DNA from: Dysgonamonadaceae bacterium
Lineage (GTDB): Bacteria; Bacteroidota; Bacteroidia; Bacteroidales; Azobacteroidaceae
DNA: 46,543 nucleotides
Direction of reading: 5' to 3'
Assembly: GCA_031267615.1 (NCBI GenBank)
Contig: JAIRYM010000047.1
Location: 1-46,543 of the forward strand
The notes beneath the pieces are model-generated. The model did no database searches and was not told the origin of the DNA. It saw only the letters and a program-made list of their open reading frames with translations. Position 1 is the stretch's first letter. Each line of letters opens with the position of its first letter. The translations under genes and the position numbers were made by a program. This document shows, one piece after another, positions 1-46,543 of this stretch.

Positions 1-698
1 TCTGTGCCGTATCCGGCGGTGTTGGTGCCGATAAATTCTATGCCTGCTTCGGGAGTTCTCTTTATTGTATTGCCGGAGAATTTGGCAAAGCAGACAAAGA
101 CGATGCTGTCGTTGTAGTCATTACTTTTCTCAGAGATAATGGGCTGAAAGGTGTCTTTGATAAAGTTGGAGGGAACGGTATAACTGCTTCCCGTTGCGCC
201 GCTTAGACCTCTGTATTTGCTGTCTGGCTCGCCTTTACGCTTGACATACCACTGATAACTTTCCGGCGTCCCGCCTATGGAGTATGACTGTATGGTCTGA
301 TACTGAAAGTCATACATTACGCCGATATACATGTCGATGCCTGAATTGGGTTCGGCGGTGGGAGGGTTCGGCGGATAGTATATGCAGGGTGAATCGCCGC
401 ACATGGCGCACTGTGAGATCCATTCCGTGCCGTTCCAGGTTTCGACGCACTGCGTATCGAGGTTGAATATTGTGAGTCCGGTGGCGGCGACGGGACTGGA
501 GGTGAGGTCGAGCTCGTCACGCTCCTCTGTTATTAACTGTGGAAGTCTCAGACCGCGTTCACCGCCGCTTTCGAGTTCAAGTATCGAGAATGTCTGGGGC
601 TCTGTGAGAGCCCCGACTGTTACCTGACCCCGTGATTGGGATATTGCTGCGACAAGTATTATAATTGCTGTGAGTATTTTTTTACTGTTTACTTGCAT
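1..698 (-). CDS. Secreted FISUMP-family-like protein, N-terminal 232 residues (runs off the left edge)
   Basis: An open frame runs from an ATG at 698-696 to the window edge without a stop. Residues 1-25 are a signal peptide (basic start, hydrophobic core with ILTAIIILVAA, then QSRGQ). Residues 25-95 match the opening of the FISUMP protein at 35754-36860 piece by piece: QVTVGALTEPQ, FSILELES, GLRLPQL, and CVETWNGTEWI with nearby cysteines. After a Cys/Pro-rich linker (CGDSPCIYYPPNPP) comes a segment with Ig-like features (YQWYVKRKG, then YTVP about 20 residues on). The C-terminus, and so any FISUMP domain, lies outside the window. It is the third gene of the minus-strand operon driven from 2238-2267 and starts 24 bases after the preceding stop. 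An outer-surface or secreted role is inferred from the signal peptide and family. The exact function is unknown. Confidence 0.8.
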   Translation of the reverse strand, partial: MQVNSKKILTAIIILVAAISQSRGQVTVGALTEPQTFSILELESGGERGLRLPQLITEERDELDLTSSPVAATGLTIFNLDTQCVETWNGTEWISQCAMCGDSPCIYYPPNPPTAEPNSGIDMYIGVMYDFQYQTIQSYSIGGTPESYQWYVKRKGEPDSKYRGLSGATGSSYTVPSNFIKDTFQPIISEKSNDYNDSIVFVCFAKFSGNTIKRTPEAGIEFIGTNTAGYGT

Positions 699-722
699 TT
701 ATGTCTGTTGTACGTTTCTTGT

Positions 723-1409
723 TTACGGTATGCTGACTGTCTGTATGGGCGACCAGGGACCGAGCTGACCTTTTTCGTTTTGCCAGCAGATTGAGAAGTA
801 TGCTTTGCGCGTACTGTCAGCCTGGGCGAATTCTATGGTGTGCGGGGTGCGGGTCGCTGTTACCCTGCGTGAGAGTGATGCGGCGTCGACGGGAGGTGTG
901 TCGGTTACTTCGTAGGCGATGACGGCTCCTGTTACTCCGTATGGTTTTGCGCGGGATGCGTGATCGTCGGTAGGCGCAAGTTTCTGATCATGAAAGTGAA
1001 AGCTTAGCCTCAGGAAGTCGAGTATCCTGATCACGAGTACGGGGTGTGTTTTTGGGATCTCGATCGGGGTGCGGATTTTGTCTCGTACCGGTATCCCGAG
1101 GTCTGACCGGTCGATGTCGCTTACGTTTTTGTTGTACCGGAGGTAACCGTTTACCAGATCGCGGGCGGCATTGCTGAACATGTCTGCTTTTTCCTTTCGG
1201 TCGAGACGGTCTGTCTTGCCTGAGTTGGGCAGTTCGGCTTTATCGTTCGCGAGTTGAAAGTTGCTGGCTTTGACTCGCAGGTCTGAAAAGTCGTCTTCCG
1301 GTACGCCCCATCTGGTGATGTTGGGGGCTAATTTGTCGATAAAGTTTCTTGACCAGATTAGCCGCAGACTGTATTTCTGTGGCAGATAGTAAGTTGTTTT
1401 GTTTGCCAT
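723..1409 (-). CDS. Conserved-looking hypothetical protein with fibronectin-III-like C-terminus
   Basis: This 228-residue protein has no signal peptide or membrane segment. The N-terminal half is charged and helical, with pieces such as LIWSRNFIDKLAP, a WGVPEDDF segment and DRSDLGIPVRD. The C-terminal third looks like a single beta-sandwich (GVTGAVIAYEVTDTPP, then YFSICWQNEKGQLGPWSPI), which is the usual look of a fibronectin-III-like domain ending. I recall proteins of this length and pattern recurring in Bacteroidota next to FISUMP-type genes, but I cannot name the family. It is the second gene of the operon, 20 bases after the repeat ORF and 24 bases before the secreted gene. A structural or surface-assembly partner role is inference only. 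Confidence 0.75.
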   Translation of the reverse strand: MANKTTYYLPQKYSLRLIWSRNFIDKLAPNITRWGVPEDDFSDLRVKASNFQLANDKAELPNSGKTDRLDRKEKADMFSNAARDLVNGYLRYNKNVSDIDRSDLGIPVRDKIRTPIEIPKTHPVLVIRILDFLRLSFHFHDQKLAPTDDHASRAKPYGVTGAVIAYEVTDTPPVDAASLSRRVTATRTPHTIEFAQADSTRKAYFSICWQNEKGQLGPWSPIQTVSIP

Positions 1410-1429
1410 TAGACTGTTGAATTTTATTG

Positions 1430-2164
1430 TTAAACGTTTATTTTGTTGTTTATCCCGGTTATGGTTTGCTTTTTATTTGTTTGTACTGTTATATAAACAG
1501 CAGATCTGGCGGCGCACACTAAAAATGTATCAAAACTATTATGAAAAAAATTAAAACCCGCCGCCATTTCTGCCGCTTTTTTGGTTATTGATGTGATATA
1601 AACAGCAGATTTGGCGGCGTACACTAAAATTGCACCTAATTTTTTATGAAAAAGTTTAAACTTCGCCGCCATTTCTGCCGTTTTTTTTGATATTGTTGTG
1701 ATATAAACAGCAGATTTGGCGGCTAATGTTATGACAATTTCAATTTTATAAACAATTAAATTAAATTTCGCCGCCATTTCTACTGCTTTTTTTGTTATTG
1801 TTGTAATATAAACAGCAGATCTGGCGACTGGAACAATGGAAAAACTGGATAAATAATCAATTAATTTAAACGTCGCCGCCATTTCTGCTGCTTTTTTTAT
1901 TTTGTTTGCGAAAATATTAGCATATCCGGCGACATGGAAAGAGAATAAAAACACGAGATTATGAGCAATGACTGGATTTACCGCCGGGTATGCTAATTTT
2001 TTGCCGCTGTTTTCTGTTTTGTTTGATGAACCGGTTTTTATCATTGCATAACGGGCTGCGGTATCATAATACGTTCCTGCTTTTTCAGCGGATTGTTTTA
2101 CGATATTCGTTCTGTTTACCGCGATGCCGGTTATTTGTTCCGTTATTTTTGCCTGTCTGTCCAT
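1430..2164 (-). CDS. 35-residue tandem-repeat protein, first gene of the left FISUMP operon
   Basis: This 244-residue ORF is unlike any family I recognise. Residues 1-75 are non-repetitive. The rest is about five units of exactly 35 residues built around SAVYITTITKK, AAEMAAKF and a hydrophobic tail. Each unit suggests an amphipathic helix followed by a hydrophobic stretch. The DNA period is exactly 105 bases in four clean copies and one decayed copy, so every unit keeps frame with no stop. A consensus promoter (2238-2267) points at it with a leader of about 70 bases, and two further minus-strand genes follow with 20- and 24-base gaps. Those facts favour real expression. Base composition is AT-rich with a strand-biased palette, so a repeat-derived leader ORF rather than a functional protein remains possible. 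Confidence 0.55.
   Translation of the reverse strand: MDRQAKITEQITGIAVNRTNIVKQSAEKAGTYYDTAARYAMIKTGSSNKTENSGKKLAYPAVNPVIAHNLVFLFSFHVAGYANIFANKIKKAAEMAATFKLIDYLSSFSIVPVARSAVYITTITKKAVEMAAKFNLIVYKIEIVITLAAKSAVYITTISKKTAEMAAKFKLFHKKLGAILVYAAKSAVYITSITKKAAEMAAGFNFFHNSFDTFLVCAARSAVYITVQTNKKQTITGINNKINV
1491..1910. repeat. 105-base tandem array, four clean units
   Basis: The motif ATATAAACAG followed by CAGATYTGGCGRC begins at 1491, 1596, 1701 and 1806, always 105 bases apart. A decayed fifth unit follows to about 2015. Within each unit a second conserved block, CGCCGCCATTTCTGCCG-like, lies about 65 bases further on, while the 30-40 bases between are more variable. The period is a multiple of three and carries the repeat ORF on the minus strand. 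Confidence 0.9.
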
Positions 2165-2237
2165 CTATACATTATATATATATGTGTTCGCTGTTTTTTT
2201 ACCGGTTTATCTATACGTTTTTATTGTATTACGGGTA

Positions 2238-2267
2238 CAAAGGTACGACTATTTTTTTTATGTGCAA
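2238..2267 (-). promoter_or_regulatory. Consensus Bacteroidota promoter of the left repeat/FISUMP operon
   Basis: On the minus strand TTG (2267-2265) is followed after exactly 19 bases by TACCTTTG (2245-2238), a full match to the -33/-7 signature. Transcription would start near 2234, about 70 bases before the ATG at 2164. Confidence 0.8.
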
Positions 2268-2393
2268 GCTTTTTTCGCAAATTTTTCTGTTTTTCTTGAT
2301 TTTTTTTTGAATTACACGAGAAACAGGGCGTTTTTGACGCGATGCACAGCGTTTATGCAATTAATATTTAGGGGTAGAATTGCAAACAATACA

Positions 2394-2953
2394 AGGGCAA
2401 CCACAAGGGTTGCCCCTACAAACGCCGTTATCACCAATTTCGCGGGGATGGCGACCGTAGAGACGCCCTATAGGGCGTCTCTACAATTAATAATTGGGTG
2501 TAGAGACGCAAAATTTTGCGTCTCTACGGGTGTTATATATATAATAATGTGTAGATGGCGAATTGCAGCCGGTTCATTGGACACCGCAGGGGCAACCCTT
2601 GTGGTTGCCCTTGTATTATTTGCAATTATAACCGCAATGATTGCACATACATATGTCGGAACGTCTGAATACCACCTCCCCCTGCCCCCTCCGGAGGATG
2701 GGGAATTACCACCCCGCCCTGTGGGCACCCCTCCAAAGGAGGGGAATGAAAGGGCAACCACAAGGGTTGCCCCTACAAACGCCGTTATCACCAATTTCGC
2801 GGGGATGGCGACCGTAGAGACGCCCTATAGGGCGTCTCTACAATTAATAATTGGGTGTATAGACGCAAAATTTTGCGTCTATACGGGTGTTATATATATA
2901 ATAATGTGTAGATGGCGAATTGCCGCCGGTTTATTGGACACCGCAGGGGCAAC
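2394..2953. repeat. 203-base direct duplication (2394-2596 and 2751-2953)
   Basis: The two blocks are 357 bases apart and differ at only a handful of positions. Each contains one GGGCAACC-type hairpin, two 28-base palindromes and a TATATATAATAATGTG spacer. Two of the differences are paired substitutions on opposite arms of the same palindrome (see findings). Confidence 0.92.
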
Positions 2954-3276
2954 AGATACCGTAGAGACGCGATTAATCGCGTCTCTACAATTAATAATTG
3001 CGGTTATAACGGTGTGGTTGGCGCCGTGCGCGGTAAATTGCATCGAACCGTAGGGGCGCACCTGCGTGTGCGCCCAAAAAATTTACGCGTGTGAATAAAA
3101 TAACGGGACATACACACAAAAAATTTATGCGAACGCCGCGTTGTAAATGGCGTACACGCCGTTATAAAGGGCGCACACACAGGTGCGCCCCTACGGTACA
3201 CGGGAAATTAATAATTAATTATTAACCATTGCGGTTGCAATTGCCAATAATACAAGGGCAACCACAAGGGTTGCCC
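2395..3276. repeat. GGGCAACC/GGTTGCCC hairpin family, four copies
   Basis: Copies with 8-base stems and 5-base loops lie at 2395-2415, 2752-2772 and 3256-3276, with an inverted-orientation copy (loop complementary) at 2590-2610. They sit at block boundaries of the larger duplications. Confidence 0.9.
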
Positions 3277-3366
3277 CTACGGTGTCCAATAAACCGGCGA
3301 CAATACGCCAGATACACATTATTATATATATAACACCCGTAGAGACGCCCTATAGGGCGTCTCTAC
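2457..3366. repeat. Family of six perfect 28-base palindromes
   Basis: Copies lie at 2457-2484, 2500-2527, 2814-2841, 2857-2884, 2961-2988 and 3339-3366. Arms are GTAGAGACGC and GCGTCTCTAC. The eight central bases are themselves palindromic but differ: CCTATAGG (2457, 2814, 3339), AAAATTTT (2500, 2857) and GATTAATC (2961). The 2857 copy has a T:A pair in place of a G:C pair in the arms. They resemble REP-like hairpins dispersed by RAYT-type transposases elsewhere, but no such gene is in the window. Confidence 0.9.
3054..3190. repeat. GGGCGCAC/GTGCGCCC hairpin pair
   Basis: Two hairpins with 8-base stems and 6-base loops lie at 3054-3075 and 3169-3190. The first is preceded and the second followed by the same CGTAGG/CCTACG motif, so the pair mirrors itself around the 90 bases between. 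Confidence 0.85.
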
Positions 3367-3385
3367 CACCAATTATTAATTGTAG
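3256..3385 (-). repeat. Inverted third copy of the duplicated block
   Basis: The reverse complement matches about 130 bases of the 2394-2596 block: the GGGCAACC hairpin, the GTGTCCAAT-to-TAACACCC spacer, then a 28-base palindrome and an ATTATTAATTG tail. At the palindrome site the centre is CCTATAGG instead of AAAATTTT, so the copies differ by an exchanged palindrome core. Confidence 0.85.
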
Positions 3386-3413
3386 ATTCGCATGATCTAC
3401 GGCGCCCGCCGCC

Positions 3414-3880
3414 ATTTTAAAATTAGCCCAATGCGGTCGCGCGCTTCCCAGCGCTGACTCTCCCGCGCCCAGCGCTAACTCTCCCGCGCCCGCCGCTAAG
3501 TTAGCGGAGGGAAGCGCTAAGTCAGCGGAGGGAAGCGCAGAGTTAGCGGAGGGAAGCGCGCAGTCAGCGGAGGGAAGCGCAGAGTTAGCGCTGGGCGCGG
3601 GAGAGTCAGCGGAGGGAAGCGCGAGTTCAGCGGAGGGAAGCGCAGAGTCAGCGGAGGGAAGCGCGCAGTTAGCGGAGGGAAGCGGAGAGTTAGCGGAGGG
3701 AAGCGGAGAGTCAGCGGAGGGAAGCGCTAAGTCAGCGGAGGGAAGCGGAGAGTTAGCGCTGGGCGCGGGAGAGTCAGCGGATGGAAGCGCAGAGTTAGCG
3801 GAGGGAAGCGCGAGTTCAGCGGAGGGAAGCGCGAGTTCAGCGGAGGGAAGCGCTGAACCGCATTGGGCTAATTTTAAAAT
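3414..3880. repeat. GC-rich 21-base tandem array framed by 24-base inverted repeats
   Basis: About twenty units of 21 bases (AGCGGAGGGAAGCGC plus six variable bases) fill 3500-3850. A variant unit (AGCGCTGGGCGCGGGAGAGT) appears inside and, in opposite orientation, in the left 60 bases. The ends 3414-3437 and 3857-3880 are exact 24-base inverted repeats. GC content is strikingly higher than the surroundings. Both strands have an open frame through the array (minus: ALPSANS-like heptapeptides; plus: AEGSAKS-like). Neither has a promoter or a downstream gene, so I do not call a CDS. Confidence 0.9.
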
Positions 3881-4012
3881 TGGTTTTAACAAACGGGTGT
3901 TATGTGCGTACGCGGGAATAGACGCGATTATATCGTATGTTTCAACGGGTTACACGGGATTTTTGACGGTTTTTGGCGCAGATTTTATTTCGTAATTGTT
4001 AATTATTAATTT

Positions 4013-4114
4013 TTAATTCTTAATTTTTAGTAATTTCGGGGGAATTGAGGCTGCGGGCGTGGCGGAAGGGTCTGTCAGGTCGACGCCGGTGTCTTCCGTA
4101 TTTAATTTGTCCAT
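4013..4114 (-). CDS. Possible 33-residue small protein
   Basis: The ORF reads MDKLNTEDTGVDLTD, then a Pro/Ala-rich stretch, then PPKLLKIKN and a stop. A full AGGAGG lies at 4136-4131, rare in this window, but 16 bases from the ATG. Five-base arms ACGAT/ATCGT (4116-4130) fall between them and could fold to bring the site nearer. It follows the terminator of the PurF-like gene, so it would need its own promoter, which I do not see. The last codons overlap an AT-rich intergenic motif. I do not recognise the peptide. Confidence 0.3.
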   Translation of the reverse strand: MDKLNTEDTGVDLTDPSATPAASIPPKLLKIKN

Positions 4115-4147
4115 CACGATATGAAATCGTCCTCCTTTTATTTATAG

Positions 4148-4164
4148 AAAACCGGATAATCCGG
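4148..4164 (-). terminator. Intrinsic terminator of the lpxA/purF-like operon
   Basis: On the minus strand CCGGA-TTA-TCCGG is followed by TTTTCTATAAAT, 13 bases after the stop codon at 4178. Confidence 0.75.
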
Positions 4165-4177
4165 CAGCGGAGATCAT

Positions 4178-6055
4178 TTAGCTCCTGTAACTTCTTTCCT
4201 TTTTGTTTTCATAATAATTCATAAACGCGCGACAGACTGTCTTGTTGCCTCCCGGGGTAGGATAGTTGCCGGTAAAATACCAGTCTCCCGAATGGTTTGG
4301 GCAGGCTTCATGCAAGCCTTCTATGGACTGGTAAACGATACTTACGCGTGCTTTTATTTCTTCCGGCGTCAGAATCACTGCAATCCGGTCTGCAATTTCT
4401 TCGGCAGTGAAGGGCCGGTAAATATTTTTCACATAATTAATTACTTTTTCTTTCGGCAAATCCGCCTGGGCTTTGCATTTCTGGTATGTTTCGTCAATAA
4501 TGTGCTGTAATCCGCGCTCTTTCAGCAGCGAGATTGCGGCTCGGAATGCAATAAATTCCTCCATGCTGCTCATATCTATTCCGTAACAGTCGGGATAACG
4601 GATCTGCGGTGAGGAAGATACGACGACTATCCGCTTCGGCTCAAGTCTGTCGAGAATTTTTATTATGCTCTGTTTGAGCGTTGTTCCGCGAACTATGCTG
4701 TCGTCTATAACGACGAGGTTGTCCTGTCCGGCAACAATCGAGCCGTAGGTAATGTCGTAAACGTGCGCCGCGAGATCATCCCGACTTGCTCCTTCGGCGA
4801 TAAAAGTACGGAGTTTTATGTCTTTCAGCGCGACTTTTTCCTGACGGATTTTCATGCTCAATATTCTGTCGAGTTTATCTTCGGATATCCTCTGTCCGTG
4901 CTGTTTGATCTGTATTTTCTTTTGTTCTTCAAGATAACGTTCAAAACCTTCCATCATACCGTAGAAGGCAACTTCGGCAGTATTGGGAATAAATGAAAAT
5001 ACAGTATTTTCGAAATCGTTGTCAATAACTTTCAATATAGGATTGAGCAGCAGACGCCCCAGCATTTTTCTTTCCTGATAAATATCTTTGTCGGATCCGC
5101 GCGAGAAGTAAATCCGTTCAAAAGAACAGTGCGCTGGCTTGCCTGCTTTAAGAATTTCTTCGAAGGTAACATTTCCGTTGCGTTTGACAATAAAAGCCTG
5201 TCCAGCGGGAATTTCTTTCACGTCTTCCACTTTGACGTTCATCACGGTCTGAATAACCGGCCGCTCTGACGCTACAACTGCTATTTCATCGTCATAATAG
5301 TAGAACGCAGGGCGTATTCCGTTCGGGTCTCTCATTGCGAACATGTTTGTGCTGCCTGTAACGCCGCAGATTACATATCCGCCGTCCCAGTTTTTCGCCG
5401 AGCTGCGCAGTATATGTGCCAGATCAACATTTTCAGCGATTTTACTGTTCCTGATTTCGCCATTGGGATATTTAGATTTATAGAGTTCAAAAAGTGTCTG
5501 CACTTCGTGGTCAAGGTAAAAGCCCATCATTTCAAGCATCAGCAGTGTATCTGAATAGATGCGCGGATGCTGTCCCTGTTCGATGAGCTGCTCAAAGATC
5601 TCGTCAACATTCGTCAGGTTGAAGTTTCCACAGAGCATCAAGCTTCTGGAACTCCAGTTACTGCGCCTGAGGAAAGGGTGCACGTATGCTATTCCCGACC
5701 GTCCTGTTGTACTGTAACGAAGATGTCCTATATATGCTTCTCCGCAGAATGGAATATTGTCGTAAGATGTATCCTTCGGAGTATTGCGAATCTGCTGGTG
5801 CGCTGCATGGAAAACTTCTCTGATAGCGTCACTGCCCATTGCTCTTTCTCGATATATATATTCCGTGCCGGGCTTTGCCATTGAGCTGATGCAACCGATT
5901 CCTGCGCCTTCCTGACCTCGGTTGTGCTGTTTTTCCATCATCAGATATAGCTTGTTCAGCCCATATTGCCACGTGCCATACTTTTCAACGTAATATTCAA
6001 TCGGTTTTAACAGTCTGACTGATGCAATGCCACATTCGTGCCTGAGTTGTTCCAT
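4178..6055 (-). CDS. PurF-like class II glutamine amidophosphoribosyltransferase (long Bacteroidota form)
   Basis: This 625-residue protein combines an N-terminal Ntn glutaminase domain with a C-terminal phosphoribosyltransferase domain. Cys8 in MEQLRHECG is the expected nucleophile. QHNRGQEGAG, GHLRYSTTG and the RDPNGIRP motif follow. VVIDDSIVRGTT is the PRPP-binding loop. It is longer than standard PurF (about 470-505) and lacks the usual start immediately at Cys. This form is common beside canonical PurF in Bacteroidales, so the precise reaction (5-phosphoribosylamine synthesis or a related one) is inferred. I chose ATG 6055 over a TTG at 6091 because family members start at MEQL and the longer start would invade the lpxA stop region. 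It lies 28 bases after lpxA and shares its promoter, ending at a terminator. Confidence 0.88.
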   Translation of the reverse strand: MEQLRHECGIASVRLLKPIEYYVEKYGTWQYGLNKLYLMMEKQHNRGQEGAGIGCISSMAKPGTEYIYRERAMGSDAIREVFHAAHQQIRNTPKDTSYDNIPFCGEAYIGHLRYSTTGRSGIAYVHPFLRRSNWSSRSLMLCGNFNLTNVDEIFEQLIEQGQHPRIYSDTLLMLEMMGFYLDHEVQTLFELYKSKYPNGEIRNSKIAENVDLAHILRSSAKNWDGGYVICGVTGSTNMFAMRDPNGIRPAFYYYDDEIAVVASERPVIQTVMNVKVEDVKEIPAGQAFIVKRNGNVTFEEILKAGKPAHCSFERIYFSRGSDKDIYQERKMLGRLLLNPILKVIDNDFENTVFSFIPNTAEVAFYGMMEGFERYLEEQKKIQIKQHGQRISEDKLDRILSMKIRQEKVALKDIKLRTFIAEGASRDDLAAHVYDITYGSIVAGQDNLVVIDDSIVRGTTLKQSIIKILDRLEPKRIVVVSSSPQIRYPDCYGIDMSSMEEFIAFRAAISLLKERGLQHIIDETYQKCKAQADLPKEKVINYVKNIYRPFTAEEIADRIAVILTPEEIKARVSIVYQSIEGLHEACPNHSGDWYFTGNYPTPGGNKTVCRAFMNYYENKKERSYRS

Positions 6056-6083
6056 AAACTTGTTTGTAAAAAGTAATTTTGTT

Positions 6084-6863
6084 TTATTCAAAATATCCTC
6101 TCACAATGCCTCTTTGTGAGTTTTGGATAAATGTAATTATTTCTATTCTGTCTTCTGATTCCGGAATGTTGTCTTCGATATACTTGACAGCATCTTTATT
6201 GTTCATGCCCGACTGATAAAGGATTCGATATATTTCCTGTATGGCATAAACTCTCTCGTTGTCGAATCCGCGACGCCGCAGCCCGATGCTGTTCACTCCT
6301 GAGTAAGTCATTGGCTCACGTCCTGCCATAATATATGGAGGTATGTCTTTACTGACTTTCGAGCCGCCCTGAATCATTACGTGCTTTCCGATTTTTGTGA
6401 ACTGATGAACAAGTGTGCCTCCACTCAAGATAGCATAATCATCAGCTTCAACCTCGCCCGCAAGTTGTGTAGCGTTACCTTGAATTACGTGGTCGTGCAG
6501 TATGCAGTCGTGCGCCACGTGAGAGTAAGCCATTATCAGACAATCATTGCCGATAACTGTACGTCCTTTTGCTGCTGTCCCGCGATTGACAGTAACACAT
6601 TCGCGAATCGTAGTGTTGTCGCCGATTTCTGCTGTGGTTTCTTCTCCTTGAAATTTCAAATCCTGCGGTATCCCTGCTATTACAGCGCCGGGAAAGATTT
6701 TGCAGTTTTTGCCGATACGTGCGCCACTCAAAACTGTAGCATGAGGGAAAAGGATTGTACCGTCACCTATTACAACATTCTTATCAATTGTTACAAAAGG
6801 GCCTACAGTAACATTTTCACCGATTATTGCTTCTGGGTGTATTAAAGACAGGTTGTGAGTCAT
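6084..6863 (-). CDS. lpxA: UDP-N-acetylglucosamine O-acyltransferase
   Basis: LpxA carries out the first lipid A step, transferring a 3-hydroxyacyl chain from acyl-ACP to UDP-GlcNAc in the cytoplasm. The protein has 259 residues (E. coli 262). Residues 8-190 form a left-handed beta-helix of hexapeptide repeats (IGENVTVGPFVTIDKN and onward). HVAHDC at 115-120 supplies His118, equivalent to the catalytic His125 of E. coli. GGSKVSKDIPPY and the C-terminal helical part (YRILYQSGMN) fit the trimer family. It is the first gene of a two-gene minus operon with the PurF-like enzyme. lpxD, lpxC and fabZ are not adjacent, unlike in many Bacteroidales. Confidence 0.95.
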   Translation of the reverse strand: MTHNLSLIHPEAIIGENVTVGPFVTIDKNVVIGDGTILFPHATVLSGARIGKNCKIFPGAVIAGIPQDLKFQGEETTAEIGDNTTIRECVTVNRGTAAKGRTVIGNDCLIMAYSHVAHDCILHDHVIQGNATQLAGEVEADDYAILSGGTLVHQFTKIGKHVMIQGGSKVSKDIPPYIMAGREPMTYSGVNSIGLRRRGFDNERVYAIQEIYRILYQSGMNNKDAVKYIEDNIPESEDRIEIITFIQNSQRGIVRGYFE

Positions 6864-6885
6864 ATTTTTTTATTAAAAAACTTCG

Positions 6886-6915
6886 CAAAGGTACAACATA
6901 TTTTTCGTTCTCCAA
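6886..6915 (-). promoter_or_regulatory. Consensus promoter of lpxA
   Basis: Minus-strand TTG (6915-6913), 19 bases, TACCTTTG (6893-6886). The start site would fall about 19 bases upstream of the lpxA ATG. Confidence 0.8.
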
Positions 6916-6930
6916 AATTGCAAAATGATT

Positions 6931-6960
6931 TTGCGTGTTTAAGAATTATTCATATTTTTG
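6931..6960 (+). promoter_or_regulatory. Promoter of the M20 deacylase, almost leaderless
   Basis: TTG (6931-6933), 19 bases, TATTTTTG (6953-6960). Only four bases separate the -7 box from the ATG at 6965, so transcription should start at or within a few bases of the start codon. It is divergent from the lpxA promoter with 15 bases between them. Confidence 0.7.
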
Positions 6961-6964
6961 CACT

Positions 6965-8026
6965 ATGGATACAGACGCTTTATTTTATGACGGAGTCGAT
7001 TTGCTGAAACAGTTGATTGCAATACCTTCTTTCAGCAGAGAAGAGAAGGTTGCCGCCGATTGCCTTGAATGTTATCTGAAAGACAGAGGATTGAACCCAG
7101 CCAGGCAGGGTAATAATATTTGGATTACTTCGCCTGACTGGAACGACAAAAAGTTGACAGTACTCTTAAATTCTCATATCGATACTGTCAAGCCTTCGAA
7201 CGACTGGATTCGCAATCCTTTTTTGCCTGAAGAATCTGACGGCAAACTCTTCGGTTTGGGCAGTAATGATGCAGGAGCATCGCTTGTTTCTCTGCTGCAC
7301 TCCTTTCTGCTGCTGACAGCACGTCCTCAACCTGTAAACTTCATTTTTCTTGCTTCCGCCGAGGAAGAAATATCAGGAAAAGATGGTATAGAATCTGTAT
7401 TACCTGCACTTGGAAAAATTGATTTTGCAATCGTAGGTGAGCCTACCGCAATGCAATCCGCCGTTGCCGAAAAAGGTTTGATGGTGCTTGATGCCGTTAT
7501 ACGCGGGCAGTCGGGACACGCAGCGCGTAACGAAGGCGACAACGCTATTTATCGCGCCCTGCCTGTAATAGAGTGGTTTCGTACAAAACGTTTTCAAAAA
7601 ACAGGTCCACTGTCAGGCGAAGTAAAAATGACAGTTACTGTGATTGAAGCAGGCAAACAGCATAATGTCGTTCCATCCGAATGTCGTTTCACTGTCGATG
7701 TCCGCACGAATGAATGTTACACCAACGAATCGCTGTTTGCAGAAATTGCTGCTAAATGTAGATGTGAAATCAAGGCTCGTTCTTTCAGGCTAAATTCATC
7801 TTCTATTCCATCGATACACCCCGTAGTAAAACGAGCTATAATTCTTGGCAGCAAGCCTTTTGCATCACCAACGCTTTCCGATATGGCGCTGATGCCTTTC
7901 CCTTCGCTGAAGATTGGTCCGGGTGATTCAGCCCGTTCACATACTGCCGACGAGTTTGTTTTTTTCTCAGAAATCCGTGAAGCAATGACAATTTATTTCA
8001 AATTGTTGGATAATTTTTGTTATTGA
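6965..8026 (+). CDS. M20-family N-acyl amino acid deacylase (ArgE-like)
   Basis: This is a 353-residue zinc-dependent amidohydrolase. The metal ligands are visible in order: NSHIDTVKP (His, with the usual catalytic Asp), GLGSNDAGAS (bridging Asp), SAEEEISG (general base Glu and Glu ligand), VGEPT (Glu/Asp position) and ARSHTADEF (C-terminal His). GQSGHAARNEGDNAI is the dimerisation-domain signature. Homologues in Bacteroidales act in arginine synthesis, where N-succinyl or N-acetyl citrulline/ornithine is deacylated, so that role is likely but not proven; no other arg gene is in the window. I prefer ATG 6965 over ATG 6935 because the promoter's -7 box lies between them. Confidence 0.88.
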   Translation: MDTDALFYDGVDLLKQLIAIPSFSREEKVAADCLECYLKDRGLNPARQGNNIWITSPDWNDKKLTVLLNSHIDTVKPSNDWIRNPFLPEESDGKLFGLGSNDAGASLVSLLHSFLLLTARPQPVNFIFLASAEEEISGKDGIESVLPALGKIDFAIVGEPTAMQSAVAEKGLMVLDAVIRGQSGHAARNEGDNAIYRALPVIEWFRTKRFQKTGPLSGEVKMTVTVIEAGKQHNVVPSECRFTVDVRTNECYTNESLFAEIAAKCRCEIKARSFRLNSSSIPSIHPVVKRAIILGSKPFASPTLSDMALMPFPSLKIGPGDSARSHTADEFVFFSEIREAMTIYFKLLDNFCY

Positions 8027-8087
8027 TAAACCATTCGACTCTGTAACTACTACCTGCCTTTGTTATCAAATTCAGCCAAATCCAAAT

Positions 8088-9404
8088 TTAAATATACATA
8101 TTAACAATTGCCTCATACAATTCCTGTTTGCCACTCGTCTGTTTGGGTTCGCCTTTTTTCTTAGCATAATCGACGAGGTCGGTCAGCGAGAGTTTTCCCT
8201 GTTCGAATTTTTCGCCTTCGCCTTCGTCAAACGAAGAGTAACGTTCTTTCAGCATCTTCTGATAGGGTGATTTTTCGAGAACTGCAGCTGCTGCTTCGAG
8301 AGCGTGGGCAAAAGCATCCATACCCGAAATATGTGCAATAAAAATATCTTCGAGGTCGGTGCTGCTGCGACGAGTTTTGGCGTCGAAGTTGGTGCCTCCT
8401 CCCTGCAATCCGCCGGCTTTTAGGATGACTAGCATAGCTTGAGTGAGTTCCCAAGTATCAATGGGAAACTGGTCGGTATCCCAGCCATTCTGATAATCGC
8501 CACGGTTGGCGTCTATTGAGCCAAGCATACCTGCATCGGCAGCCGCCTGAAGGTCGTGTTCAAACGTATGTCCGGCAAGCGTTGCATGATTAACTTCGAT
8601 GTTTAGTTTGAAATCTTTATCCAGACCGTGTGCACGCAGGAATCCGATAACCGTTTCCGCATCAACGTCGTATTGATGTTTTGTCGGTTCCATCGGTTTG
8701 GGTTCGATGAGGAACGTGCCCTTGAAACCTTTTGAGCGGGCATAGTCGCGGGCAGCGGTAAGCAGTTGTGCAAGGTGTTCTTTTTCGCGCTTCATATCAG
8801 TGTTGAGCAGCGAGTAGTAGCCTTCGCGACCACCCCAGAAAACATAGTTTTGACCACCGAGTTCGATGGTTGCGTCAAGTGCGTTTTTGATTTGCACGGC
8901 TGCACGGGCAACAACGTCGAAGTCAGGATTAGTGCCTGCGCCATTGGTGTAGCGTTTGTGTCCGAACACATTAGCCGTTCCCCAAAGGAGTTTGATGCCT
9001 GTTTCTTTCTGTTTTTCCTTTGCGTAGGCTACTATTGATTTCAAATTTGCCTCGTATTCATCTATTGATGCGCCTTCGGCGATGAGGTCGATGTCGTGGA
9101 AGCAGTAGTATTCGATGCCTATTTTCTGCATCAATTCGAAGCCTGCGTCGAGTTTTTGTTTAGCGATGGTAAGCGCGTCTTTGCCTAGCGACCAAGCGAA
9201 CAATTTTGTACCGGGTCCGAACGGATCTCCACCATCGGCGCAAAGCGTGTGCCACCAAGCCATAGAAAATTTGAACCAATCTTTCATTTTTTTTCCGTAA
9301 ACGACTTTTTCAGCGTCGTAAAAGCGGAATGAGAGCGGATTTACACTTTTAACACCTTCGAATTTGATTTTTCCTATTTCGGGAAAATACTCTTTTGTTG
9401 CCAT
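8088..9404 (-). CDS. xylA: Xylose isomerase
   Basis: XylA interconverts D-xylose and D-xylulose (and glucose/fructose). The 438-residue length fits the class II form with its N-terminal extension. Signature segments are YYCFHDIDL (catalytic His/Asp), [14 protein letters not shown] (metal Glu and Lys), [18 protein letters not shown] (metal ligands) and [17 protein letters not shown] (metal Asp residues). It is transcribed alone from a consensus promoter. There is no xylulokinase or xylose transporter next to it, and it converges on the M20 gene across a 61-base spacer. Regulation specific to xylose is not visible. Confidence 0.97.
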
Positions 9405-9459
9405 AATAATTATTAAATTTTAGATAGTTAATATGTTTCATTTATTTCTTTGCAGACAG

Positions 9460-9489
9460 CAAAGGTAGAAATTTATATTATAACTGCAA
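9460..9489 (-). promoter_or_regulatory. Consensus promoter of xylA
   Basis: Minus-strand TTG (9489-9487), 19 bases, TACCTTTG (9467-9460). The leader would be about 50 bases, ending in AT-rich sequence. It is divergent from the nadD promoter. Confidence 0.82.
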
Positions 9490-9523
9490 AATTAATTTTC
9501 AAACGGTTCGGTTAATTCTTTTT

Positions 9524-9553
9524 TTGCAGAATGAAAAAAAAATCTTACCTTTG
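9524..9553 (+). promoter_or_regulatory. Consensus promoter of the nadD-lysS-gpsA-fucosidase operon
   Basis: TTG (9524-9526), 19 bases, TACCTTTG (9546-9553). The TTG at 9524 could be mistaken for a start codon in frame with nadD. Its role as the -33 element argues for the later ATG at 9587. Confidence 0.82.
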
Positions 9554-9586
9554 CAACTGAAAAATAATGCAAGAACGAACACATTT

Positions 9587-10225
9587 ATGAAAATAGGAAT
9601 TTTTTCCGGGTCATTTAACCCGGTACATATTGGGCATTTAGCCATTGCTAATTATGTATCTGAATTTGCAGATTTAGACGAAATATGGTTCTTAATAACA
9701 CCTAAGAATCCGCTCAAAACTGTGTCAGAACTGCTAGATCATGAGTTTCGTCTAGAACTGCTTGAAAAATCAATCGGCAACTATCCAAAATTTAAAACCT
9801 GTACAATTGAATGGGAAATGCCTAAACCAACTTACACTACCAATACTTTACAAAAGTTGAGAATGATGTTTCCAGAAAACTCATTTACTCTCATTATCGG
9901 GTCAGATAATTGGGATTCTATCCATCGCTGGAAAGATTTTCAGGTTTTGCTTAAAAACTTTAATACGCTGATTTATCCTCGTCCTGGTGGCGGCAAATCG
10001 TGTTTCAATCACCCGAATGCGCAACATATAAAAGGTGCACCAAAAATTGAAGTGTCATCATCATTCATACGCAAATCAATGAGCGAAGGTAAAGATATGC
10101 GTTTCTTTATGCCAATCGGCGTTTATGAAACTCTCATCGAAAAAAACGCTTTCCCCGTTGAAATCAAAGAAGAAATCATCACACCAGAAACAACCTACGA
10201 AACTGTCGTGAACTACGAAATATAA
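9587..10225 (+). CDS. nadD: Nicotinate-nucleotide adenylyltransferase
   Basis: NadD makes nicotinic acid adenine dinucleotide from NaMN and ATP in NAD synthesis. The 212-residue protein opens with MKIGIFSGSFNPVHIGHLA, the nucleotidyltransferase P-loop with His14 and His17 of the HxGH motif. SSSFIRKSMSEGKDMRFFMP near the end corresponds to the family's second ATP motif (SSTxIR). IIGSDNWDSIHRWKDF is also typical. The ATG at 9587 aligns with family N-termini and lies 33 bases after the -7 box. It is the first gene of the operon, with lysS 12 bases downstream. Confidence 0.95.
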   Translation: MKIGIFSGSFNPVHIGHLAIANYVSEFADLDEIWFLITPKNPLKTVSELLDHEFRLELLEKSIGNYPKFKTCTIEWEMPKPTYTTNTLQKLRMMFPENSFTLIIGSDNWDSIHRWKDFQVLLKNFNTLIYPRPGGGKSCFNHPNAQHIKGAPKIEVSSSFIRKSMSEGKDMRFFMPIGVYETLIEKNAFPVEIKEEIITPETTYETVVNYEI

Positions 10226-10237
10226 ACACACAGCACA

Positions 10238-11767
10238 ATGAGTAATCACGAATTAAGCGAACAGGAAGTCTTCCGACGTCGCAGTCTGAACGAACTCCGC
10301 GAGAAAGGCATTAACCCTTATCCTGCGGCAGAATACCTTGTTAATGCACATTCACAGGAAATCCTTAATAAGTTCAGCGACGATGCACCGCGCCGTCAAG
10401 TCTTAATAGCAGGACGGTTGATGAGTCGTCGTATTATGGGAAAAGCCTCGTTTATAGAATTGCAAGATACAACAGGACGTATTCAGGTTTATATCACACG
10501 CGACGATATTTGTCCCGATGAGAATAAGGAAATGTATAACACCGTCTTTAAGAAACTTTTAGACATAGGCGATTTTGTTGGTATAGAAGGATATGTTTTT
10601 CGTACACAAATGGGGACAATATCGGTTCACGCACAGTCGCTTACCGTACTTTCAAAATCACTGCGTCCTTTGCCAATAGTAAAATATAAAACCGACCAAG
10701 AAGGAAACAAAATCGCCTATGACGCATTTGAGGACCCTGAACTGCGATATCGTCAGCGCTATGTCGATTTAGTTGTAAATGAAGGAATCAAGGAAATTTT
10801 TGTGAAGCGGACGAAAATATTCAATTCGATGCGTGGATTTTTCAATGAACGCGGATATATTGAAGTGGATACGCCTGTTTTGCAATCAATTCCAGGCGGC
10901 GCAGCGGCTCGTCCTTTCATTACGCATCACAATGCTCTCGACATTCCGCTATACCTTCGTATTGCAAATGAATTATATTTGAAACGCCTGATTGTAGGCG
11001 GATTTGAAGGCGTTTACGAATTTTCGCGTAACTTTCGCAACGAAGGAATGGACCGCACGCATAATCCCGAATTTACCTGTATGGAAATCTATGTTGCATA
11101 CAAGGATTATAACTGGATGATGCAGTTTACCGAGCAAATGCTTGAGCGCGTTTGCACAGATACGCTCGGTACAACGAATATCGAAATTGGAGACGTGAAA
11201 ATCAGTTTCCGCGCACCATTCTGCCGAATTACGATGACAGAAGCAATCCGCGAAAACACAGGCATTGACATCACAGGTATGGACGAAGACGCTTTGCGTA
11301 GCGTGTGCCGCCAACTTGGCGTAGAACAGACATCAGCGATGGGAAAGGGTAAACTTATTGACGCGATTTTCGGAGAAAAATGCGAAGGCAAATATATTCA
11401 GCCTACGTTCATTACTGACTATCCAAAAGAAATGTCGCCTCTTTGCAAACGCCACCGCGATAATCCCGAACTGACAGAACGCTTTGAACTTATGGTTAAT
11501 GGCAAGGAATTGGCAAATGCCTATTCCGAACTCAACGACCCTATTGACCAGCGAGAACGCTTTGAAGAACAGTTGCGCCTCTCGGAAAAAGGCGACGACG
11601 AAGCTATGTTTATCGACCAAGATTTCCTTCGCGCCCTTGAATACGGGATGCCTCCAACTTCCGGGATGGGCATAGGCATTGATCGACTCGTGATGCTCAT
11701 TACTGGACAGACCTCTATTCAGGAAGTATTATTCTTCCCACAAATGAAACCTGAAATGTTTAATTAA
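10238..11767 (+). CDS. lysS: Lysyl-tRNA synthetase, class II
   Basis: LysS charges tRNA-Lys. At 509 residues it matches the family (E. coli 505). The N-terminal OB-fold anticodon-binding domain (about 55-165) carries RRIMGKASFIELQD. The class II catalytic core shows motif 2 (FRNEGMDRTHNPEFT) and motif 3 (GMGIGIDRLVMLITG), with ERFELMVNGKELANAY before motif 3. There is no C-terminal extension. It is second in the operon, 12 bases after nadD and 13 bases before gpsA. Confidence 0.97.
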   Translation: MSNHELSEQEVFRRRSLNELREKGINPYPAAEYLVNAHSQEILNKFSDDAPRRQVLIAGRLMSRRIMGKASFIELQDTTGRIQVYITRDDICPDENKEMYNTVFKKLLDIGDFVGIEGYVFRTQMGTISVHAQSLTVLSKSLRPLPIVKYKTDQEGNKIAYDAFEDPELRYRQRYVDLVVNEGIKEIFVKRTKIFNSMRGFFNERGYIEVDTPVLQSIPGGAAARPFITHHNALDIPLYLRIANELYLKRLIVGGFEGVYEFSRNFRNEGMDRTHNPEFTCMEIYVAYKDYNWMMQFTEQMLERVCTDTLGTTNIEIGDVKISFRAPFCRITMTEAIRENTGIDITGMDEDALRSVCRQLGVEQTSAMGKGKLIDAIFGEKCEGKYIQPTFITDYPKEMSPLCKRHRDNPELTERFELMVNGKELANAYSELNDPIDQRERFEEQLRLSEKGDDEAMFIDQDFLRALEYGMPPTSGMGIGIDRLVMLITGQTSIQEVLFFPQMKPEMFN

Positions 11768-11780
11768 GTAATTTATTAGT

Positions 11781-12776
11781 ATGGAGTTACTTGGGAAAAT
11801 CGGCATTATGGGCGGAGGCAGTTGGGCTACCGCATTAGCCAAAATAATATCAATGACACAACCAAATTTCTGTTGGTATATGCGGCGAACTGAACAAATC
11901 GAAGAGTTTAAAAATTATGGACATAACCCTTCATACTTGACTGGCGTTAAGTTCAACACCGAGTATATCATGTTTTACAACAATATCAACGACATAGTGC
12001 GACGGTGCGATACGCTTATTTTTGCCATTCCGTCGCCATTTCTCAAACAGCATCTGTATAAGTTGCGTACTCCGCTAAAAGATAAAAATATAATCTCGGC
12101 AATTAAAGGTATTGTGCCTGACGAAAACTTGCCTGTAGTGGACTATTTTGCAATAAAATACAATGTATCCGAATCAAATATCGGCGTGCTTGGCGGACCT
12201 TGCCACGCGGAAGAAGTAGCCCTTGAAAGACTGTCGTACCTCACAATCGGTTGCCATGATAAGGCAAAAGGCGAAAAGATAGCTCAAATGTTCAATACTC
12301 ATTTTACTCGCACTTCAACAAGTTATGACGTGGCGGGAATTGAATACGCATCAGTGTTGAAAAACGTTTATGCTGTTGTAGCGGGAGTTTGCCACGGTTT
12401 GAAATATGGCGATAACTTTCAGGCAATATTCATCGCCAACGCTATAATAGAAATGGCGCGGTTCATTGACGCAGTAGCCCCCAACGGACGCAATATTTCG
12501 GCATCAGTTTATCTTGGCGACTTGCTCGTTACCGCCTATTCACGTTTCTCTCGCAATCGCATTTTCGGGACAATGATAGGCAAAGGCTATTCTGTCAAGA
12601 CAGCCCAACTCGAGATGGAAATGATTGCCGAAGGCTATTTTGGGACAAAATGTATCCACGAAATCAATCAGAAATACAAAGTTGATATGCCTATCCTCGA
12701 CACAGTTTACGGCATACTGTATCAACGTAAATCGGCAGTGCCGGCAATACGCAAACTAACAGAAACATTCAAATGA
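11781..12776 (+). CDS. gpsA: Glycerol-3-phosphate dehydrogenase [NAD(P)+]
   Basis: GpsA reduces dihydroxyacetone phosphate to sn-glycerol 3-phosphate for phospholipid synthesis. Of 331 residues, GIMGGGSWATALAK at 8-21 is the Rossmann dinucleotide loop. GGPCHAEEVA is the substrate-site segment. SVLKNVYAVVAGVCHGLKYGDN carries the catalytic Lys. LVTAYSRFSRNRIFG is the conserved C-terminal substrate-binding stretch. Its last codon and stop overlap the ATG of the fucosidase (ATGA, 12773-12776), a coupling arrangement. Confidence 0.95.
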   Translation: MELLGKIGIMGGGSWATALAKIISMTQPNFCWYMRRTEQIEEFKNYGHNPSYLTGVKFNTEYIMFYNNINDIVRRCDTLIFAIPSPFLKQHLYKLRTPLKDKNIISAIKGIVPDENLPVVDYFAIKYNVSESNIGVLGGPCHAEEVALERLSYLTIGCHDKAKGEKIAQMFNTHFTRTSTSYDVAGIEYASVLKNVYAVVAGVCHGLKYGDNFQAIFIANAIIEMARFIDAVAPNGRNISASVYLGDLLVTAYSRFSRNRIFGTMIGKGYSVKTAQLEMEMIAEGYFGTKCIHEINQKYKVDMPILDTVYGILYQRKSAVPAIRKLTETFK

Positions 12777-14167
12777 AAAAAACAGTTTTATTAATCGCCA
12801 TTTTGGCGTACTACCTGTTACCTAATATGATTTTCGCACAGGAAAATGAAACGCCCGAATGGGCGAGAGAAACTCGCGAACAAAAAGCCAAGCGAATGGC
12901 ATGGTGGACTCACGACCGCTTCGGTATGTTTATCCATTGGGGACTTTACTCTTTACCTTCACGGCACGAATGGGTACAGCATTACGAGCGAATGACAGCT
13001 GCAGAATACAGCCGCTATTTTGAGAATTTCAATCCTGATTTGTATACCCCTCGTGAGTGGGCGAAAATAGCAAAAGCAGCGGGAATGAAATATGTTGTCG
13101 TCGGTACGAAACATCACGAAGGTTTTTGTATGTTCGACAGCAAATATACTGATTTCAAGATAACGAACACATCTTATAGCAAAGATATTATCCGAGAACT
13201 TGTAGATGCTTTCCGCGCCGAAGGATTGCGTATCGGGTTTTATTATTCGCTTATAGACTGGCATCACCCTGATTTTCCATACGATTGGATGCATCCAGAA
13301 TGTCCACATTTGGAGGGTGGGACAATGATGCAAATTGACACTGCAGCTACCGAAAAAGCGAACGAAACTCGTAATATAAAAAAATATCAGCAATATATAA
13401 AAAATCAACTCACTGAACTGATGACAAACTATGGACAAATCGACGAATTGTTTCTTGATTTTTCATATTACGAAAAAGGGCATAAACAGTGGGATTCCGA
13501 AGGTTTACTGAAACTTGTCCGCAAATATCAGCCACAAATCATTGTCGATGATAGAATGGACTTAAATAACACGACTTGGGGTTGGGATTTCACAACGCCC
13601 GAACAAACTATGCCAGATAAATGGGAAACTCGTAAAAACCCAAAGATAGGGCTTGAAGAGCGCGTGCCGTGGGAAACCTGTCAGACATTTTCCGGTTCGT
13701 GGGGCTATCACCGCGAAGAAACTTCTTGGAAAAGCAACCGCCAGATGATTTCGATGCTCATCGAAGTCGTTAGCAAAGGCGGAAACTTACTGCTGAACGT
13801 AGGACCTACCTCAAGAGGATTGATTGATGACCGTGCTCATGCATCGCTTAAAAGTATGGCGGAATGGATGGCTGTGAACAGTCGTTCTATCTACGGTTGC
13901 ACCGAGGCTCCCGAAGAATTATCCCGTACTGCAAATACTATACTAACTTATAATACTCAAACTAAAACGCTATACATTCACATTTTGGACTGGCCCACTT
14001 TCAAATCTTTACGTCTCAAGAATTACAGCGGAAAAATCCAATACGCCCAGCTTCTCAACGATGGCTCGGAAATTCAGTTTAAAGAACAAGACAATGACGT
14101 CATTCTGTCGTTACCTTTGGCTAAACCAAATACAGAAATCCCTGTAATAGAGGTATTTTTGAAATAG
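12773..14167 (+). CDS. Alpha-L-fucosidase, glycoside hydrolase family 29
   Basis: This 464-residue secreted glycosidase removes terminal alpha-L-fucose. Residues 1-22 are a signal peptide ending FAQ, so a periplasmic or outer-envelope location is expected. The (beta/alpha)8 domain shows FGMFIHWGLYSLPSRHEW, VVGTKHHEGFCMFDS and IGFYYSLIDWHHPDFP. Asp229 in IDELFLDFSYY is at the family nucleophile position. IIVDDRMD and the GGNLLLNVGPTSRG motif close the catalytic domain, followed by a small beta-sandwich. It is translationally coupled to gpsA in a housekeeping operon rather than sitting in a polysaccharide-utilisation locus. A fucose-mutarotase homologue lies just beyond the next tRNA. Confidence 0.95.
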   Translation: MKKTVLLIAILAYYLLPNMIFAQENETPEWARETREQKAKRMAWWTHDRFGMFIHWGLYSLPSRHEWVQHYERMTAAEYSRYFENFNPDLYTPREWAKIAKAAGMKYVVVGTKHHEGFCMFDSKYTDFKITNTSYSKDIIRELVDAFRAEGLRIGFYYSLIDWHHPDFPYDWMHPECPHLEGGTMMQIDTAATEKANETRNIKKYQQYIKNQLTELMTNYGQIDELFLDFSYYEKGHKQWDSEGLLKLVRKYQPQIIVDDRMDLNNTTWGWDFTTPEQTMPDKWETRKNPKIGLEERVPWETCQTFSGSWGYHREETSWKSNRQMISMLIEVVSKGGNLLLNVGPTSRGLIDDRAHASLKSMAEWMAVNSRSIYGCTEAPEELSRTANTILTYNTQTKTLYIHILDWPTFKSLRLKNYSGKIQYAQLLNDGSEIQFKEQDNDVILSLPLAKPNTEIPVIEVFLK

Positions 14168-14190
14168 TAGATAAATTATTATTAAAAAAC

Positions 14191-14221
14191 TTGGATAATT
14201 CAAAAAATAGTTGTACCTTTG
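14191..14221 (+). promoter_or_regulatory. Promoter of tRNA-Leu
   Basis: TTG (14191-14193), 20 bases, TACCTTTG (14214-14221). The tRNA starts 14 bases after the -7 box. Confidence 0.75.
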
Positions 14222-14234
14222 CACTCGCTATTCA

Positions 14235-14318
14235 GGCCAGGTGGTGGAATTGGTAGACACGCTACTTTGAGGGGGTAGTGCCGGTGACGGCGTGTGGGTT
14301 CAAATCCCGTTCTGGTCA
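14235..14318 (+). tRNA. tRNA-Leu (anticodon GAG)
   Basis: The acceptor arms GGCCAGG (14235-14241) and TCTGGTC (14311-14317) pair with two G:T wobbles, and A14318 is the discriminator. The leucine-type D-arm (GTGGAATTGGTAGACACGC), anticodon stem CTACT/GGTAG with loop TTGAGGG giving GAG, a long variable arm, and the T-loop TTCAAAT are present. The 3' CCA is not encoded. Confidence 0.95.
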
Positions 14319-14324
14319 CACAAC

Positions 14325-14362
14325 AAACGCCAAGCATCTTAAAAACAGGAAGTTTGGCGTTT
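14325..14362 (+). terminator. Probable hairpin after tRNA-Leu
   Basis: AAACGCCAA (14325-14333) pairs with TTGGCGTTT (14354-14362) around a 20-base loop, directly between the tRNA and the next gene. There is no clear U-tract, so it may act as a processing or attenuation hairpin rather than a full terminator. No separate promoter is seen for the downstream gene. Confidence 0.45.
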
Positions 14363-14377
14363 GAAATATTAATTGTT

Positions 14378-14815
14378 ATGCTTTTCACTAAATGTATTCA
14401 CCCTCAATTGCTTGGCGCATTGGGGACTTTAGGACACGGCTCGTGGATTCTGATTTCCGACGGCGGTTATCCTCACGCAACGCATACACCACAAGATGCA
14501 CAAAAAGTATATCTAAATTTGGCGCAAGGCGTTCTTACTGTTTCGCAAATTCTTGAAGTGCTGAAAGAAACAGTACCTATTGAAGAAGCGAGCGTTATGA
14601 CACCGCCAGACGGTACATTGCAGCCTGTCCACGATGATTTTAAGCGGATTATCCCAAACACTAAGTTCAACTATATTCCGCAATTCGATTTCTACAAAAC
14701 GGCAAAAACCGACAATGTAGGGTTAGTAATCGCTTCGGGAGATATGAGAAATTTTGCCAATTTGTTGCTTAAAGTCGGATTTATACGCAATGCAGAAGGC
14801 AGAGGTAATTATTGA
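14378..14815 (+). CDS. RbsD/FucU-family sugar mutarotase, probably for L-fucose
   Basis: This 145-residue cytoplasmic protein fits the FucU/RbsD pyranase-mutarotase family, which converts anomers of free sugars. The opening HPQLLGALGTLGHGSWILISDGGYP holds the conserved GHG with the catalytic His and the IxxxDGxxP strand. MRNFANLLLKVGFI is the family's C-terminal signature. A fucosidase two genes upstream favours L-fucose over ribose. I chose ATG 14378 because the longer frame (from 14294) begins inside the tRNA. It is followed by queA 18 bases later and may depend on transcripts reading past the tRNA. Confidence 0.85.
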   Translation: MLFTKCIHPQLLGALGTLGHGSWILISDGGYPHATHTPQDAQKVYLNLAQGVLTVSQILEVLKETVPIEEASVMTPPDGTLQPVHDDFKRIIPNTKFNYIPQFDFYKTAKTDNVGLVIASGDMRNFANLLLKVGFIRNAEGRGNY

Positions 14816-14833
14816 ATTAAAATGCAAAATAAA

Positions 14834-15883
14834 ATGAAACTGTCTCAATTTAAATTTAACCTGCCTGAAGAACAGATAGCGCAGTTCCCCTCTGGAAATC
14901 GCGACGAATCGCGCCTGATGGTTATTAACCGTAAAACAGGCAGTGTAGAACACAAAATTTTCAAAGAAATACTCAATTATTTCGACGATAAAGATGTGTT
15001 TATCTTCAATGATACGATGGTTTTTCCGTCACGCTTGTATGGCAATAAGGAAAAGACAGGTGCAAAAATAGAAGTTTTCCTGTTACGCGAACTCAATCAG
15101 GAAATGCGTCTATGGGACGTTTTAGTAGACCCTGCCCGCAAAATACGCATCGGAAACAAACTTTATTTCGGCGAAGACGACTCGATGGTTGCAGAAGTTA
15201 TTGACAACACCACTTCGCGTGGACGGACACTTCGTTTTCTTTATGACAGCACTCATGAAGAATTTAAAAAATCGCTTTATTTGTTAGGAAAAATGCCAGT
15301 GCCAATTTATGTTAAACGTGAATTGACGCCTGAAGATGCCGAGCGTTACCAGACAGTTTTTGCTCGTAACGAAGGCGCTGTCATTGCTCCTGCAGCAGGT
15401 TTTCATTTCAGCCTTGAATTACTTAAACGCATGGAAATCAAAGGTTGCGAGTTTGCATATATAACTATTCATTCCGGTTTGGGTAATTTCAGAGAAATTG
15501 ACGTAGAAGATTTGACAAAACACAAGATGGATTCCGAAGAAATCATTATTTCTGAAGAACCTGTAAATATTGTAAACAAAGCAAAAAAAGAAAGAAAACA
15601 GATCTGCGCTGTTGGAACATCTGTAATGCGGGCTATCGAAAGTTCAGTTACTACTAAAGGTTTTCTTACGGAATATCGTGGTTGGACAAACAAATTTATT
15701 TTTCCACCTTATGGTTTTTCTGTTGCGTCCTGTCACATTACCAATTTCCATTTGCCGCTTTCGACAATGCTAATGCAAACTGCTGCTTTTGGTGGTTACA
15801 ACTTGATAATGGATTGCTATCAGACTGCCATCAAAGAAGGTTATCGTTTCGGCGCTTACGGCGATGCAATGCTGATTTTATGA
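14834..15883 (+). CDS. queA: S-adenosylmethionine:tRNA ribosyltransferase-isomerase
   Basis: QueA builds epoxyqueuosine at the wobble position of GUN-decoding tRNAs. The protein has 349 residues. It starts [29 protein letters not shown], the typical family N-terminus. Further blocks are [42 protein letters not shown] (family AGLHF block), [13 protein letters not shown], and [16 protein letters not shown]. An in-frame ATG at 14822 gives four extra residues, but family starts align with 14834. The 3' end overlaps the convergent CDP-alcohol transferase by 28 bases. Confidence 0.95.
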
Positions 15884-16572
15884 TTTTTTTCGGCAAGTTC
15901 TTCTTTATCTCTTGCATCTGCCATTTTCAAAAGTTTGGAAAAATCCGAAATATTGACAGCAATAAGTACAATGTTACCGCCGATAGTGGAATATACAATA
16001 GATCCTGGAAAAACGACTTCAGTTATCAAAATCAGTGCTAATAGAATACGCACTTCTGTGGGTCCAAATAAGCCAGAATCAATGGAATAGATATTCACTA
16101 TCTTGTATCGCAACAGAGCAATCATCATTGCAAGTCCATACATTGAAACGAAAAGAAAACCGAAATAATCCCAATCACCTTCAATATAAATGATTACTCC
16201 TGAACCTATCAGTATAGCTGTAATCCAGTCTGCACACAAATCAAGCGAGAAACCGTACCATTTGCGCGGTGTATTGCGATAATACGCCAAACGTCCGTCA
16301 AGCGAATCGCCAAACCAGTTTACAATGAAACCGATAATACCTATCAACAGCAAAGGACGGTAATAATAACGTGCTAAAACGAATGCAAGCAAATTAAGAA
16401 CACTACCGAAAAATCCAATGCCTGTCAGCATATCGGAAGTTATCCACGATGGTATACGTTGCACAAGATATGCAATTGACATCTGTTCATATTTTCGCAG
16501 AATATTTGTTCGCTGGCGTCCTTTTTGAATCTTTTGAAAAGCGCTCTCATTTTTAGTTTGTGTATCATTCAT
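15856..16572 (-). CDS. CDP-alcohol phosphatidyltransferase family membrane enzyme
   Basis: This is a 238-residue integral membrane protein with about six hydrophobic segments. The signature of the family, DxxDG...A..R, then G...D...D, is present in modified form: [15 protein letters not shown] followed by [11 protein letters not shown]. This predicts transfer of a phosphatidyl or similar phosphoalcohol group from a CDP-alcohol at the cytoplasmic face. Substrate cannot be told: the AYYR variant of the second half does not match textbook PgsA or PssA. It has its own promoter, divergent from the beta-helix gene, and converges with queA. Confidence 0.82.
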
Positions 16573-16601
16573 AATGATTTCATTTACTTCGATGGTAAAG
16601 G

Positions 16602-16630
16602 CAAAGGTATAATTTTTTTTTATTATTCAA
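16602..16630 (-). promoter_or_regulatory. Promoter of the CDP-alcohol transferase
   Basis: Minus-strand TTG (16630-16628), 18 bases, TACCTTTG (16609-16602). The leader would be about 25 bases. Confidence 0.7.
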
Positions 16631-16640
16631 AAAAAATTTT

Positions 16641-16648
16641 TAACTTTG
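16641..16648 (+). promoter_or_regulatory. -7 element of the beta-helix gene
   Basis: TAACTTTG lies 21 bases before the chosen ATG in an A-rich leader. No TTG is found at the expected distance upstream. Confidence 0.55.
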
Positions 16649-16668
16649 TCTTATTTTCAAAAAAAAAA

Positions 16669-19062
16669 ATGAAGAAAAGCATTGTTATTTTATTTTTTAA
16701 TTTACTGCTAACGTTTTGCCCGCTCAGCGCTCAAACCTCTTTTTTTGTATCGCCAACAGGTAGCGACATTGCAGACGGCAGTCTAAAAAATCCTTTTGCA
16801 AGCATTGAAAAAGCATTAGCTAATACTCGCAAAACTCAAGGCGAAACAACTATTTATCTTCACGCAGGCGATTACAGACTCGCTTCGCCGCTTGTTTTTA
16901 CAAATGAAGATGGTGGCAAAGATAAGAAATTGATTATACGTCCCTTCAGCAATGAGAAAGTTGTTATCAAAGGAAGTATTGTCCTTGATAATCTGCAATG
17001 GACTCCATATAAAAAAGGTATTCTTAAAACTAAAATTTCAGGTGCGCCGATTATAGATATGTTGCTCGTAAACGACGAGATACGCCATCAGGCGCGTTTC
17101 CCTAACTATGATTCATCGGCAGTGCGATTTAACGGGACTTCATCTGATGCAACAAATCCCGGACGTGTGAAAACTTGGAAAAATCCTGTCGACGGTTATC
17201 TTCACGCGATGCACCAGCACGATTGGGGCGATTTTCACTATCGTATAACAGGAAAAGATAAAAATGGCAAACTCACAATGGAAGGCGGTTGGCAAAATAA
17301 TCGACAACTCGGATTACATCAAGAAAACCGTATGGTAGAAAATATTTTTGAAGAACTTGACACGAAAGGCGAATGGTTTTACAATGCCGATGAACAGATA
17401 CTTTATTATTATCCGCTTGAAAATGAAGACATATCAACAGCCTTGTTTGAGAGTCCGCAACTCAAACACCTTATCGAAATTCGCGGGACAGAAAAAAATC
17501 CCGTCAGTAGCATTATTATAGAAAGTATTGATTTGACGCAAACTGTTCGCACTTTTATGGAAAAATATGAGCCTTTGTTGCGTTCCGATTGGACAATTTA
17601 TCGTGGCGGAGCAGTTTTTTTTGAGGGTACTGAAAATTGCTCACTGAAAAACTGCAATCTCTATAATCTGGGCGGGAATGCAGTGTTTTTTAGTAAATAT
17701 AACCGTAACTGCGAATTGAGTGGTTCGCATCTGACAAACATAGGCGCATCGGCAATCTGTTTTGTTGGCGATACTTCTGCTGTTCGCTCGCCAAGTTTCG
17801 AATATGGACAGTTTGTTAAAGCAGCGAATATGGACAGGACTTTCGGTGCTAAAAACAATAATTATCCCGCCGACTGCCGCATTTACGACAATCTTATTCA
17901 TCGAATTGGATTGTTTGAAAAACAAATTACAGGCATAGAAATTTCGATGAGCCGTGCCATAACTGTCAGCCATAACTCCATTTACGATACACCACGCGCA
18001 GGAATAAATATCAGCGAAGGAACTTGGGGCGGACATATTCTCGAATTTAACGATGTCTTCAATACCGTAAAGGAAACAGGCGACCATGGCTCGTTCAACT
18101 CATGGGGACGCGACAGATATTGGCTGCCTGAAGGACGAACAGTTGATTCTTTAGTTAAGAATGCTGGTTACGACAAATTGATTCTCGCCGACGCAACAGA
18201 AACGACTGTTATTCGCAATAATCGTTTTCGATGCGACAGAGGCTGGGATATAGATTTAGACGACGGCTCTTCAAATTATCATATTTATAATAATCTATGT
18301 CTTAATGGCGGATTAAAACTTCGTGAAGGTTATTATCGAGTAGTTGAAAATAACATAATTATCAATAATTCGCTGCACTGCCACTGTTGGTTTGCAAAGA
18401 GTGGCGACGTTTGCGAACGCAATATTTTGATGCAACCATACCCAAAACCCGTAGCGCTTGACATTCGTGACTATATGTTTGACAATAATATTTTTGCCGA
18501 CAGCGTAGCGTTGTATAATGCACATCAACTCGGTATAGACCCGCATTCCATTGTTGCAAATATTAAGTTCGTAAATCCTCACGAAGGAAACTATTGCATA
18601 GACAACTCCTGTACAGATGTTTTCCGTATTGGATTTAAAAACTTTGATATGAACAGCGTCGGTGTTGTTTCGACTCGACTGAAAACAATTGCCGAAAAAC
18701 CAATTTTTCCTGTTCCTGTTGTCGTTTCCAATAATTCCGATTCTGAAATTATAACTTGGGGATCGGTGCAAATCAAAAATCTTGAAACGCTTGGCGAACG
18801 CTCGGCTACAGGAATGGATTCGGAACGAGGTATCTATGTAGTCGCTGTCGGCGCTTATGGGAATGAATTGCGCGACTATCTTCTCCAAAATGATGTAATA
18901 CTTGACTTTGCAGGAAAATCTGTAAATAATATAAATGATTTACGGTTAGCGGTTGCCAGGGCTGATTTGTCAAAACCTCAACAGATAACTGTTTTTCGTA
19001 ATCAAAGAGAAATCACGATAATTGTGGCGAGCAACGCAATTCATTCGATAATTGACAATTAA
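16669..19062 (+). CDS. Secreted right-handed beta-helix protein with C-terminal PDZ domain
   Basis: This is a 797-residue exoprotein with a signal peptide (KKSIVILFFNLLLTFCPLSAQ). It opens with FFVSPTGSDIADGSLKNPF, typical of polysaccharide-active beta-helix proteins. A discrete beta domain follows (VNDEIRHQARFPN), then Asn-ladder coils in roughly residues 330-640 (NCSLKNCNLYNLGGNAVFF, TVIRNNRFRC, HIYNNLCLNGG). Residues around 725-795 look like a PDZ domain (IYVVAVGAYGNELRDYL, QNDVILDFAGKSVNN). The N-terminal pattern reminds me of GH141-like carbohydrate enzymes, one group of which are fucosidases, but that is a hypothesis. I prefer ATG 16669 over 16525, which would put the -7 box and no signal peptide at the start. 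Confidence 0.85.
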   Translation: MKKSIVILFFNLLLTFCPLSAQTSFFVSPTGSDIADGSLKNPFASIEKALANTRKTQGETTIYLHAGDYRLASPLVFTNEDGGKDKKLIIRPFSNEKVVIKGSIVLDNLQWTPYKKGILKTKISGAPIIDMLLVNDEIRHQARFPNYDSSAVRFNGTSSDATNPGRVKTWKNPVDGYLHAMHQHDWGDFHYRITGKDKNGKLTMEGGWQNNRQLGLHQENRMVENIFEELDTKGEWFYNADEQILYYYPLENEDISTALFESPQLKHLIEIRGTEKNPVSSIIIESIDLTQTVRTFMEKYEPLLRSDWTIYRGGAVFFEGTENCSLKNCNLYNLGGNAVFFSKYNRNCELSGSHLTNIGASAICFVGDTSAVRSPSFEYGQFVKAANMDRTFGAKNNNYPADCRIYDNLIHRIGLFEKQITGIEISMSRAITVSHNSIYDTPRAGINISEGTWGGHILEFNDVFNTVKETGDHGSFNSWGRDRYWLPEGRTVDSLVKNAGYDKLILADATETTVIRNNRFRCDRGWDIDLDDGSSNYHIYNNLCLNGGLKLREGYYRVVENNIIINNSLHCHCWFAKSGDVCERNILMQPYPKPVALDIRDYMFDNNIFADSVALYNAHQLGIDPHSIVANIKFVNPHEGNYCIDNSCTDVFRIGFKNFDMNSVGVVSTRLKTIAEKPIFPVPVVVSNNSDSEIITWGSVQIKNLETLGERSATGMDSERGIYVVAVGAYGNELRDYLLQNDVILDFAGKSVNNINDLRLAVARADLSKPQQITVFRNQREITIIVASNAIHSIIDN

Positions 19063-19089
19063 TAACACACAGAAAATAAATAGAATAAC

Positions 19090-21354
19090 TTATTCCACTC
19101 TTTTTACATCTTGCATACCCTTCACTTTGCTAAGTCGGTAAACCATATTGTTTATGTCGTCAACATCGTGTATTATGACTTCTATTTTGCCATTAAACAT
19201 TTCGTCATTGGTATCAATCATCAATCTCCGCATATTAACTGACATATCTTTAGTTATAATCTTTACAATATCGCTCATAATACCTATTCTGTCGATGCCT
19301 GACAGTTCTATTTTTCCCGGTAGCGAGAGCGCTTTATGTCCAGCCCACTCACAGGAAATAATATTTTTACCATCCTGCGCTTTCATGCGTAGCGCTTTTT
19401 CGCACTGTATTTTATGTATTTCAAGCAATCCATCGATTCGGGCATAACCAAGCACTTTATCACCCGGAATCGGGTTGCAACATTTGGACAACAGATATTT
19501 TTTTTGAATATCTTCTTCTTCAAGTATGTAAGTTTTCTTTCTGTCATATTTGAGTTTTATCGGCGTTTCGGATGTTTCTGATATTTCTTCCTTCAAAGTC
19601 TTATTTTTGGAACTGCCGCTCATTCTTATGAATTTTTTGAGATAGCCGAAAAATCCTGTCTTTTCTTTTAATATTTTTTGCAAATTTTCGGGAAGTTCGA
19701 TTTGGTGGGCTGCGACAGCATAATAAAAATCTTCTTTTTTACGAAAATCGAAAAGAAAAATTATTTTATCTATAATCTGCTGTGTCGGTTCAATTTCAGC
19801 TTTGCGTAAAAATTCTTCGATAATCTTTTCTCCTTCACTGGCTTTCTCTTTTTTCTGTCTTTTAAGCGACAGTTCAATTTTTGTCTTTGCTTTTACCGAA
19901 ACTACATAATGAAGCCATTCTGGTTGAGGTAATTGAGAACGAGAAGTGATAATTTCCACTTGGTCGCCTGAATTAAGTTTATAACTTAATGGAACAAGTT
20001 GATGATTGACTTTTGCGCCTATACATCTGTCGCCTACGTTTGAGTGAATTTCGTATGCAAAATCGAGTGCGCTTGCGCCCTGCGGCAAAGTTCTAATGTC
20101 ACCTTTCGGCGTAAAGGCGAAAATTTCCGATGCATAAAGATTCAGTTTTATAGTATCAAGAAAATCAAGGGAATCAGGATTTGGGTCTTCGAGAATATCC
20201 TTAATAGTAGCAAGCCATTTTTCAAGTTCGGCAGGTTCTTCGTCGGGATTGCCACTTTCCCTGTATGCCTTATATTTCCAATGGGCAGCCAGTCCTTTTT
20301 CGGCAACATCGTCCATTTGTTCGCTTCGGATTTGCACTTCAATCCATTGTCCATCAGGTCCCATAACTGTCATGTGCAAAGCCTGATAACCGTTCGCTTT
20401 CGGCTGACTGACAAAGTCTCGTATTCTATCGGGTTTTAACTTATACAAATCTGTAATCGCGGAATATATATCCCAGCACTGTTTTTTTACATCCAAGTCT
20501 GGTAGCGGTTTAAAAATAATACGGACAGCAAAAATATCGTAAACATCTTCAAATCCAACCTTTTTTATTTGCATCTTGTCCCATATTGAACGAATGGATT
20601 TTACTCGTTCCTGCATCTTGTATTCAATACCAAGTTCATTGAGTTTGGGATATAACGGCGATGCAAAATGTTCATAGATAGTTTCGCGATTACCTGCTGT
20701 CACTTCAAGTTTCTTCTTCATGTAAGTATATTCGTTTGGATGTTCGTATTTAAAGCATAAATCTTCGAGTTCCGATTTTATTGCATTCAGTCCGAGTCGA
20801 TGTGCAAGTGGGGCGTAGAGGAACATTGTTTCACCCGAAATTCTGTATTTTTTTGCAGGACTGCATATTCCGAGCGTGCGCATATTATGAAGTCTGTCTG
20901 CCAATTTCACTAGAATAACTCGAATATCGCTCGCCATTGTAAATATCAATTTACGCATTGTATCTGCCTGCACAGAGCCTGTCGAAAATTCATCTGGTAT
21001 TTTGGTTAATCCGTCAACAATCTCTGCGATTTTTTTTCCAAAAAGTTCTTCAATATCACTCACTGTATAGTCAGCATCTTCTACGACATCGTGCAGCAAA
21101 GCAGCGCAAATAGAAGTCGAGCCAAGCCCGATTTCTTCGCAAACTATCTGCGCAACAGCAATTGGATGAGTGATATAAGGCAGTCCGTCTTCTCGTTTCA
21201 CTCCTTTGTGTGCCTTATTTGCAAGTTTATACGCCTTATCAATTATTTCAAATTTACCTCGATGATTGGATTGAACATACGTTTTTACTAAATTGTCATA
21301 TGCTTTTTGTACGATTATTTCGTCTTGTAGCATGGTTTTTTCTTCTTCTCTCAT
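19090..21354 (-). CDS. Bifunctional (p)ppGpp synthetase/hydrolase (Rel/SpoT family)
   Basis: This is a 754-residue stringent-response enzyme. The HD hydrolase domain has ITHPIAVAQI and His88-Asp89 in CAALLHDVVEDAD. The synthetase domain includes RVKSIRSIWDKM, DIFAVRIIF, the FVSQPKANGYQALH stretch and the IEVQIRSEQMDDVAEKGLAAHW motif. A TGS domain (EIFAFTPKGDIRTLPQGA) and a C-terminal ACT domain (KIELSGIDRIGIMSDIVKII) complete the long form. Hydrolase residues look intact, so both activities are plausible. The frame is open to 21456, but that would overlap mltD. ATG 21354 sits 20 bases after the mltD stop, behind AAGAAG. It forms an operon with the lytic transglycosylase. Confidence 0.95.
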   Translation of the reverse strand: MREEEKTMLQDEIIVQKAYDNLVKTYVQSNHRGKFEIIDKAYKLANKAHKGVKREDGLPYITHPIAVAQIVCEEIGLGSTSICAALLHDVVEDADYTVSDIEELFGKKIAEIVDGLTKIPDEFSTGSVQADTMRKLIFTMASDIRVILVKLADRLHNMRTLGICSPAKKYRISGETMFLYAPLAHRLGLNAIKSELEDLCFKYEHPNEYTYMKKKLEVTAGNRETIYEHFASPLYPKLNELGIEYKMQERVKSIRSIWDKMQIKKVGFEDVYDIFAVRIIFKPLPDLDVKKQCWDIYSAITDLYKLKPDRIRDFVSQPKANGYQALHMTVMGPDGQWIEVQIRSEQMDDVAEKGLAAHWKYKAYRESGNPDEEPAELEKWLATIKDILEDPNPDSLDFLDTIKLNLYASEIFAFTPKGDIRTLPQGASALDFAYEIHSNVGDRCIGAKVNHQLVPLSYKLNSGDQVEIITSRSQLPQPEWLHYVVSVKAKTKIELSLKRQKKEKASEGEKIIEEFLRKAEIEPTQQIIDKIIFLFDFRKKEDFYYAVAAHQIELPENLQKILKEKTGFFGYLKKFIRMSGSSKNKTLKEEISETSETPIKLKYDRKKTYILEEEDIQKKYLLSKCCNPIPGDKVLGYARIDGLLEIHKIQCEKALRMKAQDGKNIISCEWAGHKALSLPGKIELSGIDRIGIMSDIVKIITKDMSVNMRRLMIDTNDEMFNGKIEVIIHDVDDINNMVYRLSKVKGMQDVKRVE

Positions 21355-21374
21355 AATCTTTAATCTTCTTTGCT

Positions 21375-22616
21375 TTAGAATCCACCTGTGTCCACATATA
21401 GCATGAGTTTCCGTCCTACAGCAACTTGACGGGTCTTTCTTCCTAACTTGTTCCACTTGCGAATACTTGCAGTTGTAACGCCATATTTGTTGCCTATTTT
21501 GAGTAATGTTTCATCTTTCTTTACTGTATGTATAATTTTTGTTGTTTTGCCTGCTGTATAGGCAGTTAAGTTGTTTTGTTTCGGAAATAAAGTTTCTGTA
21601 TTGTAGGCAATTATTTCCTGCTCTTGAGAAATATATTTATTTATTTTATTGTATGGCAGTTTAACAGGCATCGGTTTGTAATTTCCCGGAATTATTTCTC
21701 TTTTATATTGAGGATTAAGGGCTTTTATTTCTTCTTTGTCGACATTCAAAACTGCGGCAATCTGTTCAAAATGCACAGGGCTGGTAAGTATCAGTGTGTC
21801 TGTTGCTGTAATTGCTGTAATTTTTACAGGATACAACTGATGATAAGCAAAATAATTCATAACGTATGCAGCAGCGATGAAATATGGCACATAAGAGCGG
21901 GTTTCGCGAGGAAGATATTGATATATATCCCAAAAATCAGTTTTACCGCCTGCGCGGTGAATAGCCTTATTCACATTTCCTCCACCGCAATTATAGGCAG
22001 CAAGTGCAAGCGTCCAATCGTGATAAATATTGTACAAATCGCGCAGAAATCGGCAGGCTGCATCAGTTTCTTTTTCAGGATTGAGGCGCTCATCAATAAG
22101 TGAGTTAATTTCCAAATCGTAGAGTTTTGCTGTCGACAGCATAAACTGCCAAAGTCCTGCAGCACCTGCACGCGAAAAAGCTGTTGTATTAAGCGCCGAT
22201 TCAATGATAGTCAGATATTTAAGTTCAAGAGGCAGTCCATATTTGTCAAGCGATTCTTCAATCATCGGAAAATATAGCGATTCAAATCCAAGCATATATT
22301 CGACAAGATTTCTACGTCGCTCTGTATATTGGTCAATACATTGACGAACAATAGGATTATAGGGCATCGGTATAACGTATGGCAATGCTTGTAACCGTCT
22401 AATGTAGTCCGAATCGCTTGCCATAGAAGCAAATTTGTAGCCATCATCATTAATTTTTTCTGTATAGCGCTTCACATACCAAGTGTTCATCAAATCGCTC
22501 AAGCCGCGTTCCATCGCTTCTGGCTCGGCAATGTCTTCTATTTGCTGTTCGTAATCCTGAGCAATAATATAAATACTTGATAATAAAGCGATAACTAATA
22601 GAAAATATCTTGTCAT
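21375..22616 (-). CDS. MltD-like lytic transglycosylase with LysM domain
   Basis: This 413-residue envelope enzyme cleaves peptidoglycan glycan strands. Residues 1-20 are a signal peptide (RYFLLVIALLSSIYIIAQ). The SLT domain shows LKYLTIIESALN with Glu139 as catalytic acid, AGAAGLWQFM and LALAAYNCGGGNVNKA, and PRETRSYVPYFIAAAYV. A LysM domain (HTVKKDETLLKIGNKYGVTT) lies near residues 360-408. It is shorter than MltD proteins with several LysM copies. I prefer ATG 22616 over the 22637 start because it gives a clean signal peptide and lies 18 bases past the -7 box. Confidence 0.92.
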   Translation of the reverse strand: MTRYFLLVIALLSSIYIIAQDYEQQIEDIAEPEAMERGLSDLMNTWYVKRYTEKINDDGYKFASMASDSDYIRRLQALPYVIPMPYNPIVRQCIDQYTERRRNLVEYMLGFESLYFPMIEESLDKYGLPLELKYLTIIESALNTTAFSRAGAAGLWQFMLSTAKLYDLEINSLIDERLNPEKETDAACRFLRDLYNIYHDWTLALAAYNCGGGNVNKAIHRAGGKTDFWDIYQYLPRETRSYVPYFIAAAYVMNYFAYHQLYPVKITAITATDTLILTSPVHFEQIAAVLNVDKEEIKALNPQYKREIIPGNYKPMPVKLPYNKINKYISQEQEIIAYNTETLFPKQNNLTAYTAGKTTKIIHTVKKDETLLKIGNKYGVTTASIRKWNKLGRKTRQVAVGRKLMLYVDTGGF

Positions 22617-22634
22617 AATTACAGATTTTAAGCA

Positions 22635-22642
22635 CAAAGATA
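22635..22642 (-). promoter_or_regulatory. -7 element of the mltD-rel operon
   Basis: Minus-strand TATCTTTG (22642-22635). No good TTG 19 bases upstream. The leader is about 15 bases. Confidence 0.55.
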
Positions 22643-22697
22643 CAATATTATTTTTAAAAATATCGCCATTGTAATTTCGTTAATCAAAAAAAATACG

Positions 22698-22705
22698 TAA
22701 CTTTG
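22698..22705 (+). promoter_or_regulatory. -7 element of the glycosyltransferase/protease operon
   Basis: TAACTTTG lies 22 bases before the ATG at 22728. The -33 TTG is not at the standard spacing (nearest at 22669-22671). Confidence 0.55.
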
Positions 22706-22727
22706 TATAAAAAATCGGGGTAAATAA

Positions 22728-23738
22728 ATGTCTGTTTTAAAGAAAATATCCGTCATTGTTTGTGGCTATAACGAAGAAAAATTGTTGCCACGTTGTATGA
22801 AATCACTGCTTGAACAAACCCTGCAAGAAATTGAAATTATTCTAGTTGACGACGCTTCAACTGATAGAACGCTTGCTCTGATGCAGGATTATGAAAAGAA
22901 ATATCCCGATAAAGTGCGAGTGATTCATTCCGATGTAAACATAGGACACGGGGGTGCTAAATATTTGGGAATCGTTAATGCACGAGGCGAATACATTGGT
23001 TCTGTTGATTGTGATGATTGGGTAGAACGGGAAATGTATGAACTTTTATACAATGAGGCAATCAAGTCTGACAGTGATATTTGTTACTGCTATCGTCAGC
23101 AAGTATCAGAAAATGGCACTGTAACGGCTGATGATACAACATATTTTTTGCCCGTAGGCACAGTATCAGAACAAGTTAGAAAAAATATACTTGCGAATCA
23201 TGTATCTTTTTTACAGCGTTATATTTACAAACGCTCTCTGTTCATCGATAATCATATTTGCTTTCCAACAAATGGATATTACGATATGGTTGTTGATTCT
23301 CTGTTAATTCCTAATATATCGCGTGTTGCTTTCGTAAATAAACAACTTTATAATTATTTTATACGTTCAGGCTCAATAATGACAAAAAGAGATGAAACCA
23401 AATATAAATATAAAATTTTAAATGCTCAATTCATTGTAGATGAATATAAAAAGCGTGGTCTTTATGAAAAATATCGCGATGAAGTGAATTATCTGTATTT
23501 CCGAAAAGGCTACATTCATACCGCCCTCAATTATATTCTAAACGCGGCATCGCCAAAACATCAAACAATTGAAGAAATAAGGGCAAAATTACTGTCGATT
23601 GATAGAAATTATCGAAAAAATCCCTATTTTGCAAAAAAAATGTCTTTTCGATTGATTGACTATATTTTAGGTATTAAAAAAGATTTTATACTTAAAATCT
23701 TCATGTTGTTGTTAAAAAAAGTAAATTATAATGTATGA
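22728..23738 (+). CDS. Family 2 glycosyltransferase
   Basis: This 336-residue GT-A enzyme transfers a sugar from a nucleotide donor. ISVIVCGYNEEKLLPRCMKSLL opens the fold. VDDASTDRTL at about 40-49 binds nucleotide. GSVDCDDWVEREMYELL supplies the metal-binding DxD. There are no membrane segments, so it probably works at the cytoplasmic face on a lipid-linked or cell-surface glycan. The substrate is unknown. It opens a plus-strand operon whose next genes are peptidases rather than sugar genes, 21 bases away. Confidence 0.9.
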   Translation: MSVLKKISVIVCGYNEEKLLPRCMKSLLEQTLQEIEIILVDDASTDRTLALMQDYEKKYPDKVRVIHSDVNIGHGGAKYLGIVNARGEYIGSVDCDDWVEREMYELLYNEAIKSDSDICYCYRQQVSENGTVTADDTTYFLPVGTVSEQVRKNILANHVSFLQRYIYKRSLFIDNHICFPTNGYYDMVVDSLLIPNISRVAFVNKQLYNYFIRSGSIMTKRDETKYKYKILNAQFIVDEYKKRGLYEKYRDEVNYLYFRKGYIHTALNYILNAASPKHQTIEEIRAKLLSIDRNYRKNPYFAKKMSFRLIDYILGIKKDFILKIFMLLLKKVNYNV

Positions 23739-23759
23739 AATTTTATTAACAAATTATAT

Positions 23760-26700
23760 ATGAATAAGTTATTAATTTTATTTTTATCAATGGAAGTTTC
23801 AATCGCTGCCTTTGCACAACAGGAAGCGCGTTTGTTGCGTTTCCCCACTACGTATGGCGAAAAAGTAGTTTTTACTTACGCAGGAGACCTGTATTCTGTT
23901 AAGACATGTGGAGGTACAGCTCGCAAGATCACTTCCAGCGACGGTTTTGAAATGTTCGCCCGATTCTCACCCGACGGTAGCCGAATAGCATTCACAGGAC
24001 AATACGATGGCAACACCGAAATCTATTGTATTCCCTCGGAAGGCGGTGAGCCTAAAAGACTTACCTATACAGCAACGCTTGATCGCGATGACATATCCGA
24101 CCGCATGGGTCCGAATAACATCACACTCGCGTGGCGAGATAACGAAAACATCGTTTTCCGCTCGCGAATGAACTCGTTCAACGATTTCAAAGGAAAACTC
24201 TACCTCGCTACACTCAAAGGAGGGCTACCAGAAGAACTGCCGCTGCCAACAGGCGGCTTTTGTTCGTATTCTCCCGATAAACAGCAACTTGCATACAATC
24301 GCGTTTTTCGCGAATTTCGCACTTGGAAATACTATCGCGGAGGAATGGCTGACGACATTTGGATTTACGATTTCAAAACGAAACAAACAGTAAATATCAC
24401 TAACAATCCTGCGCAGGACATCTGCCCGATGTGGACGGGACGCGATATTTACTTCATTTCTGACCGCGACAGGACAATGAATTTGTTTTGCTACAATATT
24501 GATACAAAGCAAATTAAAAAAGTTACCAATTTCGATAATTACGATGTCAAATTCCCAAGTCTCGGCAACAATGCCATCGTTTTTGAAAATGGCGGCTATA
24601 TCTATCGCTTTGATTTATCAATGCAAAAAGCAGAAAAAATCACGATTTACATTAAGGAAGATTTGACCAGTGGACGCTCGCGATTGCTTGATGTATCTAA
24701 ACGCATTGGTAGCGCAGACGTCTCACCCGACGGTAAACGCATCGTACTCAATGCACGCGGAGATATTTTTACCGTTCCCACAAAACAGGGAATAATTCGC
24801 AATCTGACAGAAACTTCCGATGCTCACGAGCGCAATCCACAATGGTCGCCCGACGGACAGCTGATTGCCTATATATCAGATACTACGGGCGAAGACGAAA
24901 TCTATGTTTGTTCAAATGACGGACTTGAAAAATCAGTGCAAATCACTTTCGGCGGCGATAATTACAAATATGGCTTCGAATGGTCGCCCGATAGCCGCAA
25001 AATACTTTGGACAGACCGCGCTCAGAGGCTTAGGTACGTCGATGTTGCATCGAAAAAAATTACTGACGTAGAAAAATCAGATGTCGGTGAAATTCGCAGT
25101 TTCAACTGGTCGCCCGACAGCCGATGGATTGCCTACACAGTTCCGCGATTCAACACGACAAGCGTAGTGAAGATTTACAGTACTGAAAATGGTGAAAATA
25201 AAATAGTTACAGACGAATGGTTCGACGCCTCAAACGGCGTTTTCAGCCGCGATGGGAAATATCTTTTCTTCTCGTCGGAGCGCACATTCAGTCCCACTTA
25301 CGGTGCAACCGAATGGAACCACGTCTATAACAATATGAGCAAACTCTATTTTGTAACGCTCAAGAAAACAACACCTTCACCATTTGCATTGCAAAACGAC
25401 GAAGTCTTCGTCAAAGTAGAAATCTTGCAAAATAATAAAAAAAATAACTTCCCAAATTCCACCAAAGCCGACTCCACCAAAGTCCTCATAGATTTTGACG
25501 GCATCGCCTCCCGTTCGCTAGAAATACCCACTCCTACAGGCTGGTATGGCAGTGTGTTCAGCCTGGACGACGCGGTTTATTACTCACGCAGCGGCAATTT
25601 CTATAAATTCGATTTAAAGAAAAGCAAGGAAACCGAACTCGGCAATTTCTATGTTGCCGCAACAACTCCAGATTACAAAAAACTGCTTGTCCGAAAGAGC
25701 GACAGATACTCGGTTATAGACCTACCGATAGGCAAGGCAAATCCCGAAGAAACCATCGATTTGAGCGCAGTGAAAACTTTTGTCGATTTACATGCTGAAT
25801 GGAATCAAATTTTCAACGAATGTTGGCGGCAAATGCGCGACTTTTTCTACGACCCCGGAATGCATGGCGTGGAATGGAAAAAAATCCGCGAAAAATACCA
25901 GCCTTTGGTTCAATATGTTAACGACCGCAACGATCTGAATTACATCATAGGCGAGATGATTGGCGAATTGAACGTTGGACATGCATACATCGGTGGAGGA
26001 GAACGCACAATGTCTAACCGAATACAAACCGGACTGCTCGGCGCACACATCAGCCGCGACGCATCGGGATATTACCGCATTGACAAAATTCTGTCGGGAC
26101 GCAATTGGTCAGAACATCTTCGCTCGCCACTTACTGAAGCAGGAGTTGATGCATCAGTCGGCGATTTCATCGTAGCCATCAACGGCAAATCAACCAAAGA
26201 AATGAACAACATTTACGCCGCGCTTTACGACAAAGCAGAACGGCAAATCGAACTTTCGCTCAACTCCAAACCATCGGAACAAGGCGCTCGAAAAGCCCTC
26301 GTCAAGCCGCTTGCAGACGAATCGGCACTGTATTATTTCGACTGGGTTCAGAGCAATATAGACAAAGTAGACAAGGCAACCGACGGCAAAGTAGGATACA
26401 TGCATATCCCTGATATGAGCGCCGAAGGGTTGAATGAATTTGTGAAATACTATTATCCCCAACTCCACAAAAAAGCGCTGATTATTGACGACCGCGGTAA
26501 CGGAGGCGGCAATGTTTCGCCAATGATTATTGAGCGTCTGCGTCGCGAAATGTCGATGCTGACCGTGCCACGCAACGGAGTTGGAGAGCCTAAACCGGGA
26601 GGAATGTTTCTCGGACCAAAAATTCTGCTTATGGATTGCTATTCTGCATCTGATGGTGATTTATTCCCTTATCAGTTTAAATTTTACAAGTTAGGTAAAA

Positions 26701-26990
26701 CAGTCGGAACTCGCTCGTGGGGCGGTGTAGTCGGCATTCGCGGCACGCTTCCGCTTATCGACGGCACAACACTCAACCGACCCGAATTCGCTCCCTACGA
26801 CACTAAAGGCAAACAGTGGATAATCGAAGGACACGGCGTAGATCCCGACGTAATTGTCGATAATGACCCAGCACGCGAATATGCTGGACATGATGAGCAA
26901 CTCGACAAGGCTATCAAATTAATTATAGAAGAATTAAAAACAAACAGCGGAGAATATCCAAATATACCAGATTATCCAAAGAAGATATAA
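23760..26990 (+). CDS. Tricorn-like protease (S41 family) with beta-propeller and PDZ domain
   Basis: This is a 1,076-residue exported peptidase with a signal peptide (LLILFLSMEVSIAAFAQ). Residues 25-560 hold two sets of WD/TolB-like propeller blades (FSPDGSRIAFTG, WSPDGQLIAYISD, WSPDSRKILWTD, WSPDSRWIAYTV). A helical core domain follows (WRQMRDFFYDPGMHGVEW), then a PDZ domain (ASVGDFIVAINGKSTKEM) and the S41 catalytic domain. The tricorn pair Ser-Asp is seen as Ser964-Asp965 in YSASDGDLFPYQF, and His741 in NVGHAYIGGG. Gly740 stands where archaeal tricorn has Ser. The length matches the archaeal enzyme. Expected role: degradation of peptides in the periplasm. Confidence 0.93.
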   Translation: MNKLLILFLSMEVSIAAFAQQEARLLRFPTTYGEKVVFTYAGDLYSVKTCGGTARKITSSDGFEMFARFSPDGSRIAFTGQYDGNTEIYCIPSEGGEPKRLTYTATLDRDDISDRMGPNNITLAWRDNENIVFRSRMNSFNDFKGKLYLATLKGGLPEELPLPTGGFCSYSPDKQQLAYNRVFREFRTWKYYRGGMADDIWIYDFKTKQTVNITNNPAQDICPMWTGRDIYFISDRDRTMNLFCYNIDTKQIKKVTNFDNYDVKFPSLGNNAIVFENGGYIYRFDLSMQKAEKITIYIKEDLTSGRSRLLDVSKRIGSADVSPDGKRIVLNARGDIFTVPTKQGIIRNLTETSDAHERNPQWSPDGQLIAYISDTTGEDEIYVCSNDGLEKSVQITFGGDNYKYGFEWSPDSRKILWTDRAQRLRYVDVASKKITDVEKSDVGEIRSFNWSPDSRWIAYTVPRFNTTSVVKIYSTENGENKIVTDEWFDASNGVFSRDGKYLFFSSERTFSPTYGATEWNHVYNNMSKLYFVTLKKTTPSPFALQNDEVFVKVEILQNNKKNNFPNSTKADSTKVLIDFDGIASRSLEIPTPTGWYGSVFSLDDAVYYSRSGNFYKFDLKKSKETELGNFYVAATTPDYKKLLVRKSDRYSVIDLPIGKANPEETIDLSAVKTFVDLHAEWNQIFNECWRQMRDFFYDPGMHGVEWKKIREKYQPLVQYVNDRNDLNYIIGEMIGELNVGHAYIGGGERTMSNRIQTGLLGAHISRDASGYYRIDKILSGRNWSEHLRSPLTEAGVDASVGDFIVAINGKSTKEMNNIYAALYDKAERQIELSLNSKPSEQGARKALVKPLADESALYYFDWVQSNIDKVDKATDGKVGYMHIPDMSAEGLNEFVKYYYPQLHKKALIIDDRGNGGGNVSPMIIERLRREMSMLTVPRNGVGEPKPGGMFLGPKILLMDCYSASDGDLFPYQFKFYKLGKTVGTRSWGGVVGIRGTLPLIDGTTLNRPEFAPYDTKGKQWIIEGHGVDPDVIVDNDPAREYAGHDEQLDKAIKLIIEELKTNSGEYPNIPDYPKKI

Positions 26991-26992
26991 AA

Positions 26993-28969
26993 ATGGTAAA
27001 TGCACAGAGCAAAATCGAAAATATGGCGCTCGTCACTTCCGATGCAGATTTAAAAACGCTTGAAGCGTTTGACAATGGCAACTATAAATATCGGGTCGAA
27101 GATTATTTCGAACGTCCGAAAGCCTCGTATTTCCAAATTTCGCCAGACGGAAAATATATGTCGTATATGGAAAAGGAAGACGAAACAACTAAACGCCACA
27201 TCTATGTAAAAAACATTGCTACAGGCAAAGTTAAACGCATTATCGAAGAAAAAGACGAACTGATTCGCAGCTACTTTTGGAAAAATGCCGAACGGCTGCT
27301 ATATATGATGGATAAAGGCGGAAATGAGAATTATCATATTTATGCCGTCAATATCGACGGAACGAATAATGTTGATTTAACGCCTTTCGACAATGTCAAA
27401 GCCAGCGTTTCGACCATACTCAAAGACCAAAAGGATTTTATTATTGTCGAAATGAACAAAAACAACAGTCAGGTTTTTGAGCCATTCAAATTGAATATTG
27501 TAACAGGCGAATTGACACAGCTTTACGAAAACACTGATTTTGAAAATCCAATTTCTGGTTATGATTTCGACAAAGACGGCAATTTGCGTGCGTATTCAAA
27601 AATGGTGAACGGCACAGAAACGGAACTTTGGTATAAAAACCTTAAAACCAATGAATTTCAACTTATTTATCATGGAACTTGGTATGAAAGTTTTGGCATT
27701 ACAGGTTTCGATTATTCGGGGAAAAATCCTGATTATGCGTATATTGTAACTAACGTTGACAGTGATAAATCTCGTATTGTGCTTTACGATTTGCAAAATA
27801 AAAAAATCATACAAGAAATTTTCTCTAATCTTGATTACGACGTTTCTTGCATCAGCCGTTCGCGCAAACGTAATTATGAAATCGACTGTTTCGGTTATGA
27901 AGGAGAAAGACAAGTAATCGTGCCGCAAAGCAATTTTTATAAGGATTTTATGAAACATGCAGCAAAGCTGTTTGGCGACCGTCAAATCATAATTGCTGAT
28001 AACGACGATGACGAAAATACATTTCTAGTTGCCGTTACCAGCGACAAACTTTACGGAACTTATTATACTTTCGATAATAAAACAAAAAAATTTACGCTGC
28101 TTTACAATCTGATGCCTCAACTCAAAGAAGAGGATATGGCGGAAATACACCCTATAATGTTCAAAAGTCGCGACGGACTAACTATTCATGGCTATATCAC
28201 TTTACCAAAAGAGGCTTTGGAAAACAAAAAAGTTCCGCTTATCGTCAATCCTCACGGCGGACCGCAAGGCGTGCGCGATTCGTGGGGTTTTAATCCTGAA
28301 TGTCAGTTGTTTGCAAGTCGTGGATATGCCACTTTACAGGTAAATTTCAGAATTTCAGGCGGCTACGGAACTCAATTTCTCAAAGGCGGATTCAAGCAAG
28401 TAGGCAGAAAATGTATGGACGACGTGGAAGATGGCGTAAAATACGTTCTCGAAAATTTCAATATCAACAAAAATAAAATTGCCATTTACGGCGGATCACA
28501 CGGCGGTTACGCGACTCTTATGGGTATGATTAAAACGCCTGAACTTTACGCTTGCGGCGTAGATTATGTCGGCGTTTCAAATATTTTTACATTTATGAAA
28601 TCTATTCCTGATTATTGGAAACCGTATCTTGCTATGCTGAAAGAAATTTGGTATGATACCGATATAAAGGAAGAAAAAGAAATTGCACGGCAGGTTTCAC
28701 CTGTGTATCAGATAAATAAGATACAAAAACCACTCTTTGTAATTCAGGGTGCAAATGACCCACGAGTAAATATCAATGAGAGTGACCAGATAGTAGAAAG
28801 CCTTCGCTCACGCGGTTTTGATGTGCCTTATATGGTGAGATATAACGAAGGACATGGCTATGCTCGCGAAGAAAACAGAATGAATTTATACAAAAGTATG
28901 CTCGGCTTTTTTGCCAGAAATTTTGGAAAAAATAACGAAAAGCAACCATATATCAAAAAAAACATATAA
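26993..28969 (+). CDS. S9 prolyl-oligopeptidase family peptidase
   Basis: This 658-residue serine peptidase has an N-terminal beta-propeller (ISPDGKYMSYME, IYVKNIATGKVKRI) and a C-terminal alpha/beta hydrolase. The triad is visible: Ser502 in YGGSHGGYATLMG, Asp589 in GANDPRVN, and His621 in NEGHGYARE. VNPHGGPQGVRDSWGFNPE is the oxyanion-hole segment. The arrangement matches acylaminoacyl/dipeptidyl-type S9C enzymes. No signal peptide is evident, so it is probably cytoplasmic. It starts two bases after the tricorn stop, which suggests that both act on the same peptide stream: the tricorn-like enzyme makes peptides and S9 trims them. Confidence 0.92.
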   Translation: MVNAQSKIENMALVTSDADLKTLEAFDNGNYKYRVEDYFERPKASYFQISPDGKYMSYMEKEDETTKRHIYVKNIATGKVKRIIEEKDELIRSYFWKNAERLLYMMDKGGNENYHIYAVNIDGTNNVDLTPFDNVKASVSTILKDQKDFIIVEMNKNNSQVFEPFKLNIVTGELTQLYENTDFENPISGYDFDKDGNLRAYSKMVNGTETELWYKNLKTNEFQLIYHGTWYESFGITGFDYSGKNPDYAYIVTNVDSDKSRIVLYDLQNKKIIQEIFSNLDYDVSCISRSRKRNYEIDCFGYEGERQVIVPQSNFYKDFMKHAAKLFGDRQIIIADNDDDENTFLVAVTSDKLYGTYYTFDNKTKKFTLLYNLMPQLKEEDMAEIHPIMFKSRDGLTIHGYITLPKEALENKKVPLIVNPHGGPQGVRDSWGFNPECQLFASRGYATLQVNFRISGGYGTQFLKGGFKQVGRKCMDDVEDGVKYVLENFNINKNKIAIYGGSHGGYATLMGMIKTPELYACGVDYVGVSNIFTFMKSIPDYWKPYLAMLKEIWYDTDIKEEKEIARQVSPVYQINKIQKPLFVIQGANDPRVNINESDQIVESLRSRGFDVPYMVRYNEGHGYAREENRMNLYKSMLGFFARNFGKNNEKQPYIKKNI

Positions 28970-28974
28970 ATTTG
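28967..28974 (+). promoter_or_regulatory. Possible -7 element of korB
   Basis: TAAATTTG overlaps the stop of the S9 gene and lies 22 bases before the korB ATG. There is no TTG at the usual distance. It could give korB transcription independent of the peptidases. Confidence 0.35.
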
Positions 28975-28996
28975 TAGTCGCTTACAAATAAATTAG

Positions 28997-30007
28997 ATGG
29001 CATCTTCTTTTCATCCAAAAGACTATAAAAGTTCGCAACTCGTGCGCTGGTGTCCTGGTTGCGGGGGCTACGGTGTGCTTGGAAGTCTGCACAAAGCTAT
29101 GGCGGAACTTGGAGTTGCACCGCACAATATAGCAGTGATTTCCGGTATTGGCTGTTCCTCTCGCCTGCCCTACTATATGAATACTTATGGATTTCACACG
29201 ATTCACGGACGCGGAGCGGCAATCGCTACAGGTGTGAAAGTAGCAAATCCCAAACTTTCGGTATGGCTCGCAACAGGCGACGGAGACTGCCTCGCTATTG
29301 GAGGCAATCACTTTATACACGCGGTACGCCGCAATGTGAATATCAATATTTTATTGCTGAACAATAAAATTTACGGACTGACAAAAGGGCAATACTCCCC
29401 TACTTCAGAACGTGGATTTATTTCAAAGTCATCGCCTTACGGCACAGTTGAAGACCCATTCTGCCCGGCAGAACTAACTTTCGGCGCTCGCGGACGATTT
29501 TTCGCTCGAACTATTGATACGGATATTAAAAATTCGTCCGAAATTTTAGTTGAAGCTGCTCGTCATAAAGGAACCTCTGTAATTGAATTTATGCTTAACT
29601 GTTTGATTTTCAATGATGGAATAAATGATAAAATAACGTTAAAAGAAGTTCGTACCGACAAAACAATTTTTCTACGACACAGTGAAAAAATGCTGTTTGG
29701 TAAAAATAATCAAAAAGGAATCGTTCAAGATGGATTTGCACTTAAAGCCGTAACAATAGGCGAAAACGGCTATACTATAAACGACGTTTTAGTGCATGAT
29801 GCACACACGCCCGACTCAACACTTCATCTGAAACTTGCTCTGATGGATGGAACAATGCTACCTGTCGCGCTTGGTATAATTCGAGACGTAGAGGCGCTTG
29901 TATATGACGAGGAAGTGGAAGCGCAAATCAAGTATGTAAAAGATAAAAATCCTGTTCGCAATTTGCGCGAATACCTTATGCAAGGTGAAGTTTGGAAAGT
30001 ATCATAA
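28997..30007 (+). CDS. korB: 2-oxoacid:ferredoxin oxidoreductase beta subunit (2-oxoglutarate type)
   Basis: The beta subunit binds thiamine diphosphate and cleaves 2-oxoglutarate to succinyl-CoA with ferredoxin as acceptor. The protein has 336 residues. WCPGCGGYGVLGSL near the N-terminus, SGIGCSSRLPYY, HGRGAAIATGVK and ATGDGDCLAIGGNHF with LLLNNKIYGLTKGQ (ThDP/Mg motif) match KorB. A long C-terminal part (ALGIIRDVEALVYDEEVEAQ) is typical of the Bacteroidota form. The alpha subunit korA, normally just upstream, is absent and an S9 peptidase takes its place. Its stop is two bases from that of the convergent CapD-type gene. Confidence 0.93.
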   Translation: MASSFHPKDYKSSQLVRWCPGCGGYGVLGSLHKAMAELGVAPHNIAVISGIGCSSRLPYYMNTYGFHTIHGRGAAIATGVKVANPKLSVWLATGDGDCLAIGGNHFIHAVRRNVNINILLLNNKIYGLTKGQYSPTSERGFISKSSPYGTVEDPFCPAELTFGARGRFFARTIDTDIKNSSEILVEAARHKGTSVIEFMLNCLIFNDGINDKITLKEVRTDKTIFLRHSEKMLFGKNNQKGIVQDGFALKAVTIGENGYTINDVLVHDAHTPDSTLHLKLALMDGTMLPVALGIIRDVEALVYDEEVEAQIKYVKDKNPVRNLREYLMQGEVWKVS

Positions 30008-30009
30008 AA

Positions 30010-31542
30010 TCAGTCCAACCTACTGTACTCCGAATTACAGGATTTAAATTCGGGAATAATCTTTTTCATAGTCTTCACTACAGCTGTATCTTCACCGTTT
30101 TCTGCCTCGATTAAAAGTGTTTCAAGGGCAGTACGCACCTTTTCTGGTTCATGGTAGCCGACTTCACCGATTTTGATTCTACTGTTTGGCGTATCTTCTG
30201 CATTTTCACGATTATAAAACAGTTCTTCGTGCAGTTTTTCTCCAGGGCGAAGTCCTGTTATCTTAATATCAATATCTTTATATGGCTCATAACCCGAAAG
30301 ATGTATCATCTTTTGTGCCAAATCAACAATATTTACAGGTTCACCCATATCAAATACAAACACTTCGCTGCCACGTCCTATCAAACCAGCTTCTAACACC
30401 AAATGACAGGCTTCTGAAATAGTCATAAAATAGCGGATTACGTTAGTATGTGTAACCGTTACAGGTCCGCCTCGACGTATCTGTTCTTCAAAACGCGGAA
30501 TGACAGAGCCATTCGAGCCAATAACATTACCAAATCTTGTAGTAAGAAACCGTGTACGTCCTGTAAGTGATTGAACATAAATTTCAGATATGCGTTTAGT
30601 CGCTCCCATAACATTACCAGGACGAACTGCTTTGTCTGTCGAAATCATAACAAAACATTCCGCACTATATTCTGTAGCCAAATCGGCGACGCATTTTGTT
30701 CCGAAAATATTTGTCAATACCGCTTCGCACGGATTTTGTTCCATCAACGGTACGTGCTTGTAAGCAGCAGCGTGATAGATATGTTCGGGGCGATACTGCT
30801 CAAAAATCCGACGCATTCGCTCTTTGTTTCTTACATCTGCAACTAATATTTTGTGCTGCACGTCAGGATAATTGTCTTTCATTTCGAGTTTCAACTGATG
30901 CAGCGGACTCTCGGCTATATCGCATAATAGCAGCGTTTTTATCTCGAATGCGCTTAACTGTCGTACAATTTCGCTGCCAATCGACCCTGCAGCACCCGTA
31001 ATCAACACGGTTTTGCCTTTTAACATAACTCCGATTTTATCTGTGTCTATAGCGGTAGTCGCCCGACCGAGCAAATCTTCGATGCGAATGTTGTTCAACT
31101 CACGCACACCACTTTTCCCTATATCTTCTGGCAATGGCAAAGTAAGCAGTTTAAGATTTTTTTCGATACATTTATCGGCAAGTATATGTTTTTCTGCGAC
31201 ATCAAGAGAGTTATATTCAATCAGTATCGCACCGATTCTGCCCGACAGAGAAATATTATCTAAAACATTTTTCTTGCTGTAAACAGGCAACCCAAGTATC
31301 GTTTTGCCAGAAGCACTGTCTGAATCCGATATGAATCCAGCCACGCGATACGGCAGTATTTCATTTGATTCTATCAATTGTGCAATTTTCACCTGCGCTG
31401 CACTGTCGCCGAATATCAAAATATCAATTTTACTGCCTGCTTTTCCGTCTGAAGACGATGTAATATAGTCATAACCTGTTTTCGTAGCCATCCTCCACAT
31501 AAACATCAGCAGGCGTCGGTATGTGTGTTTAAATATATTCAT
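30010..31542 (-). CDS. CapD/FlaA1-type nucleotide-sugar 4,6-dehydratase lacking membrane helices
   Basis: This 510-residue extended SDR enzyme is expected to act on UDP-GlcNAc or a similar sugar nucleotide. Residues 38-165 are the CoA-binding-like Rossmann domain (KIDILIFGDSAAQ). The catalytic SDR domain starts with Gly183-x2-Gly-x2-Gly189 (TGAAGSIGSEI). HAAAYKHVPLME, Ser301-Thr-Asp-Lys304 and the Met312/Lys316 pair in NVMGATKR are as in WbpM/CapD proteins, which have Met in place of the usual Tyr. Those proteins usually carry four N-terminal transmembrane helices. Here the frame begins after them, and only 18 bases separate it from the upstream gene. It is probably soluble. It forms an operon with the DegT aminotransferase, pointing to an amino-sugar pathway. 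Confidence 0.88.
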   Translation of the reverse strand: MNIFKHTYRRLLMFMWRMATKTGYDYITSSSDGKAGSKIDILIFGDSAAQVKIAQLIESNEILPYRVAGFISDSDSASGKTILGLPVYSKKNVLDNISLSGRIGAILIEYNSLDVAEKHILADKCIEKNLKLLTLPLPEDIGKSGVRELNNIRIEDLLGRATTAIDTDKIGVMLKGKTVLITGAAGSIGSEIVRQLSAFEIKTLLLCDIAESPLHQLKLEMKDNYPDVQHKILVADVRNKERMRRIFEQYRPEHIYHAAAYKHVPLMEQNPCEAVLTNIFGTKCVADLATEYSAECFVMISTDKAVRPGNVMGATKRISEIYVQSLTGRTRFLTTRFGNVIGSNGSVIPRFEEQIRRGGPVTVTHTNVIRYFMTISEACHLVLEAGLIGRGSEVFVFDMGEPVNIVDLAQKMIHLSGYEPYKDIDIKITGLRPGEKLHEELFYNRENAEDTPNSRIKIGEVGYHEPEKVRTALETLLIEAENGEDTAVVKTMKKIIPEFKSCNSEYSRLD

Positions 31543-31560
31543 AAAATAATTTTATAAATT

Positions 31561-32712
31561 TCATACTAAATCTGTAAAATTCTTTCTTATTTCAGCCACA
31601 ACTTTTTCTAATTCATCTTCTGTCAGTATTGAGCCTGAAGGCAGGCAAAGTCCCTGTTCAAAAAGCGCTTCGCTCGTACCGTCGCCATAAAACGAACAAT
31701 CAGAAAAAACAGGTTGAAGATGCAATGGTTTCCACAACGGACGCGATTCGATGTTTTCTGCTTCAAGCGCCAGCCTAACAGTTTCGCGAGTAATTCCACT
31801 TGTTTGTACTGGGTTTATAGTTATAGTCGTCAGCCAATAATTTGAAAAATAATCATCGTTCGGCTCTGTCTGAAATGAAATGCCTTTTATATCGGATAAA
31901 TGCTTCCTGTAAAATTGATTGTTGCGACGCCTCTGCCCTACCCTATCCCTCAATACAAGCATCTGCCCACGACCAATTCCTGCGCAAACATTACTCAATC
32001 GGTAGTTATAACCAACTTGCGAATGTTGATAGTGAGGTGCAGTATCGCGAGCCTGAGTGGCAAGAAAAATTGCTTTTTTAACGTATTCTTCATTTTTTGA
32101 AACCAAAGCCCCGCCACCCGAAGTTGTAATAATTTTATTACCGTTGAACGAAAGTGCTGCAATGTTGCCAAACGTTCCGCAGGCACGGTTTTTGTATCGT
32201 GAGCCAAGCGCTTCGGCAGCATCTTCCAAAACAGGAATTTCGTATTTTTGGGCAACAGTGAGGATTTCATCTATCTTTGCAGGCATTCCGTAGAGATGCA
32301 CAAGAATTATTGCTTTTGGACATTTTCCTGTCTTAGTTATTCTGTCTTTAATAGCGTGTTCCAAATGTTCAGGCGACATATTCCAAGTATTGCGCTCACT
32401 GTCAACAAATACAGGGACAGCGCCAAGATATTTTATCGGATTTGCGGACGCCGAAAACGTAAAACTCTGGCAAATCACTTCATCGCCAATTTTCACGCCA
32501 AGCAAAATCAGTCCGAGATGCAGAGTGGCAGTACCTGTATTCAACGCCGCAACGTAAACGTCCTCGCCAAGAAACGTTTTTAAATCGCGTTCAAATCCAT
32601 CAACATTAGGTCCGAGCGGAGTAACCCAGTTCGTTTCAAACGCTTCTCGTACAAAGTCATACTCGCGACTACCTATGTGAGAAAGGGAAAGATGGATTCT
32701 CTGTGTGTTCAT
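31561..32712 (-). CDS. DegT/DnrJ/EryC1-family sugar aminotransferase
   Basis: This 383-residue PLP enzyme transaminates 4-keto sugars. NTGTATLHLGL (phosphate binding), VLEDAAEALGS with Asp164 (pyridine N contact) and SFNGNKIITTSGGGALV with Lys193 (Schiff base) are present. The N-terminus HLSLSHIGSREYDFVREAF and the ESRPLWKPLHLQPVF block resemble PglE-like enzymes that make UDP-4-amino-trideoxy sugars. With the CapD-type dehydratase next, a two-step route from UDP-GlcNAc to a 4-amino sugar (bacillosamine-like) is likely. An acetyltransferase is not in the window. It is the first gene of the operon, 11 bases past a -7 box. Confidence 0.92.
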   Translation of the reverse strand: MNTQRIHLSLSHIGSREYDFVREAFETNWVTPLGPNVDGFERDLKTFLGEDVYVAALNTGTATLHLGLILLGVKIGDEVICQSFTFSASANPIKYLGAVPVFVDSERNTWNMSPEHLEHAIKDRITKTGKCPKAIILVHLYGMPAKIDEILTVAQKYEIPVLEDAAEALGSRYKNRACGTFGNIAALSFNGNKIITTSGGGALVSKNEEYVKKAIFLATQARDTAPHYQHSQVGYNYRLSNVCAGIGRGQMLVLRDRVGQRRRNNQFYRKHLSDIKGISFQTEPNDDYFSNYWLTTITINPVQTSGITRETVRLALEAENIESRPLWKPLHLQPVFSDCSFYGDGTSEALFEQGLCLPSGSILTEDELEKVVAEIRKNFTDLV

Positions 32713-32722
32713 AATTTTGCTG

Positions 32723-32730
32723 CAAAAGTA
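32723..32730 (-). promoter_or_regulatory. -7 element of the amino-sugar operon
   Basis: Minus-strand TACTTTTG (32730-32723). The likely start site leaves a leader of only about 7 bases before the ATG at 32712. A clear -33 TTG is missing, and the site abuts the stop of the DUF4249 gene. Confidence 0.5.
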
Positions 32731-32741
32731 GCAATTATTTT

Positions 32742-33605
32742 CTAATTACGAATAATCTTACAATATTCTATTGTTCCATACCCACTCCAGCAACCTATTC
32801 CTCCGTTGATATTTGATTTAAGATTTGTATGAGCGGGAAAAATAGGATTTTGTGCGTTCAGAATTTCATTTTGCCAACTTGTCCAAAAATCATAACTGTC
32901 TTTTGTTTGTGTACGTAATTTGATAAAAACAATTTGTGTTTCCCAAAACCAAGTTTGAAACTGTATTCCGCCATCTTTAGACAGTATTGGACCTCTGTTG
33001 ATTTGCATACTAACAATTTCACCTTTTTCATACAGGCTTGCAGGAAAATTACCATACAAGCAAGGCGTAAAAATATTTTCTGTGTCGGAAACCCTTGTTG
33101 CAATCTGATAATATTGATTTGATGTATTGCAAAAACTAATATGAATATGCCCTGCTTTTTCTTTCCCATTTGACCTAACAAACCAGCAGGAATCAATAGC
33201 GACAGGTTCGGGAATAGTTGTTTCAGCCGTAAAAACACGATCATCATATTCTATTTTAAGAGAATAGGTTTTCCCCGCTTCGCCGATTATTTGCGTTCCA
33301 TAATAGATATATGGCGACATATAATTGTTGTCTGTCCCAAGCGTGAGAAGTTCGATTTGTTCGCCATCGCTTACCGACACTTTGGCTGAACGAATTACGT
33401 GTTGCATAAGGTAAGCAGTGTCTAATTGCTGTTTGAAAGAAACTGTACGCGAAAGGATTACTCTTGCCGGCGTTCCTGTTTCAATACAACCCTCTATTGC
33501 AATTTCGGGGACATAATCAGCCGCGCTTGAGAAATGATTTTCTATACAGGAAAATAAACATAATACTGTAAACAACAATAATATAAATTTTATTTCTCGT
33601 TTCAT
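32742..33605 (-). CDS. DUF4249-family lipoprotein
   Basis: This 287-residue protein has a lipobox LFSC with Cys20 after a basic start and hydrophobic core, so it should be anchored to the envelope. It continues with Asp/Glu-rich beta segments typical of DUF4249 (VPEIAIEGCIETGTPARVILSRTV, TYSLKIEYDDRVFTAETTIPEPVAIDSCWF, and a C-terminal GGIGCWSGYGTIEYCKI). Members of this family sit next to TonB-dependent receptors and probably help their uptake function, as here. I use ATG 33605 rather than the in-frame TTG at 33614, which overlaps the receptor stop. Confidence 0.87.
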   Translation of the reverse strand: MKREIKFILLLFTVLCLFSCIENHFSSAADYVPEIAIEGCIETGTPARVILSRTVSFKQQLDTAYLMQHVIRSAKVSVSDGEQIELLTLGTDNNYMSPYIYYGTQIIGEAGKTYSLKIEYDDRVFTAETTIPEPVAIDSCWFVRSNGKEKAGHIHISFCNTSNQYYQIATRVSDTENIFTPCLYGNFPASLYEKGEIVSMQINRGPILSKDGGIQFQTWFWETQIVFIKLRTQTKDSYDFWTSWQNEILNAQNPIFPAHTNLKSNINGGIGCWSGYGTIEYCKIIRN

Positions 33606-33610
33606 TAAAT

Positions 33611-35668
33611 TCAAAATTTAAACCGCCAACTTAAAGATGGCGTAATGGTACTCAATTGTTTATGCCTTGTTTTTATAAATAACTGCCCTGTTTCTTTTTT
33701 GTGTTCAACATTCATAAAGATATAAACCGGATTGTTGATGGCAAAAACGTTATAAATCGAAAATGATAGACCGTTGTCACGGTTGAACGAATAATTTGCC
33801 GAAATGTCCATACGGTTGTAAGCAGGCATTCTTGCGCCGTTATATGCGGCATATTCCTTGACAGGCATATTTCCAATGAAATACCAGGAGGAAGGCAAAG
33901 TGTAGGCATTACCTGTAGAATAGGCGAAAACGGCAGAAAAACTCCATTTCTCGTTTTTAGTATATGATGCTACGACAGAAAGATTGTGCCTGCGATCGAA
34001 TCGGGCTGGAAAGATGCGCCCTTCGTTGATTTGAGGAAATTGCCGTTCGGAACGCCCAAGCGCATAACTCAACCAGCCTGTGAATTTTCCCGTGTTCTTT
34101 TTCAGCATAATTTCCAATCCATAAGCCTTCCCGCGCCCGACATACAATTCGCCTGAAAAAGTTTGAATTTCGCCGGTTGTAATTGTTTGCACATATTCGT
34201 TCAAATTGTTCATTGTACGAAAAAACAGACTTGACGACAATTCTAAATTATTATTGAACATCGATTTGTAATAAGTTACAGAAAAATTGTTGCCCGACTG
34301 CGGCGGCATTTCTGTTGAGGCGGACACCCAAAAGTCAAGAGGCAATCCGATGCTTGTTGGAGAAAGCAGGTTGAGATACTGATTTTGCCGACAATACGAC
34401 GCAGTAAGCATACTGTTTTCCGACACATGATAACTCAAAGCTACGCGTGGCTCAATATCTGCAAAGAGAGTATTATTGTAGAATATGCTGTAACGTACAC
34501 CTGAACTTGCATCTAATTGAGGCAACAGATTCAGCGAGGCAGAAACATAAGCGGCTGCATCGTGAGCGGTTTGCTTAGAAAGCGGATTTTGATTGTAAAT
34601 ATACCCTGCATTGCTTATTGTCCAATTATGCGGCTGTACGGAATGAAATGCGTATTGCAAGCCTGTTTCAAGCAGAATATCGCCAATATTAAAAAAAACC
34701 CGGTTTTTATATCCATAATCGCAAATTCCTGATTCAAGCAGCATTTGCATTTCTGTCTGACGAGTATCAAGGTCGTTTCGATAATGGCTTGTATAAATCT
34801 GCTGAATAAGTGTGTTATCGCCTTGCCTGTGATTCCACAAAGCAGAAAACAGAGCATTTTTCCATTTTAGAGTTCCGTCAAGCAACAGACTCTCGTCAAC
34901 CATATTCAAATAGTCATTGCTGAGAAAAGCGTCAAACGTTATTCTGTCGTTTTCCGATAAATTTCCTGTAAGTGTCAGATTAGCATCGCCAAAATAATAA
35001 TCGGGTGCGTTCATTTTGTCTGTTTCTCCTTTGTTTATAATTTTGGTAATAAGTGGCTGAACAATAAGATTGATATACGTTTGCCGTCCCGAAAGATACA
35101 GTCCGAAGTTTTTCCCGAGCGGAACGGCAAGCGTTGCCTGCGATGCAAGCAGTCCAATATTTCCTCTGATTGAAGTTTTTTCCGGAATATAAGTCTTGGT
35201 TCTCATTTCAATCGCAGAGCTCAATCTGCCGCCATAACGGGCATGTATGTCCGACACAGTCATTTCGAGGGATGCAGTATGTTCGGCGTTAAACATTGGG
35301 AAAAAGCCGAAAAGATGCCCTGATGTATAAAGTGGAGCGCCTGCATAAAGCAGCAGATTTTGTCCTATGTCGCCGCCACGGACATATAGATTGGAACTTG
35401 CATCGCCCGGATTTTGCACGCTCGGAGTCAGTTCAAGCAATTTCAACAAATCTGTTGTGCCTTGAATCGACGGCAGGCACGACAGGGCTTCCGGATTAAG
35501 AACAATTTTACCTGTCCGCAATCCGCTGATTTGCATATTCGAAAAAGCAGATACTACCACTTCTTCTTTTATCTCTATTGATAAGGTATCGGAAGAAATT
35601 GTGTCATTTGTGCAAAAAGTACAAAAACAAACCATTAGTCCGAAGACTGAACAAAACAATTTTTTCAA
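33611..35668 (-). CDS. TonB-dependent outer-membrane receptor
   Basis: This 685-residue receptor starts with a signal peptide (KKLFCSVFGLMVCFC) from a TTG codon. The plug domain has LLKLLELTPSVQNPGDASSNLYVRGG (Secretin/plug motif), LYAGAPLYTSGHLFG and RYGGRLSSAIEM. The rest is a beta-barrel with alternating patterns ending SLSWRFKF, a typical terminal Phe strand. The carboxypeptidase-like N-terminal domain often present in Bacteroidota receptors is absent. There is no SusD partner; the DUF4249 lipoprotein follows immediately (stop within 6 bases). Substrate is unknown. The upstream FISUMP terminator (35697-35730) implies its own, unidentified promoter or partial read-through. Confidence 0.9.
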   Translation of the reverse strand: MKKLFCSVFGLMVCFCTFCTNDTISSDTLSIEIKEEVVVSAFSNMQISGLRTGKIVLNPEALSCLPSIQGTTDLLKLLELTPSVQNPGDASSNLYVRGGDIGQNLLLYAGAPLYTSGHLFGFFPMFNAEHTASLEMTVSDIHARYGGRLSSAIEMRTKTYIPEKTSIRGNIGLLASQATLAVPLGKNFGLYLSGRQTYINLIVQPLITKIINKGETDKMNAPDYYFGDANLTLTGNLSENDRITFDAFLSNDYLNMVDESLLLDGTLKWKNALFSALWNHRQGDNTLIQQIYTSHYRNDLDTRQTEMQMLLESGICDYGYKNRVFFNIGDILLETGLQYAFHSVQPHNWTISNAGYIYNQNPLSKQTAHDAAAYVSASLNLLPQLDASSGVRYSIFYNNTLFADIEPRVALSYHVSENSMLTASYCRQNQYLNLLSPTSIGLPLDFWVSASTEMPPQSGNNFSVTYYKSMFNNNLELSSSLFFRTMNNLNEYVQTITTGEIQTFSGELYVGRGKAYGLEIMLKKNTGKFTGWLSYALGRSERQFPQINEGRIFPARFDRRHNLSVVASYTKNEKWSFSAVFAYSTGNAYTLPSSWYFIGNMPVKEYAAYNGARMPAYNRMDISANYSFNRDNGLSFSIYNVFAINNPVYIFMNVEHKKETGQLFIKTRHKQLSTITPSLSWRFKF

Positions 35669-35696
35669 GATTTTTTAATTATACAGTACAGACGCC

Positions 35697-35730
35697 AAAA
35701 ACCCTGTTAAGTTTTTGGATACTTAACAGG
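35697..35730 (-). terminator. Intrinsic terminator after the FISUMP gene
   Basis: Stem CCTGTTAAGT (35703-35712)/ACTTAACAGG (35721-35730) with an 8-base loop. On the minus strand it is followed by a T-run (A-run on plus at 35697-35701). The stem is identical to that at 45360-45387. Confidence 0.85.
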
Positions 35731-35753
35731 ATTAATGATTAATTGTAATATTG

Positions 35754-36860
35754 TCAATCTTTCTTGCAGCGGACAGATAACAGGGCGAACGAGACACGGC
35801 TTTGTCTCCTGCCCACAGTGGCGCTGCCCTTGTAAAATTCCCGAATCCATGGGTAGTTCGGAGATTCGCCGGAACTGCTGGACCAGAATTCCGCCTGCGA
35901 GCCATAGGAAGCCGCCCTATTACTGGCCACGGAACCCACGAGCAAAGCGTCGAAACCATTGTTACTGCGAATGTTGCTCTGGCCTTGAGGACTGGCTATG
36001 CTGGTTCCGACTACTGCGGTCTGGCTCATCATTACCAGCCCGTGAGCCCCGCGGTATTCTGGCATCAGATCCCACTCTTCATTATATGTCAGCCCCCAAT
36101 CATCGTTCCAGGCATCGGTATTCCCTTCGCCATATTTGTAAGTGGTATTGTTAGCATTGGCAATCTCCTTTTCCAGCATATTCCATTCGTAATCGCTGGG
36201 CAAATGCCAGCCTGTGGGGCAAATGCCCTGATATTGAGTTGTACCCGGCGTAAGTTCAACACCCTCGGTGTCTTCTACAGTGACGCCTGTGCGACCACTT
36301 GCCGCTGCCCAGGTGTACAATAATCCATATTCAGGATGAGCTTCAAATTTGACGGAAGTTGGTGCTCCTGTACCTTCTGTCGGATAATTATAATACTTTA
36401 AATCAAATTTATCCGGAGTGGAATTACTAGCAGATCCCACTGTCAGGGCAGTTCCGTCAGAATACCGTGTTGACCGAAGGTTTTCTGTCATCCAGCAGCC
36501 GGCAGCGCCGAAGTAGCCAACAGAATAGGTATTCTGTCCATCCGTAACACTCGGCGGACAGATGCACGCCTGTATCCACTCCGCGCCGTTCCAAGTTTCA
36601 ACGCACAGGGTCGTAGTGTTGAAAATCTGCAAGCCCATAGCTTTGCCTGTTTTTTCGGCATTGAAATCACTGCTCAGTTCAAGAGCTTCACGCTGTGCGG
36701 CGGTGAGTTGCGGCAATCGCAACCCTCCTGTTTCGTTACTTACAAGTTCCAGGATTGAAAAATCCTGCGGACTGTCGAGCGACCCGATTGTTACCTGCGC
36801 CGAAGCGCCCAATGCGTTCAACATGAAGAACGCCGTCATTGTTAAAAAAATCTTTTTCAT
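35754..36860 (-). CDS. Secreted FISUMP-domain protein (TIGR02145 type)
   Basis: This 368-residue exoprotein has a signal peptide (KKIFLTMTAFFMLNALGASAQ). Residues 22-95 are a module shared with the gene at 1-698 (QVTIGSLDSPQ, FSILELVSNETGGLRLPQL, CVETWNGAEWI). The remainder is a FISUMP domain: YSVGYFGAAGCWMTENLRSTRY, CPTGWHLPSDYEWNMLEKE, FWSSSSGESPNY, and RVSFALLSVRCKKD at the end. The domain was first noted as a major paralogous family in Fibrobacter succinogenes and is common in Bacteroidota; its function is unclear. The start ATG overlaps the stop of the upstream repeat ORF (ATGA), indicating coupling. It ends in a strong terminator. Confidence 0.9.
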   Translation of the reverse strand: MKKIFLTMTAFFMLNALGASAQVTIGSLDSPQDFSILELVSNETGGLRLPQLTAAQREALELSSDFNAEKTGKAMGLQIFNTTTLCVETWNGAEWIQACICPPSVTDGQNTYSVGYFGAAGCWMTENLRSTRYSDGTALTVGSASNSTPDKFDLKYYNYPTEGTGAPTSVKFEAHPEYGLLYTWAAASGRTGVTVEDTEGVELTPGTTQYQGICPTGWHLPSDYEWNMLEKEIANANNTTYKYGEGNTDAWNDDWGLTYNEEWDLMPEYRGAHGLVMMSQTAVVGTSIASPQGQSNIRSNNGFDALLVGSVASNRAASYGSQAEFWSSSSGESPNYPWIREFYKGSATVGRRQSRVSFALLSVRCKKD

Positions 36861-37270
36861 TGTGTCCTAAATAATTTATAACATGAATATTTTAAAAAAT
36901 GTTTGTCATGTAAAAAACCAAACGCAGCAGGCATCGTAATTTTTTTATATCCAAATGTAATTTGGCTTGAGCCGAAAGCAATTTGGCTTGACCCGAAAAC
37001 GATTTGGCTTAACCCGAAAGCAATTTGGCTTAACCCGAAAGCAATTTGGCTTAACCCGAAAACGATTTGGCTTAACCCGAAAGCAATTCGGCTTGACCCG
37101 AAGAAAAAGGAAATACCCCCAAATAATTTTGGGATGAATGAAAAACTTTTCCATTCATCCCAAAACATAGAAAAACCGCCCGAAAAAATTTTCGGTCTGT
37201 TTAATACATAGTATATAAATAGATTGTCAGTTACCCGTTCGAGGGGGGGTCGTGTGGCATAAACTGACAC
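36857..37270 (-). CDS. Seven-residue-repeat ORF translationally coupled to the FISUMP gene
   Basis: The frame is open for 137 codons from a GTG at 37270, in the frame next to the upstream 30-codon ORF. Seven heptapeptide units (FGLSQIA-type) occupy about residues 55-105, and the ends are unique (PPLERVTDNLFIYYVL, then MPAAFGFLHDKHFLKYSC). It overlaps the FISUMP ATG by four bases and has the consensus promoter 37346-37375 upstream, so transcription is likely. It may be joined to the 30-codon ORF by a -1 slip or a length change at the C7 tract (37243-37249). It could equally be a translated leader. No known family. Confidence 0.45.
   Translation of the reverse strand: MSVYATRPPLERVTDNLFIYYVLNRPKIFSGGFSMFWDEWKSFSFIPKLFGGISFFFGSSRIAFGLSQIVFGLSQIAFGLSQIAFGLSQIVFGSSQIAFGSSQITFGYKKITMPAAFGFLHDKHFLKYSCYKLFRTQ
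36959..37103. repeat. 21-base tandem array, seven units
   Basis: AATTTGGCTTAACCCGAAAGC-type units begin at 36959, 36980, 37001, 37022, 37043, 37064 and 37085. Units differ mainly at three positions. The array is open on both strands: minus heptapeptide FGLSQIA, plus WLNPKAI. Confidence 0.92.
37127..37165. repeat. 14-base inverted repeat inside the repeat ORF
   Basis: TTTTGGGATGAATG (37127-37140) and CATTCATCCCAAAA (37152-37165) are exact complements around an 11-base loop. It lies between the C7 tract and the 21-base array. It could fold in RNA or serve as a site for a protein. Confidence 0.85.
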
Positions 37271-37323
37271 ACTTTTTCATGCGTCAGTTGAGAATTTTTG
37301 CTGTAGAAGTATTCGATTGCCAT
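37231..37323 (-). CDS. 30-codon upstream ORF ending just after a C7 tract
   Basis: ATG 37323 lies about 20 bases after a consensus start site. The peptide is MAIEYFYSKNSQLTHEKVC, then QFMPHDPPSNG and a stop at 37231. The C7 run (37249-37243 on minus) encodes the Asp-Pro-Pro end, and the stop comes four codons later. A single added C, or a -1 slip at C-CCC-CCC, would continue into the 137-codon repeat frame with no interruption, giving a fused product of about 156 residues. Alternatives are a regulatory leader peptide or a sequencing error in the homopolymer. Confidence 0.5.
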   Translation of the reverse strand: MAIEYFYSKNSQLTHEKVCQFMPHDPPSNG

Positions 37324-37345
37324 TTTATTTTTTATTTTAACGACG

Positions 37346-37375
37346 CAAAGGTAAAACATTAATTTGAAACGGCAA
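37346..37375 (-). promoter_or_regulatory. Consensus promoter of the right repeat/FISUMP operon
   Basis: Minus-strand TTG (37375-37373), exactly 19 bases, TACCTTTG (37353-37346). It is the same arrangement as the promoter of the left repeat ORF. Confidence 0.82.
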
Positions 37376-37581
37376 AAATTATTTTAAAAGTTTTTTTCAT
37401 ATTGTTTTTAACTCAGCCAAAAACTTTACCTTCACCGACGCAAAGTAAAGTAATGCCCACCTGCGCAAAATACGCACCAGCAGGCAAATGAAATATATTC
37501 AAAGATTTACCATTTTGCGGAAGACAAAAGACAAAAAATGGTTTATGAAACAAAAAAGCAGGAAAAATGTAAAAAAAACCA

Positions 37582-37589
37582 TATCTTTG
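37582..37589 (+). promoter_or_regulatory. -7 element of the LysM/OMP/mgsA operon
   Basis: TATCTTTG lies 23 bases before ATG 37613. Its position excludes the longer frame from 37538 as the start. The bases 37376-37581 are AT-rich with no other feature that I can support. Confidence 0.55.
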
Positions 37590-37612
37590 TGCTGTTATTC
37601 AGACTTAATATA

Positions 37613-39139
37613 ATGTTAAAACGATTTGTATTGCTGCTTTTTATTTCCTGCTCCGCTGTTTTTTACGCAAAATCGGATAATGATTTTTTTCTTCATACAG
37701 TAGAACGCGGACAGACTGTTTATTCCATCTCCCAAATGTATCACGTTACAATGGACGATATTTACAGCCTGAATCCCGACAGCAGGACTGTTGTCAGAGA
37801 AGGACAGAAACTGAAAATTCCGCAGGAATCAGGCTCGTATGTTTTTCATACCATACAGCCGCAGGAAACTCTTTACGGTGTGTCGAAGAAATATGACATG
37901 AAAGGAGAAGACATACTTTCGGTAAATCCTGGACTGTCTGTACAGACTTTTCAGATCGGGAAAATTATCCGTATCCCTGTGAACAGAGTTACGACACCTG
38001 TACATGGTGACAATGAAGCAGTTGAAAACAACAAGACCAACTCATTACTTACACAGATGAAACCGGTTAAAGCCGTCAGCCCTGTTCGTATCGCCTTGCT
38101 GCTACCTTTTTCGACAAAAGACAAAAAAGACAGAATGGTGGAATATTACGAAGGTTTTCTGCTTGCATTGAAAGAAATAAAAAGCAAAGGTATTTCAGTT
38201 GATTTACAGGTATATGACATCGGTTCCGGACTCGCCGGACTTTCTGACATTCTCAAAAAAGAAGAAATCCAAAACGTACATCTGATTATCGGCGGAGTAT
38301 CTGAACAGATAAGAAAAATCTCTCAGTTTGCAGGCGAACGCGATATTCCATACGTCATTCCGTTCACTTCCGAAAGCGACGAGCCATACTACAATTCGCG
38401 AATCTATCAAATCAATACTCCGCAATCTTATTTATATTCAAAGGCTTCTCTCGCTTTTGCCGAAAAATATAAAAATGATAATATCTTCATTATTTCGGAT
38501 AACAAAAATTCTGCCAATAAAATGGAATTTATCAACGCACTGAAAAGCGATTTGCAACGCAGAAAAATCTCTTTCAATACAATTTCAACTTCTGATATTA
38601 CGGTTGATAAACTTAAATCTCAGTTGTCTCCTGTAAAAAGAAATGTTTTTGTGCCTGACAACGATTCACGTCAAACGAATGAACGGCTGATTGCCGCCTT
38701 GAAAGCCATTTCAGAGCCACATCCCGAATATCTGGTCGCACTGTTTGGATACACTCGCTGGCAAATTGATGCACAGCAAGCTCTTTCAGAAGATTTTTCA
38801 AAACTTAACACAACATTCTTTTCTGGTTTTTATTCCAATCCGTTAAGTAATGAAGTGCAAACGTTTTATAAAACATTTTACAAATGGTATAGCCGTATTT
38901 TGGAAAATACATTTCCTCGCTACAGCATACTTGGTTATGATACTGGAATGTTTTTTATTCAGGCACTCGACCGCTATGGCGCTACATTTGAAGACAGAAT
39001 CAGCGAATTTAAATACAATGGTATTCAAACCTGCTTTCACTTTGAACGCGTGAATAACTGGGGAGGTTTTGTCAATACAGGACTTTATTTTGTTGATTAT
39101 CAAAATGATTTTTCTATTCATAGAAATGTAATAAACTGA
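37613..39139 (+). CDS. LysM-domain protein with periplasmic-binding (type 1) fold
   Basis: This 508-residue exported protein has a signal peptide (LKRFVLLLFISCSAVFYA). It has two LysM domains at about 27-70 (HTVERGQTVYSISQMYHVT) and 77-123 (HTIQPQETLYGVSKKYDMK), which bind peptidoglycan. Residues from about 150 resemble type 1 periplasmic-binding proteins (RIALLLPFSTKDKKDRMVEYYEGFLLALKEI, LIIGGVSEQIRKISQFA, YVIPFTSESDEPYYN). No transporter genes are adjacent, so a structural or sensor role in the cell wall is as likely as solute binding. It opens an operon, with the next gene starting two bases after its stop. Confidence 0.88.
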   Translation: MLKRFVLLLFISCSAVFYAKSDNDFFLHTVERGQTVYSISQMYHVTMDDIYSLNPDSRTVVREGQKLKIPQESGSYVFHTIQPQETLYGVSKKYDMKGEDILSVNPGLSVQTFQIGKIIRIPVNRVTTPVHGDNEAVENNKTNSLLTQMKPVKAVSPVRIALLLPFSTKDKKDRMVEYYEGFLLALKEIKSKGISVDLQVYDIGSGLAGLSDILKKEEIQNVHLIIGGVSEQIRKISQFAGERDIPYVIPFTSESDEPYYNSRIYQINTPQSYLYSKASLAFAEKYKNDNIFIISDNKNSANKMEFINALKSDLQRRKISFNTISTSDITVDKLKSQLSPVKRNVFVPDNDSRQTNERLIAALKAISEPHPEYLVALFGYTRWQIDAQQALSEDFSKLNTTFFSGFYSNPLSNEVQTFYKTFYKWYSRILENTFPRYSILGYDTGMFFIQALDRYGATFEDRISEFKYNGIQTCFHFERVNNWGGFVNTGLYFVDYQNDFSIHRNVIN

Positions 39140-39141
39140 TC

Positions 39142-39888
39142 ATGAGTTATAAAAATATCATCGCAGGCTTAATATTCATATTCTTTGCAACCTTTACAAA
39201 AGCGCAGGATACGGCTTCTGTATCCATATCCGGACTTGCAGAATTTAAAACAATATCCGGCGAGACTTTTGTTCCCGAATGGTCATTCGGCGTTAACGGC
39301 GGAATAACTGTTTCCAAGATCAGTTTTGATACACAGATTCGTGTTCCTCAAATAAATTTGCAACAATACACAGGCGGTCTGGTTGTTCGTTACATTTCAG
39401 AAAACCATTTCGGGATTGCAGGCGAACTCAACTACTCAATGCGAGGCTGGAAAGAACGTACAGATACAGCTTATATCAATCGTTATGCCCGCTCGCTCGC
39501 ATACATCGAACTTCCTGTTATGACGCAAGTGTATTTTAATCTCGGTAAACGAATACGTTTTCTCATCAATGCAGGACCGCAAATAAGTTACTTTCTGTCA
39601 GAAAAAGTGCTTGAAATGGAAGACAGCGAACTGTCTCTCGGCAAAGTGGAAGAATCGCAATCAAGAACTGCTTTATATTACAATCTTCCTGTTCAGCGGC
39701 GATTCGACTATGGAATACGCGGCGGCGCAGGATTTGAATTTCGTACAGGTTCAGGTTCGTTCATCCTTGACGGTAATTATTTTTTCGGACTTTCAGATAT
39801 TTTTAACAATACACGCAGCGACACTTTTCAGGCTTCACATAATCAAGTCATTGGTGTCAGGCTCACATATTTAATAAGAAAACAATGA
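39142..39888 (+). CDS. Outer-membrane beta-barrel protein (porin/PorT-like family)
   Basis: This 248-residue protein has a signal peptide (KNIIAGLIFIFFATFTKA) and then alternating beta strands with aromatic girdles (HFGIAGELNYSMRGW, LAYIELPVMTQVYFNL, IRFLINAGPQISYFL, FILDGNYFFGLSD), ending in VIGVRLTYLIRKQ. This pattern fits the Bacteroidota outer-membrane beta-barrel domain that includes PorT. A specific PorT assignment is not justified. It lies between a LysM protein and mgsA, with a 2-base gap before and a 4-base overlap after. Confidence 0.82.
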   Translation: MSYKNIIAGLIFIFFATFTKAQDTASVSISGLAEFKTISGETFVPEWSFGVNGGITVSKISFDTQIRVPQINLQQYTGGLVVRYISENHFGIAGELNYSMRGWKERTDTAYINRYARSLAYIELPVMTQVYFNLGKRIRFLINAGPQISYFLSEKVLEMEDSELSLGKVEESQSRTALYYNLPVQRRFDYGIRGGAGFEFRTGSGSFILDGNYFFGLSDIFNNTRSDTFQASHNQVIGVRLTYLIRKQ

Positions 39889-40352
39889 ATAAAAAATTAA
39901 CTATTGCGCTTGTTGCGCACGACCAACGCAAAGCTGATATGGTAGAATGGGCGCTTTTCAATGCCGAAACGCTGTCATATCACAGACTTGTATGTACAGG
40001 CACTACCGGCGGACTTATCAGACAGGCGTTTGAAACAAGGGGTATCAATACAGAAATAATCTGCATGAATTCAGGTCCGCTTGGCGGCGATGCAGAAATA
40101 GCGGCTATGGTTGTCCGCCACGAAATTCAACTCGCTATTTTCTTGATTGACGATTTGAGTCCGCAACCACACGAGGCTGACATACAGATGCTTTTGCGCC
40201 AGTGTCGTATCCATAATGTACCTATCGCCTGTAATCGTTACAGTGCTGACTTGATGATAACGAGTACACTTTGGGACCGCAACGACTATGAACCTATGGT
40301 GCCTCGTTATGTGAAATTCAAAAGGCACAATCAGCCTTCAGGCGAGTCTTAA
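39885..40352 (+). CDS. mgsA: Methylglyoxal synthase
   Basis: MgsA converts dihydroxyacetone phosphate to methylglyoxal and phosphate, a bypass of lower glycolysis under phosphate limitation. The protein has 155 residues (E. coli 152). His12 in LVAHDQRK, the CTGTTGGLI phosphate site, Asp69 in SGPLGGDAEIA (catalytic base) and His96 in LSPQPHEAD all match. LIACNRYSAD-like IACNRYSADLMI closes the site. Its start overlaps the outer-membrane gene (ATGA) and its stop TAA shares bases with the convergent ilvB stop. Confidence 0.95.
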   Translation: MNKKLTIALVAHDQRKADMVEWALFNAETLSYHRLVCTGTTGGLIRQAFETRGINTEIICMNSGPLGGDAEIAAMVVRHEIQLAIFLIDDLSPQPHEADIQMLLRQCRIHNVPIACNRYSADLMITSTLWDRNDYEPMVPRYVKFKRHNQPSGES

Positions 40353-42043
40353 TTCCAGATAATATTTGTAATATTTGCTCCCGCAGGCACCATCGGATAA
40401 ACCATTCCTTTTGGCGTAACGCGAACTTCAAGCAGATACGCGCCTTGTGTATTGAGCATTTCGCGGACAGCGGCGTCAAGTTCTTCTCGACGGGAAATGC
40501 ATTTGCCCGATATATTGTATGCCGATGCAATTTTTACAAAATCGGGATTGTGCATTTCAGTTTCGGAATAGCGTTGCTGCCAGAACAATTCCTGCCACTG
40601 CCGCACCATACCAAGATAATTGTTATTGAGCAGTATAATTTTTATGTTGACGCCATATTGCATAATCGTGCCGAGTTCTTGAACAGTCATCTGCAAACCG
40701 CCGTCGCCGCAGAACAGGCAAACAGTCCTGTCTGGTGCACCAAACTTTGCGCCTATCGCGGCAGGAAGTCCGTAACCCATTGTGCCTGCACCGCCTGACG
40801 TTACAACACTGCGCGACTGTTTGTATTTGAAATAACGCACCCCCGACATCTGATTTTGTCCGACATCTGTTACTAAAATCGCATTGTTGCCTGTCGCTTC
40901 CGACACTTGATGAACAACTTCGCCCATAGTAATATCGCCTTCTTTCGGGAAAATTTCCTTATTGATAATTTTCTCTGTTTCTTTGCTGTAAAGTTCGTAA
41001 AACTCATTGAGCCACGTGCGATGTTCGTTTTTGTCTAACAATTTTGTAACGGCAGGTAAAGTCGCTTTTACATTTCCAATCACAGCAATATCTGCCTTTA
41101 CGTTTTTGTTTATTTCTGCCGAATCAATATCGAAGTGAATAATTTTCGCCTGTCTTGCATAAGTGTTCAAATCGCCTGTAACACGGTCATCAAACCTCAT
41201 ACCGATAGCAATCAGCACGTCGCATTCGTTGGTTTTTAAGTTAGGCGCCACATTGCCGTGCATACCGAGCATACCTGTGTTCAGCGGCTCGGCAGACGGC
41301 AGAGCGGACAGTCCAAGCATGGTAGAGGCTGCAGGAATATCGGCTCTACGCAATAAATCAAGCAGTTCTGTTTCGGCATTTCCCAAAATAACCCCCTGCC
41401 CTACCAGTGCAAATGGCTTCTTTGCAGAATTGATTAGAGCCGCCGCTTCTTCAATCTTTTCCTGATTTATGTCAGTGAAAGGAATATATGAGCGTATATA
41501 GTTTATCTTAACAGGTTTATATACAGTCTGGGAGAGTTGTGCATTTTTTGCTACGTCAAGTACTACAGGTCCGGGGCGTCCTGTCGATGCAATATAAAAA
41601 GCACGAGCCACCGCCCACGAAATTTCGTCTGCATTTCGTATCTGATACGCCCACTTCGTTATTGGCTGTGTAACGCCAATAACATCAACTTCCTGAAAAG
41701 CGTCTGTTCCAAGCATATCTGCTGCAACCTGTCCTGCGATAACAACAATCGGCGTACTGTCCATCATTGCGTCAGCGATACCGGTAATAGTGTTAGCAAC
41801 ACCCGGACCTGACGTTACAATACATACGCCAACTTTTCCTGAAACGCGGGCGTAGCCTTCTGCCGCGTGAGTAGCGCCCTGTTCGTGCCTCACAAGGATG
41901 TGGTTAATTCGTGATTTATAATCATACAGCGCATCGTAAATCGGAATCGCCTGTCCACCCGGATAGCCGAAAACGGTATTGACGCCTTCATTCAGCAACG
42001 CTTCAAGCAATGCTTCACTGCCTTTTATTGTCTGTTTATTCAT
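40349..42043 (-). CDS. ilvB: Acetolactate synthase catalytic subunit
   Basis: IlvB condenses pyruvate into 2-acetolactate (or acetohydroxybutyrate) for branched-chain amino acids. The protein has 564 residues. VFGYPGGQAIPIYDAL and Glu54 in RHEQGATHAAEGYAR bind thiamine diphosphate. AFQEVDVIGVTQPITKW, MRFDDRVTGDL (FAD region) and CGDGGLQMTVQELGT to NNNYLGMVRQWQ (Mg-ThDP motif) follow. The biosynthetic rather than catabolic form is indicated by the FAD-region segments and length. The regulatory subunit ilvN and ilvC/ilvD are not adjacent, unlike the usual Bacteroidales cluster. Confidence 0.95.
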   Translation of the reverse strand: MNKQTIKGSEALLEALLNEGVNTVFGYPGGQAIPIYDALYDYKSRINHILVRHEQGATHAAEGYARVSGKVGVCIVTSGPGVANTITGIADAMMDSTPIVVIAGQVAADMLGTDAFQEVDVIGVTQPITKWAYQIRNADEISWAVARAFYIASTGRPGPVVLDVAKNAQLSQTVYKPVKINYIRSYIPFTDINQEKIEEAAALINSAKKPFALVGQGVILGNAETELLDLLRRADIPAASTMLGLSALPSAEPLNTGMLGMHGNVAPNLKTNECDVLIAIGMRFDDRVTGDLNTYARQAKIIHFDIDSAEINKNVKADIAVIGNVKATLPAVTKLLDKNEHRTWLNEFYELYSKETEKIINKEIFPKEGDITMGEVVHQVSEATGNNAILVTDVGQNQMSGVRYFKYKQSRSVVTSGGAGTMGYGLPAAIGAKFGAPDRTVCLFCGDGGLQMTVQELGTIMQYGVNIKIILLNNNYLGMVRQWQELFWQQRYSETEMHNPDFVKIASAYNISGKCISRREELDAAVREMLNTQGAYLLEVRVTPKGMVYPMVPAGANITNIIWN

Positions 42044-42067
42044 AACAATACTAAAATTTTAAGTATG

Positions 42068-42075
42068 CAAAGGTA
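42068..42075 (-). promoter_or_regulatory. -7 element of ilvB
   Basis: Minus-strand TACCTTTG just beyond the stop of the PBP2 gene, about 25 bases before the ilvB ATG. The upstream -33 position falls inside mrdA and lacks TTG. Confidence 0.5.
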
Positions 42076-42076
42076 A

Positions 42077-43966
42077 TTACTTTTTCGGTAAAACATAACG
42101 CGAAAGTATTGTTGCTGACGTTTTTATTTTCTCTTCAAGAGGAACGGAATAGTCTGCAATTTTACCATTAAGATACTTTTCTATCATCAGGCGTCCGATT
42201 GGTACTGCGTAAGTGTTGCCGAATCCGCCATTTTCGACGAGAACAGCAATCGCTACACGAGGATTGTCTTTTGGAGCAAAAGCCATAAACAGCGAATGAT
42301 CTTTATTTTTGATTTTGCCCGAAAAATTTTCTGCCGTGCCTGTCTTTCCACAAATCTCAATATCAGGAATACGGGCGTTGCTGCAAGTTCCCTGCGTTAC
42401 GGCGAGACGCATACCGTCCACTATACATTCATATTTATCAGACGGAACGCCTGTATATCGCGGTTTTGTATAGATTTCGTTAAGAGGCGTATCTTTTATT
42501 TTCTTTACTATATGGGGTGTATAGAAAAATCCGCGATTGGCGATAGATGCCGCAAGATTGCAAATTTGCAGCGGTGTAGCTTCCACTTCTCCCTGTCCGA
42601 TAGCGTTAGAGATGACAGTAAACGGATTCCATCTTCCGTTATACCATTTGTCGTAAAGCGTGCTGCCGGGTATTCTGCCTCGTTTTTCGTCCGGCAAGTC
42701 AATTCCCAACTGTTGTCCGAACCCAAGTCCATTCATACGTTCACGCCAAGTGTCAATAGCTTTCTGAATAGTGCCGTACTTTTTATTATCAAGCATCGCT
42801 TTCAGTCCCCAGCAAAAATAAGAATTACACGATGTTCCGATAGCATCAGAAAGAGCAAGCGGCGAAGCGTGTCCGTGACAGGCAGGGTGTCCGTTGCCCA
42901 AAGGAAAACCGTGATGACATGAATAAGCAGTTGAAGGCTGAATGATGTTTTCTTCGAGTAAAACGAGCGCCTGTGCAGGCTTAAAAGTTGAGCCGGGCGG
43001 GAAAGTACCGTTCACGGCGCGGTTTATCAACGGTTTGGTTGTAGTTTTAGATAAAATTTTGAAGTTATCGCTAAACTGTCTGCCGACAAGTATTGACGGG
43101 TCGTAAGTCGGTACAGAAACCATACAGAGTATTTCGCCTGTTTGAGGTTCAATCATTATGATGCTGCCCATCTTATTTTGCATCAGCATTTCGCCATAAG
43201 CCTGCAAATCAATGTCAAGCGAAAGAGTCAAGTCTTTTCCCTGTACAGGTTCTTTGTCGTGAATACCATTTTCGTAAGTACCTTTTATTCGTCCGTGAGC
43301 GTCGCGCAGTAAAATTTCTACGCCTTTCTCGCCACGCAAGTCGGATTCATACTGTTTTTCGATACCTGTTTTTCCTATATAATCTCCTTTCACATAGTAT
43401 TCTTCCTTATAGTCTTCAAGGTTCCGTTTATCGACTTCGGCTATGTAACCAAGCACATGGGCAGCATTAGGATAACCGTATTCGCGTATAGTTTTACTTT
43501 GAACATAAAATCCAGGGAACTTGAAAGCATACTGTTGAAATACGCCGTATTCACGACTGCTTAATTGAGTTATAAATATTTGAGGCTTATAGGAAGAATA
43601 ATTTTTGTTGAGTTTGCGGTTTTGCACGTCTTCCATTCGTTTGCGGAAATATTCAATATTAATGCCGACTGCATCACAAAAAGCAAGTGTATCAAATTTT
43701 TTCGCATCTCGCATTTCACGCATAATGACGGTAACATCGTAGGAAGGCTGGTTATATACAAGCAATTCGCCGTTTCTGTCATAAATGGCACCCCTCGGCG
43801 GATAGCGCGTTTTTTTAAAAAATGCGTTACTGTCTGCACCTTCTTTGTATTTATTATCAACCACTTGTAATACAAACAGCCTGCCGATATAAAAAAAAAT
43901 CAACAGAAAAAAAATGGCAACAATAAATATTTTTCTATTTGCCAAATCAAAATCTCGACTTTGCAT
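42077..43966 (-). CDS. mrdA: Penicillin-binding protein 2 (elongasome transpeptidase)
   Basis: This 629-residue class B PBP cross-links peptidoglycan during cell elongation. A single N-terminal membrane helix (IFIVAIFFLLIFFYIGRLFVL) precedes the pedestal domain (RYPPRGAIYDRNGELLVYN, YPNAAHVLGYIAEVD, YIGKTGIEKQYESDLRGEKG). The transpeptidase domain has Ser326-x2-Lys329 in PPGSTFKPAQAL, a GTSCNSYFCW (SxN motif) and CGKTGTAENF (KTG). rodA and mreBCD, its usual partners, are absent here. It follows the class II aldolase by 26 bases without a clear promoter, so it is probably co-transcribed with it. Confidence 0.95.
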   Translation of the reverse strand: MQSRDFDLANRKIFIVAIFFLLIFFYIGRLFVLQVVDNKYKEGADSNAFFKKTRYPPRGAIYDRNGELLVYNQPSYDVTVIMREMRDAKKFDTLAFCDAVGINIEYFRKRMEDVQNRKLNKNYSSYKPQIFITQLSSREYGVFQQYAFKFPGFYVQSKTIREYGYPNAAHVLGYIAEVDKRNLEDYKEEYYVKGDYIGKTGIEKQYESDLRGEKGVEILLRDAHGRIKGTYENGIHDKEPVQGKDLTLSLDIDLQAYGEMLMQNKMGSIIMIEPQTGEILCMVSVPTYDPSILVGRQFSDNFKILSKTTTKPLINRAVNGTFPPGSTFKPAQALVLLEENIIQPSTAYSCHHGFPLGNGHPACHGHASPLALSDAIGTSCNSYFCWGLKAMLDNKKYGTIQKAIDTWRERMNGLGFGQQLGIDLPDEKRGRIPGSTLYDKWYNGRWNPFTVISNAIGQGEVEATPLQICNLAASIANRGFFYTPHIVKKIKDTPLNEIYTKPRYTGVPSDKYECIVDGMRLAVTQGTCSNARIPDIEICGKTGTAENFSGKIKNKDHSLFMAFAPKDNPRVAIAVLVENGGFGNTYAVPIGRLMIEKYLNGKIADYSVPLEEKIKTSATILSRYVLPKK

Positions 43967-43992
43967 TTGTGAAAAACTGTTTAAATTGCAAT

Positions 43993-45294
43993 CTACTGTA
44001 CTTTGAACGCTACACGCAAATCTTCTACTTCCTCGTCTGAAATCGGGCTTACAACGCCAAGTGATCGCGACATAACAAGCGATTTTGCACTAAATTCAGC
44101 AACTTCAAGGCGATCAAAAGTTTGCAGCAACGCATCACCTGTAACGATAACGGAATCATTTGCCAACAGAATTGCAGGAACGCTTTTCAGTGATTCAACA
44201 ATTTGCTGAATATTTTCATATTGCGTACCGAAATCTACTACAGGAACGTCTTTCAGCAATATCCAACTTTCCGGAATTGTGCGAACATTGAATTTAACGC
44301 CCGAAGTGCAAAAGCCCATCAGATGAGGTGACTGCGTGAGAATTATCGAGTTAATTTCAGGATTGCTCTGATAGATTGCCTGATGCAACGCGACAGAACG
44401 GCTCGGAAGTTTTCCTGCCTCAATCATACCGCCTTTTACCTGCACAATGTTATGCGGCTCAATGTCCCAGCGCGGAACGCCCGGAGGCGTTATGAGGAAA
44501 TCGTTACCCCGCCAGCGGACAGATACCGTACCGTAACTGCTTATCATCAGTCCCTGATCGCAGGCACGGCGCACTATTCCAACAATCTGGCTGCGAATTG
44601 CACGCTCGTCAGACGGATAAGCAGGATTCATAAACACGGGAAAATTATGTGGAATAGCCTCTTCGTGCTGGTCTATCTGCCTGTCTGTCAGATAGACCGG
44701 CTCGCCAAGAATTTTGGCGTTAATCAGCGTGCGGGCGCAAAATTCGAGCGTTTCAAACCGCTGATAAGCGTCCATTAAATCGTTACCACACAGCACTACT
44801 CCGTGATTTTCCATTATAACAGCCTTATAATCGGGATGCTTCCGAAATTCTGACGCAATTTTCTTTCCCAAATCCACGCTGCCCGGAACGTCATAAGGAG
44901 CAAAACCGATTGTGCCGCAAACGTTTTTAGCCTGCGGAATAATATTTGTATTCGGAATCTGTTTTGTAATGCTGAACGAAACTAATGCGGGCGGGTGAGC
45001 GTGAATAATTGCCGAAGCTTGAGGACGAATTTCGTATATAGCCTTGTGGAACGGAAATTCGGATGAAGGTTTGTGAATACCTTCAATCGTGCCGTCGGCT
45101 TTCACGCAGACAATATCTTTTGTTGTCAGCGAACCCTTATCCACACCGCCGGGCGTAATCCAAATATCGCCATTCTCGTCGCGGATTGAGATATTTCCGC
45201 CCGAAGTTGTAGTCAGCCCGCTCCGGTAGATCCGGTTAATAACCACCCTGATCTGTTCTGCAGGATGCATAAGTTGAGTATCAAGTTGTTTCAT
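43993..45294 (-). CDS. Tandem class II aldolase/adducin protein with degenerate second half
   Basis: The 433 residues contain two class II aldolase domains (about 1-215 and 225-433). The first has intact ligands: Glu79 in SSEFPFH, His98 and His100 in IIHAHPPAL, and His164 in MENHGVVL, plus TSGGNISIR and the ITPGG motif. It should be zinc-dependent and act on fuculose-1-phosphate-like substrates. The second repeats the fold (YGTVSVRWRGNDFLITPPG, ALHQAIYQSNPEINSIIL, AILLANDSVIVTGDALLQTFDRLEVAEF) but the ligands are replaced: Glu to Ser300, His to Leu319 and Gln321, and His to Asp380. A scaffold or allosteric half is inferred. Fuculose-phosphate cleavage would fit the fucosidase in this window. 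Confidence 0.9.
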   Translation of the reverse strand: MKQLDTQLMHPAEQIRVVINRIYRSGLTTTSGGNISIRDENGDIWITPGGVDKGSLTTKDIVCVKADGTIEGIHKPSSEFPFHKAIYEIRPQASAIIHAHPPALVSFSITKQIPNTNIIPQAKNVCGTIGFAPYDVPGSVDLGKKIASEFRKHPDYKAVIMENHGVVLCGNDLMDAYQRFETLEFCARTLINAKILGEPVYLTDRQIDQHEEAIPHNFPVFMNPAYPSDERAIRSQIVGIVRRACDQGLMISSYGTVSVRWRGNDFLITPPGVPRWDIEPHNIVQVKGGMIEAGKLPSRSVALHQAIYQSNPEINSIILTQSPHLMGFCTSGVKFNVRTIPESWILLKDVPVVDFGTQYENIQQIVESLKSVPAILLANDSVIVTGDALLQTFDRLEVAEFSAKSLVMSRSLGVVSPISDEEVEDLRVAFKVQ

Positions 45295-45318
45295 AATTTT
45301 GCCTGATTATTTGTTCTG

Positions 45319-45348
45319 CAAAGGTACATAAAAGTTTTCAGTCGTCAG
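45319..45348 (-). promoter_or_regulatory. Promoter of the aldolase/mrdA operon
   Basis: Minus-strand CTG (45348-45346), 19 bases, TACCTTTG (45326-45319): one mismatch to the -33 TTG. It begins 3 bases beyond the T-run of the FISUMP terminator. Confidence 0.7.
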
Positions 45349-45350
45349 TA

Positions 45351-45387
45351 AAAAAAAAACCTGTTAAGTCTTTGAAAACTTAACAGG
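45351..45387 (-). terminator. Intrinsic terminator after the right-edge FISUMP gene
   Basis: Stem CCTGTTAAGT (45360-45369)/ACTTAACAGG (45378-45387), 8-base loop, followed on the minus strand by a T9 run (45359-45351). Confidence 0.9.
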
Positions 45388-45418
45388 GTTAATCGTTAAA
45401 GGAAAATCAAAACTTTCT

Positions 45419-46543
45419 TTATTCTTTTACACAGCGCACCGCGCAGCCGTAGCTGCGGGTGTCGCTGCTCTGGTCTGCGACACCTTTTTTGAAGCCCAAG
45501 TGCCAGCCGGTCTCATAGCTGTTGGAAGAACTACTCCAGTAGAAGCCGTAGTTACCGGAATAGTAGAGAGAACCAATATTACCGACGCGGGCACCGCCTG
45601 CGGGCGCAAATAAAGAACGGTTACCGTTAGTGGAATTGAAAAATAATGTGCCGATATAAGCGGCGTCTTTAGTTGATACAGAAACAGCGCTCTTAGAAAC
45701 ATTATTAACGCCAACACTGCTAACGATAGCGCGCCGGTCAAAGTAACCGTCAGCGTAATAACCCCAGGCGCAACCAGTGTTTTCAGTCATAGAAATAACA
45801 CCTTCCTTGGGAACAGCGTATAAAGACTGACGCATTTCGCTGACAGCGATATTACCGTTGGATGATATTCCCTGAGCATTATCAGTAATGCCGTCGTTAG
45901 GACGACGCCAATTAACAGGACAGGTTTCGTGATCGGTTTTGAGAGCAGTAGGAGAACTTTCCCAATAATAGGCCAGGTCATTATAAGTGTTGTTCCAAAC
46001 GCTGCTGAAATTATCAGTAATTGGATGATAAGCGCGACGCTTATTTGTGTTGTTAGCAAACTGGAAAAAAGCGCCCATCTGAGTAGGATAATCAACAAAC
46101 TCACCGCCGTTGACGTCAATATCCTTGTAGTAAGGACTGCCGTCTGGAAGTTCAGGAGCGGTAAGGTTATAAGGACTAAACTTTACGGCTTTTTCGCGTG
46201 CAGTCGAGCTGCTGCCATAAGTATCTTCTTTACGAAACACATAGTCCGCCTCCTCGCCCTGTCTGATATAAAGAAACTGCTGTTTACTGTTGCCGTTATA
46301 ACTAAGCAGAATGCGTCCGTAACGGGGAGGGCTGTTATTCTCATTGACAGATGTAAGACCGATGCGGAAATAGATGTAGCCGTTGGCAGCAACAGTCCCG
46401 CTGACAGAAGTAGCGGTACCCGAGACCTGATAGTTGGCGTCTTCCGTGTTCATATCGGCAATAGATCCGTTGTCAGGAGACGTCCATGTAACATTATTAT
46501 CGTCGCTTGGTTTGGTATCAAGTTTGATAAAATCACCGTCAAC
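45419..46543 (-). CDS. FISUMP-type surface protein, C-terminal part (runs off the right edge)
   Basis: The open frame continues without a stop to the window edge, so the 5' end is missing; at least 374 residues are visible. Residues before about position 110 of the visible part look like a BACON- or fimbrillin-like beta-sandwich (IYFRIGLTSVNENN, RILLSYNGNSKQQFLYIRQGEEADYV). The rest is FISUMP-like: TCPVNWRRPNDGITDN, YGFYWSSSSNSYETGWHLGF and a final RSYGCAVRCVKE, with aromatic and Ser/Asn-rich segments. The first start inside the window (46453) is not the true one. It is followed by the terminator shared with the other FISUMP gene. Surface location and function are inferred. Confidence 0.82.
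   Translation of the reverse strand, partial: VDGDFIKLDTKPSDDNNVTWTSPDNGSIADMNTEDANYQVSGTATSVSGTVAANGYIYFRIGLTSVNENNSPPRYGRILLSYNGNSKQQFLYIRQGEEADYVFRKEDTYGSSSTAREKAVKFSPYNLTAPELPDGSPYYKDIDVNGGEFVDYPTQMGAFFQFANNTNKRRAYHPITDNFSSVWNNTYNDLAYYWESSPTALKTDHETCPVNWRRPNDGITDNAQGISSNGNIAVSEMRQSLYAVPKEGVISMTENTGCAWGYYADGYFDRRAIVSSVGVNNVSKSAVSVSTKDAAYIGTLFFNSTNGNRSLFAPAGGARVGNIGSLYYSGNYGFYWSSSSNSYETGWHLGFKKGVADQSSDTRSYGCAVRCVKE

Follow-up and report, generated by a model that had tools for sequence, protein, structure and literature searches.

The locus analysed here raises the question of whether a run of seven C residues, placed near the end of a short ORF upstream of a FISUMP gene, acts as a site of frameshifting or phase switching that controls this gene, as an earlier note on this DNA had suggested. 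The locus lies on the minus strand of the window, by which we mean the whole stretch of 46,543 nt from a Dysgonamonadaceae bacterium (contig JAIRYM010000047.1). Our comparisons of related copies indicate that the tract probably works as an on/off switch in a leader present in approximately 40 copies in this one genome, with C-runs of differing length, and they uphold the suggested reading in part: the number of Cs sets whether leader and long, gene-coupled frame are in phase, homologous leaders precede other such genes, tract length varies between near-identical paralogs, and the poly-C leader design recurs in other species.

The FISUMP locus and its C7 tract

The features of the locus, all on the minus strand, are as follows.

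37346..37376, minus strand: promoter-like site of the Bacteroidota type, TTTG-N19-TACCTTTG (TTTG 37376-37373, TACCTTTG 37353-37346)
37231..37323, minus strand: leader ORF, 30 codons as assembled (ATG 37323-37321, TAA 37233-37231)
Within 37231..37323, minus strand: conserved core of the family, leader codons 1-25, from the alignment of copies
37262..37289, minus strand: predicted leader hairpin AACTGACGC...GTGTCAGTT, a short way 5' of the C-tract, from RNA folding
37318-37322 with 37255-37259, minus strand: outer helix from the folding prediction, TGGCA (37322-37318, start codon region) pairing with TGCCA (37259-37255)
37243..37249, minus strand: C7 tract, read GAC-CCC-CCC (Asp-Pro-Pro), the putative switch point, slippery site or recombination seam
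37103..37242, minus strand: structured spacer, with a hairpin (37195-37180) and a very stable inverted repeat (37165-37127)
36959..37102, minus strand: tandem array of 21-nt units, 6.9 units, from repeat analysis
36857..37241, minus strand: long downstream frame, one C short of the leader, ending in an ATGA overlap with the FISUMP gene
35754..36860, minus strand: FISUMP (Fib_succ_major) gene, 368 aa, with a signal-peptide-like start by eye

The coordinates that the earlier note had given for the promoter and the following 30-codon ORF (from 37323) hold at base level, and its Asp-Pro-Pro reading of the C7 run at 37249-37243 was borne out. The stop which it had placed four codons after the run does exist, at 37233-37231, but this TAA is itself the fourth codon past the tract. 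The adjacent frame is indeed open for 137 codons (37270-36857, from a GTG within the leader) as far as the ATGA overlap with the FISUMP start, the seven heptapeptide repeats seen in it correspond to the 6.9 units of the 21-nt array (37102-36959), and C CCC CCC, in frame, conforms to the formal slippery heptamer X XXY YYZ.

The FISUMP protein passes the cut-off of Pfam PF09603 (Fib_succ_major) with 80.1 bits against 33.9 (E 3.2e-22). The TACCTTTG element is near-invariant across 25 aligned leader copies (27 being in hand at that stage) and we take TTTG-N19-TACCTTTG to be the Bacteroidota promoter consensus, a promoter type which the sigma-70-type scan of the region does not cover. The inverted repeat at 37127-37165 was also seen as a self-match in the DNA search. 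A comparison of the whole window with Rfam returned one tRNA only, the leader region giving sub-threshold matches, and five terminator-like sites, three of them on the minus strand, were found on both strands of 36800-37560, against 1.1 expected.

A leader shared by about 40 loci

When the 901 bases around the site were compared with the organism's own genome (2,125,300 bases in 128 contigs, 87.6% complete), 59 matches were obtained, several of which extended no further than the C-tract, taking in just the promoter, the leader ORF and what lies between these and the tract. With a covariance model built on the 87-nt leader, 41 copies were found in this genome, the best with E 8.9e-22 and the weakest with E 1.4e-7; the homologous leaders before other such genes, which the earlier note had proposed to look for, are thus present. 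The same model found no copy at E up to 0.01 in the 37 other genomes of the genus, and three weak matches to it at E 0.06-0.84 (L082-L084) were rejected by eye as unrelated sequence. When the window leader was compared at DNA level with 57 relatives, only short stretches matched, mostly of the promoter part. A family-wide search with stricter filters (45 genomes) yielded one further leader copy, in another genus, and a pattern scan of contigs yielded one locus, L067 (MAG Dysgonamonadaceae bacterium isolate Gsp477_bin75), which coincides with that copy in contig number and position and whose leader is a normal member of the family. As the PurF fragment of the L067 genome is only 67% identical with the PurF of the window, its host is another organism. 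The frame analysis described below re-found 39 of the 41 copies (L080 and L081 were missed) together with L067.

Across the 75 nt of the leader core, 26 copies, of which 23 are distinct, show no indel, and the pN/pS of the core in these copies is 0.53, with 0.78 and 0.84 in the other two frames, so that it appears weakly coding-like. Elsewhere we obtained pN/pS values of 0.55 for one cross-species pair of leaders, and 1.6 and 1.39 for two G023 pairs. The leader value is only mildly below 1, and we count this against the contingency-leader explanation set out below. With respect to RNA structure, the leader hairpin has a folding z of -3.3 in the window and of -1.0 to -6.1 across 10 folded copies. 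Covariation in the leader helix was no better than in shuffles, though 95% of cells were paired, and none of the hairpin pairs showed changes on both sides. The idea of a conserved RNA proven by covariation was consequently set aside, being unsupported for the leader and weak or marginal for the spacer.

Tract length could be read in 38 copies (37 from the own genome plus L067), among which C14 occurs in 12, C7 in nine and C15 in three, with two copies each of C6, C8, C12, C13 and C16, one each of C4 and C5, and two interrupted tracts. The 13 copies with the PHD-type leader of the window carry C7 (nine copies), C8 (two copies, in which GAC is now GCC) or C6 (two copies), and tracts of the PFYP-type leader are mostly C12-C16. 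The earlier note had warned that a homopolymer error could create the picture seen in the window; this worry is largely answered, because 11 of the 13 window-type copies, the window copy among them, are in the same phase and nine of the 13, on eight contigs, have exactly C7. Variation in the length of the C-run, another of its suggested checks, does occur between near-identical paralogs of this genome, as 17 of the 29 copy pairs with more than 95% downstream identity differ in their tract. In the species G028, two leaders identical over 74 nt (L155 and L099) have C18 and C15 respectively, both lying at contig ends and possibly being fragments of one locus. Among paralogs, as distinct from alleles, repeat number therefore varies, on the face of these comparisons, faster than its flanks. 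The assembly is fragmented into 128 contigs and long tracts may therefore be miscounted. The C7 of the window is short for frequent slippage, a further point against the contingency-leader explanation, and probably switches rarely.

Reading frame between tract and gene

To score the frames, two of the 37 own-genome copies with a tract were set aside (L027, with an interrupted short tract and no array, and L077, at a G-rich contig end), leaving 35, seven of which run off their contig (L014, L015, L018, L020, L023, L072 and L075). In four of these 35 (L025, L029, L032 and L068) the long frame is joined to the leader; 25 copies are one C short of this, and six have one C too many. In L075, one of the 25, the leader ORF ends upstream of the tract. 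The window C7 belongs to the group of 25, in agreement with the previous statement that a gain of one C would join the frames, and the window copy appears to be in the unjoined (OFF) phase. These states are skewed, where unhindered switching might have left them about equally common; we count the skew against the contingency-leader explanation, though the copies are not independent of one another.

One frame is open through the spacer in all 29 copies compared, against 1/29 and 3/29 for the other frames. This same frame is also open through 28 of the 29 arrays (18 and 13 for the other forward frames; 14, 18 and 11 for the reverse frames) and, when counted by type of array unit, in 10 of 11 types (the other forward frames being open in 4 and 5). 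Multiplied together, the column-permutation probabilities for the ten types that are open come to approximately 5e-5, on the assumption that the types are independent. Choosing the long frame as the longest from the tract brings in some bias, though the spacer alone nearly always fixes the frame. Read in this frame, the spacer has pN/pS values of 1.56 and 1.65, indicating no purifying selection on amino acids; lower values, 0.58 and 0.62, are found in another spacer frame, which contains stops, and both points are weighed against the contingency-leader explanation. By this comparison, the long frame is kept open but its peptide is not kept, a combination which fits the possibility that it is the transit of ribosomes, and not the product, that matters.

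A repeat row with a period of 21, 42 or 63 was obtained for each of the 29 arrays (although a period of 104 or 83 scores best in L017, L019 and L069), and their units, sorted by eye, are of 11 unrelated types. The heptapeptides are unlikely to matter as protein, because the unit differs between copies and what is kept is the 21-nt length and the open frame; an array acting as a functional protein domain was rejected, given these unrelated units and a spacer pN/pS above 1 in the same frame. At the RNA level, the spacer is more stable than shuffled sequence in 21 of 28 copies (z below -1.64), the value for the window being -4.9 against mononucleotide shuffles. An array of RNA hairpins is partly supported, 12 of 28 arrays being more stable than column-permuted controls (z below -1.64); the window array, with z +0.5 against such controls, is not one of them.

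The end of the long frame could be read against the start of the gene in 21 copies (20 from the own genome plus L067). There is an ATGA overlap in five (the window, L009, L011, L013 and L032) and an in-frame fusion in three (L029, L033 and L072), the long frame of L067 overlaps its gene by 14 nt and that of L071 stops 2 nt short. In 10 of the 21 the stop lies 19-87 nt before the gene, and in L010 208 nt before it, which we count against the contingency-leader explanation. Assessed in silico, and for frame only, the tract thus behaves as a simple repeat whose number would set the reading frame. As for the genes themselves, a scan of 10 proteins, one of which (window 723-1409) is not behind a leader, identified three FGE-sulfatase proteins, one BspA-type LRR protein with a secretion tail and six without a family. 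A signal-peptide-like start is common to the window FISUMP and many leader-linked genes.

Runs of C10 are unevenly spread in the genus, being present in 31 of 36 genomes (overlapping matches counted), and G028 has leaders that differ greatly in sequence and whose tracts are C8-C19. Twelve G028 loci were tried for frame reading, nine of which gave rows, seven of these with an open leader. The leader is joined in three of the seven, namely L112 (C12, fusion to a PAP2-family protein), L126 (C17, ATGA, HGD-D gene) and L130 (C8, 1-nt gap). Among the unjoined, the frames of L127 (methyltransferase gene) and L111 end 5 and 6 nt before their genes, that of L110 would run into its gene (WG repeats) as a fusion, and in L109 no frame reaches the gene, which counts against the contingency-leader explanation. 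No open leader stands in front of the G028 tracts L128 (before a glycosyltransferase-2 gene) and L092 (before an MBOAT gene), and there was no C7 run on the strand read at L113, L118 (the same place as L092) or L124. Four further G028 places (L090, L091, L094 and L100) were rejected as being, by eye, other kinds of tract, and the G003 poly-C places L101-L105 and L108 showed no such leader by eye.

A second round of frame reading, which took in further species, gave rows for 16 of the 17 loci tried (none for L099). ATGA coupling was found in L147 (G005, unjoined) and L159 (G007, joined), the frame of L136 (G005, unjoined) leaves a gap of 1 nt to an ORF whose beginning resembles that of the L092 MBOAT, and L149 (G032) is unjoined with a fusion. 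In four loci (L140, L152, L153 and L154) the leader is joined and coupling to the gene is looser or not visible, L152 and L153 being the same in leader and frame, and six (L141, L144, L145, L155, L156 and L158) are unjoined and lack exact coupling. Loci without close coupling, e.g. L144, L154 and L158, count against the contingency-leader explanation. Two candidates were discarded on appearance, L142 as an ordinary gene and L139 as a C-rich tangle. Two species have leaders of the MYxQFADM family: L154 of G005 carries C13 and is joined, and L155 of G028 carries C18 and is unjoined. Because the leaders of these species escape the window-leader model yet show the same logic, the design as read here, rather than the sequence, is what recurs in at least three other species (G028, G005 and G007). 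A promoter-ATG-C9 pattern with a short gap, sought in 38 genus genomes, was matched in two against one in the reversed control (in G028, three matches against two) and is weak as evidence; with a long gap it was matched in seven genomes against two in the reversed control (one match each).

Explanations of the tract and relation to known systems

The explanation that we favour, and hold to be rather better than an even bet, is a multi-copy phase-variation (contingency) leader that would gate ribosome delivery via a structured, translation-coupled barrier. A typical copy has its own promoter and a short leader ORF ending in the poly-C tract. The sequences show that tract length modulo 3 sets the path of ribosomes from the leader ATG: they either stop, in most copies a few codons after the tract, or enter the long frame, which leads through the structured spacer and the array of 21-nt units to the next gene, in several copies with an ATGA overlap or an in-frame fusion. 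This transit would be switched when slipped-strand events alter the length of the tract. After an early stop, the bare structured RNA might block the gene via RNA structure, polarity or termination, whereas run-through would deliver ribosomes to the downstream gene. Recombination at the tract could, in addition, swap leader and downstream modules between loci.

The main rival, because 25 of the 35 scorable own-genome copies share one offset, is programmed or constitutive -1 slippage, which we judge improbable but worth weighing. Here the majority state (C7 in the PHD type, C14 in the PFYP type) would be the working one, and ribosomes, or polymerases on long tracts, would slip -1 or add a C, giving low fixed expression from unchanged DNA. 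The shortage of exactly one C is equivalent to a -1 shift, C CCC CCC is formally slippery, the long frame is kept open, and two leader/spacer types with different tail phases reach the same offset; however, 10 copies have another offset (six needing one fewer C and four joined), and the G028 leaders are in mixed phases, three of seven being joined. The structure that stimulates -1 frameshifting is strong and lies about 5-9 nt downstream of the heptamer. In the minimum-energy fold of the window only weak pairing starts 7 nt downstream of it, the strong hairpins starting at 48 and 78 nt, and the distance of the nearest of these may speak against such slippage. In addition, slippage at proline codons is of the +1 kind in the part of the literature available to us (PMC7577736), which also includes, in extract, a frameshift-prone tRNA-Pro (PMC4519876).

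Less probable again is an attenuator based on polyproline stalling, in which the leader peptide (30 aa long in the commonest state of either main type, with PP(PP) and one to three more residues at its end) would stall ribosomes at CCC and refold the downstream hairpins, thereby sensing EF-P, proline or the state of translation, with frame irrelevant. It would account for the indel-free leader ORF, the shared product length of 30 aa, the proline codons at the tract and the predicted RNA structure on either side, but it leaves unexplained the open, gene-directed frame over unrelated arrays, the copies that are already joined (L025, L029 and L068) and those that have no leader (L040 and L034).

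The tract may also be a recombination seam, since the histories of the leader and of the downstream part are uncorrelated. In 20 long-tract copies, distance correlations were 0.50 within the leader and 0.85 within the spacer, but 0.18 across the tract (p 0.12); whole leader against whole spacer gave 0.21 (p 0.07), and other pairings across the tract 0.10-0.21 (p 0.05-0.20). This decoupling of the halves could also owe something to selection or gene conversion acting to one side of the tract alone. Individual junctions point the same way: L040 carries unrelated sequence as far as its C11, beyond which spacer, array and gene are of the usual kind, L034 has almost nothing between promoter and spacer, the leader being absent, and L023 and L033 are 98% alike downstream of the tract and 76% upstream. 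That the poly-C is chiefly such a seam, i.e. a short homology for exchange or insertion of one promoter-leader module before many downstream modules, with frame effects as by-products, would also suit the single copy in another genus, but we rate it a little below the attenuator, as a seam is compatible with a switch and the coupling of frame would need a separate explanation.

Finally, an assembly or homopolymer artefact, or decayed non-functional leaders, is very improbable: the assembly is fragmented, seven copies lie at contig ends (L014, L015, L018, L020, L023, L024 and L075), L077 runs into G-rich sequence and most long frames are out of phase, but C7 is repeated in nine copies on eight contigs, the leader core is indel-free, the long frame is open in 28/29 arrays and the same design appears with other sequences in other species.

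Returning to the contingency leader, homopolymer contingency loci, with phase variation at poly-G/C, are known from a few well-studied pathogens, e.g. Campylobacter, Helicobacter and Neisseria. The present leaders resemble these in having poly-C in a translated frame, a length that varies between paralogs and several targets of secreted or surface type. They differ in that the tract lies in a separate short leader ORF common to approximately 40 loci, with a structured spacer and then an array of 21-nt units behind it. We regard the system as a putative variant of homopolymer contingency, the difference being the repeat within a shared leader ORF; among the open-licence literature searched, no homopolymer contingency system in Bacteroidota was found by title. 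Leader-peptide attenuators and translational coupling employ a short ORF, hairpins and an ATGA overlap, all of which the window locus has. In contrast with attenuators, which use mutually exclusive terminator and antiterminator hairpins, the regulated variable would be the length of a DNA tract and not an amino acid, and such an alternative pairing would here be hypothetical. In Mycoplasma gallisepticum, vlhA has a (GAA)n repeat about 40 nt upstream of the transcription start and is active at 12 units (PMC6258824). The vlhA family is alike in having many paralogous surface-protein genes with the same upstream repeat, conserved flanks and a varying copy number thought to set expression; unlike its trinucleotide, the homopolymer here lies in a shared leader ORF and would act by frame. 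If this explanation is true, these bacteria would command a large combinatorial on/off repertoire of secreted proteins, with some 40 loci of one small genome sharing one leader and related species repeating the logic with other leaders.

A further link is to DGR (diversity-generating) systems, for which FGE-sulfatase and Fib_succ_major are known target domains (PMC4159848). The leader-linked genes include families named there as targets, and the present genome has a DGR-like locus with variable copies at the ends of some of these genes, the difference being that DGR changes sequence and not expression. We tentatively entertain a wider scheme, with odds against it, in which the tract would be both frame switch and cassette joint, slippage setting on or off, recombination setting the pairing of leader and gene, and DGR setting, for some targets, what the protein binds, as one programme of surface diversification for which related species would use other leaders. 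The own genome has two reverse transcriptases, and the window matched none of the stretches around either, so the window FISUMP was not identified as a DGR target. One of the two lies in L133, with a template-like repeat (L133:722-856). Relative to this repeat, changes fall at template adenines in 16/21 cases in L039, 9/9 in L042, 4/6 in L040, 13/25 in L013 and 16/38 in L043; L037 matches it over 26 nt only, with 0/1 changes at template adenines. Of these, L013 and L037 are preceded by a poly-C leader, and L040 by a tract that lacks one.

Further 21-nt-based repeats in the window

Two other repeat features in the window are built on 21 nt:
3447-3853, array of ~17 units of 21 nt, behind purF
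1430-2164, (-) strand, ORF of 244 aa, consisting partly of 105-nt (5 × 21) repeats

The unit of the array differs from that of the 21-nt array ahead of the FISUMP gene, and no leader was found at this array with the leader model. The 244-aa ORF is a further leader-like repeat ORF; it precedes a 228-aa gene (723-1409), which is related to the genes behind leader L021 (37% identity) and behind L009 (28%).

Gene replacement and a leader copy elsewhere in the genome

At the locus L011, from position 1433 onward, the first ~18 codons of the gene match the L071-type gene with 89% identity, and beyond these codons the gene encodes a BspA-LRR secreted protein. This is a gene replacement directly after the gene start.

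A leader copy at L035 (615-756) lies downstream of a sequence that, judged by eye, is the 3′ end of a tRNA gene; the copy lacks the usual promoter.

Reverse transcriptase loci and dinucleotide runs

A DGR-like locus (L133, 722-2030) comprises a template-like repeat and an RT ORF of 328 aa. Copies related to this repeat lie near the 3′ ends of FISUMP/FGE-group genes (L039, L042, L040, L013 and L037), some of which are preceded by poly-C leaders or tracts. A second RT, of 336 aa (L134), adjoins an asparagine-rich ORF, and the neighbours of the pair, judged by eye, resemble phage-type proteins; this locus is possibly a prophage DGR.

TG/AC dinucleotide runs were also observed near FISUMP-family genes (77 nt at L036 and 23 nt at L038), and these may represent a second type of contingency repeat.
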